NCBI GenBank assembly: GCA_014925825.1
Contig: JACGCK010000019.1
Location: 455,141-519,140 of the forward strand
DNA: 64,000 bases
Direction: 5' to 3'
From: Pholiota molesta
Taxonomy: Eukaryota > Basidiomycota > Agaricomycetes > Agaricales > Strophariaceae
How positions within the stretch are numbered: position 1 is the first letter of the stretch; every line of letters starts with the position of its first letter. Shown piece by piece: positions 1 to 64,000 of this stretch. Both the position numbers and the translations under genes were made by a program. The notes under the pieces are model-generated. The model was given only the letters and a program-made list of their open reading frames with translations. It did not search any database and was not told the DNA's origin.

Positions 1-3000
1 GTGAGCTTCGAAGACAAGGTGGCAGCTGACACTCGCAACCCACGGGCTCAAAAGTATGCTCACTCAATTCCCAGCATGCATATACCGAGGTTCCGATACG
101 CCTATGTAATGTAATCGATAACAGTCGATACTGCTCTCGTCTTGAACGCGTACCTAGCCTTCACCGCGTACCTTGCCTCGCCGCGTAAAAAAATGCCACC
201 ATGCCACCCGCTCCGACTCCGGACCTCCGTCGCCCAAAATAACCTGCCTACTTATCCCACTCCACAACACAGGCACAAACGCGTCGCGTCGCGCCAAAGG
301 AGGCGGTGGCACTGCACAGTCTTAATGCACTCGTTACGCGTTACATGCATAACTTCAAACTTGGCACGGAAAAATCACGGAAAACGACACCCGTTATGTG
401 CGCTCGCCCAAAATCAAATATGGGCAGTGGATCTTTTATTTGTCAGGCGTACTGTGCACAGCTTTGCGAGATTGACTATTACATATCTCGGCACTGCCTC
501 GATTATGGCCGCCTCCAGATATTGGAGCGCTTAGATTGCGCCGACGCTCGCGCGGGGGTGCTATCAGTGTCAGGCGATGAACATTGAAAGGTACTGTCAT
601 TACCTTACGGACATTCTTTTCTTACGTCCTACATATACCGCGCCAACTTCAATGTCAAGACTCAAGTGCATCGCCGCACTAGCCTCTGTCCCCCCAGCCT
701 GCATATGATATGATAACTATTATCATTTATGATAAGGCGTAATGAATCGTGAGTGCCAGAAACTATTTAATACCGCCCTTGAACAGCTTGTTCTGAAACG
801 GGCACGAGGAGATCGATGGAAGACTTGTGACCAAACATGGCCGTATCACGAAGCTATCTTTGGCCTTCACTGGGGAAGACTTGGGACTGTGTCGGCTACG
901 CTGTCTGCCTCTTGAGTCTCATATGCAATTAGATCTTGGAGGGTTTCTAATTTCCTACGACGAAACATCCGAGTTTTTAATGCATTGGCCACGGGCTACT
1001 GTTCAAACTCATGTTCACCCACGATTCAATATGACGACCTCCGATAATTCCTCGCCGAATGCCCCGAGTGGTATTGCGAAGGGCCCCAAGAATTCATCGA
1101 TTGAATTGCAGCGCGTCAAGCTTCGATATCCGGACGCATCGTCGCACTTCCCCCGAAGCCCGACATACTCTTCTCAGGTCCCGAACTTACCCACCCACCC
1201 ATTCACTTATACGTCCATCCATTCATCCATCTAACCACCCTCATTGGTCGAGCGTCCCCAGCCACACTCAGACCTGAACCCGATTCGCCAGCAGAGCGTT
1301 TCTTGCGACGCTCTTCCCCACAGCCAGTTACGGAAGTTGTTCATTAGCCTCGCCTCGTGGGCAATCCTCATAGCGCGTGGCGCATCATGTGCCCGCGTCC
1401 GTGGCTGAAATGCCTACGAGTCGGGATTTCGCGGTGTAATAAGGCGCGAGGCGCACTCACGGTCGCTCGCGTTGCGACGCCTAAAACGCATTTGTCTTTC
1501 CCTTGGGACGTGTACTTAGGGATACACTTGGGTCAGAGTTGGATTTTCCAGGGGGCTTGACTATTTAGAATTGATGTGTATCACCGTGTACGAGCGTGTA
1601 CTTGGGTATACTTAGCGTGAAGATGAAGACTGTCAAAGTTCAAACCTAAAGCCACGGTAGCTCCAACTTCCCATTCGAAATTTGCTTGGAATAAATCAAA
1701 GTGTGTCTAGATTTCAAGCCTTCTCGTAATTTGTATTTGATGTAGGGCCGAGTGCCACCCGCATTAGATTGTGAATCCGCCGGCGTTGTGTGTGAAGGAA
1801 CGATGCTTCGAGGGCGGCATGTAAATAAGCAAATGGACAATTCCACCAATTTAAAATAGTATGCACCCTTCTTTTTCCTTTGATTGACTCCGACTGACAT
1901 TTCATGTTCAGGCATGTTTTTCTCGCTGAATTGGTTCTCACTGGCCTTGTTCTGATTCAGGAATCTATGTCTCTCAATACAAAATGCCGACACCATGTTG
2001 GAGACCCTAGCAGGCATTATAGGCATTCGAGTCAATATTGCAGGCATTTCTCGCTCCGAAATAATTATGAAAGATGTGTTTCGTAATCGACTCGAACTCG
2101 GTATCCAGAAAACTTCCAACGCTGCATGATATCGATATATGGGGTTTCTGCTCTCTAACCTGTATACGTTGTTACATGGTATACATACTCATACTCCGCC
2201 TTTCACTGCTCTGCCTAAAGCCACGAGAGCCACCGGGGACTTTAAGAAGCGCGTTGGATTGGGTAGCTATCTATCGGGACTTTATCTCTCGCGAACTATC
2301 TGCGGTCGTGTACCCCAGTCTTCTTTCCCAAAGGCTTTAAAAGCGAAAGTCTTCCGGTCTTCTAGCACGCAGTCTTTTCATACTGTATTGGTTATGCCAA
2401 GTTCTGCACGGTTTTTACGATCGTCGACAAAATGCATGAGGAGGGCATAATTACTTACTGCTCGTTAGCCTATGTTATGTCGAAATATTCACCCACACCC
2501 ATCGAGCTTCTGCGATTTTCGAGAGGCAGTTCTCTATCAGCGAGGTACCAATAAATAGTCAAATGATCAAGAGTTTTAGACAACCCTGCGCCGCTATGCA
2601 CCTAGCTGTCATTAAATCAATATTAAACAACAATGGTTTAGAGCTTGCGCATTTTCCAATCTTTGTTAATGACATATGTCACTCTTGAGAAAGCTGGAAG
2701 GTCGACAAATCGATTTTACTGCTGTAAAGTTGTCGAAGTCCATCCAAAGTTGATCATGATTGGCTGATGCGGCTGATGGCGACCGTGAGACTCTTTCGGA
2801 GCCGTTGGCAAGTTCTGTTGACGTCCAGACAGCGTCCAGTCGTACTACATGTATCGTGCCAACTCTCTTATCTCAATGTCTAAGTATCATCACAAACACA
2901 AAATACGCCGTTCTTCCTCTTTTGAAGGGTCTCTTTCTGAAGACGGCATAATTTGGGCATCATGTCAGTTCGCCACTAAACTCGGAACATACCTAATAGC

Positions 3001-3419
3001 TGGGTTCTCATGTTCTCATGTCCAAGTCAGTCTACTTGGGTCCTTGGTGATTTCTCTGATGCGGTTTCCTATATTGCCACATTTTGGATCTGCCTTTCGA
3101 TAAGAATTGAAAAGGTGTGTTTGCCAAGTGTTGCAGTGTACGATTTGGTGTGCAGTTCACCGCCTTCGTCACTATGACTCGTCCCTTTACATATTACATA
3201 CTTGTCTTTGGACGCCCTAACAGCGCCCTATCGCTTCGATGTTTTCGATGAAGCAGCTCTACTTCATAAAGCATAGGACTTTCTGCCGATATCACATCCT
3301 GCCAGTTGCTCCCCATTGCAACTGACATATACCTCCAAGCTTCCAAATCATGCCCCCGTATTACTATGACCCCTCTGCGGGTTTCTCAAGCAGATTGACG
3401 CCTTTGATAATGCAGGTCA
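1..3419. other. Intergenic, no gene seen
   Basis: I see no reading frame with recognisable protein character on either strand. Short open frames here are rich in rare residues and lack intron signals that would join them. Small repeats are visible: a short inverted repeat with TGATAA and TTATCA arms near 710-725, and two related GTGTACTT...ATACACTT-like stretches near 1509-1615. It may hold worn transposon remains that I cannot identify. Confidence 0.5.
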
Positions 3420-5310
3420 CTATGGTCGGCATCGTCGCTGGGACATTTTCCAGCCCGCGCAATCCATTTGTACCACAGTTGTTACACTGCTTGTTGTCGG
3501 ACTGGCCTTTGACTTGGGACAGAAAGCAATCGAATTTTTGACCAGTGTATTGGTGGCTCGTGAGTTTGTCTGCAATCAAGTCCTAACTGAACTTCAATTT
3601 CTCATTTAATAGAGCTGAAAGTCAATAAGACCTATGAAGAAGGTACTGTGGAATACCAATGGATCAGGGCATTTTTGGTAAGTCTAAACATTGGACTACG
3701 TATATGCTAGACTAAGTCGCTATCGGCACCATTAGACTCAGAAAAGGAAATGGCCTGATGCGTACGGGAAACCTTACACTATTGAGAATCATACGACAAA
3801 TCTTTGGTGGAATGGAACCTGGATGTCCGCTATTCAATGTAATCGAAAGGATACATACTACTCTTTTGCACAACAGAATGAAATTCCCAAACCTTATATC
3901 GATTTAACGTGAGTGATCTTCACTGGTCTTGCTATCATTATTTCCATCTGACTCACGCGTAAAAAATATGATTCAGATTGTACTCGCTTAAATCATCTGC
4001 GATTTCGAGTCTATTGAGAGAGGCGAAGCGACAATATGATGAAATCAGACACCACGATGTGACCGTCTATTCACATAAGTTTGGACAAATCCAGGTATGT
4101 AGCATTTCAAAATCGTGAAAGGATTCATATTAATATTAATATTCCTATCTCAGCCTGGCTACTCAAGCGATACGCAGAATTGGTCTGACAAAAAGGAATT
4201 GCCAGCCCGCATGATGGATTCGACATCTCTCCCCATCCAGGCCCTGACGTCTCTTGTCGAGGAGGCTCGCGACTTCTTCGAGTCGGAAACTTGGTATAAC
4301 GAAGCCGGTATCCCATGGCAGAAACGGTACTTACTTCACGGACCTTCAGGATCCGGAAAGCGTGGTGTTATATCGTCTCAGTGCCCTGTTCCATATTGAC
4401 TCTTCTATCGTATTTCTCAGGTGATGCTGTTATGCCGTAGTAAGTTTGAGTCAAGTTTTTTGGTCTTAGCACGAACCTGATTGTTTAATGCTAGGCAGGA
4501 AAACTGGGTCGCGCGGTCTACACACTCTCCTTGAAATTCCGTAGACAATACGTTCCTTTTATCTGCCATGACCACGATTCCTAAAGGTCCATATTTCTAT
4601 TGGAAAATATTGATCACGTATTCGAAAATCTCGCTCAAGGGCAACCCTTCCGCTATAACCCATACTCGTCTGTCCAACTCTCAAAAGATTTGGTCTATTT
4701 AATATGTTGGACACTGCGCGTCGGGAAGGTATCCTACTATTCGCCACGGTGAGTAACCATTCTCTGAATAAAATTCTAAACGTTGTTGATATTTCTGCAC
4801 ATAGGCCAGCAAGATGGACTTAATCGAAGATGCGTCTTCCAATCTGGACGTATCGATAAGAAGATCGAATTTAGCTGCATCACACAGAGCAAGTCGATCG
4901 GCTTTTCTCCGATTCTTTCAGCACCAGCACCATTCCCCACTCTTTGGATAAGAAGTCGCTTCAATTGAGCATCTCGCACATGAATTCAGCTCCTCCATCC
5001 CGGAGAATGAGTTCACGATTTCTCGATCCGACACTATCTCATGAAGCACCAGTCCTCGCCAGAGAGTGCTGTCGCTAACATCCGAGACTGGGTCAAAGAC
5101 ACACAGGAGCAGAAACGCAAGCATGCTGAAGAAGAGCTGGAAGCCGAACGCCTGCGTCTCGCGGCCGCGAAAGTCAAAGCGGAGAAGAACGCTGCCATGA
5201 TGCAGCCGATCTACACCGGTGTGTGCGGGACTCCCCTTTCGCCTCCAATTCCAAAGAAGGAGGACACCAGCCTGTGCGTTTTGGCCGCCAATTTCCTCCC
5301 CGCCTATTAA
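3420..5310 (+). pseudogene. Decayed BCS1-like AAA ATPase
   Basis: BCS1 proteins are AAA ATPases; the yeast founder sits in the inner mitochondrial membrane and inserts the Rieske protein into complex III, and mushrooms carry many BCS1-like paralogues of unknown role. The order of family landmarks is complete. A hydrophobic N-terminal segment (about 3425-3558) is followed by BCS1-N-like exons at about 3613-4095, then an exon with FFESETWYNEAGIPW and a Walker A region reading GPSGSGKR, where the family has S or T after GK. Next come AGKLGRAVYTLSL (about 4498), a Walker B-like FLLENID where D is usual for N (about 4590), NMLDTARREGILLFAT (about 4700), an arginine-finger-like SGRIDKK (about 4840), and a C-terminal SPESAVANIRDWV followed by a charged helix (5050-5200). 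These pieces lie in different frames, and at least three breaks are not explained by introns. Together with the altered Walker motifs this points to a pseudogene. A badly called sequence is the alternative. Confidence 0.7.
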
Positions 5311-6202
5311 GCTCGAGGAGGAGATGTCTGAGGTTGCTGAAAAACAATCCAGGATACAGAGAAAGCAGGGAAAAGGAAGGATAATAATATGGTCTGTTGA
5401 TATCACACACTGAAGCATCCATTGTTTAGTATTGACTTGTGCCATTGTTTGCCATGAACTCCTCAACTACGTACTATAGGTTATGATGGGGACAAGAACA
5501 AAACTCATTACATACATGTTCCACTTCTTCTCCGATGCTTCCCACTTTTAAATACACTGTTGCGAAAACACAATGATTGAGTTCCCATTTCGAGATATTT
5601 TGGAAAGGAGTTAACATTCTGGCGTGTTGTTTGAATGCCCACCGTACAGTAAGTAATGATGCATACACACTCGTGTGAAGCATTTCCCCGATGTATCATG
5701 CAAACATTCATTCATTTTGCAATACTTAGAGTCCGATGGACTACCTGACGAGCGTCAAGATTGGGGGGCAGTTTAGGGCACATGGTTTACATTGGAGATT
5801 TTGATTTTCACCGTCCTATGGATCTCGTTGACAATAAAGATAAGAAGATTAGAATATTGAACCCCCACAATTCCCTGAACCATTTCCTAGATTATTTTTG
5901 ACCTTGCTGCCGCCCACCAGATCGTTGGGTATTTATATAGACTGGTTGATGCCACTTGCATTAGGATGAAGGCATTGGGGTTTGGTATCCTCGAGGTTAT
6001 AACTGGACTGACCAAGCCACATCAGTGATAGTCCGGTTTCACGAACACGACGGATTTATCAGAACGTCAGTGTTGTGGGCGGCTAAAAAACAAGATCAGA
6101 TTATTAGTTTTTGTGCCCGGAGTGTATAGGATTACAGAGTAGAGACGAAGAAATGTAGTGAATATGAGTAAGAATGGGAAGGCTTGACAATAGAATCGGA
6201 CT
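5311..6202. other. Intergenic, nothing recognised
   Basis: Lies between the BCS1-like pseudogene and the 3' end of the DUF6534 gene. It is AT-rich. No coding pattern, RNA gene or repeat was recognised. Confidence 0.5.
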
Positions 6203-8300
6203 TCAACCTACCGGTGAGATGAGGTATTCATAGTCTGTCTTCGATACCGTTTGTGTCTGCACAGTTACGGCCAGAGTCGACGGTGTATCGCCGAACCTGC
6301 TACTTTGTTTGCTTTTGGCGTCTACCGGACTGCTAGGTTCGCTTTGCTGACCAGACGCCACAGCTCTAAAAGGTGTTAATTGCAAGAAAGTGCCGTCTTG
6401 TGGAGCAACCTGTTCGCGGAGTGAATCACGGCCATTCAACCTGTGGAATTTCTTAGGATATTCGTTTCAATATTTGTGAAAGAATACTCAACGCTGCCAA
6501 CAGAGAATTGACGTAGCCTGAAATTAGAATATGTTTAACAGACGATCTCGCGAATACTGGGTGAAACATCTACTCACATTTGCCAATGAGCCAGAAAAAG
6601 CCTAACCAGATATAATTGGTAGGCATTGTCGCAAACTGTGCAGAGAAAATGAGTAATTCGGCCCATTCAGGCTTGAGTGTAACACGAACCGTCACCACAC
6701 ATATGAATGCAATGATGCTGTAAATTTTAACCTTAGCCTAGAGTTCGTAGCTGGGAGATAATGTCTGTTTATGTTACCTTGTGATCAACCAGTAGTTAAG
6801 CTATACACAATGAGGGTAGTTATCAAAGAGTCGGTCCTAAGGCAATGTTATCAAATCATCAGGGCAAACCTGTGGAGCATGCGTGGAACTTACCGTGCAA
6901 ATCCAGTGCGGCTCTTCGTCAAGTAATAGCAAAGAGAGACAGCGATGATGATATCGGCAGCTGCTGCGCTTCCCAGCCCGGTGCTCGTAACCCACTGAGT
7001 AACCGGTTTCAATGCGATTGCTACCGACTCCAGGCGGATCAGACTTACTATAAGTCTCGGGAACTTGGACGTCTCGACTAGAATAAACCTAAAAACGTAT
7101 CAGGTGGCATGCATCAGCCGACTATGTGCCGTCTTACCCTTCGACGGTGAACACTAGGTAGGTGGCCTTATTAATGACATACAGGAGAGTAGGGGAAGTA
7201 ACTTACATATTCCCAGACCTATCATACGAGTTGGAGAGACAATCTTGTCATTTTCTCATTGAGATGAGCTGCCGCTTACCGAAATGTATGCAAGAGAGTA
7301 CAATCTGGGATTCGTGAATTTCGGTTTCATTGTGGCATTGCAAAGGCCCAGACGAGCACTACTTACGATCAGTCCAGTGAGAAGAATATTTCCTGACACT
7401 GTTATCGATGAGAATTTTTACGAAGAAGTTGGTAAGAAAACGAACGCACACATCCAGACCCGGCGAGCGAAGAAGCTGCATAGTAAATTTAAGCTATGGT
7501 TCGCTCCGCCTTCGAGAAAAGATATTCGATTACCATTCCACAATCAAACCTATTAGACCCTGAAGGTAGGTTAATTAAATCGTGGAGTTGATCGATAACG
7601 AAACATGTTCCTTACATTGCAATCGTTTGAAGCTTTAGAAACGGAATCATCATTGTTAGCCAGACTCGATTTTTCGAATATCGACTGTAAACATACATTC
7701 ATACTCCTAGAATAAACGAAGATTCCCTTCAAGTAAGTATTTCATATCCAACTTATTGAAATGGCTCACCATGTGGATCGGCCTAAAGCAGAAGGGTTGT
7801 GGAAATTTCGAACCAGATATCTGGGGTAGTTGAGTCTCAGTCCTCAGAACTTGATCGCCCAGTGGCAAATACTGACGTGTAAATGGCGATGGTGCACAAA
7901 ATTAGGTGAACTGTATCTAGTATCCAAAGCAAAAATACCTAGGGAGAACGTTTGGTCTTAAGTGAACGATTTCAAAAGGGGACTTGGAGGACACTTACAA
8001 TTGATTTCGTGATGAGAGAATCGTTGGGGTATTGCCTTGTCTGTAGTTTAGTATGCTGCATGGCTGATTGGGAAACAAGATTACTACTTGTAATAAAGGA
8101 ATCTATAATTATTTATTGAACGCGAAACCTTCAAATGAAATCAAGAATTTGAACTTACGTTTGGAGTAGAGTGACACCATACAGCCTGATTGGGCAATAT
8201 TAGAAGGTATGCCAGAAAAACGAAAGATGTATATTACTTACACGGCGCTAGCCACGAGGCCAATAAACGCAGCACCGTATGTACTGTCCAAGCTCTCCAT
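6203..8300 (-). CDS. DUF6534-type seven-helix membrane protein
   Basis: A basidiomycete-specific family of predicted multi-pass membrane proteins with unknown function. Reading the minus strand, many small exons match the family plan. The start MESLDSTYGAAFIGLVASAV opens helix 1. Then come RQYPNDSLITK (about 8000), FLLWILDTVHLILCTIAIYT (about 7900), a short exon with RVWLTMMIPFLKLQTIAM (about 7650), and the family hallmark GLGSAAAADIIIAVSLCYYL followed by SRTGF (6890-7080). TDSLITTLIVY (6830), a further helix pair (6600-6720), YVNSLLAALN (about 6500) and a polar cytoplasmic tail ending SPVG complete it. Introns are short with clear GTAAGT-like donors. Two joints do not keep frame: near 8158 and near 6787-6793, where TGL appears as TG plus a stop. 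Each would be mended by one extra base, so this is either a recent pseudogene or a consensus error. Family call is firm; exact exon borders are not. Confidence 0.75.
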
Positions 8301-8319
8301 GGTCTGCAGTCAGGCTTAG

Positions 8320-8725
8320 CTATAAGATTGTGGTAATGCGGCGAAAAGGGGGGGCGCCCAACACCTTGGACTTTCTTGTATATAAAGCAGCAAGCACATC
8401 GTACAGTGCTAAAATTGGAACATGACAGTGAGAACAGTCAACAACCTACAAAGCTGGGGAACCTCTGACCTGTTGCGACTTCTTCGGCGGCAATACTTTC
8501 TGGGAACTCGTGTAAGCACTTTATTCTGCGAATATGTCTCGGCATTTTCCACCTTCTGAGAAACAAAGAAGAATGGGTGGGATTCGATAATATGCTTCCT
8601 ATATGTTACTTGGGAGACGTACCAGCGTGTCTTTTAGTGCGAACACTGCGCTCCACACATACGGAGAAATGGAGGCCGAGTAATCAGCAGTGGGCTGTGC
8701 ATCTAGTAGATGGAGGAATTTGGAC
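8320..8725 (-). CDS. Unrecognised small multi-exon gene (partial model)
   Basis: Three exon-like blocks with proper splice signals lie between the DUF6534 gene and CUL1 on the same strand. The first (8623-8725) reads HLLDAQPTADYSASISPYVW and then SAVFALKDTL, ending at a GTACGT donor. The second, starting near 8560 after CTCAG, reads WKMPRHIRRIKCLHEFPES and then IAAEEVAT. The third continues in phase as ALYDVLAALYTRKSKV to a TAG at 8320. Blocks two and three join cleanly; block one to two needs a one-base correction, as at other places in this window. A TATATATA stretch near 8875 could be its promoter. I do not recognise the protein. No start codon could be fixed. Confidence 0.35.
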
Positions 8726-8953
8726 TAAAAAAAGGGAATGAAGTGTTGTCATTGGGTCGGTATTATTGGATGGGAATATCGCTCGTTAGCATTCCAAAGA
8801 CTCTCAGGTGTAAGCACCCTTCCGACGGATCTTTCCTTGGTTTGATGAATGAGATCTAACTCACAAAACTAGAATATATATACAGCATGCACGAATGACA
8901 ACAGAGAGATTATATGCTACAACGTACAGTGTGAAATGGTGGAGAGGAAAAGG

Positions 8954-11722
<2,769 letters not shown>

Positions 11723-11887
11723 CGTGGGGCAAGTATGAAGACAAGCCTTCAAGCGCGCAGGCGTGCGGCACGCCGATTCAGACGTGATCGGGGCAAACAA
11801 GGTGAAACTAATTAGGTGATTCAACTCCAATCGGCCACCGCTTTGACGCCGAATTCTTATTCTGTGTTTTCTCGTGTCTATTGTATT

Positions 11888-12899
11888 CTAGAGCTTAACA
11901 CCCGTATGCACGCAGGCAATGCCACCCCATTGGTTCTCCCAGGCTCCACCGTCAACGTCTTTGCCTGTCGCAAATCCTGCATCTCTAATCATTTGCGCAA
12001 ACTGGGGCTGAGGAGGGAATTTGCGAATGGATTCGACCAAATATTGGTATGACTCGCGGTCGCCCGCTAAAATCGTCCCCATTAGAGGTATCACTGAGAA
12101 AGAATATTGGTCATAGAGCCTGCAACGACGGACATCAGCCAGGAGTCCGAGGAGCATGACAAATTACCAACATTTCTAGCAGAGGATTGTTCACGCGGCT
12201 AAATTCCAGGCAAGCAAATGTTCCTCCTGGCTTTAGGACGCGATGGGCCTCCTTCAGCACCGCGGAGATGTTTGTGCAGTTTCGGATGCAAAAGGCAATG
12301 GTATAAAGGTCGTAGCTGTTATCTTTGAATTTCTCTGTTCCCAAATCTTGTGCATTGGCTTCGTGGAAGGAAATCTGTGGTGCTAACAAGGTATCAGCAC
12401 TGCAACGGCTGCGGCTGGAAATGCAAGAGGACATACTATTGTGGTACATGGTTTGTTTGAAACGTTTATAGCCTTCCTTCAGCATTTGTGCGTTGATATC
12501 CACGACTTCCACGGTAGTTTCTCGGTCGTAATAGTTATCCTTCGCGTAGTCCAGAATACGGAGAGCAATATCACCAGTTCCTCCTCCGACGTCTATGCAT
12601 TTCATGGGGCCTCTGCGACCTGGACGCAGGGATGACACGAATGAGTCTTTCCAGAGTCTATGTACTCCAAATGAAGTCGCATCGTTCATGAGGTCATACT
12701 TAGATGCGACTGAGTCGAATACATTTTTGACCAGAGATTCTTTCAGTTCTTCTGGGACTGTTTTGAAGCCGAACGAGGTCGTCCGCGTCGATGGAGTGTC
12801 CTCCAGAGATTGCTGGGAACCTTTGGTATGATTGAGTCGCACGAGACAAGAGGTTGGACGAAGCTTTAAGCAGCGACTTGAGCGACTAAGCCTTTGCAT
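11888..12899 (-). CDS. COQ5: COQ5, 2-polyprenyl-6-methoxybenzoquinol C-methyltransferase
   Basis: SAM-dependent C-methyltransferase of coenzyme Q synthesis, in the mitochondrial matrix as part of the CoQ synthome. The first about 30 residues ([20 protein letters not shown]) are Arg/Ser-rich without acidic residues, as in a mitochondrial presequence. UbiE/COQ5 motifs follow in order: [36 protein letters not shown] (SAM motif I), [24 protein letters not shown], then [19 protein letters not shown] and [13 protein letters not shown]. Exon 1 is 12899-12437, and the first intron (12436-12383) keeps frame. The second intron, near 12175-12125, is awkward: the obvious GTAATT donor puts the next exon out of frame, whereas a weaker GTTGGT donor four bases upstream restores it. 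It shares a 125-bp spacer with FCF2, which runs the other way. Confidence 0.92.
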
Positions 12900-13024
12900 T
12901 TTGGGAGCTGGCAGTGGTTGATGCTGAACGCGGCGACGCGACTACACGAAGCGAGGTGACCGGTCCGCCCAATCCACTAATTTCCTATTTGGTAATCATC
13001 CACTCCTTAAAAAAAACCATCATC
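12900..13024. promoter_or_regulatory. Shared COQ5/FCF2 divergent promoter
   Basis: Only 125 bp separate the two start codons, so both 5' leaders and promoters must overlap here. It contains GAGGTGACCGGTCCG and a CCAAT pentamer near 12970. No TATA box seen. Confidence 0.6.
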
Positions 13025-14117
13025 ATGCCAGTTAGCATTGGAAAGGGAAAGGAAAGGGCAATTGGTGCGGCTATCTATATTTTGGTCTCTAATTAGATCT
13101 TACAAGAGCTTTAGACCTCACGCAAGAGGTAGAAGAAGAACGGAACTCAACATCCAACTCAAGTTCTTCAGAATCAGAATCCTCTTCTGACGACTCTGAG
13201 AGCGAAGATGAAATCACTCAAGACTACCTCGATTCCCTGCTAAAGAAAGCAATGCAGAATGCAGAAGAGGCAGAAAAGCTTCTGCAAACGCCTTTGGAAG
13301 AAGAAAACCATGAAGAGGAGGTCATCACATTAGCCGACGAAACACAAGTGTATGGGCGCAGTCTTTCGCTTCGAAGTACAGTGAATTGCTAACTATTTTA
13401 AAGTCCTATACCATCACTCGACCCAGGAAAACTACCTGCACCCTATATCACACTTGGTGCTTCCAGGTTCGATGGACCTTCAGCGTTTAGGGACCCAGAG
13501 GTGGAACGCACGGCAAAGGCCACTGCGTCAACTTCAGCCCCTACACCCCCAATACCACCTGAAGAATTGACAAAATCTGGCAAACCATTAACCAAAAAGG
13601 AAAAGAAAGAGGTTTGCCATAGGTTTAAATCTCTTTCTAAATTCATGAACTCACATCTATGTGTAGTTGCGTTCCAAAACTGCGGGTAAAGGTTGGTTCG
13701 ACCTTCCGGCACCCCCAGAGTCAGAGCTGCCACGATTATATCGTGAAGTGGAAGCCCTCCGACTACGAAATCAACTCGATCCCAAACGCTTCTATAAAAA
13801 GGACGAGGGCGAAGGAAAAGGTATCAAGGGGTTGCCCAAGTATTTCGCAGTATGTATTCCGTGGTCTCTTTCTTTTTGAGATTTGATCCAAATGATTCGC
13901 GCAGATTGGAACCATCTTGCCAACGACGACTCCTTTCGGGACAGCGAGCAGCGACAACCTTACCCGCGCAAACCGCAAGCGGACATTGGTGGACGAGCTC
14001 GTGGACGATGCGGAGGCCAAGCGCTACGCGAAAAAGAAATTCGAGGAGTTACAAACTACTCGCGGCGCGAAGGGCCGCAACACGATCCGGGCCAAGCAGA
14101 GGAAGCCCAAATGGTAG
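13025..14117 (+). CDS. FCF2: FCF2, pre-18S rRNA processing factor
   Basis: Nucleolar protein needed for early 18S rRNA cleavages (A0-A2); the animal relative is TdIF2/DNTTIP2. The model has five exons: 13025-13064, 13097-13349, 13404-13611, 13667-13849 and 13905-14117, giving 298 residues with every junction in frame. The N-terminal third is an acidic, Ser-rich stretch. The FCF2 domain fills the C-terminal half: AGKGWFDLPAPPESELPRLY, LRNQLDPKRFYKKDE, LPKYFAIGTILPTTTPFGTA, then KRTLVDELVDDAEAKRYAKK and a basic tail ending KQRKPKW. The first intron would be only 32 nt (13065-13096), unusually short even for fungi, but without it the frame hits a stop just before exon 2. It is divergent from COQ5. 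Confidence 0.93.
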
Positions 14118-16318
14118 AGCAACGCAAAGCATCATCTATGTATGTACACTCTGTCAGTCACTTATTTCATTCAGAATTATATGTGTGGAAGTTCGTATTT
14201 CTGAATATCGACTCTGATTTGCGAACATTATCGATATCGTCCTTGCGAGTCCGAATGACCTTTCAATCCGACTTGGCAATTGCAACATCGCGACGAGCGG
14301 ACCGATCGAATTTGAGACCTAAACCCCTTGACCCCTTGAAGCTTGAGTCTCATTCTGGTCCCTAGAGTCATATCCATTTATCAGTTCAAGCTTCAGTATG
14401 TCCCAGTAACAACCTTCATTTTTCGCTTCTGGCTCATTGAATTCTCTATGCGTTCTCATCATTCAGCATCGAATTTACTCTGCTAATGGACTTTCACTCG
14501 TATTCGATACAATCTATATTTCTTTTACATCCGTTTGTTGTTACATCGCCTCTCCCTTCCTTCAGAGACTTTCCTGCCTTCAGCTCAAGGCGGGACACTT
14601 GCACATATGTCACTGGAAATCACGAACCCAAGGTTAATTTCTCCCTTGAAAAAGGACGTGTAGTTCCAAATGCTTCGCGGGTTTAGGTGAAAAATTCCAG
14701 TGCTTGACTTATACTCAAGGGTGCCGATGCGATCATACCCGATGTTTCTTTTTTTTGAACGGCGAACAAAACTGCTTCAATCGCTCTTCGCTGAGATGCC
14801 TTGCGGGGGGCTTCATGTTTCCAAGAACCTTGCATAAAGGTCCGTGTATTGTGCTCACTGGTATTCATGTCCATGGATGCTGTCAAAGTGTCAGCAAAGA
14901 CTTCATCATTATATTATTTACACTGACGGCGTTTTTGTTTTCGTTCCAAACGTTATGTGCGTCTAGGCTGGGGGGCCTTTTGGAACACTTCAGGCAGCGC
15001 CAGATCTTCAGTTCGAAGGCGTCATTAATTCAATGTGAATATCTCGTTGGCGGTGCTCATGTACACAAAACCCATTCGTTTGTCTTCAAGTTTCCTGTCG
15101 AAAGTGTTATTCAACTTTTTTTTCTGCCTATATACCTATACAATCATTACAATGCTACAACACCTCGATGACACGCCATGACTCTAGTATGATTAAAGAA
15201 TGATTTCCATAATCTCTGGCCACCCAAGTATAGGTTCGAGCTTCAAGCTTCAAGCTTCAACGCCTAGTCCGCGCGATCTATCTTGGCGAACGCCACATTT
15301 GAATAAATCAATAAATGGCCTCGCAGCAAAGGAATTCCATTCCATACCAGTCCATAACCACCGACCAGTGTGTTATGAGCTGTGCCTTATAATTACATAT
15401 GTACGCTGGCTTCGACTACAGGCGCTTGCTGGGGCCGATGGTGGCGCGGCGTACACCGGTTGGTGGCGCGTCCAACTGGCATTGACAGGCAGAACGGTAC
15501 CTATGCTAAGGTTACCCCTCCGAGGCCACCATTGGGCTAGTTGCTGATATCTCGCCACTGGCTGGTTCATTCTGAAATTCCTTTTGTAATTTTGGGCACT
15601 TACACAGGAGAAGCGAAGGATGGCGTAGACTAGAAGATTTGAGTGCTGATATGATATCGGAAGGCGGGCAGCTGTTGCGAAAGAGGTGCTGACGAAGGTG
15701 TTCAGGCCAGAATCCTCGTGGTAGGCTCGATGCTCGCCTTGAGGAGATCACTGAGGTAAGATAGAAGTTTATGGACGTTTTACGGCGTCTCTTACAATGG
15801 CCCATCCCGGAATCCGCGCCACAATCAAAATCTCGACATCTTAGAATCTGTGTATTGCCACAAATACTTAGTTTTTACTTATTCCAGCAGGATCCGATGT
15901 TGTTCATTAGAACAAAATCTCCTTGTAATTTGTTCTAGAGCAGGCTCGAGCCTCGCAGGGCGTATTAATTCAGTCAATAAGAACCGATGTAATTTTGTCT
16001 GAAATATCTCAAAATGCAGCAGAAAGCGGAAATGGAATGCTTGGCATACCGGAATTAGCGGATGTCGCTGATCCTTGATAATCACACCCGTTTCGAGACT
16101 TATTGCCCAGTATGCTTTTGGTTGAAAATCACCTTATTTGCCTTCACAGTGCAGCTGCTCATCTTGAGCTGATAAAGCATTCATTTTGCAAAACAGAAAG
16201 AGTCGCTGACGGGATTTTTTATTAAAATATTCTGCTAGCGCTCTCCGTTTTTGAAGCAATCCTGCTGCAATCTATGTACTGCCGCTTCCTTTTGAGCCCT
16301 GTGCCTGGTGTTATGTCT
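14118..16318. other. Intergenic, no gene seen
   Basis: About 2.2 kb between FCF2 and the hAT element. Open frames exist but show no family motif or joinable exons. A short tandem of the heptamer CTTCAAG lies near 15238-15262. Confidence 0.5.
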
Positions 16319-16326
16319 TCTATTCC
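16319..16326. repeat. Left 8-bp target-site duplication (TCTATTCC)
   Basis: The octamer TCTATTCC directly precedes the left terminal inverted repeat and is repeated exactly after the right one (17155-17162). An 8-bp duplication is the signature of hAT transposition. Confidence 0.9.
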
Positions 16327-17154
16327 CAGTGATGTGCCGGTTAGCTAACAGTTAGCATAGTTAATAACAGTTACAAAGGGTTAGAGAACCGTTATCGACC
16401 ATCAATAACCGTAACCAACCTACCACATATAGTAATGTTCGCTGACAGAGCAGGTGCGCTCACGTTGCGGTCGATAAGCGTGCAGTCGCGCTCTAGGCGC
16501 ACTGCTTGCGCGCTGCGCTACTATTGCACGAGGGGCAGAGTAAGAAGTACGAATAGCAAGTCAATAAAGATGTTTAGCGCCTCGAAAAAAAGAACAATGG
16601 TTACATCTTATTCTACAAATTAGAGCAGTGAATTTAACACAATAAGTACGTTACGCAGCCTACAGCTTGCACGGAGCGCGACAGAGGGCGCTCGACGGGC
16701 CGCTACCATTCTTCATCGACCTTCAGCTTTATCCTCGCACCGCGCGCGCGGTGTCAGTGGCTCACGTCCGCCGCATCCGCATCTGTCCGCCCTCCCATAC
16801 AGTAACAGCACCGTCAGCGCTGCCGCCCAAGGGCGCTTGAGCGGCCGCCGCCGCTCTTCGTCTCTCGCGCCGCGCATGTGGTGGCAGCGGCTCAAGCCTG
16901 TTACGTCTGCGTTTGTCTGCACTTCCTGCACCGGGGGCGAGAAGTGCTCCAGCGGGCTCAACGCACGCCGCGCACTTGCTGCGCGCAGGCGTGCTGGCAG
17001 TGTGTTAATTTTTCACACTGTCACAAGTTCCTGCTGACCCTGGACTCAACTTGTGGGAAAGTTAATTAACGCATAACTGTTATTAACTGTTATTAACTGT
17101 AACTGTTATCGTAACCTTAACTGCCCAGTTATGGTTATGACGCGCACATCACTG
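16327..17154. mobile_element. Non-autonomous hAT-type DNA transposon, 828 bp
   Basis: Both ends carry the same perfect 11-bp terminal inverted repeat, CAGTGATGTGC, and the element is framed by an exact 8-bp duplication TCTATTCC. The CAGTG start and the 8-bp duplication place it in the hAT superfamily. Inside each end are many copies of a short subterminal motif built on GTTAATAACAGTTA (about 16340-16430 and, inverted, 17060-17130), the kind of array that binds hAT transposases. The middle (16680-17030) is strikingly GC-rich compared with the AT-rich flanks. No transposase motif is present, so it must be moved in trans by a relative elsewhere in the genome. The exact duplication suggests a fairly recent insertion. 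Orientation cannot be assigned. Confidence 0.88.
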
Positions 17155-17162
17155 TCTATTCC
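17155..17162. repeat. Right 8-bp target-site duplication (TCTATTCC)
   Basis: Exact copy of 16319-16326, directly after the right terminal inverted repeat of the hAT element. Confidence 0.9.
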
Positions 17163-18322
17163 TGTAATATAATATCAATCCAACCGCATAGCAACATTAT
17201 AACGAGGGAACATGTCAGAATACGACGCCAGACGACGCCCATGCTTTGACGCCGAGATACTCTTGACAGCGCATTAATGTCGAGAATTATGTATCTGATT
17301 GAACTGTTCAACATCTAAATCGTTGTTCGGGATCGAGCCTGATCGAGCTTATACACAAGCTCTTCTCTTCGTTTCTGCTATGGATATTGGAATAGCATCT
17401 GCCAGTGAGCTGGCTTATTATGTTATTAACAAGAGTTACACGCAAAATTAAAATGAGCTTTCGATAAGGACTGACTTGACTTGTACAAGTGACGGATGCA
17501 ATCTGGCAAAACGTTCATGGATTGGCAACGACGTCGTCAGTGGTATCTACCAACCGACTCTAAAATCCTGCTCCCGTGGTAGCTCGTACATGAACTCCGG
17601 AAAACCACAGGGAAGCCCACAGGAATAGTGTTGCTTCTGGAATGCTTTCATGAAGCCTTGGCGCCGCAACTTCCTTTGTTAGCGGCCGCAATATGAGCGA
17701 CAACTCAATTGTGTTAACAAACGACATATACAAAGGCACTGAACTTATTTTGGAATTATCTATGAATGAAAGAACAATACAACTTCGAACGATTATTCTG
17801 AGACTGGGCGTTTAGGCGTGTTCGGGAGACCACGACATTGCAATGTGGAAGGGGGCGCAAATTCGAACGCGAATGTCGCGGCGACCAACGCTATGACGCG
17901 TCCCTAGAACACTGGGCGTGTGGAACGAAAAATTGCAACAATGCGTTATCTAGGGTCCATGATCGTGCCGCTTCGTGCGACAACGTTGGTGGTGGGAATC
18001 AGGGACAGTCCCGATTAGGCGATTGTTTGTCCTTTTTCGGCTTCCACTATGATTTAATTGTATAAGATATCGGGCAAGCGCCCTGGACCTGAATGTATTT
18101 GTTTGTTCATAGCAAATTACACGGTTCGATGGATCGACCGACAAGCGTTCGCATTTACTGGTCCCCCTTCATAAACGGTTCACTTTTTAGGCTTCTTTTT
18201 TGTTTGTGCCCCCTTGTCCAGGTCCTGTGCGCGGTCGATATTAGAGCCGTAAAACGCCTTCTCGAGCATTCTAGCTTTCAGTTCTTCTCCTTTCTTGCTT
18301 GCTACTATTACTCCTTGCCAAT
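17163..18322. other. Intergenic and 5' region of the GT2 gene
   Basis: No coding pattern seen. The last about 150 bases before 18323 become rich in pyrimidines on the + strand, as expected of a basidiomycete leader upstream of the GT2 start. Confidence 0.5.
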
Positions 18323-20767
18323 ATGGCAGACATCCATTCTTTTCAAGCATCTGACCCCACCCACCCTCATGACCTTAAGAAAGTCACTGCACCCTATGCT
18401 CTGGCGCTAAGCCCTCAGGACTCCGTCGAGTCTTTCCCAACGTATGTTTAACGCGCTTCATTCTTTCCTACCGTTTTGAAAAAAGCTATTTGACTTTTTT
18501 AGCAAGAAGGGAGACAACTACCATGGAATCATTCATGTCGAGTCTGACGATGGACTCTATGAAAAGGCGACCAAGATTCATCTGGGAACTATTGTTCAGG
18601 TCAACTCTATCGCCTCCACGCCGAGCGACTTAACTGCCGCATCGTCCGCCAGGACCTCGCGCACATCTTCCCCTTCGCTATCTCGTACCGGTTCAGCAGC
18701 AGACTTGGACAGTCCCGATGGATACTTTGCCGCGCGCCGCGTACAGGCCTCGTATACTCCTTCGCCCCACACGATTGAGATTAAGTACGAGGAAAGGTTA
18801 CCAGCCAAGGTAAATAAATTTCTGTCTCCATTTGCTTGTTTCTTCAGTGTTCAGATCTTGTAATCAGGATATTGAGGCTCCGGTTCGCCCTCTGAACATT
18901 TACGTTCCCCCTGGCCGTAAGGAGGAATCAGAGCCAGATTCGCCTCGCACACCGACTACTGCTACTCCGGCTCTCGCTGAAGTCGCTGTCGAGACTCATG
19001 TTATAGAGACCCCTACTGAGAGCGACTCTGCGCCTGCGAAGCGCTGGTGGCAGATTTCTTTGAGACGCAAGAAGCAAGCTACCATCGACAAGAAGGTGGT
19101 CGCGGCTGTCCCAGCAGAGGAGACCAGCACTCTCATTCTGCCTTCCGCTCCTACCGATTATGAGAAGACTTCATATACGCAGACCCGTCGGTAAGTTATT
19201 CATTCAAACTGAGGACAAGGCATCACTGACAAAGATTCTAGAGTTCCTTTGTACCTTTTCGGCACAATTTCCTTCCTGAGTGTTTCAGCTGGTATGTGGC
19301 TGTTTACCATTTCCAATAAACGTTTCTACTGGTACGCCATTCTGTTTTTTTTTGTTGCTTCCGGATTTATTTCTCACGTTATGTGGTAGGTTCGGTGTCT
19401 TCTTCGGCTTTATAGAAATCTACCTCCTTATTTTCTTCGTTATCGGCTACGTTGGAAAGGATTTCAATCTCAAAGAACACAATAGCTTACTCGAGGAGCA
19501 TTCTTATCCCTCGGACAAGCTTCCCCTTGTTGACATCTATCTTCCGTGCTGTCACGAGCCATTGGAAATCTTGGAGAACACCTACAAGCATGTGCAAAAG
19601 CTTACATACGGCAATTTCAAGGTGTGGGTCCTTGATGATGGCGGTCTTGACACGGTGAAGCGCCTTGCCGAAAGCTATGGATTCAACTACATCACTCGCG
19701 ACAACAAGCCCCACCTGAAGAAGGCAGGTAACTTGCGGTATGCATTCACCAAGACCGAAGGCGACTTCTTCGTCATTTTCGATGCCGATTTCTGCCCCCG
19801 CACCGACTTCATCGAGAATACGGTTGTGTATATGAACAAGTTCAAGGATATTGCCATTGTTCAGTCCCCCCAGTTCTTCCGCCCTTGTGCTGAGCAAACT
19901 TGGGTTGAACAGGGTGGGTCTGCTACTCAGGAACTCTTCTACCGCGTTGTTCAGGTTAACCGTGACCGGTGGGGTGGTGCTATCTGCGTTGGCAGTAATG
20001 CCATGTACCGTCGTGAGGCTCTCGTTGAGGTTGGTGGCACCGCAGAGATCGGCCACTCCGAGGACGTTCATACCGGTTTCTATGCTGTCACCCGTGGATG
20101 GAGAGTCAAGTACATTCCTCTCGCTCTTGCCTGTGGAATTTCGCCCGATACACCCAAAGCCTATTTCTCGCAACAAATGCGCTGGTGTTCCGGTTCGACT
20201 TCGCTGCTGATCAACTCCGACTTTTGGACATCAAACCTCACGATCATCCAGAAGGTCTGCTACCTCAGTGGTATGATGTTCTACGCCTCGTCTGCTGCCA
20301 TGGCCATCCTCAACACGCTTCCCGGTCTTCTCTTGCTCGCTTTCAACCCCAAGGTTGTCATGTGGTACAACTGTGCTTTCGTTGTCCCTTCTCTCGTCTA
20401 CTCCGTCTTCTTCTTCCGCATGTGGTCGCGCCAGAAGTACAACTTCAACTGCAATTTTGTCTTCACAATCCAGCAGTATGCATATCTGATGGCGATTAAG
20501 GACCGAGTTTTCAACACGACTGCCCTGTGGGTGCCATCCGGAGACAACAAAGCCCACGAGGGAGCGAAAAAGAAGGGCGGTAACAACAAGTATCGCAACA
20601 TGCGCATCTTCTGTGCCGTTTGGTTGTTGAGTTCCACAGGAGGTATGATTGCGGGCACTGTTGTTCGTGTCGGCCAAGGTTATCACTGGTACAACTTCTT
20701 CCCTCTCTTATTGCTCGATGGCTACTCGCTCTTCATAGCCCATCGTTTTATTCTTTTCTCGTCGTAA
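18323..20767 (+). CDS. Family 2 glycosyltransferase, cellulose-synthase-like
   Basis: Membrane-bound processive GT2 enzyme of the type annotated in mushrooms as cellulose synthase-like; the actual polymer is not known. It has five exons; the last four begin near 18503, 18868, 19242 and 19390. The first about 280 residues are polar, with a Ser/Thr-rich stretch, and probably cytoplasmic. Two helices follow (YLFGTISFLSVSAGMWLF; FFGFIEIYLLIFFVIGYVG), then the catalytic domain with all family signatures: VWVLDDGG, VIFDADFCPR, the acidic HSEDVHTGF, and QQMRWCSGS (the QxxRW motif). At least four C-terminal helices follow, ending HRFILFSS. The first three junctions and the WFG junction keep frame. 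A further exon is possible: a GTAAAC donor at the stop and a TTTTCAG at 20800 would add a hydrophobic stretch starting SFIAYATLVVCL, but the end at 20767 fits the family better. Confidence 0.9.
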
Positions 20768-21464
20768 ACATCGCTTATCGCTCCTATTCTCTCTCTTTTC
20801 AGTGTCTTTTATTGCCTACGCCACGCTCGTTGTTTGTCTTCACTCTGCGGACATTCTTTCATATATTATACTGTGGGCATTACAACCCAGCCTAGACTTT
20901 GCGAGAGCGTCGTTATTCGCCCTTGCTAATGTATATATCCATTTATTTGTGGTGGTTCCAAGCATTTATCCCTTCCTAGCATTTTTCCTCTTAGATACAC
21001 GGTCATGACCACACGCCCAAAGACAACGTTCACCATTACTTGGCATGTCATAATGAGATTCAGTTAGTCGATACATGTGTGTGTTGTTCACTATTAGGAT
21101 GAGTGTCATGGAATGGATATAGGCAGGTTACGCCTCAATTCTTGAATGTTTCTAGACCCTGAATCGAACCATGATAAGCGCTTAAGCAGTTGTTGGCAGT
21201 AGCTGGAATGGAACTTGAAATGTTGATCAAGTTTTTGGAAGGTAGCAACTAATAATCATATACCACTTTCCGTTGCGATAGAGATATACTTTTGGTGGGT
21301 GCATGGTGCACACCTATTTGAAAGTAAGTATGCTGAGATGAAATGGAATTCCCCGCGGACGGATGGAATAGCAGATATGTGATGAAATATGAGATGGAGT
21401 GTGAGTATGATAGGCACAATTGAGATAAGTAGGAAAAGGGCGGATGAATGAATGCTGGAAAGGA
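20768..21464. other. Convergent intergenic (GT2 and SAS10 3' ends)
   Basis: 3' flanks of two converging genes. One hydrophobic frame at 20802-21008 may be a read-through exon of the GT2 gene; otherwise nothing is recognised. Confidence 0.5.
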
Positions 21465-23735
21465 TTATCCCAGAGGCACACTCTTGACGACTTTGGTGAT
21501 ACCGGAGCGTTCGCCATCGTACCGGCCTCCTGCCGCTGAAAGACCGCCTTTGTAAACAGCTTTTTGGGATGCAATCTTCTTCTTTGCCTTTTCGAACTTT
21601 TGTCTCTTCTTGACACGTGGATTGCGTACGGCCTTTGGACGATGAGGTGTAAGACCTTTGTTGGTCAAGATAGCGCGTGTAAGAGAGCGAGGTCCGGCCG
21701 CTTCGCCTTCTTCGAGTGGGACGCTAGAGAGAGGTTAAAATCTGAAAAATAAACCAAAAAGAACATGACTATACCGAGCTCGTCCAGATGCAGCCTCGTA
21801 TTCTTCTTTCTTCCTCATTTTCGTCTCCTTTGATTTATTTTTCACCAGTTCGTAGTAATCATCGGGACTTTCTGCACCTTCATCGTCTTCATCACCCCTC
21901 GATCGTTTCTGTCCAGCCCGAGGTTCGGGCTCTTCATCGTCCAAAGGCGCCCCGACTTGGTTCTGCGCTCTGATGGCAGCTTCTTTCACGAGTCGTGCTT
22001 CCTTGGCACTCTTGCGTTCTCGATAGGGTATATCGTCGTCGCCACCAGCAGCTTGATTCCTTGCTCCTTGTCGGCGGGCGGTGGCGCTGTCGATCTTGGA
22101 AGTGTGGAAGCGCAAAGATTTCTTCCTCGCCGTCTTGTCAGCGGCATCCACCGAGTGAAGAGCCGTTGCTTCACCATAAGCATCAACAAGGTCGTTATCG
22201 GCTTCTTGGCGATGTGATGAAGATTTGGATTTCGAAGATACGAATTCGGGTTCAACCAAGTCAAAGACCGGGGTGACCATTTTAGGTCCTTCGTCCTTCT
22301 CCCTCTGAGTCTTTCGCTTCTTCTTGGGCGGTAAACGAGGTGTAGAACCAGCGAGGTCAATCGATTCCTTGGCGTCATCCAAGAGATCGTTGAGCTCATC
22401 AGAGTCCAACCCGTCTTCATGATCAACGCTCCAGACATTCTCGCCATCGGCCATGATTTCGTCGAAGGTCATGGACTCTTCATCCTCCTCATAGTCGTCT
22501 TCATCTTCGTCTTCGGAATCAGATGCCGCGAAGTTGAGGTCCTCCAAAGTTTGTAGAGCTTGTTTAAGAGTAAGGAGACGCTGCATGATAGGATGCGATT
22601 GAAGAAGAGCAGGACGTTGAGCATATTTTGCACTAGATCTTAGATGGAGGTAAAAGGCAAGGACGGTGCTATAGGAAAGTAGGGCCTCTATACTTGAAAT
22701 TAGGAACTGTTTATGGTATGTGCAAAATATATTACTTACGATAATGCATATGAATCATTCCAAGGCTGAGGGCATCCCGGTCCTGAGATTCCAAGCTATT
22801 CAGGTAGAAATCGAATTAACATTCGGCTCGGCAGAGTTCTCTTTCATAACGTGTACTCACTATGCCATTTTTTGTTTTGTTTTCTGAAGGTTCTGAACGG
22901 TATCTTCCCAGTCACGCGCCAGTGCCAAAGCTTCTGGACTTGTCTTCTCCAGGTGCCGCAAAAGAGCTTTTTTATCCGTCGTAGGGGGAGGTAGGACAGA
23001 AGGTACGGGATCCTCAACATCACTGTCCAAAAAGTAAGTGGAATGAATATTTCAAAGCGATGAGGACGTACACAGTATCAACTTTTTCGTCTGGCTCAAA
23101 CTCCGGATTGTCATTCAAGCCAAAGTCTTCGTCGGCCATCTCCTGGCGCATCTTGGTCTGCAGTCGCTTTGATTCTTGCTCCTCAAGTTCATTGCCCTCT
23201 TCATCGTCTGATTCCAGCTCGTTGGCGTTGGAAGAATAATACGCCCCTCGTCCTTTGCCCCAGCTCTCCTCTTCTTCCTCTTCTTCCTCCTCTTCATCGG
23301 AATCCGCTTTCTTTCCCTTGGCCTTCTTACCCTCCTTCTGCTTCTTTTTCTTGGGAGCTGGTGCCTTTTCCTCAGGGATATCGTTTTCTTCGTCATCGTC
23401 GTCATATTCTGCATAGTCCTGTCCCTCTTCATCGTCTTCGGAATTATCTTCTACACCCTTTAACGCAAAGACTTCGTCCTCATCGCCATCGTCGTCCGCT
23501 CCTCCGGCATAGTCTCCTTCCAGCAGAATTTTGTCCCGGTTATGATGGACTGTCAAAAGTGTTCATTAGCTGATTTGTCTTGTATGATGAAAGGGCAGCA
23601 GGACGTACATTGGTCTTCCTCGTCCATTGGGATATCTTCGATAGTATTCCATTTTTTCATTTTCCCGTCAGACCTCTTGAGAGGTTTTGGGGTCTTCCCA
23701 TCCTTTCTTCCCTTTGTTGCGCGCCTTCTGACCAT
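21465..23735 (-). CDS. SAS10: SAS10/UTP3, small-subunit processome protein
   Basis: U3 snoRNP/SSU-processome component acting in nucleolar 18S rRNA maturation. It starts MVRRRATKGRKDGKTPKPLK, followed by long acidic tracts typical of the family (DDDGDEDEVFALKGVEDNSE, EEEEEEEEEESWGKGRGAYY) with YYSSNA and FGLNDNPEFEPDEKVD. The Sas10/Utp3/C1D domain follows (LRHLEKTSPEALALARDWED; YAQRPALLQSHPIMQRLLTL). A middle acidic and lysine-rich part has DIPYRERKSAKEARLVKEAA, and the conserved Sas10 C-terminal domain reads PRSLTRAILTNKGLTPHRPK ... NPRVKKRQKFEKAKKKIASQ ... GGRYDGERSGI. The protein ends VKSVPLG. There are several short introns, all in frame where checked. It is the second SSU factor in the window, after FCF2. 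Confidence 0.93.
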
Positions 23736-24112
23736 CGTAGCGATTCCAGGCGCCAATTCTTGGCTGTAGTAACTGTTAAGACTAGCTTGTATTCGACAAA
23801 AGTTTAGAAATGTTATCACGTGATATCGATTTCTTCCGGACCGCTACGCCGCAGAAACCAGACCCACTGGCGCCCTGCCTCCTCAGAAACCCTCAGAGTG
23901 CCCAGTGGACTAGCAGTGGACTGTCCACGTTGGATAATAACCTAAGGGCCGCTTGTGACGAGCGGCAACACCTGCTACCGTCTCTTCTTCCGTATGCACA
24001 AGCATTCCATGTAGTATCTAATGTGCTGAAATGTCATCAGAATTTCAAGGAATACTGCGCGTTACTTATTATCATTCATATCTCCTTCTATGTCTGAGCC
24101 CAGAATACATAT
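23736..24112. promoter_or_regulatory. SAS10: SAS10 upstream region
   Basis: Spacer between the SAS10 start and the LTR element insertion. It holds a perfect 12-bp palindrome (23814-23825). The retrotransposon sits about 380 bp upstream of the start codon and could influence expression. No other gene seen. Confidence 0.5.
23814..23825. promoter_or_regulatory. Palindromic E-box TATCACGTGATA
   Basis: A perfect 12-bp palindrome centred on CACGTG, about 80 bp upstream of the SAS10 start. RTCACGTG is the classic Cbf1-type bHLH site in fungi, where such factors act on ribosome biogenesis and respiratory genes. Binding here is an inference. Confidence 0.5.
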
Positions 24113-24117
24113 AATTT

Positions 24118-24323
24118 TGTTGGATTGATGAATTCAAGCGCATCACCTGCGTGATCACTTTACATTTCATAACCATGCATTCACATTATTGTTTTATATT
24201 TCATGTGATTCTCTACGTAGTTGTTGATGTATTTAAGTACTGATTATGATGAATGGGACCTCGCGCGTTTGCGAGGGTCCCTTTTCCACCCGCCTAAACG
24301 TTCGAGAACCGTTTAAATCAACA
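24118..24323 (+). repeat. Left LTR (206 bp)
   Basis: Identical to the right LTR by eye. It contains a short hairpin (24255-24281, GGGACC-TCGC arms with a one-base bulge, 6-nt loop) that may shape the RNA end or assist termination. Confidence 0.92.
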
Positions 24324-24503
24324 CAAACGCGCATTATACCCTCTGCGCAGCTCTCGTGCCATTCCGAGCGACATCTTTGCTTTCTCTCATTACGCAAACT
24401 CGGTCTTATTTTTAGGTTGCAGTACCTAGCGAAATAAACTGCAGAAGAACCCTACGAGACACTTTTTATTCCACTATCCTTGCTATTCAATCCCCCTCTC
24501 GAG

Positions 24504-25363
24504 ATGACGACGTCTGAATCTACTGTTCGCTTCGAACGCCTCAACAACACCAACTATGCCGAGTGGTCTCTTCGCATGGAAGCTGTTCTCGTGCGGGCAG
24601 GCTTGTGGGAAGTGGTTCAGCCAACTGTCGACGTTTTCACTGCGGACGGAAAGGAAAGGACGCATCGACGATTGCGACGGAATTCGAAGCCGCGCTGAAG
24701 GCGCGCAAGAAGACGAAGATGAATGAAGCACGAGCCGAGATCATTCTGCGCCTCGAGGATGGCCAATTATCTCATTGCTTGCGATCAGACGACCCGCGCG
24801 CTATTTGGCTAATTTTAGAAAGCGTTCATCGAGCCGCCGGATTTGCGACAAGCCTGGCGCTGCGCCGCAAGTTTCTCACGCTGAAGAAGACCTCCGAGAC
24901 GATGCAAGCGTGGATCGGACAGATTCAAGCACTCGCTTTTCGACTGGAGCAAGCCGGGATAACTGTCAGCGACCAGGACAAGATCCTTGCTTTGACTATG
25001 GGACTCCCTCCAAGCTATGATGCTGTCATCATTAATTTTGACTCTACTCCCACCGACCAACTTACTCTCGCCCATGTGATTTCGCGCTTGCTCAATGAGG
25101 AAGTGCGCCAGCTTTCCGGAAAACCGAACTCCGAAAATTCCGAAGGAGCCCAAGACGAGGCGATGGCTGTTACCCAGCGCGGAAATAAGCGCGGGCTCGT
25201 GCGTCAAACATCTGAAATTGTTTGCTTCTTTTGCGACAAGAAGGGACATTACAAGTCGGACTGTCCAGAGAGATTAGCTTGGGAGAAGACGAAGAGGAAG
25301 AATGCCGAGACCGCTGCAGCTGTTTCCACATCCGACGATGAAGATTCCGATTTGGCTTTTTGA
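24504..25363 (+). pseudogene. Copia-type Gag (one-base frame break)
   Basis: Structural nucleocapsid protein of the LTR element. The N-terminal part reads VRFERLNNTNYAEWSLRMEA, the DUF4219-like start of Copia Gag. The UBN2-like body has a helical region with SETMQAWIGQIQALAFRLEQ, LALTMGLPPSYDAVIINFDS and HVISRLLNEEVRQL. The C-terminus carries a CCHC zinc knuckle, CFFCDKKGHYKSDC, and an acidic end. The first about 50 codons are in one frame and the rest in another; the break lies in GGAAAGGAAAGGACG near 24651-24662. A single missing base there would explain it. Since the LTRs are identical, either the break arose at or after insertion, the element moves without its own Gag, or the base was lost in assembly. 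A programmed -1 shift is possible but I see no classic slippery heptamer. Confidence 0.85.
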
Positions 25364-25451
25364 AGGACTTTGATAAGATTGCGGGGGTGCCGCCGGTATG
25401 AAGTTCTCTTTTATTTTAGATATTCCTTTCATTTCTTGTGGTGTTGCGCTT

Positions 25452-25460
25452 GCGGGGGTG
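25452..25460 (+). other. Polypurine tract of the LTR element
   Basis: GCGGGGGTG immediately before the right LTR, in the position where plus-strand DNA synthesis is primed. The same GCGGGGGTG also occurs about 70 bp earlier (25381). Confidence 0.5.
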
Positions 25461-25666
25461 TGTTGGATTGATGAATTCAAGCGCATCACCTGCGTGATCA
25501 CTTTACATTTCATAACCATGCATTCACATTATTGTTTTATATTTCATGTGATTCTCTACGTAGTTGTTGATGTATTTAAGTACTGATTATGATGAATGGG
25601 ACCTCGCGCGTTTGCGAGGGTCCCTTTTCCACCCGCCTAAACGTTCGAGAACCGTTTAAATCAACA
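25461..25666 (+). repeat. Right LTR (206 bp)
   Basis: Identical copy of 24118-24323, followed by the AATTT duplication. It carries the same hairpin at 25598-25624. Confidence 0.92.
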
Positions 25667-25671
25667 AATTT

Positions 25672-27057
25672 TACATCAATAAAAAGCACTACGATGATCT
25701 GCACCACCTTACGTCAAAATCAGCCCCGGCGTGTCTTCACATTGAGAGATAACTTACGAGGAGGAAGACGGAACATGACCTATTCGAAAGCAATTTACGT
25801 TGGCAAGCAGGATGCAAATGATGGAGATAAACGGGACGGCAAAGCAACGGCAAAGCATCGTCCGAATAAGAGACATTGAGCGCTAAGTTATTGATGGAGA
25901 AAGGCATGATGATGTGGGGGAGACGGTTGGAAGATGGCGAAACCGCAAAATTATCGCTTTTTGAACCAAGCAGAAAATCGGAGAGAACAATAATAACGTT
26001 GCAAAGACAATAAGAAATGGCATTAGAATACGACGGCCCGAAAACAGTCCGGGCTCCGGACCCGAAAAGGAAAAAATGATCACGTGTGTCATTGATGGGA
26101 AAAACTGACCTCCCTAAAACCTTCTACCTAACGGTAGCAGGAATTGTGTTTTGCGTCTGAGAGAAGTTAAGCCCCTAGTATTAAGAACTCAACGTAGCCT
26201 CTACTTTCAAATTAATTCGTTACGTCCAAAGGTCGAAGGGATACAGGGCATATGACTTTTTAGAGAAAGCAAATTGGAGAAATCATCACGGGTACTTGCG
26301 CATCCAACGAGCACCACTTAGTCATTCCGAAAATTGACTCGAAAATAAAGGTGCCGTGTGACAGTGATTACAATGAAAAAAGCCACCTTGATAGAATGAC
26401 TTCCATTAGGCTTGTAAACATAGATGATATTAGCCCTTCTGGAAGGTTATTAGAGCCGGGGCAAGATGAATCGGTAAGCAATACCAACCGCTGACAATTA
26501 CATAGCGACGCCTGGAAAAAGCGAAGAGAACTTGAGAGAGACGTGGGAGAGACAGAATGGTTCTTTCAACATGCGAAGGTTTCGGGGCTGATGAAAGCAA
26601 GATAGACCTGGATACAGTTTTCATTTCCGTCGGCGCGATGAAGAAACAAAAATATCAAGGTAGGCATCCTCCGGCCGTACTTCTACGTGGCTACCACGAG
26701 TGAGAATCCACTGATTGGTAGTATGAAGTTAAATACATCGCTCGTGGCCGAGATTGTCCTGTGAGATGATGACGATGTTGACTGTGGAATGGTGGAGAAT
26801 GAGTGGTAATGGGTGTGGGACCGCCCGGCGTTTTGCGCCTGAACATAGGATAAAATGAAGCGGTGGGCGCTAGCCGACGCAACTGTCATGATTGGAAGGA
26901 CAGATACACACAAGAGTAGGGTATCTGGCTTGCCATCGGAGGATTAGAACACCGTTATGACATCAACACGAAGAGATGAACTACTATACCGAATTGGTGC
27001 AATTTATTTCGCCAGCCAGCGTAAATTGAAAATCGCTCCGATGGACTTCGCGTACGC
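25672..27057. other. Intergenic, no gene seen
   Basis: About 1.4 kb between the retrotransposon and the DUF2462 gene's 3' end. No joinable exons or RNA gene recognised. A GTCCGG...CCGGAC hairpin (about 26047-26061) and an isolated TCACGTG (26081) are visible. Confidence 0.5.
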
Positions 27058-27475
27058 TCAATTCCCGGATTTGGCTTTGGCTTTCCCCTTGGAACTGCTG
27101 AGAATTTTGGAAAATAACAAGTCAGAGAAGACCCCCATGATGATGATGATAAGATGGTTCACACACCCCTCAATAGGCGCTGTGGGTTTCATAATCATGA
27201 GTTTTCCTGACGACGCCGCCGCGACCATCTGCCGTTCAATGGATTTATTGATCTTCGCAGTCAAATCCTACGTATAGTCAGAAAATATATTTAGGAAGGT
27301 TTCATAAATTCATAGAGCCGAAGAGACGCACCTTATGCATAGCAGCTTGCTTCATCAGAAGCGGTTTTTTGGGTGCGATTTCTCGCTTTCCCTTCTTCGG
27401 GTTCGCAGCTGCTTTGGCAGCATGACGCCCCGAGCTCGTTTTGGTCGTTAAGCCCTTGGTTTTTCCTTGGACCAT
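27058..27475 (-). CDS. DUF2462/UPF0390 small basic protein (C19orf53-like)
   Basis: Small, lysine-rich, probably nucleolar protein related to human C19orf53/LYDG10; molecular role unknown. There are three exons: 27475-27332, then from 27267, and a last short exon ending at 27058, giving 93 residues. The conserved start MVQGKTKGLTTKTSSGRHAA is followed by NPKKGKREIAPKKPLLMKQA, then the family helix LTAKINKSIERQMVAAASSG, KLMIMK and a basic tail SSKGKAKAKSGN. The third exon joins in frame from the first of three overlapping GTGTGT donors. Divergent from the NDUFA9 gene over 231 bp. Confidence 0.9.
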
Positions 27476-27706
27476 AGTTTGAATGGAGGACTTGAGGTAA
27501 AAGTACAGAAAAGAAAAGAAGGAAAGACTGCTGGAAGTTGAACGTTGAGGTCGAAGCAGAATCCAGATCGCTTGCACAGATGGGCATGTCGCGGATCACG
27601 TGGACCTGCGAATCCAAACTCCCGCCATCGACCGAACCACAACCCTCCACACCGCAGAGAGCATCATCCAAACAGCGGGCGCCGGATGATAGCGTCAACC
27701 TCGAAC
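27476..27706. promoter_or_regulatory. Shared DUF2462/NDUFA9 divergent promoter
   Basis: 231 bp between two divergent starts. It holds GATCACGTGGAC, a TCACGTG E-box at 27596-27602, of the Cbf1 type. No clear TATA box. Confidence 0.6.
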
Positions 27707-29228
27707 ATGTTGCGTCTGCAGCGGACTATCGCTGTAGGCAAGGTGCGGAAAAAAATCCCTGTCTCCGTTCCCAAATTCTCATACCGACGCATTTCTTCCA
27801 GCGAGCGTACCACGATCTGGTCACTTTGCCAGGTAACCGCCCCGTCGTGGCGTCGGGACCGCCTGGGTACAGTGCGGTCTCAGGCCACCGCGTTACCGTC
27901 TTTGGCTGCACAGGATTCTTGGGCCGGTATCTCGTGTCGAAGCTGGGTGCGTCCGACCAGGTTGCGCGTCGAGCGTGTGGAGGTGCTGGCTGACCTCGGG
28001 TTCCGTAGGGAAACAGGGCACGCAGGTCATTGTCCCATACCGCGAAGAAGACGAGGCGCGCCTTTTCAAACCGATGGGAGACCTTGGACAGATCGTCCGC
28101 ATGGTCCGTGTCTGGTTACTCTTTTTTGGGGTGGTCCCGGTGCTTATTATTGGATTTTTGTTTTTCAAGGAATGGGATGTGCGGGATGAGAACATGATCG
28201 CTGAGTGCCTGCGGCATTCTGACACTGTATATAATCTTGTGGGCAGGGACTACGACACAAAGTTGGTCTTCCTTTTTCCGTTTATGTTAATCTGCCTGTC
28301 ACATTGACGCCTTCCATGCAGGAATTTCGACATCAGGACAGCGAACGCTGTTAGCGCAGGAAGGATTGCCAAAATTGCTGCGGAATGTGGTGTCTCCCAA
28401 TTCATTCAGGTTTCTCATCTGGACGCGTCCAAAACGTCGGCTTCCAGATTTTACCAGGCAAAGGCTGAGGGCGAAGAACTTGTGAAGGAGGCATTCCCTA
28501 CAGCGACAATTGTCCGCCCGGGCCCTATGTTCGGATACGAGGATAAGCTTTTGACGAACATAGCAGGTACGTTGCGATTAATTGGCGACATTAATTCGAA
28601 TATCTGACCCTTACCCCTACCATAGTATGGCCAATTTGGTGGCAACTGAACCACGGTCAAACTAAAATAAGGCCTGTTCATGTGAGTTACCATGTCCATG
28701 GTTAGCGCCAATTCATTTATGAAATATCGGCATTGCTATGTTAGGTGTTTGACGTTGCACAAGCCTTGACCAACCTGCTGGCAAGTCCTCAATTTTCTAG
28801 AACCCTCAACCTCCCTGGCCCCTCTACGTTGAGCTATGAATATCTTCTGGACCTTGTATCCTCGGTGACTCTCAATCGCCCATCCCGAGCGCCTGTGCTG
28901 CCGAAGGCGGTGGCCACGGCGCTTGCCAAACTAGCTCAGAACGTGTGGTGGCCAGCGCTTAGCCCTGACGAAGTTACAAGGAGATACATCAATGATTCTG
29001 ATGCTCCTGGAGATTGGGATGCTGTCGGCGTGCAGCCATCGGAAATTGAAACGCATGCGATCACTTATCTTCGCCGATACCGCTCTGCGTACGTGAAATT
29101 AACTCTTCTATTGGGTCGGCAGCTGACTTTTGGCGTCCACGCAAAATAGAGAGAATTATGTACGCCCCACTGTGTTCCCAGCGCGCCCCGTGTCTGCCGT
29201 TGTAAGTCCGCTTACGAGAATGTGTTGA
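27707..29228 (+). CDS. NDUFA9: Complex I NDUFA9-type (39-40 kDa) subunit
   Basis: Accessory subunit of mitochondrial NADH:ubiquinone oxidoreductase, a short-chain-dehydrogenase relative that holds NADPH at the matrix arm junction. The eight-exon reading gives about 370 residues. A short presequence MLRLQRTIAVGK continues after an intron as RAYHDLVTLPGNRPVVASGP. The Rossmann start HRVTVFGCTGFLGRYLVSKL follows, then GTQVIVPYREEDEARLFKPM, ENMIAECLRHSDTVYNLVGR, FIQVSHLDASKTSASRFYQA, ATIVRPGPMFGYEDKLLTNI, and a C-terminal part with TLNLPGPSTLSYEYLLDL. A last small exon (NYVRPTVFPARPV...) ends at 29228. All junctions I traced keep frame. Confidence 0.92.
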
Positions 29229-29597
29229 CATTCGATTGGTGTACTGACGTGGTTTCTTCTTTTTTGAAAGGGTGAGGAGTATTAGTGGATGCAAGTTGCG
29301 TTTTGGTATAATTAGAATAATAATGAATGTTTTTGAAAGTAGAGTGCCTGGGAGTGAGCCCTGAGTGGCTTCAAAGTGCGCAGCAGGCAGCTTTACAAAC
29401 GTCCACGACAAAACAGCAGCCGACAGGTAGTAGTATCTCACACAGGAAGTGGTAGACGCATGGAAAGGTCCATAACCGTGTAAACAAGGAAAAGAGTAGT
29501 GGTTGCGAGTTTTGGTTCATGGCAGTCATGAGACAGAAATATACAAAAACCGTGTAAAGTATGATATAAGTAATGGGGAGATCCGACGAGGTGAGAC
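29229..29597. other. Convergent intergenic (NDUFA9 and TOM22 3' ends)
   Basis: Short 3' flanks of two converging genes. Nothing else recognised. Confidence 0.5.
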
Positions 29598-30067
29598 CTA
29601 GAAGCCTGGGGGTACCAGACCTTTTGATTCGGAAGGTGCAATCATCTGCAGAGAATGAGGCGCTGTGACAGAGAGAGAAGAGGGGAGCTTACCTGTTGCA
29701 CGCCCTGCTGTTGCTCGAGCATTTCCTTTTCTTGAGCGTCCGCCTTGGACTCGTCCTCGACAATGAGGGCTAGTGGCAGACCAATGAGGAGGGTGGAGGT
29801 AGTGAGAACCCAGATGATGTTGCCGACGAGCTTGCTGCTTTTCTTGACGAAGGAGGCAGTCTGTGCCACGCGAGTGGAGATGTTGTGACGCGTTGTTGGC
29901 GGGACAATATCGCGGAGGGCGACGATGCGGTCGAAGAAGGACTCGTCTACAGACTCGGCAGAGTCGACGGAGGAGAGGGAGACAGAGCTGGAGGTGCGGG
30001 ACGAGTCGGAGGAGGCGTAGGGGGAGCCCGCGACATCCTTCTCCTCGACGATTTGAACTTTGACCAT
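29598..30067 (-). CDS. TOM22: TOM22, mitochondrial import receptor
   Basis: Central receptor and organiser of the outer-membrane TOM complex; the acidic cytosolic domain binds presequences. Two exons, 30067-29693 and 29645-29598, give 140 residues in frame. After the start MVKVQIVEEKDVAGSPYASS comes an acidic, Ser-rich domain, then the family core FFDRIVALRDIVPPTTRHNI, an amphipathic part, a single tail-region helix (KLVGNIIWVLTTSTLLIGLP) and ALIVEDESKADAQEKEMLEQ in the intermembrane space. The second exon supplies the typical proline-glycine end LVPPGF. Length and layout match fungal Tom22. Divergent from the Zn2Cys6 regulator. Confidence 0.93.
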
Positions 30068-30284
30068 AGTGTGTGCGGTGTGAGAGGCGTGACGGAAAAA
30101 GCCGGTGACGTGCGTGACTGTGAGGAAGGTCGGTACCGGGGGACAGGGACGTCGGATCCGGGGGACGCTTACGTAATTGATGTAACAGATTGTGCTATCC
30201 CTGCGTCTGCTTGCCCGTGCTTGGCTCCGTCCATCTATCCTATATATACCGGACGCCCTCACAGCGCACATCCCCCGCCCCGCC
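30068..30284. promoter_or_regulatory. Shared TOM22/Zn2Cys6 divergent promoter
   Basis: 217-bp spacer. A TATATATA box at 30241-30248 lies about 40 bp before the Zn2Cys6 start. GGTGACGTGCGTGAC near 30105 resembles a CRE-like site. Confidence 0.55.
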
Positions 30285-33200
30285 ATGCAGCACGACATCC
30301 ACTACCACAACCACCACCCGCCCCAGCTCGCCCAGCAGCAAGGTCCGTCCCCCCCGCCCTCCCCCCTCCGCCGCACCTCACGTCCCCCAGGTCTCGTCCT
30401 CCCCACCCCATCCATGCAGAACCAGATCCACGAGCTCGCCAAGACCCTCCCCCCGCCCCGGAAGCAGAATACCGCCTGCGATGCGTGCAGGTGCGCAGCA
30501 CTCTTTCGCACACAGACTGTCTCTCTCACAAGCTTGCCGTTAGGTCGCGCAAGGTCAAATGCAACCGACTGCCTGGGCAAGATAAGGTAGATTTTATTCT
30601 CTGGCGCTCCCAGACTCCGCTTATCAGCTCATTCTTGTTCCGCAGTGTCAGGTTCGTTTATTTTTCATCCCACCTCTCTCCCCAACTTCTCATCCCGCCC
30701 ACAAAACAGCACTGCCTTTCCAAGAATTATCCTTGCACGTGCGGCCATTTGTTAACGTACATCCAATATTTTCCGCTCATCTGCATACCAGGCATTTCGT
30801 CCAACAAGCAACAAGCGAGAAGAAACGCAGTAACACTGTGAATCGTCGTCCGCGCAATCTCAGTTCTACCAGTTCTAGCTCCAGGTATGTTTTCAACTCT
30901 CCGCCACCTTCCCCAAATCGGGACCGCTATGATGGCAGTCACCGATCTTAACGGTCTATTCTTTTTTTTCACACTTGCTGAACCCTGGTCTAGTAATAAT
31001 CCTTCGCCTCCATCAACTGTGAAATAGTCCGTGATTTTATTCGAATATTGGACATAATCTCACATACCATGTCGTCAGTGCGTCGCCCATTCCCGAATCC
31101 CCATCCTCTCCGCCTTCCATTCCCACTCCTCAAACGCATTTACCACTTATGGTGCGATATGGTTTCTGTCCACCGCTCACACTATCTACTCCTACCCGAG
31201 ATGTTCTGTGTTTCGTGTTCGCACCGCCAGATCAGTCTAGGTAATTGTATCTTGGATCTCATCTATATTTCAACCTTACGTTATTTTGAAGCGCCGACTC
31301 GTTCGTATTTCCTTTGGGGCACATACCTTCCCCGTACGATGCCTGGGGAGAACTAGCATCAAAATTAGAGAATGAACATTTTAGAGCAGAGTACGTTTAC
31401 TTTTCTTCAAAGTTAAGATTCTTGCTGCGACCCTTCATCCTCCGAGGGTTTACTGCATCGTCGGTGCGTAAACAATCTGGACCTTGTTCTCGGCCAATAA
31501 CCTAACCTATTCCGTCCCTGTTTCGACTTCCAGCTTATTCCCTCCATCTGATACCAAATCTTCATTCGCCCCAGGTTCGCACTCGATCTCGTGGAAGTCT
31601 TCTTTCAAATTGTGCACACCCGTCTTCCCCTTCTTAATCCCGAGCAATTCCGGAGTCGTCTGCAACTACAGCCTTCACCGATACCATCTAATGTACCCCC
31701 ATTACATCCTGCACTGGTAGCGACTGTTCTGGCTTGGGGTACCAAATTCTCTGAGCATCCCCTTCTCGTAGCAGACCGGAGACGGCCAGGTGGCCAAAGT
31801 TTGCTGGCGAAAACACTCATCGATCGCGCGCGAGACCTCGCAGAAGCTCTGAAAGTCCACCGCGTCCCCTCTTCCGATCATGTGGTAATTTCTTTGCTGA
31901 TTGAACCGCTACAAAATCGTGAGTCCCTTGTATTCGTATCTCGATGGCAGACACTAACTGTAGAATGAACGGCAGAAAACCCTGATGACCCTAATGGTAC
32001 GCAGCTTATCAAAAGAAATCATGCGCTCTTCGCTTCTAAACAAGTCGTACAGGATTCCACGGTTTTTGGCTAACCTCTGCTACGCGACATTTACTTGACC
32101 TTGGTGTGAGTGTTTTTTCTATCGTATCATTTTCTCTTCTTTCAATTGTCAAACCGGTACATTCTGCTAATCTATCATGTCATACAATGTAGATCAACCA
32201 CAAATCTGTGATGGCTAATATTCAAGACCCAGAGAGCCGTGGGACTATGATCTTTGCGTGGTGGATGACTTGCATCTGCGACGCGTATGCCTCGGCATAC
32301 TATCGTCGGAAACCCGTTTTGGATGATGATGACTATGATATAGATTTTTATACGGTCGACCCTGTTCACGCGGACCTGCTCGATTCGTCAGCTCCAACAC
32401 CCTCACCAAGGGAGCAACTCGAGGTGAGCATAGCATTTTTAGTGTATGACATAGGGCAGTCGGCTTACTCCCCTCATTCCGCCTTTCCTTACTCGCTTGA
32501 ACCCAGTTTTTGGTAAGCTAAAGGCCTCACTTGGGGCACTGACCGATCTTGATAACTCTTCTACTTAGGGATATTATCGGGCCGCACACTCGCTCGCACG
32601 CACGGCGCGCCATATGTCACGACAGCTATGGAGGCCTGCCACCGATTCTGATGGCATTTCATTTGATAACTTGTGCACGTTTGCCAATGCCCTTACCGAA
32701 TGGAGAGATGAATTTCTCAACCTTGTCGGGGTTCCTAGTAATTTCGAGGGCGAGTGGGACTTCGTTTCGGTCAGCTTTTTGCCTTGTATTTTATCTTTCT
32801 TTAACATCCAGTGACTCATCTGTTCTGCTGGCTGTCAGGCTGTTTCCTCATGCGCAAGCGATGCAACTTATCATGTTATGTGGATCATCTTATTCAACGC
32901 CCTTGATGACTTTGGGGTCAAGGAGCAGAATGCGGGTATCAGCATACACAACATGGCCGAAATCGACGCGGCTAAGCGGAAAGTAGCGGACGAAGCTTTG
33001 CACGGAGCACTGCGCATTGCGGGCCTTGCGGGCGTGTTGACTTCGAACGGCTATCTGGTGAGTAGCTGATAACGCCCAGATGCCCAGTGTTCATTTGAAC
33101 CTGGGATCCCGTGGTGGCTCTGTTCTCGCTCCCAATCGGCCGCCTTGCTTACTAGAACCTTCTTTTTCTTTCCTGCATCTTGTTTCTATTTTAGCGACTC

Positions 33201-33536
33201 GACCCAGCCGTTATGCACATCAGCTGCATCCTTGCGGGGACACTGCTGGCGCGGTTAGGCCGCCCGGAGGTCACGAACTGCATCGCGGGCTTGAAGCAAT
33301 ATAGCTATGCCTACGAGGAGGCGGGCGACCAGGCGAACGAAATGAGCCGGCTGTTTAATCGGGTGCGCAGTGGCGAACAAGAGCTCAGCCATATGGCCTC
33401 GGTCGCGCCGCGCGTGGGGTCAACGTCCTCGTCGACAAATTCATCACCGCACGGCCAAAACGGCCAGCACGGCCACGCGATGATTGTGGATGAGCACCAT
33501 CCGAGGTCAAACGGGGCATCGTCACATCATGTATGA
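30285..33536 (+). CDS. Zn2Cys6 fungal-specific transcription factor
   Basis: Nuclear DNA-binding regulator. An N-terminal Pro/Gln-rich stretch leads to a binuclear zinc cluster built across four small exons: CDACRSRKVKCNRLPGQDKC then QHCLSKNYPC, with all six cysteines in place, and HFVQQATSEKKRSNT as linker. After low-complexity Ser/Pro exons, the middle homology region (Fungal_trans) reads FALDLVEVFFQIVHTRLPLL, HPALVATVLAWGTKFSEHPL, FWLTSATRHLLDLGINHKS, GTMIFAWWMTCICDAYASAY (the family's RRR/W-like motif) and TYHVMWIILFNALDDFGVKE. It ends with a Ser/His-rich tail, SNGASSHHV. At least 14 exons; most junctions can be traced in frame, but the Ser/Pro linker near 31020-31250 has alternative splices. 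I cannot name an orthologue or target pathway. Confidence 0.88.
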
Positions 33537-35348
33537 GTTTTATTTTATTTTATCTGCTTGTCGCCCTTTTATCTCCCCTCCTGCTCTCCTGACAAGTTGA
33601 TCTCCATCAATCTGTCTTGCGATATGGACGGCTTTCAGTTCGTTTTGAGCGTTCTCCCATTCCCACTCGGGTGTCCTTGGCTATTCGGTTTACTGACGTC
33701 CTTTTCCCTCCTGGTTGCTAGCACTTCTCTGCGACAGCAGGCAGTTTCTCGAAACCGTCCATATACGGACAATGAGCCCACACTGGCCCTTGGACGCCCC
33801 TGAGCTCGGACAGTGCCTCTGTTCTTATACTTTGATCAATGGCGTCTCGGAACCCTAATGGAGGCAGGTTTGTTGTCCTAACGGCCGCCTTTACAGGACC
33901 TACATTTCGGCTGTTCCCTCTGCTTTCGAGTTTCATTATCACATATCTCATTACCTGCGCGTTTGCGTGGTTTCTTATGCTTTTGTTTTTGTTTCCGCTG
34001 CGTTCCTTTTGTTCGTGCCTCTCCAATTTCATATTCCTATATCCGATATCTGATCTGACATTTATTTTGATTCCGTTTATTGCTCTTCTCAAATTCTTGT
34101 TTTTCTGTTCCGTTTCCGCGTCGATCTCGGCGTTTCGAGCTGTTCCGTGTGTTGTACATATATAGTATGTAAACCTCCGTCCGCGCATCTCGCCATCCGC
34201 GTCCGTCGTGCTCTCGTCTCCAGGTGTTGGTTGTCGGACGCATGTTGCTGTCACCGTTTCATCTCAGCTGTCGCCTTTCCCACTTGACTTCGCCCGTCTT
34301 TGTTGTTCTTTTTCATCGCCTACCATCTCCTTATTGGCCCTGCCGCGGGCCTGCTTCCATTTCTTGGTTTATTCCATGATTTCCATCTACCTTGCCTCTT
34401 TTTCTTTTCCAAATGGCAGTGGAGGATCCGAGGACGACGTCCATAAACCCCACGGACCACAATTCCCGCCCTATTCGTGGCTCTGCCCAATCCCCTCCCC
34501 CAATCATATCCCCTATCTATTTATCTCTACCTCCGTTTGCACTTTTACCCAATTAGGCTAGGCTGGATATGACCACGGACACTGCCGTCCCATGCTGCTA
34601 TGTACTTCCTCGACTTTGCTCATTGCATCCTCTGTAGGATAGATGACAAAAATAAAACCAGAACCACTACTGTATTCCTTCATGATTCATCCTCTCCCCG
34701 CTCCCTCTCCGTTCGTTGCCTGTATCTAGATAGTGGTGTATGTAGATATGCATGGATCCTGATAACCGCGTCTGTATGTAGCGCTGTACTGTGTACCCAT
34801 TTATGGCCGAAAAAAATATGATTTGAACGCCTCGAACAACTTGGTGGCAGACAAAGTGCCATCAGATAATGGTACGTCAACTAGTTGAGAAAACAAGGAT
34901 GGACCCACATCGAAGAGCGGTTACCGCTGCACTGAATTCGTTATGTCAGGACTGAGCCTGCAGAAAACATGCATGCATTTATGGTCCATGAAACAATTGA
35001 TGAAGATTATTATGTCGTGGGGCTACTTCATAATAACTGACAGTAGATTGCAGCTTTATAGCATAACTTGAAACACCACAAAGGCTCAGGAGTCTATTAA
35101 GATTGTGTGTTCTCCCGTGTGAAGCACGGGTCAAAGTACTTGATACAAGGATATATATTTATATAGGAGATATGTATAGAGATGTATAGGCTATTAACAA
35201 TATGTTATGGAATGCCCTGAACCTTTGGCCAGCTGGGTTAAAGAACCAGTGCACCGCATCAAGGCGACGCACACTGTAAGCCCTAAAGTTAGGATATTTT
35301 CCCATGTAAAAATATTGTTAGCGGAGCGCAAAGTGTAGGGACGCATAT
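33537..35348. other. 3' flank of the regulator and intergenic
   Basis: 33.5-34.6 kb is strongly C/T-rich on the + strand and looks like a long 3' untranslated region of the Zn2Cys6 gene. Hydrophobic open frames such as 33839-34165 follow from that base bias. 34.6-35.3 kb: nothing recognised. Confidence 0.5.
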
Positions 35349-36663
35349 TCATATAGAAAGTGGGATCGTCTCCTGAACAGAAAGTTCGAATGAAAGAGAA
35401 TTACTCGATGTCAATTTGGGAAATTGGGTCTGAGGCAATTTCCTCAGTGCACTCTGCAACCAGTCCAACTCGGCGCCTCCCTCATAGCTCCAAACGGTGA
35501 TCTTTAACGAAACCTGCTGGAGCGTCGGCCACCCTGGCTGCGTTAGAACCGTGTCAATGCGACCCCACTCGTCGTCTCGCAGGCAGTAACAATTGGCGTC
35601 GACAGTGACGTGGAGAGTGATCGTTTCAATGATATTTTTATTTTTCATCTTCTCGAGCTCGTTGCAAAGGCCACAGAAAGGATCAGTCATCCCAATTCCT
35701 TCGCTGAAATCGGTATTCACTCTCAGACGGCGAAGCGTGTGCATCGAAGGATACAACATCCCGAAGAGGCCAATTTCAGTAAAATCTATAACATCAATCC
35801 GGACTGTAAAGAAATAGATGGTGAACGACTGGATAACTGTATTGAATGAATGGGATATTCATACTTTCGATGGCTATGTCAACACTAATCAGCTGTCCGC
35901 AACGACTGAATAAATCAAGTGTTGGTTGAACATCTTCCGGGCTGATCAGTGAGACTGAGAGTTTATTGAGGCAACTGAAATCGATAAAGGATTGCCCGTC
36001 TGCGCGACACGCCGCACATATCTTCGTAATCGCTGCAGCGTCTTCGGCACCAGTTGACAAGACGCGAAGCCGTAGAGATGTTTCAGGCAGCTTCGAAGTG
36101 ACGGTCTCGTCGGCATCAAACACCATAAGATGTTTGAATCCGAAGTGCTGTAGATTGATGCAGGGTGCAAGATCCGAGATAATGAAACTAGCGATTTGAG
36201 CAAGATGGAGCTGGGTGAGGGTTGGAAGATGCAAGAGATGAAGCAGTGCTGGCCGGAGTGGATTATCGTTCCATCGAAACCCATTCAAGTCGGACCATGA
36301 CTGCGAAACGCGGAGAGATTTCAAGCGAGTGATTTGTCTGAACGTTTGTAAGAGTGAGTCGTCCTTGAGATCATTGATTGAGACGTTGAAAATCAAATGG
36401 CGAATACAATCAGCGATGTCTGGGGAGGTACTGAGAATTTTCTGAAGCCCACGAGAAGTCGTCCTGATCATGCTTCTGGTTGGCAATCGAGTTGGGACAT
36501 TATTACCGTTGTTCAGGACAATGGTAGCAAAGATGTGCTTTCTGCAGAGATAATAAAAGTCATGGCAGACAAGAGCGCATACCCTCATCGAGGAAAGATA
36601 CGGATCGTCATCAGCCAGGAGATTAATGATCACTTCCGTAATGTCGAGTGGAAGAGCAGGCAT
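35349..36663 (-). CDS. F-box-like leucine-rich protein
   Basis: Mushroom genomes carry many proteins with an F-box-like N-terminus and degenerate leucine-rich repeats, presumed Skp1-binding adaptors. Two exons, with an intron near 35805-35865, join in frame as EIRIDVIDFTEIGLFGMLYP and give about 415 residues. The start MPALPLDITEVIINLLADDD is followed by VCALVCHDFYYLCRKHIFAT, the usual F-box-like pattern of this group. Leucine-rich repeats follow, for example TRLKSLRVSQSWSDL and PTLTQLHLAQIASF. The F-box is weak, so Skp1 binding is not assured. No paralogue is present in the window. Its substrate is unknown; CUL1 25 kb away is the SCF scaffold but proximity means little. Confidence 0.8.
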
Positions 36664-37616
36664 CGAGCAGGATACCAGGGTTCGACTGCTTGAGGTCTGG
36701 CAGTATTATAGTCAAATTCAGCTCCCTGGAATCCATTTGAGCCTATCACAGACCTTAGAGAAAATGATTGAGTCGATGCGGATTGCGGAGGTACTTAGTA
36801 GAACTCAAGGCGCAGACATGGTCACCGGTCACACTCGCGTTATGATCCAAGGGATGAGCGGCCCGAGTCCATGGCCTCCTTAGGACGAACAGTAGAATTA
36901 AAATACAATCTCCTTTGTGTTTTCGTTCCTTTCATCTAATCGAGCGATGTCTAGGATCTGCTTCAGATACTTACTATGTACGCTACGTGAGGGCCAGCGA
37001 GGCTCGGGCTACACGTCGCGCCAACTTCGCGCACCAACTGTTGTAACATGCACGTGAGGTGACGAGCGCGTTTTGTTCCTCAAATAAACGTCACAACCAT
37101 CGCAAAACCCACTTTTTCTCATACGCTTTATGCTTCCCAGTCCGCGGCCCCATATATCGTTTCACCCATAGAATATGGGAATTTCTGGTCTACTGACAGC
37201 ACTCAAGCGCAAAGGAGACATGCACACACACTGCAGATTTACGTGAGCTCTTTGAGACTCTGAACTTCCCCAAATCTTGGAGAGGACCGAAACAACTCAC
37301 AGAAATCGGCTTACAACTACATACACCTAGAGAGCACTGGCTCGCTGGCTGGTTGCTTAGCGCACACACCGGTTAATCACATAAGTATGAAAAGTCGTGC
37401 TGACGCAACAAGACCAGAAAACCGCGGCGAGCTGGCTGCCATGCACAATGCAAAACATATTATGGATAGGTACGGAGAAGGGCTACAGAGTTTGCGATAC
37501 ACATGCATGCGGCGGACGTTTTTGTGGGCGGGCGGGCGGGTCGGTTGCGTGGACTGTTCGGTGCGCGAGATGATGATGGACGACGCGGACTAGGAGGAAT
37601 GAGGATGTGGATATTT

Positions 37617-37641
37617 GGTATGTATGTATGTATGTATGTAT
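37617..37641. repeat. GTAT microsatellite
   Basis: About six tandem copies of GTAT, followed at 37674-37700 by a GA-rich tract. Confidence 0.85.
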
Positions 37642-38456
37642 AAGACAGCGTTGGAGAAATTAGGGGGGTCAAAAGGAGAGAGAGAGGGAGAGAGAAAGCG
37701 AAGAGTCGAAGATAGGGAGGTCTGAGGATTGCGATGGATGGTTGCGGTGAGACGGATTAGGTGCGTGGGCGAGTGCATGCGTGGAAAGGGTATGTAGAAA
37801 GGATGTGCACATAGCGGAGCGTCGATGGCCCAATGACGGCAGTGGCGGGTCGGAAAAAAAAAAGGACGGACCACAGGTCGAATTCAAGGGATAGCGATGT
37901 AAAGCGAAAGCGACAGTCCGAGAAAGAGGGGCATGTCCGAGTAGTCAAAGAGTCAAATGCATGCCCAGGCCAGGCTCGCGGGCAGTGGGTTCTGCGCGCC
38001 GATAATCCGTGAATATATGTAGTAAAGCGGCCATGAAACGAACGAAAGCAAGAACGAAAAAGATCCCAGATCGGAAGTGGTACATGAGCGTGCAAATGTG
38101 AACCGGTATCTGTGCGGCGAACAAAGAAAAAATAGGGAAAAGAAAGGGAGAAGTCGAAGTCGAAAGTGAGATCAACAAACATTTTGCGGCGAACGTGTAT
38201 GAGGCAGGCGGGGCAGATCAATGGATACACGGGGACGAGGGATATTATCAGAATTCGCGGAAACGGAAATGCTACATGGTGAATTCATTCGGGAGCGGGT
38301 GCTCGATATGTTATCAGTGCTGGCACCGATATGGCGATGGCTCGTCGTGGACGAGCCGTTTTCGTTGGGGCGTAAAGGTCATTGTGGGCCATGAGAGGAC
38401 CACATGTGGATCGATGGCGGTGAGGTGCGGAATGATGGTCATGATATGTCGTTGAC

Positions 38457-38483
38457 AATGATGATGATGATGAAGATGATGAC
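38457..38483. repeat. GAT-rich microsatellite
   Basis: Imperfect GAT/ATG triplet run on the + strand. Confidence 0.8.
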
Positions 38484-38639
38484 TGGCGATGCAGGATTGT
38501 TGTATCGTGGATTGCGCGGATTGCGTGCAGAAAGGCAAAAATCCAGAGATGACGAGCTCGAAAGGGTTGCGCATGAAGCGCACCACCAAACGCAGAGCAA
38601 AAGCAAAAACAAAACAATGATAGCGACGTGCAAAGGGCC

Positions 38640-38648
38640 TATAAAAGG
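38640..38648 (+). promoter_or_regulatory. TATA box TATAAAAGG pointing into the CENP-B-like gene
   Basis: A consensus-grade TATAAAAGG on the + strand about 30 bp before the 3' end of the minus-strand gene 38679-40229. If used, it would start an antisense transcript. Sequence match only. Confidence 0.4.
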
Positions 38649-38678
38649 CCAGCGCACTCTCCCTCCTCCTCGTCCAAC

Positions 38679-40229
38679 CTACCGCGGATAAGGCATCCCA
38701 TTCGCATGGCTGAACAGCAGCACCTTCACATTATGCAGCCCATCTCTATCGCTCTCGGGCACGAGCCCCTCCGGCGCACACCGGTCCACCCACGCAATCA
38801 CCACGTTCAGCGCGTCCTCCGCCTCCTGCAGCGACGGCAGGCGCTGGCCGACCACGCCGAGCGGGATCATCTTCTCGCCGTCGGGGTACGCCTGCGGGCG
38901 CATGTCGAGCTGCTGCTGCTGCTGCGCGTGCGCGTGGTTGAGGAGGTGCGGGTGCTGCAGGTACTCGGCGTGCGGCGCGTCGTACCCCTCGGGCGAGTGC
39001 TGGATCGCGGCGGCGGCGTCGAGCGCGAGCTGCGGCTGCACGGGCGTGTGCGCCGCGCCCGCGGCGGGCGGCGGCGCGTGCACCGCCGGCGCGGGGCCCA
39101 TGTCGGGCGAGGAGTCGGAGCGGTGCCCCTGGGCGTGCGGCGGGATGTGCGCGGACAGGTGCTGCTGCTGCTGGGCCTGGAGCGTGGGGTCGAGCACGAG
39201 GGCGTGTGCGGAGGAGGGGTCGGGGAGGGGGCTGGAGTCGGAGCTGTCCTGCGAGTCCGGCGAGCCGCCCCATTGCTGCTGGGGATGGTGCTGGTGGAGC
39301 GATGGGTGTTGTCCGTAGTTGATGTCCATGTCCATGGCGTGGGCGTGGCTCTGATTCCTACCTTGCGGCAGGCCGAGGCGCGGAGGCGACAGGGAGCCCA
39401 AGTGGTCGGCGGGCTGATGCCATGCACCGCGGCGGATTTCGTGGCGTATCTTGAAGTTCTCGACCCATCCGGAGGAGCCCTTGAAGCGCTCGGTGCTGAT
39501 GCGGAGGTCGCGCGCGATCTCGAGCGCGCGTGTGCGGATGAGGTTGTCGGTGATGTTGATGCCCTGCTCGGTCCAGGCCTGCAACGAGCGCTGCAGGTCG
39601 CGCTCGATCTCGGGGAACTTGCTCGAGCTGGCGATGGGGGAGAAAAGGGAGATCAGCACGGAGACGCATGAGATGGGATGGGGCGTGCGCACCGGTGCCG
39701 GGAGGTCTGCTCATTCGACTCGTCCTCGGGGGAGATGTTGAGCCAGCGCGATTTTTCCTTGAGGATCTTGGAGATGGTGCTGCGCTCGACGTTGAAGGCG
39801 GCGCCGATGTCCTCCTGGCGGGCGTGGGGGTGGTCGATGTGGTAGAGACAGATGTTCTTGCGGTCGACGTCGCGCAGACGGTGCTTGGTGTGCTTTGGCG
39901 GGGGCGGACGCGGGGCAGGCGGGCGTTGGAGGATGCTGCTGGTGGGAGGCGAGAGCGAGGAGAGGGTGCCGTGGTGGGAGGGTGCACGCGAGCCGGAGGA
40001 GAGGGTGCTGCGGGCGGGGGAGACGCCGCGCGGGGCGTCGAGCTCTGAGGTGGAGCGGGGGCGCGAGCGGTGGCGGGGGTTGTCGTAGGGCGCGTAGGAG
40101 GGCGGGGTGTAGACGTCGGGCTGGGGGCGCGATGGGTGAGCTGGGCGGGGGTGGGACTGGGAAACATACCTGGCGACGGCGGAGACTGAATACGTCTGAG
40201 GGCGCGGGGGACGGGTAGTGGTCGGACAT
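38679..40229 (-). CDS. CENP-B/Tc5-type HTH DNA-binding protein, no DDE domain
   Basis: Probable nuclear DNA-binding protein descended from a pogo/Tigger-type transposase. Three exons: MSDHYPSPAPSDVFSLRRRQ, then from about 40108 PDVYTPPSYAPYDNPRHRSR through to about 39696, then about 39628 to the TAG at 38679; both junctions keep frame, giving about 475 residues. The first HTH (CENP-B_N type) reads DVDRKNICLYHIDHPHARQE ... FNVERSTISKILKEKSRWLN. The second (Tc5/CENPB type) reads FPEIERDLQRSLQAWTEQGI ... FKGSSGWVENFKIRHEIRRG. The rest is Gln/His/Ala-rich with runs of Q, and no DDE endonuclease follows. An upstream in-frame ATG exists at 40274. It could be a transcription factor or a centromere/ARS-binding protein; there is no terminal repeat to suggest an active transposon. 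Confidence 0.85.
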
Positions 40230-40340
40230 GTTGAAGTACCAGGAGGCTGGGAGGAGGACGTGAGCAGGGTCCATGGCTGCCGACCAGCCCCATCTTCGCG
40301 GCCTATATAAAGGACACTCACTGTGGACGTACAGAGCAGA
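40230..40340. promoter_or_regulatory. TATA-containing promoter of the CENP-B-like gene
   Basis: TATATAAA at 40304-40311 (reads TTTATATA on the minus strand) lies about 75 bp upstream of the 40229 start and could also serve + strand transcription into the pyrimidine-rich region that follows. Confidence 0.45.
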
Positions 40341-40964
40341 CAGCCATTCAGGCCATTCCCTTTTCTGGACACAAGGCTCCCTCGGCTCCGTCCCTTCGCC
40401 CGCGTCCAGGGCACTGGCCGCCCTGCACCACACCGCTGGCTCCCCCGCGTCCCGCACAGTCCACGCGAGACGCTCGCCTCGCGGGCCACTCATGTCAGAT
40501 CCATCTCAGCCCTGCCACCCTCTTTCCTCTGCGCCGTGTCGTGGAGTGGGATTCTTCGCCTCGCACGTCGATCATCCACACACAGATCCAACCGTAATCT
40601 GCCCTTCGTCTTCTCTTCTTCCTTCCCGTGATTGACCTTTACTTTGGGGTCACTGCTCTGCGATCGCCCTTGCTATCATTGCCCGGAGAGGCCCGTTTGC
40701 CGTTGCCCATTTGCGGGCTGCCGTCTGCCTTGCGTTCAGTCATGGGTCAAAATGCTCCCTATATGCGTGCATCTTCCAGGTCTAGGCTCTCGTTTAGCAT
40801 ACAGTCTTCCATTAGTCTGTCTGTCTATGCGCCATTTTTGTCTTGCTTTTTTCTTTGCGATTTCTAAAAGCTCGCTCGAACCTATACTCAGTCCTTATCT
40901 CCTCCTCTCCTGCCTGCTGTTCTTTCATTTCCCGTATCCACTTCAGTCTTCTCATCCGGGGGCG

Positions 40965-41430
40965 ATGACTCAACCGTCGACGGCGTCTTCGGTATCTATT
41001 TCTGTTCCTATATTGGGATCTTCACCTATACTGACTTTCTTCATCAAGATTCAACTTAAGCGCAACCGCGGCTGCGTCGACGACTTTGCAGCAGCACCCA
41101 ACGCCTGCGATCAGCGTTCATTCTATGTACTGACCAGGTACTCTCTATCTTCGTTCATTTACACTTCCATTTAACTATACTTTTTGGTAGGCCTGCGTAT
41201 GGCTCTGCTACCTTTGTCCTTCCTATTATTGGCGTGGCCTCCCTCCGCCTTTCCGAAGCCGAACAGGACCTGCCTTCCACGAAGCTTCGCAGCGATCCAA
41301 CACAAGGGGTATGTCTTTCAATGCCTAAGTTAAAGCATATTTTCCAGCCTTCCCCCAACCTTCCACGGTCCAGGACCTGCTCCTCTCACTAAAATTGCCT
41401 CCCACTCCCGCGGCTGTCATACCCTCTTGT
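40965..41430 (+). CDS. Possible unrecognised multi-exon gene (5' part)
   Basis: Exon-like pieces with sensible splice signals join in frame: MTQPSTASS, then FNLSATAAASTTLQQHPTPA with ISVHSM, then PAYGSATFVLPIIGVASLRL with SEAEQDLPSTKLRSDPTQG, then LLLSLKLPPTPAAVIP. Codon usage in these pieces resembles neighbouring real genes, and the whole 40.3-44.5 kb stretch is C/T-rich on the + strand, as in transcribed strands elsewhere here. I do not recognise the protein, and the start and 3' continuation (possibly to about 41880 or 42300) are unresolved. It may be a false assembly of chance frames. Confidence 0.28.
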
Positions 41431-42786
41431 CTTCTTGCACTATGTATCCTGTGCACGACTGGACGGCCTTGCTATGTTATGTTACCCCACCTTCTCTGCG
41501 CTCTAGGCTCTCGGACTTCCCAGCTTCTCGCTGGGCGTATATTACGTCCTGCGGTCGTCATTCTGAGAATCTATCTTGGTCTGGTGGTTTTTTTATGGAG
41601 CCCATCTTTTAATTTCAGCTGCTGTACTGCTGGGATCGTACCAAGGGCTGCGGGCCTGACCGCACGCATTGTCGATCGTCGTGCAGTGCACCCCATCGAT
41701 CAGCCGTCGATCCCTTCTCGTCCCTTTCTGCCAATGCAGTACTCGGATAATGTCGCGACGCGCACCTACGAACTGCTTACACAGGATTTTCGGAATGCGA
41801 AAACCGCGAACAACGAATGCCCATCTCGATTCGTCCGGACGAGGTACGCCAAAACCCCTCCAGCCCGAAAGGCTGTATAGCCATCTGGACTCCGAGGCAG
41901 CTTCGAGGGCCGCGACGAGGTGGGTATATGTATACACACAGCCCAAACGGGGCTCACAACTCATAAGGTTGTGTCATCGATTACCGCGCTCTTACATACA
42001 TACGCAACTGGAAAGGCACCTGGAGCCAACAGAGAAACCTTTTAATAACCCCGAGGGTCCTGATCGTAGGCCAATCCCCATGTGTCGCGGAGTGCGAAAC
42101 GCGGCTGGGCATGGTTCGCGGAGTACTGATAGGCACGCTGGGATCACATCGGCGTTGGAGGTTGTTTGTTGGGTTTTTTTCTTTATTGTTTTCTTGATGT
42201 TTTCGTCATTGGAATTGGTTGGCTCCGTGCTCCATGACGGCGTTGGACGGATGTCTGTCTGTCTCGCAGGGCTGGCTGTGGATTATGGAACTCGAAGCTT
42301 TCCGTGGATAAGTATTGGGATGTTTTAGGAAGCCGTGTACATTGCATATGGCGATACGCGGCAGTGCTCATTTCCTGGTCTGATGGCGTCTAATCTCTGT
42401 GTTTTTCTCTGATACGACGCGGTCTTATCGTCGTAGATAATATTGCGAATAATCTGCGACAGAAGTCCTCACGATTTCATGCTCTGTGCGTGTCTGAATT
42501 CGTCATTCTGCCCCGATACTACTATCTGACGAATAACTCGAGAAACGAGTTCTCATGATATCTCTGTATGTTATTTGTTGACAGCGCCAGTATCATTCGA
42601 ATTCGGTCTCTCTTGTTTCCCGATCATCTCTACTTCTGTTCTTCCCCTTCCCGAGATTTACCTAACTGGTGTCCCAAATTTGCGAACGCCTTCGCGAAAA
42701 GGAAGGAGGCTCGAATGATCTGGTGCTCTCTCCATTCTGCGTATGCGTTCTATCCTAGACTGGAGCTCCGAGGTGTCAGGCGTCTT

Positions 42787-43010
42787 TATGGACATTACAT
42801 TAGTGGAAGACACGGGGACAATGTGCACTGAATGCTTATCGCATTTGCTTAGACTCTTACTCCCAGAACCGTCCGAACCCCTCTCGTTCTACCAATGTCA
42901 TCATTCTTTGTGGACATTGCTCTGGTTTGAAGATCTGGGGACAACACTGACTGAATGCTTATCGTATTGGCTTGGGCCAATACTCCCAGAGCTGCCCGAA
43001 TCTTCGCCTC
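42787..43010 (+). repeat. Diverged direct tandem duplication, period about 123 bp
   Basis: Two consecutive copies share TGGACATT, GGGGACAA, ACTGAATGCTTATCG and ACTCCCAGA in the same order, offset by 122-123 bp. An open frame (42743-43174) runs through both, so the copies read TECLSHLL and TECLSYWL in phase. Whether it is coding is unclear. Confidence 0.6.
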
Positions 43011-44660
43011 CAGATCGATTCGGCGCCTTCCAGTGCCTAACTGCGGCCATTATTTTTGCGGGGCCTGGACTTGCGGGTACACGGAGGGGTCTCATGATGG
43101 TCATCTGGGCCACCCTCCTTCGTTTGCTCTTCCTTCTCCCGCGACGGGGGCCGCCCGCGCTCGCGTCGCGATAAGAGGAGTGGTGGCCAGCAGGCCGCAA
43201 GCGAACACTGGATAATTGCCAGTTCGATGGAGGCGTCAGCTGACGGTGCCTGCAGGCGCAGATCCTGGCGTAATGGCCTATGTCCTATCGGGTACTTGAA
43301 CGTATCGGAATCGCGTTATGTCCTATCTGCCTTTTGCGGACGTTTCTGGGCGCTTGGTGCGAGAAGACTTGCGTTTGGGGGTGCTCGGTGCTAACTCGGA
43401 AGGGGTGTTATCTTGCTTTGCGTCGTTTGAGCTGCTGGACATTACGCTGACGATGCCTTTGGGGTGGGGGTAGGGGTCGGCGACGTTTACCTTGTGGCCG
43501 AGCGTTTAATTTGCGGTTGTCGGTATCCGGATATGCAGTTAACTTCTTGTTTGAAATGTTTGACTTATCCTCTTACTCTTAGTTGTTCGTCAAATGTTTA
43601 CTGCCTATCAGGTAGCCGGCGAGGCCGTAACCCACATATACATGCACCTCCTTCTCATTTCTCGTCGCTGTCCCAAATGTCAGTTCTTGGGAAAATCATG
43701 CAGTCGAAAAGGCAGCCGCAGGCGCAACGCGTTCGAAGCAGTGCCGCGTTTCTGCGCGAGCCTGATGTCGCGGACTTGGAAATGCGCCCTCGAGGTGATG
43801 TGCGTGGCTGGGCGACCATGTTCGCGGGGTGCGAAATGGGGGCTGGTGGCATTGCTGGCTGGTTCGTGTCCTGCCCACGGCCTCAAGGCGTGCAGGTATG
43901 GACACAGCGGGGAGAAGGCTCTGCTCAGCTGGTCATGCGCGGTGCTAAGTCGAAAATAGTTTATCCATGACACTTTCGTACTGTTAGGCTGGTACATTGC
44001 GTCACAGCTCATTATTATTCTTGGTCGCTCGTTCGGCTGAGGGTTTCTATCTGTTATCTTCCTATCGTTCTATCTGCGTTTTCTGATTTTTTCTTTGTTT
44101 CTGAAACATTCTCTTCTATTTCATTCCTTCTTCCTTTCTTTCTAGGATCGATTATACCACCCTTCCGGGCATTACGGCGTGAGTGAGACTCCAATGGGGA
44201 CTTGGAAAGATTTGTGTGGCTTCTCCCTAACGAACTTACACTGTACACATCAAACCCAAAGTTCCATAGTTTACTCATAACACGTGTATGCCACCTTGCC
44301 CGTGTCGATTGTCATTCCCAACGGATTTCGGCGCTTATACTTAATAATCTGAATCTCTGCGAAGTACATTCTGTTGACGGATTCGCTTTGCTCCGCCTAT
44401 CGATGCCAGCCACTATCCCTTTTGCGAAACTCGTTCTTATTATCTCTGGATTATTTCTGCCCCGCTGCTGTAAGATGCAGAGATAACGAATAATCCAGCT
44501 GAGGTACCCTCTCGTTTTTGTCGTCATCGAGCGATGAAAGTGGCATATTTCACCGATGCGATAGGGCTGCATTATTCGGCTGATGACCATCGTGTCCAAC
44601 TGCGGAGGCGGGGGAGCTGCATATATTATTACGCATAATTATTATGCGCTGACATTGACA

Positions 44661-44696
44661 GTGCAGCAGGGCTAGCCACGCGGGGACCTGCTGCAC
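44661..44696. repeat. 9-bp inverted repeat GTGCAGCAG/CTGCTGCAC
   Basis: Perfect 9-bp arms around an 18-nt loop. Just upstream (about 44635-44651) lies a second inverted repeat, CGCATAAT-T-ATTATGCG. Confidence 0.65.
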
Positions 44697-47233
44697 TTTC
44701 TTGGATGCGCACGTGGGTTATTGACAGCTACGGTCCACCGACAAGGAGGGTACAAGTTCGATGCGAGGAGATCTGCGCGGATCTTCTGTTCATTTATTGG
44801 GGCGCAGAACTGGGGCTCGTATTATACGAGTAGACTAGCGAGAAAATTCAACTGTGCTTCAAGCTTTCTTTCCCAGAGTCAGTGCCAAGGCGTACATCGT
44901 GTAGGGCCGAGTTTTTGGATGCATTCATTATCAGAGCATCTTCCGCTTCCAAGGAGCGAACCTTGGTCTTGATGGCTGTTCTCATGATACTTGAGCATTG
45001 ACTAATTCTGATCGAAATGATTTGAGGTATGTCCTCAAGGCATACGCTTTCGATAGTCTCCTTGATAGTCGAGCGAACTGCCGTCCATTAGCTGCCCACC
45101 GCCGCCAGCATTTAGATATTCGACGGTTTAAGGTTGTGTAAGTCGAAAAGGACCCCATTTCTGCAGATCAATCTTGAGATCGCTCATGCTTTTCATTACG
45201 CCCTATATATGTGCCATGCGAGATCTATGTCAGTTAATTTTGAATAGCGTTGCGATTGGATAATGGTCAGTAGGAGGTAATACATAACTTATCGGAAGGT
45301 GTTCATGAATCAGTTCTGATGGCTGCGGCGTTGGTATGTACATCTTTAGAGAAGTTTATACACTCGCCAGTTTATTCTCTAGCCCACAGGTTCCAGGGAC
45401 CTCTGAGACAGTCAAATGCAAGAAAGGCTGGAGTGCTAAAATTGCTTATATTTTATTTTCACCGGGCCAGTCTCACGGAAAGTCCTGCAGATAGATGGAT
45501 AAGGTTTGCAGGTTCAATCCTTCCTTCCTGAAAAGGATCACTACTAAAAATGGAATAAACAACCCTGAAGCCTGAAGCTTGATTGGAGGATTGTTCCTAA
45601 ACACAATGGGCATAGAACATAAATACAGGTCGTCTTGCCCAATCGGATCCTCGGAAAATAGTCCTATCATAGTACGCCACCCAATATTATTGAGGCCTTT
45701 GGCTGTAGGAATTTTCCGTTACTTATTTCTCCTCGGATTCATTCAAGATTGAGAACTTTACCAGCTATCAGCGGTAGTTATTGATGATAACAACTCAGAC
45801 CTCTTGTCATGACCGCGAATTCCACATGATTTTACTCAATATTAATACTCGGCAGTTTGAATTGAATGAACCTGCAGATCTTAGGCGTTCCTGCGCCGTA
45901 TGATGTAAATCGATGACAGTGGGGAGTGGGAGTGGCTTTAATAATTGAATAGCTTTGGGCACTCCGGGCGATTATCAGATGGATTTCTTGGCCAGTATAC
46001 AAACTACGTGCATATAAACGTACAGAAGTTGTTTGTCAGAAGGTGAATTCTACATTTGTCGAACAAATTTTATATTCACTACCGCTACGGTAGTCGTACC
46101 CATTATAGAAAGCAAGCTTATATGACAGAAAGAGATGTAAGCAAGGTTTCTAGGCTAAAAAAATTAAGTGACAAAGGAGCTATTTAGAGATAAGTATATG
46201 GCAATGTTGGGAGAGCATGTATAATAATAGGATTACTGGATTTCAAGAAATGGAAAGATAACTTGATTGTCCCAAAAACAGTCATCCTGTTTGAAAACAA
46301 GATGACACTCTAGTATTACTTTTATGAGCCTGTAGGAAAGAAGCTCTCTTGCACAACCACCGAAAAATATAACAAGTACCTTCTTTTGGCCTGTATGGGA
46401 AGATAATTATAACGACATCATACTCCGCTTTTAGATGGTAAACAGACATCCAAGTGCTTAAGGGTAACTCGTAGCTTTACCGCCCGAGAATTGTTTTGGT
46501 TGCGGGGTGATTTTCTCTTATTGATTGTCATGGCGTCAGACCGTTGTGATTGGGAGAATTTACATGTACATACTCAAACGCTACTCTGTCATGATGTACG
46601 CAAGTCAGGAGCGTGTTCTTGGGTGCGACTCTAGGAGATTCGCCGCCTGATCGAGTGGTTGTTACCTGCTCCGAATATGCCGGCCTCTAACTATTTTCCC
46701 TCTCCTTCATTGGAAACTTATTCACTGATTCTGTAACTACGTTTATGCCATAGTTAGTACCTAATATGAAAGATCACTTTTTAAAAAATTCATAGGGGCT
46801 TTTTTTTAAGAATAAAATTGGTTATCTGCCTCAGCCAGAATCACCTGCCTCGCGCCTCCGTTGGTCGGGCGAAAGGGATGTGACGTTATCCCTTGGAAGA
46901 TGGGCAAACCGTTTCTGAAGTGGGATCGAGAGTAAGTAAATGCCGCGGAGATTGAAATTCAAGTTGCACCAATCAGGTGCATGTGAAACCGAGGGCATGT
47001 CCGCCGGCTATTAGCGGTTCTGCTTTCCTTTCACAACCTTTACCAGTGTAAGTAAGGCCCTCCGTGAAGGCTTTCAAGAAGCGCCTTTCTCCTCGCTGCT
47101 CTGTGATAAGATCACAAAACAACTGAAGACTCCCCGTGATAGTCGCTCTAATAGTCGGCATGAACCGGTTCCATGACTCAATTTCGGTTGGGATCGGAAA
47201 ATTGGCTATGTACATATGTTGACGCTCCCTGCA

Positions 47234-47240
47234 TATAAAA
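47234..47240 (+). promoter_or_regulatory. AOX TATA box (TATAAAA)
   Basis: TATAAAA about 75 bp before the AOX start codon, followed by a purine-rich stretch. The position fits a core promoter for an inducible gene. Confidence 0.55.
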
Positions 47241-47310
47241 AGGGAGAGAGGGACTTCTGGTCTTCGCACCCGAAGGCGCAAAACTTCTATATTATCATCT
47301 ATCGACTATT

Positions 47311-49073
47311 ATGATCACGACATCATTGGTCAAATCGGCCTCTCCTGCTCTAAAGTTAACTTGCTCAGCTGCTCATTATGCCGCTTTCTCCGCGTTAACA
47401 GTACCAGCCGCCCGTGGGACTTTGCTTCATGGAACCCTAGCAAAGCAGCCCACCGTGGCGAGTTGCAGGAATATCTCTACCTCCTCAATCCTATACAATG
47501 ACGCCATGTCCAAGAGATCCCCTCTAGATGTTCCTCCGATGCATAGAGGTATGCAGAAGTCATCTTGCCCCCTGTTATTATGATGTCATCATCGTCTTAC
47601 TGGGTTTTCTCCAGTCCCACCAGATATTCGGAATCAGGATGTTGGCACCATTCCAGCGCAGAAAGTTCCAGACAAAATCCAGGGGGATTGGGTTTTATTT
47701 CATCCCGTCTATTCTCCGGAGGAGCTTAAGGCTGTTGAGGTAATGAAGTTCACGTTTTTAGTCCCGATAAACCTTTTTCAAGCACGAAATTTTAGGTCCT
47801 TCATCATAAAGAAAAAACCATGGGAGATACGTTTGCTCGCGCCCTTGTCAGTTTCGCTCGACGAACCTTTGACTTTGTATTGGGTTATAAGCATCCTGAC
47901 AAGCCTCCTTCGCCCGATATGACCTTGGATCAGTTGCGGAAAGCGGGTTATGTGCTTTCAGAAAAACAATGGCTTGACGTGAGGCTTCACGTACATGCCA
48001 TTTCAGATTTTGAAATCTGACATACATGATTTGATAGCGTATCTTGTTTTTGGAGTCCATAGCTGGTTGCCCTGGGATGGTCGCCGCAACTCTTCGTCAC
48101 TTGCAAAGCCTGCGTCTTATGGTGAGCACTGTCTTGATGTATAGTCTAGGTCAACAACGGCTAATTTCTACTTCAGCGTCATGACAGCGGCTGGTAAGTT
48201 CAGAAGATCTCGCCTCCTTTTGAAAATGCTTACACCATAATAGGATTCATACTCTTTTGGAGGAGGCCGAAAATGAGCGAATGCATCTGATGTATGCTCT
48301 CTCTTCGTATATTCCTTCATAGATTCTTTTGTTAATATCGCTTTACCAAGGTCCTTTATGACTCTTCGAAAGACGACTCCCTTCTATCGTCTTATGATTC
48401 TTGGAGCTCAGGGAATCTTCTACAATCTATTTTGTGAGTACGTTCAAAGATATCCTGGAACGAACGTTGTGTTGATTCTTTGCTTGTAAGTTATTTCGTA
48501 TTTGATATCTCCAAAGATTTGTCATCGATTCGTCGGTTATCTGGAAGAGGAGGCAGTCATAACTTAGTGAGTATCTTTTTTTGAATGGTCAATCACCATC
48601 ATCAACTTTTTCTACAGTACGCGGTGTATCTCTGATTTGGAAGCTGGTAAAATTCCGGAATGGTAACTTTCTGATTCACTGCGTCATGATGGCCCGGAAT
48701 ACTCACAATCGCTATTGTAGGACTAATGAACCAGCTCCGGAAATTGCTATAAATTATTGGCGCCTTCCGAAAGACGCCAAGCTGTTGGACATGATATACG
48801 CAGTGAGGTCTGATGAAACCACTCACAGATTCGTAAATCATAGTCTAGCCAACTTGGACCCTTCGACGGACGTCAATCCCTTTGCCATACGTGAACCCGA
48901 CATGCTTGTCAAAGGCAAAAAGATCGAGTATGTGACTTGGAAGTTCACCATCGTTGCAGTTCGTTAACAATTCCATCGTTAGGTTCGCACGTTCGGAATC
49001 TGAAGAGTACGTGAAACAATCTCACGAACTGTTATCGGAGATCAAGCAGCAAGGCAAGGAGGAGAATGCATAA
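47311..49073 (+). CDS. AOX1: Mitochondrial alternative oxidase
   Basis: Inner-membrane di-iron ubiquinol oxidase that bypasses complexes III and IV. The Ala/Ser-rich N-terminus [20 protein letters not shown] and the following stretch act as presequence. About ten exons join in frame to about 380 residues: [55 protein letters not shown] (first iron-ligand Glu), [13 protein letters not shown] (Glu and His ligands), [15 protein letters not shown] (Glu ligand) and [20 protein letters not shown] (Glu and His ligands). All di-iron ligands are present. Small departures from consensus: GCPGM where GVPGM is usual, and SDETTH where ADEAxH is usual. Probably active. Confidence 0.95.
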
Positions 49074-49435
49074 GCCGACTACATCATTACTTTTCTTATC
49101 CATCGACGATTATTGCAATATTTTTATGTTAATCTAATTGTATATAGGCTTACTTACTTTACATGCATACCACTCAATTCGGAAGTTTTCCATTTTTCCA
49201 TTGTTACATACGCAACATTACTTACAAATAGACTTCAATCCTCTTTAATCCCCTTCCTGCCGATTGGAGCTATGAGCTGCTATGAGGCGCTTTTAGTGAT
49301 GATCTATTTTTGGATTCACTATGACAGCCTATGCCATCATCATTGAAGTTCGAGTTCAGCTCGCTCTTTCGTCATCACATTCCATACGTCCTGCAGTGAT
49401 CTATCGCTGCTAGAGCTCAAAGGTCTGAACACTAG
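49074..49435. other. Intergenic between AOX and the SPO71-like gene
   Basis: AOX 3' flank and promoter of the next gene; nothing specific recognised. Confidence 0.5.
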
Positions 49436-52400
49436 ATGGCGTCTGCATCGGATGGTTATAACTGCGAGACTACTTCTACCCACAACTTGTCCGACGGGGT
49501 GAAATTACAATCACAGGGGCCCAAAGATGCTGTCGTCCACCGACGCATCTTCATTGGTCCTATGCCAGAGAGAGTCATCTCGCAAACGGAAATGCAGGCG
49601 AACCAAAAGAAACCCAAGACCACGCTAGGCAGCGTTTTCTCTTTAACACTGGAGCCCGATAAATCGCATGGTGGGGACAAGATTGAAGAGGTGACACGGT
49701 TGGTCAAGGCGCATGCATTCCGATTTTTCGTGCATGAAGGCGGCGATCCACAGCACTGGGATGAACAGCAGGAAGACAATGTTGCAGACGAACTTATGAG
49801 GCGATGGAAGGTCAGCGATTGGGGTGAATTATGGACTCATCGACATGATCGCCGCAAGGGCGCTGGCGGTTCAAATAATTGGTTCGGCACCAGCTTTGAA
49901 GTGGGAAGCTTATTGGGTGTCAACCTATTACAAGCAGGAGAGCACATCCATGCCAAAAATCCTCTCATGTCAAGCACGGAAGCGGGCACTTCGGCGACAC
50001 AAGATGAACCTAACGAAGTTCAAGTCCTCGCCAGATCTACCTCAACACCATTGACTTCGTCTTCGAAATCTCACCTACCAATATCCCGTATCGACACTAC
50101 ATCATCTAAAGTTAGCCATCACGAAACTATTCCCGAATCGCTGATGGTTAATGACCCCGAAATACGAGACGATGCCGTACCAACACCTGCGTCTTCAGTC
50201 ACAAAATTGTTGCATGCAGGCCCAACGTCTGAGCAGGAGCAGAAAGCAAAATCTCAACCTGACTTACGAATATCACCAAAACCCAAGAGGTAAACAGAGC
50301 GCAGACAGACATGCCTGCCACCAATGTAAAGGGCAAGGCAAGGATGGTTCACTACGAAGAGCTTCCCGATTCGAGTCCTTCTCCTCCAATGGCGCGACCT
50401 GCACCTCCTGAGGACGTGCTGAGCCGGAACGAGAGTACGACAGATATAAACACTAGCTCGGCTGCTGCGCTACAGACAGAATTAGCGTTGGACCGTTCAA
50501 CAAATCCACCCGAGGATGAAGTGAAATGGGGGGACATCCTTTTACGAGGTGACGAGATGTCTCTTCGGCTGCCAGTGATTTTATTGACTTTCTGGAAAGA
50601 TAGGATGCTTATTAGGGCGAGTTACACGAAGGATGAAGGCATAACACATTTTGATGAAGAGATAAACCGGAGCACTCGAGACCTTCGTTATGAAGACTGG
50701 GGTGAATTCATCGTTGCTTGGCGTAAAGACAGTCTCGAAATCTACAGAGACCATGTCAGTTCCCTTGGAATAATTCGCAATAGAGACTAACGCCTCATAC
50801 AGCTCATACCCTGCAAAGAACGGATGACAGGACATAAACATCTTTCATATGTCATTCCACTGAAGTCGTCCAGAACGAAACTATCATTGTTCTCGTTTAC
50901 CGATTTAACATTTTGCATAACATGCGCGCCAACGACAAGCAAGGTCAACCCAGAGACATCTCGATGGATCTTTCATCGAGAGAAGGAAGGCACCAATATC
51001 TTCATATTCAAGCACAAAAGCAGGTCAAGAGCATATGATTGGATATGGCAGTTATGGTCTGTATGCAACTCTTATTGCAGCGGATTTTTTCTGATATATT
51101 TTACACGTCAGGCGTTCAATGGGCGGAGAACTTCCGCCCTCCATAGATGTATATAATCCACGATTAAGCGTCAAAGTCACGATCGACATTCCAAAGGATG
51201 AATCAGGAAACGAGGGAGCCGGCAAAGTTGTCACGCGCAAAAATGTGATTCAACTCTGCATTGATTCTCTCCACGACGTCCCGGACTGGAAATATCTAGT
51301 TGACGAGGAGATTAAGAAAGGATATTCACTAGGGCTAGCCTGGCGCTCTAAGGCCGCCCTCGACTGGATATGGCTGGAGGACGATGTAAACGGCAAACCC
51401 AGGGAATGGGCCGTCCTATGTGGACTGCCGTTGAAGCAGTTGGTCGGTTTCGCATTCATTTTCAATCCATCTTATTGTCTTCGATGCTAACCTTTGCTCT
51501 AGGCTTCAGCGCCACCAGCCTTGGAGATTCGCGTCGCGTATCACGCACCCAGTCATATACATCTGAAGGACGGTACTATCGCAGAAGAACCACCTTCCAT
51601 CGAAGGCTACTTGGACCGAATCAGACCAAACACGCAGACGAAGCAGTCTACCTACCTCTCAGTTCATCAAGGCAATATTTTTCTACTGAACCCGGTCAAC
51701 GCATCGCCGCCAATGCCACCAGGATTGCTTCATATTTCAACTGGAAGTCTCGATGCCCAGATTCAGAGCCTTCGGCACGTAGAGACGCGGCGTGGGATGA
51801 ACCAGATCATGACAGCGACTGCAGTCTTGGATCTGCGCACAATTATCGCTGTGCGCAGGTCCTTCCATGCAGTTCCGTCACATATGCACAACGACACTGA
51901 AGCCAAGGATGAAGAAAGGCAGTATAAGAACTTCACCGCAGAGCCAAGAACGGCAGAGGACGAGGAGGATGAAGGCGGAGACGCTGGCCTTGCCAAAATT
52001 CAGGATCGCACACGAACCAGAATAAGGCGATCATTCGAACTGTTGCTGAAAACGGGGCACGTCCTTCGATTTGAGGTATGCAACGTCTAAAAACGTGGCT
52101 AAACGCGGTTTGCTCACCAATGCATCTTTAGGCACATTCTTCTGGGGTTGCACTGGAGTGGATCGACAGACTTCGGGCGCTTGTAATCTATTGGAAACTG
52201 CGACACCGTACCGATGCAAAGCAAGAGATCGAGCTTGCGCAAGCAATGCGACCTCGGTTGACCCCACAAACACGGGTGCATGCCGAAGACGAGGAACTTC
52301 CTCCTGACCCTCCAGCAGATCTGTCTGCCCCCTTTGCTGCGATGGATTCTTTGTACAATTGGTGCGTTTTGGAAGGTTGCAAAGCGCTATCCAAGTTTGG

Positions 52401-52979
52401 TCGCCTATACATGAGAAAAGGTCTGCGAGGGCAATATAAGTAAGCCAAAAGTATTTTTATAGGTGATGTGATTATTGATGCTCATGGAATAGACTTGTCC
52501 AACTCTATTTGGTGGCCGGTCATCTTGTTCACTTCCGCATCAATGGTCATTCCTCGATATACCCGGCCATGCGGAAGAAAATTAATTTGCTGGACGCATA
52601 TGTCTGTTCAGGCTACTTGGCGACACAATGCCTACCCAAAGGACAATATCAACCAAACGAGGAGCCCGCCCCGCGGCGGTACCAGGACGGGTTGGAAACG
52701 AATGATCGCGAAGAGGACATGCTCTTTGTTGTATGGTATCGCCCGCAACCCCAAATGTTTGATGCTGACCAGGATCCAACGGTAACGCCTGTGGTCTCAA
52801 AGTCGGTTCCTGGCTTATCCGCTAAAAACAAGATGCTGGTGTTCAAGACGAGAAGTATTCTCGAACGTGATGCTTGGTGTTGGGCTATAAATTCTGAGAT
52901 CGAGAAAATCGTTAGAGCTCAGAAACCCCGGGAGGAAATACTACGAGAAACAGGCAGCTTGTTGAAATTGACGAAGTAG
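49436..52979 (+). CDS. SPO71: SPO71/Mug56-like protein with PH domains
   Basis: Family of large PH-domain proteins; yeast Spo71 works at the prospore membrane with Spo73 and Vps13, and fission yeast Mug56 is meiotically induced. Role in mushrooms is unknown. At least eight exons give about 1,050 residues. The N-terminal unit reads RRIFIGPMPERVISQTEMQA and WKVSDWGELWTHRHDRRKGA (a Trp-rich conserved block), then a Ser/Pro-rich linker. The second conserved block, YEDWGEFIVAWRKDSLEIYR and LIPCKERMTGHKHLSYVIPL, leads into a PH-like strand pattern. DSLHDVPDWKYLVDEEIKKG and EGYLDRIRPNTQTKQSTYLS mark the next PH domain, and NWCVLEGCKALSKFGRLYMR precedes a last PH-like region, LVFKTRSILERDAWCWAINS. 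It ends with the TAG at 52977-52979. Family assignment from several blocks is solid; the borders of some introns are not checked. Confidence 0.8.
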
Positions 52980-53146
52980 TGTGCGGTAAATTTTTCTGAT
53001 ATTTTCTTGCTTTTGTTGGGATGCAGGACTCCGAAAATTCGGATAAATTAATGGATAGCATAATGTATATAGTCTACTTTCTCTTGGGTTTCTTAACACT
53101 GTGATGGAATTAGTCCCAAATAATATGAATTAACCAAGGTTGGCAC

Positions 53147-53696
53147 TTACCCATATCTACTGCGAGATGTAGCACGGTTGACAACCCCAGCGAAATCGAG
53201 GGCTCCGCGAACAAGCTTGTAACTGGGAAATGTAACATATGTGAATATTGAACCTATCTGAACGTATTTGCAGCACTCACCCCACACCGGGCAAATCCTT
53301 TGTACGACCTCCTCTTACTAAAACGACACTGTGCTCCTGCAAGTTGTGTCCCTCTCCTTGGATGTACGCCATTAGAGATTTTCCCGTTGACAACTTTACA
53401 CGAGCGACTTTTCGCTTGGCAGAGTTGGGCTTCTTGGGGGTGGCGATGATGAGACGGGTGACGACACCCTTGCGCTGTGGGGATGTCTCTAGCAGTGGTG
53501 ACTTGGATTTCACTTGCTTTTTGGGGACCCTCTTCGCGCGAATTGACTGGTTCATGGTTCGGAGCGCTGCTGGCGTCGCATGGAAGGAGCGGAATGGAAT
53601 GGGAGACGGCAGGGGGTTATGGTGCAGAGACGGCCTGACAAGCGATGGGGCCCATATCGAGGAGCTGCGAGCCAGGGCCCGGAGTGACGCGAGCAT
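53147..53696 (-). CDS. MRPS12: Mitochondrial ribosomal protein uS12
   Basis: Core decoding-centre protein of the mitochondrial small ribosomal subunit. Two exons, 53696-53281 and 53222-53147, give 163 residues in frame. The first about 45 residues ([15 protein letters not shown]...[13 protein letters not shown]) are a classic presequence. The uS12 body follows: [95 protein letters not shown]. The universally conserved KKPNSA and the [10 protein letters not shown] loop are intact. The start at 53696 was chosen because it begins the presequence; an upstream in-frame ATG at 53771 is less likely. Confidence 0.94.
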
Positions 53697-53857
53697 TGAG
53701 GAGGATGGTGGCAAGTGATCTGCAGGCGCAGGCCAGAAATGCCTTTGTTTGCAGGAACGCCCCGTAGCCAAACAACTGAGGCGCGTCCACGCCTAATGAG
53801 TTAGCTTGAACCTTGCTTGAACCACTGCATTTACCTGCCACACACGCGTTCCATATC
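53697..53857. promoter_or_regulatory. Shared MRPS12/NSE2 divergent promoter
   Basis: 161 bp between divergent start codons. No TATA box or CACGTG box recognised. Confidence 0.55.
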
Positions 53858-55155
53858 ATGCCTGTAGCTACCACTTCGCGTCAAAGGGCGTCGCGGCGCC
53901 AGAACTCGGAAGAAATCGAAGACGCGCGCAACACGCAAGCTAGTCGCACGGAAGATGTCAGCGACGAGGATCAGCCAGTCCCGAAAGTAAAAAAGGAGAA
54001 AAAGGGAAAGAAAAAGGCAGTCGTCGAGGAGGATGACGACGACGTCGTGGTTCCTGACCTTGACGATGAAGACGACGAGGATAGAATTGACGTTGCGAAC
54101 TTCCCTAATCAGCCACTAGCCAAAGCCGACCTACACAAGCTCAAGGGTATTGCGCAAGACTGGGAGTCCATGGCCTCTCAGATCGGACAACAGTCTAGCA
54201 TATATAAAGACGTGGCTATTGCCATGGCCGAATCTGGAGAGGCAGACACAAACTCTTCAAAGGTATTGAAAAACGCGTTTAACGCTTCCCAGACCCATAA
54301 TGTTGCTGAATGTCTTTTCAGGATTTGCAATTGCTGGACCGAGATATGCGAGATTTTCTGGACGTCTGTACCGAGATGACGCTGCACGCTAAGGCTCTTG
54401 ATGCTCTACACCAACGTATCGCATCGGGCGATGCAGTGGTCAGTGTAGTTCAACTGTTTCGACAGCTGCAATTGACTCAACGCTGTTCTTAGACTGACCC
54501 TCAAGAACTGTATGAAACAGGCCTGAAACAAGGGATGGAAGAATATGCAGGCAAAACGACACGACAGAAATATGCAAAAGATAGACGATATAACGAATTC
54601 CAAACGAGTATATGGGTATGTGAAGTCATATGCATCGCTTGAACGAGAAAGGTCTTGTTAACACAAATATAGGATGTTAATCATCCTAACGAGCCGATGC
54701 CTCCACTTACCAACTTCATACCCCGGGGTATGTATTTATCTCCACCAATGACCCTTTCGATAATTTATGACCTTTGCAGAGGACGGTGATGATTCTGACG
54801 ACGACGACGACCTGGAGATGGGTGGAGCTACTCAAAACTACAACTGCCCTATCAGCTTGACCATTTTGGTCAATCCCGTAACATCGTACGCTCAATCTAT
54901 TTTCGTCTTTTCCCTTTTTGACACTTTCTACTTTTCTTCAGGCGCATTTGCGGCCACAGTTTCTCTAAAAGTTCTATCGTAGAATATTTCCAGGTCCCCA
55001 CCAGACCCATGAAGTGTCCGGCTTCTGGTTGCAATAAATCCTTCAGGCTATCTGACTGTCAAGCCGACTCGGACCTGGCCAAGAAGGTCAAGACTCACCA
55101 GCGTCGCCTGGCGTTGGCTAGAGAAGACAGCGACGCTGAAGAAGTCATCGACTAA
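53858..55155 (+). CDS. NSE2: NSE2/MMS21, SUMO ligase of the SMC5/6 complex
   Basis: SP-RING E3 SUMO ligase bound to SMC5, needed for DNA repair and replication-fork stability. Six or seven exons code for about 300 residues. The N-terminal part is charged (KKEKKGKKKAVVEEDDDD), then a helical SMC5-binding region (LQLLDRDMRDFLDVCTEMTL, DALHQRIASGDAVV, DPQELYETGLKQGMEEYAGK). The SP-RING follows: NYNCPISLTILVNPVTS, RICGHSFSKSSIVEYFQ, and MKCPASGCNKSFRLSDCQAD, with the zinc-binding Cys and His residues in place. The C-terminus is acidic, DSDAEEVID. The split within the SP-RING (intron about 54889-54941) joins in frame. Divergent from uS12m. Confidence 0.92.
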
Positions 55156-55999
55156 GTGGTGACTATTGCATCATATACATGACCTAAGATTTCGCCTTTT
55201 AGGTACCAGTAATTACTGCATGCCACACATTTCTACATACCTTTCTTTCCATTCCATTCACGGCGATTCCGTGGTCTTTTTTCCTGTCTACTCAATTGAT
55301 CTATTTAATCCGGCTTAACATATATGTAACACTTTTGTGTACGCACATCTGAATCCGAGGTCTCGTGCATTTGTTTTATGCTTAAGATATCAATTCTCTG
55401 GCCATTTCGCAACCCCATTTTCACCAGCTACATGTGGCTCGGAGCACGTAAACCATCGTCCACCCGATGTCAAAGGAAGGAGATGTGTAGATCTTATCGT
55501 GGTTTTGTCTGAATTCATCCGACGCTTAGAAAATTGTAGTCTAACAGAAATTATTTGACACGTTCCAGGGCATGATGATACTAAGATCCGACTACTAATA
55601 GAGTTTGAAGGCCGTAGATCGAGGTGAACATTATCTACGCAATGAGTTTTTCATATATCGCATAGAAGCCTACAGTGTACTAAAAAAGAACGATATTCTC
55701 ATGATAGCAGGGTTTTGAATACAACCACTTTTCTGGAATTTTTACCTTGCAAGAATATGTGTTTAACCTTGAGAAAGCAAATGAATGTGTTTCATTTTTT
55801 GAGTGACCGGCGCGAAATCTTAGATAGAGATAATAGTCAGGCAGAGCACTAAGGCCGAGAGCAGTGTTACTGCCTAGTGGAAATCAAGAGCAATGAGCTC
55901 TCCAGGTCCAAAAGCACGCCTCTTTTGGAGACTAGAGTACATTCAGACTGAGATATCAAGACCAAGTAGCATATATTAGACCAGAGCAGCAATCCATTA
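55156..55999. other. Convergent intergenic (NSE2 and RPN13 3' ends)
   Basis: About 850 bp. No coding pattern or RNA gene recognised. Confidence 0.5.
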
Positions 56000-57251
56000 T
56001 CAATCTGTATCCATGCTATTATTTCTTTCCCTGTCAGCTTGTTCTTGTATTGCTCTCAAGAATGGTCCGACTCCAGTCCCAGCTTCTTCGGGAAGACCAA
56101 GAGTCCGAACGAGTCCACCTAAGAGACCTGTCCTCAGAGCTTGGTCGAAATTTGACACTGCCGCTCTGAATTGAGGTGAACTGCAAGGGGAAAAAAAGAG
56201 GGACCTTTCAGAATATGCCAAGAAAGAGTAATAGAAGAGTCGTACTGAATTATTTGTTGTAGAACCTCAGCTGATGGTCGGACCGGTAGATCTGGTGGAA
56301 GATGGGGGAATAAGGCCTGGATGAGTTCCGGATGGCTCTCAAAGAGGGGTCCCAAGATTCCGGGTGTTAAAATATCGCTAAGCGACACGTCTACAAAGGA
56401 GGAGATAGCGATAGTTATTAATGAGAACAGCTAAGATAAACCAACAAAAATAGCTCTCACCAGGCGTGCTTGGGGCTTTTGTTCTGTCCGACATCGAAGT
56501 CAGTATTTGGGAAAGGGCAGCCAATTGTTCAGGGGTCGCCGCAAAATTGGCAGCCCCACTAGGAGCGGGTCTGACACAGTAATATAATTCAGAAATAGGA
56601 CTTGGAAAGATGGAAAGAACATACGCCGATGGTCCAGGCTGAGCAGCAGCTGCAGAGGTAGAAGCTTGGGGAGCAGTAGAGGTTATAGGCACGTTCCACC
56701 TCATGTCGAATTCGGGGTCCATCAGGAGGCCATTGACATTGGAAATGAATTCAGCGTCGCGGGAATCGGAGGCATCCTAAGGAACGTTTCGAATGAGAAT
56801 ATATTTCTTCAACATCAATTGGAATCCAATATACCTGCATCCAGAACTGAGAAAACCTATAAGCTTACGGGAACCAATCAGACAAATGAAGAAAACTCTC
56901 ACAAAGTGTCGCTGATTGGAAGAAGAGAATTTGAGGACATATACCCGTCCTGGAGATTGCGAAACTTTGACAAATGATGCGTCAAAAGGGAACAATATAA
57001 GATCCTATATGGTCAGAGAAATTTATCAGCAAGGTGTCAAGCCTCTGAGTAATCTGGCTGAGGCATGGAAGTACCTCTTCAATAGCATTCGTAACTCGAT
57101 TCTTCCAAATGAAGTGCAGCAGTCCATCCTCTCCGGTCGTCAAGTAGATGGCGCCCTTGGTCGGGGCGGGTACGACGTTATTGGTACCTTCTCTTCTGAA
57201 AGCCCTTCCAGCCTTAAATGCGAGGAGTATTTCAGAGCTTGGTATCGACAT
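56000..57251 (-). CDS. RPN13: RPN13/ADRM1, proteasomal ubiquitin receptor
   Basis: Subunit of the 19S regulatory particle: the N-terminal Pru domain binds ubiquitin and Rpn2, the C-terminal DEUBAD domain binds and activates UCH37. Several short exons. The Pru domain reads ILLAFKAGRAFRREGTNNVV, APTKGAIYLTTGEDGLLHFI, DLILFPFDASFVKVSQSPGR and VYVLKFSSSNQRHF. An Ala/Ser/Pro-rich linker follows (AAAAQPGPSAY). The DEUBAD part reads VSLSDILTPGILGPLFESHP, ELIQALFPHLPPDLPVRPSA, SPQFRAAVSNFDQALRTGLL and GGLVRTLGLPEEAGTGVGPF. It ends SMDTD. Both halves are present, unlike the short budding-yeast Rpn13 that lacks the DEUBAD. Divergent from the SCOC-like gene. Confidence 0.93.
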
Positions 57252-57485
57252 ATTGGTGGTCTGAATTGTATCGCAGGGGCTTGGAAGAGGGCAGGCGCGA
57301 CGCGTCAGTGCTTGATTCAAAGTCCGCCAAGTCTTGTGATCGAACTTCGAAGCAGACTCTTGATTTTGATCTTCATCTGTCCTTGAGTCCTTGACTATCC
57401 CTGCTACTGTCTAGACGCAGCTGCTTCATCTGAGTGACAAATCTCTCTGGGGCAAACACCTATACTCCTAGGAAAGCGATCTGGG
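57252..57485. promoter_or_regulatory. Shared RPN13/SCOC-like divergent promoter
   Basis: 234 bp between two divergent starts. No TATA or proteasome-type box recognised. Confidence 0.5.
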
Positions 57486-57862
57486 ATGGATTTCGATGAA
57501 TTCGAACAACCAGCGGTGTGGGGCGTTGTGTCTCCACGCGAGGCTGGTAGCGACCTTGGACTTGTGAGAGATACGCTGAGGAAAGACCAAATTATTAAGT
57601 GCGTATATCTCCTCTGTCTTTACGCTAAGACAGATGTACTGACTCTCTCTGATCATAGGGATATATTGGCTTCTCAGGAAGATTTGAGGGGTGAGCTTTC
57701 ATCTGCTTGTTGCGGAGTCTTTCAAGGCTAAAACCAGACCTAACAGCTATGCTGGCCAAAGTCCAAAGCGTGCAGAAGGAGGTTGACAAATTAACATCGG
57801 GGAACGAAACTCTCCAGATGTACATCGATAATTTGACGGTCCAAATGGCGAAGCGGCGATAA
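57486..57862 (+). CDS. Short coiled-coil protein, SCOC/Slo1-like
   Basis: Small effector of Arl GTPases: human SCOC binds ARL1 at the Golgi and yeast Slo1 binds Arl3. Three exons, 57486-57598, 57659-57690 (only 32 nt) and 57747-57862, give 86 residues with all junctions in frame. The N-terminus MDFDEFEQPAVWGVVSPREA is unstructured, with a short helix LVRDTLRKDQIIK. The C-terminal half is a heptad coiled coil, AMLAKVQSVQKEVDKLTSGN then ETLQMYIDNLTVQM, matching the SCOCO signature in which a Leu/Val ladder ends in a YI-N-L motif. Its convergent neighbour is ARL8. The family call rests on a short domain. Confidence 0.78.
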
Positions 57863-58300
57863 TCCTTATCCTCAATACCCCTCCTACATATACAGCTCCC
57901 ATGCATGGGGAATGCCTCTCCGGAGGAATTCCGGAAAGATGCAGATCGGAATTAAACGCCACAGACATACTATGCGTCCCAGTCGTTCATCTGAACTTCC
58001 CACCGATACATACCAAGCATTGATTAGCTGGTTTTGAATGACAACATTCATTCTTCGTTGCAAGCCCACTATGTACCGCGGGACTACAATGGTTGTCAAA
58101 CAAGCTATTTGCTTGAAGTTGGAGTAGAACGTGTAACATTTGATATACAAAATTAATATTCCATTATGATACAGGTTACATGATCTAGTGAGAAATACGA
58201 CAAACGGCGCCTGCTGCACCGAATTGTTATATCATGGGTATGGTTCCAAGGACATACGCTGAAGGAGGTTGTGTACCCAGTTTTTGGAAACAGAGCCAAG
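57863..58300. other. Convergent intergenic (SCOC-like and ARL8 3' ends)
   Basis: About 440 bp of shared 3' flank. A minus-strand open frame at 57884-58219 lacks any protein character. Confidence 0.5.
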
Positions 58301-59452
58301 TTAATGGCTCCGCCCTGCAAGCCATTGAAGTACGATGTCGCTATTACCTAGCATTAAAACAATGGACATGCTTCTGCACAGATAGAACTTACAGGTTATG
58401 TTGACTCTTCATGGAACACTGGTAGAAAGTGTCAATGAGATGCTTGCCATAAAGCATGCAAGAGAAAGGATGTCATACCGAATAGCACTAGGGACATAAG
58501 TCAGTATTGCATTCTAGAAAACTAATTAATAATTCAACATACGGATACCGGCCGGTCAGAAATCTTGTCTAATTGTCTGGAGACAAAGGTTACTGAAGTG
58601 AAGATAAATTGAAAGCAAATGTCATACAAGTCTTTGATGATTTCTTTGACCGCAGCATGTCCATCGAGATCGTTTTTGTTGCCCAGCTGTCGTGGTACTT
58701 GATAAGTAGGATTCTAACGGTATCTGAAAGAACGATACATACTACTAGCAGTGGTACACCGATAAGGGTTGGCTGTCCCAATAGCTGGTGGAGTTCAAAG
58801 CGCGCTGTATTGAACTTATCATGCTGCGCACCGGCGTCAAAAAGAAATGCGCAAATGCAAAATAATAACACTCACATCCACAGAGTCAACCACAAAGCTA
58901 GAGACAATGAGCCCTCATGCAGATATTTTTAGGGATAAAGTGGGCAGCTCACACTATGGCATCTACCCCATGGCAATAGCGTTCCCACATAGAGCGAAAT
59001 TTCGGTTGTCCTACAAGTTTGGGTGACAACGATGAGCCCAATGAGATGAATGGCTATATCCTAAGAATCTCACCTGCAACATCCCATATTTTCATAGTGA
59101 CATTCCCCTTCCTTATCTTCCGAAAGTTGAAAGCAACGGTTGGAACGACATCTTCGCTCCACTACACAGCATGAGTCCCATGGGCGCTACATGAAGCCTG
59201 ATAGAATGGTACTGACTTGGCCAGACGTAATAACATTAACAAAGGAGGTCTTTCCAGATGCCTGATTGTAGGGTGCCCTAAGCGAATTGCATGGAAAGAT
59301 CAGGGAGATAGGCGCACTTGTAGACCGACAACGGCTATTTCTGCCTGTTTAGAGAAAAAGAGACTGCAAGGGTTCAGAGAACTGCGGCAGCTTCGAAGCA
59401 AAGGCACGTACCCGCTGATCCATTGTATTATTGTGGTAAATATCCCAGGCAT
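58301..59452 (-). CDS. ARL8: ARL8, lysosome/vacuole small GTPase
   Basis: Arf-like GTPase that positions lysosomes and late endosomes, and in filamentous fungi vacuoles. About nine exons. The start [20 protein letters not shown] is the amphipathic N-terminal helix typical of Arl8, which lacks the myristoylation Gly. G1 reads [20 protein letters not shown]; switch 1 has [18 protein letters not shown] (the Thr is kept, though the family's G follows as A). G3 is [20 protein letters not shown], where DxGGQ is usual and the first Gly is Ala. [20 protein letters not shown] and IGVPLLV follow, then G4 NKND and the end [12 protein letters not shown]. Some terminal exons are tiny, and the last junction uses the second of two AGs. 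Divergent from PET127. Confidence 0.88.
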
Positions 59453-59686
59453 GGCAAAGATGGAAAGATATGCGGAATGAATGAATGAGTGCAGCAGTTA
59501 CGGAGAAGGTCGATGATGTGCTACGCGGACCCTATTCACGTCCAAGAATGGAAAGGAGAGTGCTGCCGGGCCGACTCGGATGCACGTGACATTTGTCCAA
59601 AGTTTGTCCACGACTTGACTCGCGACTTGAACTTCAAGATTTTTATATTGACCGCTCTCCGTCATCCCTTGCCACCTCCTTGCTAT
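59453..59686. promoter_or_regulatory. Shared ARL8/PET127 divergent promoter
   Basis: 234 bp between starts. Contains CACGTGAC at 59583-59590 (GTCACGTG on the minus strand), a Cbf1-type box. Confidence 0.55.
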
Positions 59687-62600
59687 ATGCTTACCAGCTC
59701 GGTGACTCGGCTGGCTTCCGCGTCAACATGTCTCCATGCCACTAAGCTTTGCGACCTCGCTGCGACGCGGTCAGACACGCTGTTCAGATCCTATGCGACG
59801 GTACCTTCTCCATCCAATTCTGCGTATACGGCGGCAAAGCACCAAAAAGCAGCCTTTATTCCCAAAAATAGAGGAGCTGCGACTGGAGACGGAGCTCCTC
59901 GAGTACATTCCCCGCGACCTCTCAAGTATCCATCCTCGCCTGTTAATTTAACGTCACGAATATCGAAAAAGAAGAAATTTAAATCGCCAAAATCCCCCCT
60001 TCCGAATTACCCTACTTGCCACTAAAGCGAAGGATTTCAACCAAACATTTTACCAGTGCATTTGAGCAGAAGCCTACGGCAGAGGAGGACGAAGATGACA
60101 ACCCGCTGAAGGGCGTGCCTATTGTTAGGACGAGGGTACCTCCTCCTAGGACAGTTAAAAAGGAGAAGCCTACAGTTGTACGGCCTTCAGAGGAGGTGCC
60201 CACTTTTAAGCCAGTGCCTGTTACTTCCCTGGAGGCATCCGAACGGAATTCATCGCAGGCGGACGATTCTTCGGTGTCATTAGGACCTGGATTTGTTGAG
60301 GACAGCTGGGCGCCAGAGTCGTGGGGTGCGTACTTTGCCCACATACCTTACCCTTTGACTGCTATTCCATCCTCGACGCGTTAAATCTAACTATGAGCCA
60401 TATATAGAATCAGAAGACGGAAAGAGAGCTCCTCCACATTTCGTGCCCACTGTAAATATACAAGAAGGGACCGTCAGTGAGGTGGAGGGATTGGTTGGTA
60501 GGCATGTTCAATGTCAATTAAAGTATTTCTAGCTCACGACATGCCCAGATCTCGCTCCTCCAACCCAGCAACTACCAGTTGCGCAGTTGGCCCATGGACT
60601 AGACAGAGTCTTGTTCAAGTATGTCGCGTCTTGTATTCTACAGCAAGGAATCTGCTCATCTTCGCGCATCTAGTCCAGGGGTTCACTGGCTGCAAGACCC
60701 TCGTTCTCATGTTTATAATTTCACACCATGGATCGAAAAAATTCCCAAGGTCAATGACTTTGCGTTCGAAAAGCTGACCGGATTCATCAAGAGCTCTCAA
60801 GACGAGGTACATTTATACCTCGCGTTCTCAAGGGAGAACCAACTAAATTTTCTTTCTTCTTTTCATTCCAGGACTTACGAACACTTGCCAGACAAGAGCA
60901 AAAGAAATATACAGGTTCTACATCATCGCTATCGGGGATGTTTAGCCATATATATTTCTTGATTTCGGAGCACAAGGATGTGGAAATCGAGACTCTGAGC
61001 CAGCATTTCTCATTGGAGGTAACCTGATCCACTTCTACACGTTTTTGAGCTTTACAAATCTGTCATTTTCGTCATCTTCTAGTCTTCTGGATTCACTTTA
61101 GGTCAGCGAATGCCATCAGGGGTAACGCTGAATTACAACGATGGGATATATTCTTGTGACGCGCTCGGATCGGAGTCCGACGATCCTGATAAAAATGTCT
61201 TGACCTGGATGGTATGTTGCTTGTTGCCAATCCCTCATACATATGTTAATTTGCAAACAGGGTACTCTTCTGGAAAACTTTTTGACCAAGACACCAGAAG
61301 ATTTCAAGACGTTCATGCGATTAGAGTCATCGCCAACGGGAACTGCAAAGAAGCAGCCAATGCGGGAAGCGTTCCGATTCTCGAAGGTTCGTAGACTACT
61401 TACCTTGCTCAATGTCCATTCCACTGACACTTCACTATTCATTAGTCCGACAAGTTCGTGATGCGCTCTCAGCTGGACTGTCAAGACGACCGATTGCCCG
61501 GGACTGGTGTCTTTGATATTAAAACGCGCGCCTGTATCTCGGTTCGCATGGATATCTTAAACTTCGAGGTTTGTGGTGCCCCTCAGCTTTAGTTGCATCG
61601 CATCAATATCTGTTTTGTAGGAAAATTCTGGGTATGCGATCAAGAGTCAACACGGCATTTTAGAAAGTTTCGAGCGGGAATATTATGATCTCATCCGTTC
61701 GGCGTTCCTTAAATATAGGTGAGATTTATCTGCCATGTTGTGTGGACCATCTGCTTAACACTACATCACAGTGTCCAAGTACGCATTGGCAATATGGACG
61801 GTGTGCTGGTCGCCTACCACAACACTGACCGCATATTCGGATTCCAATATATCAGTCTTGACGAAATGGACGAGCGCATATATGGACCAGTTCCGGGCAT
61901 GGGCGACAAAGTGTTCAAGAAATCAATTAATCTGCTAGAAGCTATTTTGGAGGAAGCAACGAAAGTTTATCCTGAGCAGGTTAGTGACAATAAATCCCTC
62001 CATCGATATTGGAGATTCTGATCTGGAAAACTTCTAGTCTCTTACCTGCTTATTTGAGACACGACGCCCCGGTAAAATGATGGATGTTTATGTGCAACCT
62101 GCCGAATGGGAGGAGAAGAAAGGGCCAAGACCCGTCACGCAATTCCTCGTGCAAGTCTCGCATTTCGTCGACGACAAGCCAGCAAGAGCTGCTGTGGCTC
62201 TCAGGACCACAACCGAAGACTGTACGTTTTTCTCGCTCTGCGTTCCAGCCACATTGCTAATCATACATCATCAGGGACGATGAAATACTCGATCGCCAAA
62301 GCCGTTCTACCCGATGATGTGGTCAGACACAATCTCAGCAGCGCCCAACAGAGGAAACACCGCACACTGACGTTGCCGTCCAACGTCACCATGGACAAGG
62401 CCAGAGAGTACTGGGAGAATCTGTCCTACAACCCCAAGTTGAAAGCCGTGACCAAGGAATTCAAAAGCAGCCACTTCTGCATGGCGGACCCCACGATCCA
62501 GAGATACCGCGATATCTCGAATGAGGGCAGGGTTTGGTACGAGGAGCGGCAGAAACAGATGGCGGGTAAACCGAAGATTGTCCTGGGCCAAGGCGTGTAC

Positions 62601-62980
62601 GAGGAAGACGAAAGCTTGTTGTCGTTGCAAGAATCCAAACAGGAGCCCCAGCAGGAATCTCAGCAAGCACAAGTACAGGCGGAATCCTCTCCAGCCTTGC
62701 AAAGCTCTCAGCAGGAACCCCAGCAAGCGCAAGCGCAAGCGGAATCCTCTCCAGCCTTGCAAGATTCCGAGCAGGAACCCCAGCAAGAAGCGGCGGAACA
62801 GGCACAGTTCTCTCCAGCCTTGCAAGAAACCCAGCAGGAGCCTCAGCAGAAGCAGAGGCACAGGCGGAGTCCTCTCCAGCCTTGCAAGACTCCCAGCAGG
62901 AATCTCAGCCAGAAGTACAAGCACAGGCGGAATCATCTCCATCAGAGTCTGAGTCTGACCCAGAAGAGAAAAAAGAGTAG
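59687..62980 (+). CDS. PET127: PET127, mitochondrial RNA-processing protein
   Basis: Membrane-associated mitochondrial protein; yeast Pet127 acts with the 5'-exonuclease Pet127/Dss1-Suv3 pathway in 5' trimming and turnover of mitochondrial RNA. Presequence MLTSSVTRLASASTCLHATK. The Pet127 core is unmistakable over more than ten exons: GVHWLQDPRSHVYNFTPWIE, KYTGSTSSLSGMFSHIYFLI, LGQRMPSGVTLNYNDGIYSC, KFVMRSQLDCQDDRLPGTGV, FDIKTRACISVRMDILNFE, SFEREYYDLIRSAFLKY, VRIGNMDGVLVAYHNTDRIF and GFQYISLDEMDERIYGPVPG. The tail is a Gln/Glu-rich repeat. Two frame breaks: near 59992-60012 at a run of six C, and near 62843-62852 in the repeat. In each a single missing base would restore the frame. The end at 62980 assumes the second correction, giving EKKE at the C-terminus; uncorrected, the frame stops at 62993 with a basic, unlike tail. 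Confidence 0.88.
62640..62935 (+). repeat. Coding minisatellite, 60-63-bp units, in PET127 tail
   Basis: Four or more units built on TCCTCTCCAGCCTTGCAA (from about 62685, 62745, 62808 and 62869), translating to SSPALQ followed by Gln/Glu-rich spacers such as QQEPQQAQAQAE. Confidence 0.85.
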
Positions 62981-63610
62981 AGCCCCTTCATAACTGACTG
63001 TAAGTAATTGCATTCGTCCAATCTTCCATAAAATGGTTTCTCAACTTTACTTGAATTGTAGAATATTCTCTCGATTAGCCTAAATCGCTTTTCAAATACG
63101 CTCATTGGTGTGCTGGGAAGTGTTCTACTACATTCTCGCGGATAATCATCGGGTCGGCCGCCTGTAATGAACACCACAACTCCTACGTATACCCATGATC
63201 TATCCGCGTTACACCTTAGTTTCTGCTTTAGATTACAATTTAATCCAGCATATCGCTTAATTATAAGAGTTTTATGTGCGTTGAATAAGTAAACCCAAGC
63301 CACGGACCGGACGGAGACCTGCGCCAAAGGTGATCGCACAAATATGGGTGACCGACGACGGTTGCGATCTAGCATCTCTCTCTCGACACCCGCTGCCGCT
63401 GGGAATATCAGCAACCGCGCACAGCACTAGGCTGGACTGTGGTGACTTACGGAGATGACTAGCGTACGTACAGCATAAGCATATGCCAAGCCTTTGCCCC
63501 ACTAATTAGCACCCAGTCTGCTCAAGAGCCCTCCAAGCCTTTACCAGTTTCCCAGGTAAGCTCGTGCACCTTTTATTTTTATCCCGTCGCCCTCCCGTTC
63601 CTCTGTCCAC
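62981..63610. other. Intergenic, nothing recognised
   Basis: PET127 3' flank and promoter of the next gene. No coding pattern seen. Confidence 0.5.
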
Positions 63611-64000
63611 ATGAGTCTCGACAACCATCCCGTCGCCAACAAGCGCAGTTGGTCTTCCTTTCGTGCCAGGCCCAGCAGCAGCGGTGGCACGAGCTCCAGT
63701 CCGTCCTACGCTTCCATGAAGCGGCCGAGCAGCGCAAACGGGTGCGCCCCAAGGAACCCTCGCAACTGCGCTGCCGGCGCCCCTTGAAGGACAGGAACTG
63801 GTCTTTTCAAGTCTTCTTCTTCTCGCCCATCTCGCCGCTCATCTCTCCAGCGCCCACCCCCGGCGCTCTCTGGGCGGTCGCGTTCGAGCACGCTGATCCC
63901 CTGTCCCCTGATCCCTCGCCCTCTGGTTCCCGGCCTACGACACCGAAACGGTGGTCTTCGAGCTTCTTACTACGAATTCTTCTCCAAAGACATCCCCCCA
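63611..64000 (+). CDS. Unrecognised Ser/Pro-rich protein, cut by window end
   Basis: A start MSLDNHPVANKRSWSSFRAR is followed by a Ser-rich stretch (PSSSGGTSSSPSYASMKRPS), with base usage like real genes here. The first frame stops at about 63786, but a GTGCGC donor near 63741 and a TTTTCAAG acceptor near 63810 suggest an intron into further Ser/Pro/Arg-rich sequence. The gene runs out of the window, so no domain is visible and the exon join is unproven. Confidence 0.4.

What the first reader, a model, noticed from the sequence alone, without database searches (positions are those of the whole stretch)
24118..25666. Very young GAG-only LTR retrotransposon in a basidiomycete
Complete element: identical 206-bp LTRs, exact 5-bp AATTT duplication, one Gag gene with a CCHC knuckle, no pol. 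Such TR-GAG elements were defined in plants; a fungal family with its own Gag but no enzymes would be a useful model of retrotransposon parasitism. Identical LTRs say it moved recently, so an active partner Copia element should exist in the same genome.
Basis: partly seen in the sequence, partly recalled or inferred. Interest (0 to 1): 0.75.

Follow-up and report, generated by a model that had tools for sequence, protein, structure and literature searches.

The report
Self-primed, Gag-only fungal LTR retrotransposon
A short mobile element in a mushroom-type fungus encodes only its own shell protein, appears to start copying itself by folding its own RNA, and must borrow its enzymes from other elements; it seems to belong to a long-lived group of such Gag-only elements.

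Summary
The element is real: 24118-25666, two identical 206-bp LTRs, AATTT duplication, one Copia-type Gag region with a CCHC knuckle, no pol. Two uninterrupted paralogous target sites exist. It is one of six paired copies (family A), none with pol, so it is not a one-off deletion. The window's own Gag is frameshifted; three other copies are open, with dN/dS 0.08-0.10. The genome holds two more Gag-only families (B, C). Database relatives of the A and B Gags are mostly stand-alone ~260-300 aa proteins, the named ones from mushroom-forming fungi; a search limited to longer proteins found no close gag-pol relative. New here: A, B and the gag-less D lack the primer site seen at all 17 other Copia gag loci examined. 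Instead the first 9-11 nt after the LTR exactly complement a segment of the same LTR, ending 52-55 nt before the LTR end, in 12 of 13 elements; compensatory changes keep the match. This is the Tf1-type self-priming arrangement. Best reading: an old lineage of capsid-encoding, self-primed, enzyme-less elements moved in trans by an unidentified Copia helper. The predicted partner sharing LTR, primer site and Gag was not found. New variant of a known kind (TR-GAG).

The parts
24113..24117 (.). target-site duplication AATTT, left copy
   Evidence: single AATTT at empty sites C211 and C318
24118..24323 (+). 5' LTR, 206 bp, TG...CA
24230..24237 (+). TATA-like TATTTAAG about 30 nt upstream of the predicted transcript start / self-primer
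   Evidence: sequence; similar spacing in C607 (LTR printed); start site inferred
24255..24281 (+). LTR hairpin GGGACCTCGCGCGTTTGCGAGGGTCCC, kept in 5 of 6 copies (with a loop change in C607), replaced by poly(A) in C625
24263..24271 (+). proposed self-primer GCGCGTTTG (second copy in 3' LTR at 25606-25614)
   Evidence: exact complement of the 9 nt after the LTR; helix present in the fold of the short leader
24324..24332 (+). proposed self-priming primer-binding site CAAACGCGC, directly after the LTR
24504..24698 (+). 5' piece of gag (64 aa, DUF4219), ends early because of the frameshift
24656..25363 (+). remainder of gag in another frame (Retrotran_gag_2, CCHC, acidic tail ending in AF before the stop)
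25220..25270 (+). CCHC zinc knuckle CFFCDKKGHYKSDC
25450..25460 (+). polypurine-type tract TTGCGGGGGTG directly before the 3' LTR
25461..25666 (+). 3' LTR, identical to the 5' LTR
25667..25671 (.). target-site duplication AATTT, right copy

Best explanation
This is a non-autonomous Copia-type LTR retrotransposon of the Gag-only (TR-GAG) kind, from an apparently old and still recently mobile lineage in mushroom-forming fungi. The LTR promoter makes a ~1.4-kb RNA that encodes only a Copia-type capsid/nucleocapsid protein. Gag is maintained by selection and presumably packages its own RNA. Reverse transcription is primed not by a tRNA but by the RNA's own 5' end: the first ~9-12 nt of the transcript, inside the LTR, pair with the complementary site directly after the LTR (Tf1-type). 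Protease, reverse transcriptase/RNase H and integrase come in trans from a Copia helper, whose LTR start and polypurine tract look alike but whose primer site and Gag differ. Shown: element, family, no pol in any copy, purifying selection on Gag, conserved LTR-PBS complementarity with compensatory changes, recent insertion. Inferred: transcript start, actual self-priming, particle assembly, trans-supply of enzymes, and which helper.
For: Six paired copies, all without pol. Gag dN/dS 0.077-0.097 in A (3 pairs, dS up to 1.0) and 0.09-0.17 in B (3 pairs). Complement run of 9-11 nt starting exactly at the first base after the LTR in 12 of 13 A/B/D elements; 3-5 nt in 17 of 17 other Copia gag loci and 4 in C. 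Controls: 0 of 645 internal windows reach it in 11 of the 12 (4 of 645 in C124), and 0-7 of 2000 shuffled LTRs. Compensatory changes: A to C607 (PBS position 4, A-U to U-A) and B to D (position 1, U-A to C-G). The primer-PBS helix is in the minimum-energy fold of 10 of 10 short leaders. The primer ends 52-55 nt before the LTR end although LTRs are 144-256 bp. Gag profile matches the Drosophila Copia VLP protein along nearly its whole length (E 3.3e-30); model pLDDT 82, best fold match the Copia capsid (E 7e-9). The 120 listed A-Gag relatives are 184-324 aa; among 550-1750-aa proteins none of 2306 candidates scored, while the same padded design returned 33 relatives for B. A possible helper exists: the C555 Copia, frame 1523 aa, LTR pair 99-100%.
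Against: No RNA or cDNA data. The A PBS also has a 9-nt match to tRNA-Arg(UCG), in the D stem/anticodon stem. The short leaders were cut at the primer, which favours the helix; of two longer leaders, C101 folds differently and only C607 keeps it. C625 lacks the primer hairpin in both LTRs yet was inserted. The window's own Gag is broken. No helper could be named, and 13 of 16 weak A-PBS matches were not examined. Three D places are one duplicated insertion, so the distinct primer/PBS sets number four, not 13. can only exclude close gag-pol relatives, because the search needs shared five-residue words.
Confidence: 0.75

Rival explanations
1. It is a simple internal deletion of a present-day autonomous Copia element of this genome, passively mobilised; Gag is a relic.
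For: Copia-type LTR start, polypurine tract and Gag; gag-pol Copia elements are present.
Against: No full-length element with this LTR found; six pol-less copies; Gag under purifying selection; other Copia Gags 24-29% identical; different primer site from the 17 other Copia gag loci examined.
Confidence: 0.05
2. Reverse transcription is primed by a tRNA or tRNA fragment (for example tRNA-Arg(UCG)); the LTR-PBS complementarity is incidental.
For: 9-nt match of the A PBS to tRNA-Arg(UCG) nucleotides 21-29. The tRNA set is incomplete: 28 sequences taken of 63 listed places, and the search scored 63 of 2110 candidates.
Against: The match ends inside the anticodon stem, not at a tRNA 3' end or anticodon loop. 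A 9-nt match by chance is possible in this set: the unrelated iMet-type PBS gave one against the antisense strand of tRNA-Ile. C607 PBS matches tRNAs by only 6 nt at its start but its own LTR by 10; B and D match tRNAs by 5 nt there but their LTRs by 9-11. Compensatory changes.
Confidence: 0.08
3. The true partner is an autonomous, self-primed Copia element with a related Gag that is extinct here, missing from this assembly, unexamined, or present in other species, so the Gag-only state is repeatedly re-derived from it.
For: Self-priming is predicted for plant TAR-lineage Copia, which are autonomous (PMC6317226, passages; autonomy recalled). The assembly is in 625 contigs; genome searches score only the best candidates; 13 of 16 weak A-PBS matches and 7 weak B/D-PBS matches were not examined. 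No gag-pol Gag from another species was in the tree.
Against: No element with pol was found by LTR or at the PBS matches examined; the long-protein search found none with a closely related Gag. The A and B+C Gag clades are well supported and hold only stand-alone proteins, though this is partly by construction, since the searches that supplied the rows were length-limited.
Confidence: 0.2
4. The Gag acts mainly as an interfering capsid protein, like yeast Ty1 p22, limiting rather than serving Copia elements.
For: Weak fold matches (E 0.04-0.3, not significant) include Ty1 CA-CTD and the p22 restriction factor.
Against: Whole Gag with knuckle and acidic tail is kept, not a CA-CTD fragment; LTRs, PBS and polypurine tract are kept and copies are young, so selection is acting on a mobile unit.
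Confidence: 0.07

Closest known systems
TR-GAG elements of plants (Chaparro et al. 2015; paper not held, definition recalled; seen only as a citation in papers)
   Same: Short LTR element, two LTRs, PBS and polypurine tract, single Gag ORF, no pol
   Different: Fungal; Gag without a close gag-pol relative found; self-complementary primer site differing from the resident Copia elements; broadly distributed stand-alone Gag
Gag-only Copia families of the brown alga Ectocarpus (PMC12477816, passages)
   Same: Single ORF with homology to Copia gag
   Different: The passages say nothing of self-priming or of a separate Gag clade; different kingdom
Tf1/sushi self-primed Gypsy elements and plant TAR-lineage Copia (Houba, Osr-1) (PMC6317226, PMC5445492, passages)
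   Same: PBS complementary to the element's own RNA instead of a tRNA
   Different: Those are gag-pol elements (recalled); here the self-primed element has no polymerase of its own
Fungal GalEa Copia with a conserved hairpin site instead of a PBS (PMC5445492, passages)
   Same: Fungal Copia lacking a tRNA PBS
   Different: Ascomycete gag-pol elements; their authors found no complementary repeat for the hairpin site, whereas here an exact complement exists
Drosophila Copia VLP protein (PDB 8vvw, 8s41)
   Same: Gag of similar length; best profile and fold match
   Different: Encoded by an autonomous element; overall superposition moderate (TM 0.41/0.57, rmsd 7.8)
BARE-2 / other gag-defective elements (recalled)
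   Same: Non-autonomous, mobilised in trans
   Different: Opposite loss: those lack Gag, this one lacks Pol

Membership tests
TR-GAG (definition recalled) | Two LTRs with target-site duplication | tested here: met
TR-GAG (definition recalled) | Only a gag ORF, no pol, in every copy | tested here: met
   6 of 6 A copies without pol; gag frame itself open in 3 of 6
TR-GAG (definition recalled) | PBS and polypurine tract next to the LTRs | tested here: met
   Polypurine tract present; the PBS is self-complementary rather than clearly tRNA-type
TR-GAG (definition recalled) | Non-autonomous, mobilised in trans | not testable with these tools
   inferred from absence of pol plus recent insertions
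Ty1/copia superfamily | Copia-type Gag | tested here: met
   PF14223; Copia VLP protein E 3.3e-30
Ty1/copia superfamily | Copia pol order (integrase before RT) | not testable with these tools
   no pol present; placement rests on Gag and LTR/polypurine-tract likeness only
Tf1-type self-priming | PBS directly after LTR complementary to a segment of the element's own LTR | tested here: met
   compensatory changes; not met in copy C625
Tf1-type self-priming | The complementary segment is the first ~11 nt of the transcript and is cleaved by RNase H (recalled) | not testable with these tools
   only a TATA-like box ~30 nt upstream supports the start site
Half-tRNA-iMet-primed Copia (label recalled; no iMet gene among the 28 tRNAs taken) | GGTTATGGGC directly after the LTR | tested here: not met
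   absent in A, B, D; present in C and in 17 of 17 other Copia gag loci examined, of 26 such gag hits

The most novel reading that the evidence does not exclude
Gag-only elements are not recurrent deletion debris but an ancient, separately evolving class of 'capsid-encoding satellites' of Copia elements in mushroom-forming fungi. They keep their own capsid under purifying selection, with a Gag ending in a conserved acidic-aromatic tail at the gag/protease junction. They carry their own RNA-based primer, so they depend on the helper only for enzymes, much as satellite viruses encode a coat but borrow a polymerase.
Probability: 0.4. Interest if true: 0.85.

Novelty: new variant of a known kind. 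Interest (0 to 1): 0.72.

Why it matters
Gag-only retrotransposons are usually viewed as decay products. Here one genome holds three such families. Two (A, B) share a self-priming arrangement not seen at the other Copia gag loci examined, and their Gags are under strong purifying selection and have many stand-alone relatives in other fungi. That makes two open questions directly testable: why an enzyme-less element must keep its own capsid gene, and whether a Copia reverse transcriptase can extend an RNA self-primer. It also suggests a signature for gene annotators: CCHC-type ~280-aa fungal proteins with an acidic tail ending in F or W may be Gag-only elements rather than host genes.

Tried and rejected
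Simple deletion derivative: rejected. A partner sharing the PBS: (B/D pattern, up to 2 mismatches) gave 15 matches, 7 of them family copies, against 11 in the reversed-pattern control; one of the other 8 was examined (L073: only a leader resemblance). One search (A pattern, up to 3) gave 22 matches, 6 family copies, against 3 in the control; 3 of the other 16 were examined (L074, L075: no LTR pair around the match, no Gag), some of the rest repeat the same letters, none of those was pursued. Polypurine-pattern hits at C311 and C2 showed no LTR pair or pol-sized frame within ~3 kb; C246 and C467 were not opened. The 5-kb D-LTR pairs at C596 and C106 looked like autonomous partners, but share flanks with C610 and show no pol-sized frame: one duplicated insertion with nested DNA. 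IMG/VR scans and the prokaryote-genome scan gave no relative, so self-priming could not be tested in a second species. tRNA primer: see rivals. One origin of all Gag-only Gags is not claimed: the split from gag-pol Gags is weak (85/66, long branches) and one 264-aa stand-alone protein (P0153, long branch) fell among the gag-pol rows. Literature: listings seen (12 of 12; 20 of 238; 20 of 45; 15 of 15; 3 of 3; 20 of 34; 15 of 1,125; 20 of 70) showed no report of TR-GAG in fungi; most subscription papers are not held and the TR-GAG paper itself was not available. One search was for the Copia capsid comparison; no paper from it was read.

Full report
OBSERVATION. The element occupies 24118-25666. 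LTRs 24118-24323 and 25461-25666 are identical over 206 bp; AATTT lies on both sides. Joined flanks align end to end with C211:21647-21962 (91%) and C318:14613-14925 (90%), where CATATAATTTTACATC carries a single AATTT. The target is therefore a dispersed repeat with two paralogous empty sites. Pfam finds DUF4219 in the first Gag piece and Retrotran_gag_2 plus a zinc knuckle in the second. The two pieces are in different frames: this copy is frameshifted in gag.

FAMILY A. The LTR found 12 places in the 65.6-Mb, 625-contig genome, forming six pairs. The inner sequence is present in all six, with no pol; C124 carries a 1.3-kb insert inside gag. Target-site duplications are AATTT, GTCTC, TGATA, CTAAA, AGGCA and TTTTT, read from the flanks. 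LTR pair differences are 0/206 (window), 2/206 (C124), 0/214 (C42), 0/237 (C46) and 0/256 (C607); C625 is 96.6% over 149 bp. Gag is open in C42 (286 aa), C46 (276) and C607 (290), broken in the window copy, C124 and C625. One solo LTR (C179) was found with the C607 LTR.

FAMILIES B, C, D. The Gag search gave 40 matched stretches. Second-tier hits (33-36% identical) are other Gag-only elements. B: complete elements at C444, C115, C79 and C23 plus a copy at C25 with only the 3' LTR found; LTR 144 bp, Gag 272 aa open in three, TSDs CGGGA, ACTGC, CTAGG, CGTAT. C: one copy at C333, LTR 128 bp, Gag 264 aa, TSD CTTTG. D is gag-less (LTR 153 bp, TSD CATAT at C610); its places at C610, C596 and C106 share flanks and are one insertion in duplicated DNA. 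D-like solo LTRs at C72 (TSD AAGCA) and C29 (TSD GATAT) show that the kind moved more than once. Further partial LTR matches were not opened.

SELF-PRIMING. At the 17 other Copia gag loci examined (of 26 such hits; pol domains checked by Pfam at five of them) GGTTATGGGC stands where the PBS is expected. The label half tRNA-iMet is recalled, and no iMet gene was among the tRNAs taken. Family C has the same site directly after its LTR. A, B and D do not. I measured the longest exact complement between the first bases after the LTR and the LTR itself. A: 9 nt in four copies, 10 in C607, 4 in C625. B: 9, 11, 9, 11. D: 10 in all three. All 12 long runs start at the first base after the LTR. The 17 loci give 3-5 nt and C gives 4. 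For the 17 loci the 300 nt upstream of the PBS stood in for the LTR. Controls: 0 of 645 inner windows as good for 11 of the 12 (4 of 645 for C124), and 0-7 of 2000 LTR shuffles. Between the other A copies and C607, PBS position 4 changed A to T with the LTR partner T to A; between B and D, position 1 changed T to C with the partner A to G. In two B copies one further pair is a G-U wobble. The helix is in 10 of 10 minimum-energy folds of leaders cut from primer to PBS (shuffles as good: 1-4 of 200 for A, 0 of 200 for B and D); that cut favours it. Of two longer leaders, C607 keeps it and C101 does not. In A a TATA-like box lies ~30 nt upstream of the primer, where the transcript start would be expected. 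tRNA alternative: of 28 tRNA sequences taken (63 places listed) the longest match at the PBS start is 9 nt for A (tRNA-Arg UCG, nucleotides 21-29, not a plausible primer end), 6 for C607, 5 for B and 5 for D.

GAG. dN/dS is 0.077, 0.097, 0.091 among three A Gags and 0.092, 0.171, 0.173 among three B Gags. The A-Gag search gave 260 proteins, 120 listed, 184-324 aa; candidates were limited to 0.55-1.75 times the query length, so gag-pol could not appear. A lengthened query admitting only 550-1750 aa gave 2306 candidates and no hit at E<=0.001; it can exclude only close relatives, because candidates must share five-residue words. The same design for B, admitting 264-840 aa, gave 33 hits: 32 of 264-353 aa and one partial 735-aa Mycena polygramma protein (31% coverage), so the design works. 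Of 153 proteins collected, 144 have the CCHC motif and 125 of these end in F or W. In five other Copia loci of the genome (L032, L034, L035, L037, L038) DSDSDIAF lies after the knuckle, with variants in L036, L039 and L040, but there the frame goes on (into pol domains in the three tested, L032, L037, L040). A's stop lies directly after DSDLAF. A tree of 61 Gags groups A with its relatives (28 rows, 100/100) and B with C (15 rows, 100/96); the split of all Gag-only from gag-pol Gags is weak (85/66), one stand-alone protein falls among the gag-pol rows, and all 13 gag-pol rows come from this genome. A 41-row profile matches the Copia VLP protein (8vvw, E 3.3e-30, positions 6-269 of 280). The AlphaFold model (pLDDT 82.2, pTM 0.62) best matches Copia capsids (E 7e-9 and 2e-5, TM 0.41/0.57 for the best, rmsd 7.8).

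HELPER. No element sharing LTR, PBS and a close Gag was found. One Copia family has LTR matches in pairs at C555, C123, C422, C55, C216 and C268; at C555 the LTR pair is 99-100% identical to the query taken from it and the frame is 1523 aa, at C422 the frame is 1536 aa. It has pol domains (L032, L037, L040), a polypurine tract one mismatch from the A pattern and LTRs starting TGTTGGA like A. It is the best candidate helper, by inference only.

LITERATURE. TR-GAG papers found were on plants (listing). Ectocarpus Gag-only Copia families: PMC12477816 (passages). Self-priming in plant TAR Copia: PMC6317226 (passages). Ascomycete GalEa without PBS: PMC5445492 (passages). The fungal TE papers PMC3411680 and PMC4905642 (passages) mention no Gag-only elements in the passages seen. 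PMC6696364: only the citation of the TR-GAG paper was seen.

VERDICT. Observation right, except that this copy's Gag is broken; interpretation right in kind, not borne out about the partner; a new variant (self-primed, clade-forming) of a known kind.

Noticed in passing
L013 (C625) 5' and 3' LTR: Both LTRs of the C625 copy have the hairpin and U5 part replaced by a run of A, so the primer segment is gone; 40 of 68 inner changes against C42 are C>T or G>A, 29 of them CpG-type. Possibly an aberrant strand transfer onto a poly(A) tail followed by methylation decay.
   Followed up: partly
L009 (C124), inside gag: A 1.3-kb insert with repeated CGAGTA-like motifs interrupts gag.
   Followed up: partly
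L054, L071, L072 (C610, C596, C106): A gag-less self-primed LTR element (D) with internal repeats, carried in three duplicated host stretches, two with several kb of additional DNA.
   Followed up: partly
window 23968-24117 and 25672-25821: The insertion flanks belong to a dispersed repeat (other copies at C211, C318, C1 and partial ones).
   Followed up: partly
L032, L035, L036, L037, L039, L040: Copia elements with a long acidic stretch after the knuckle, between gag and the later pol domains.
   Followed up: no
window 23020-23819, minus strand: Acid-rich open frames a few hundred bp from the insertion; Pfam finds nothing at E 0.001; they resemble by eye a Sas10/Utp3-like protein (recalled).
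   Followed up: no
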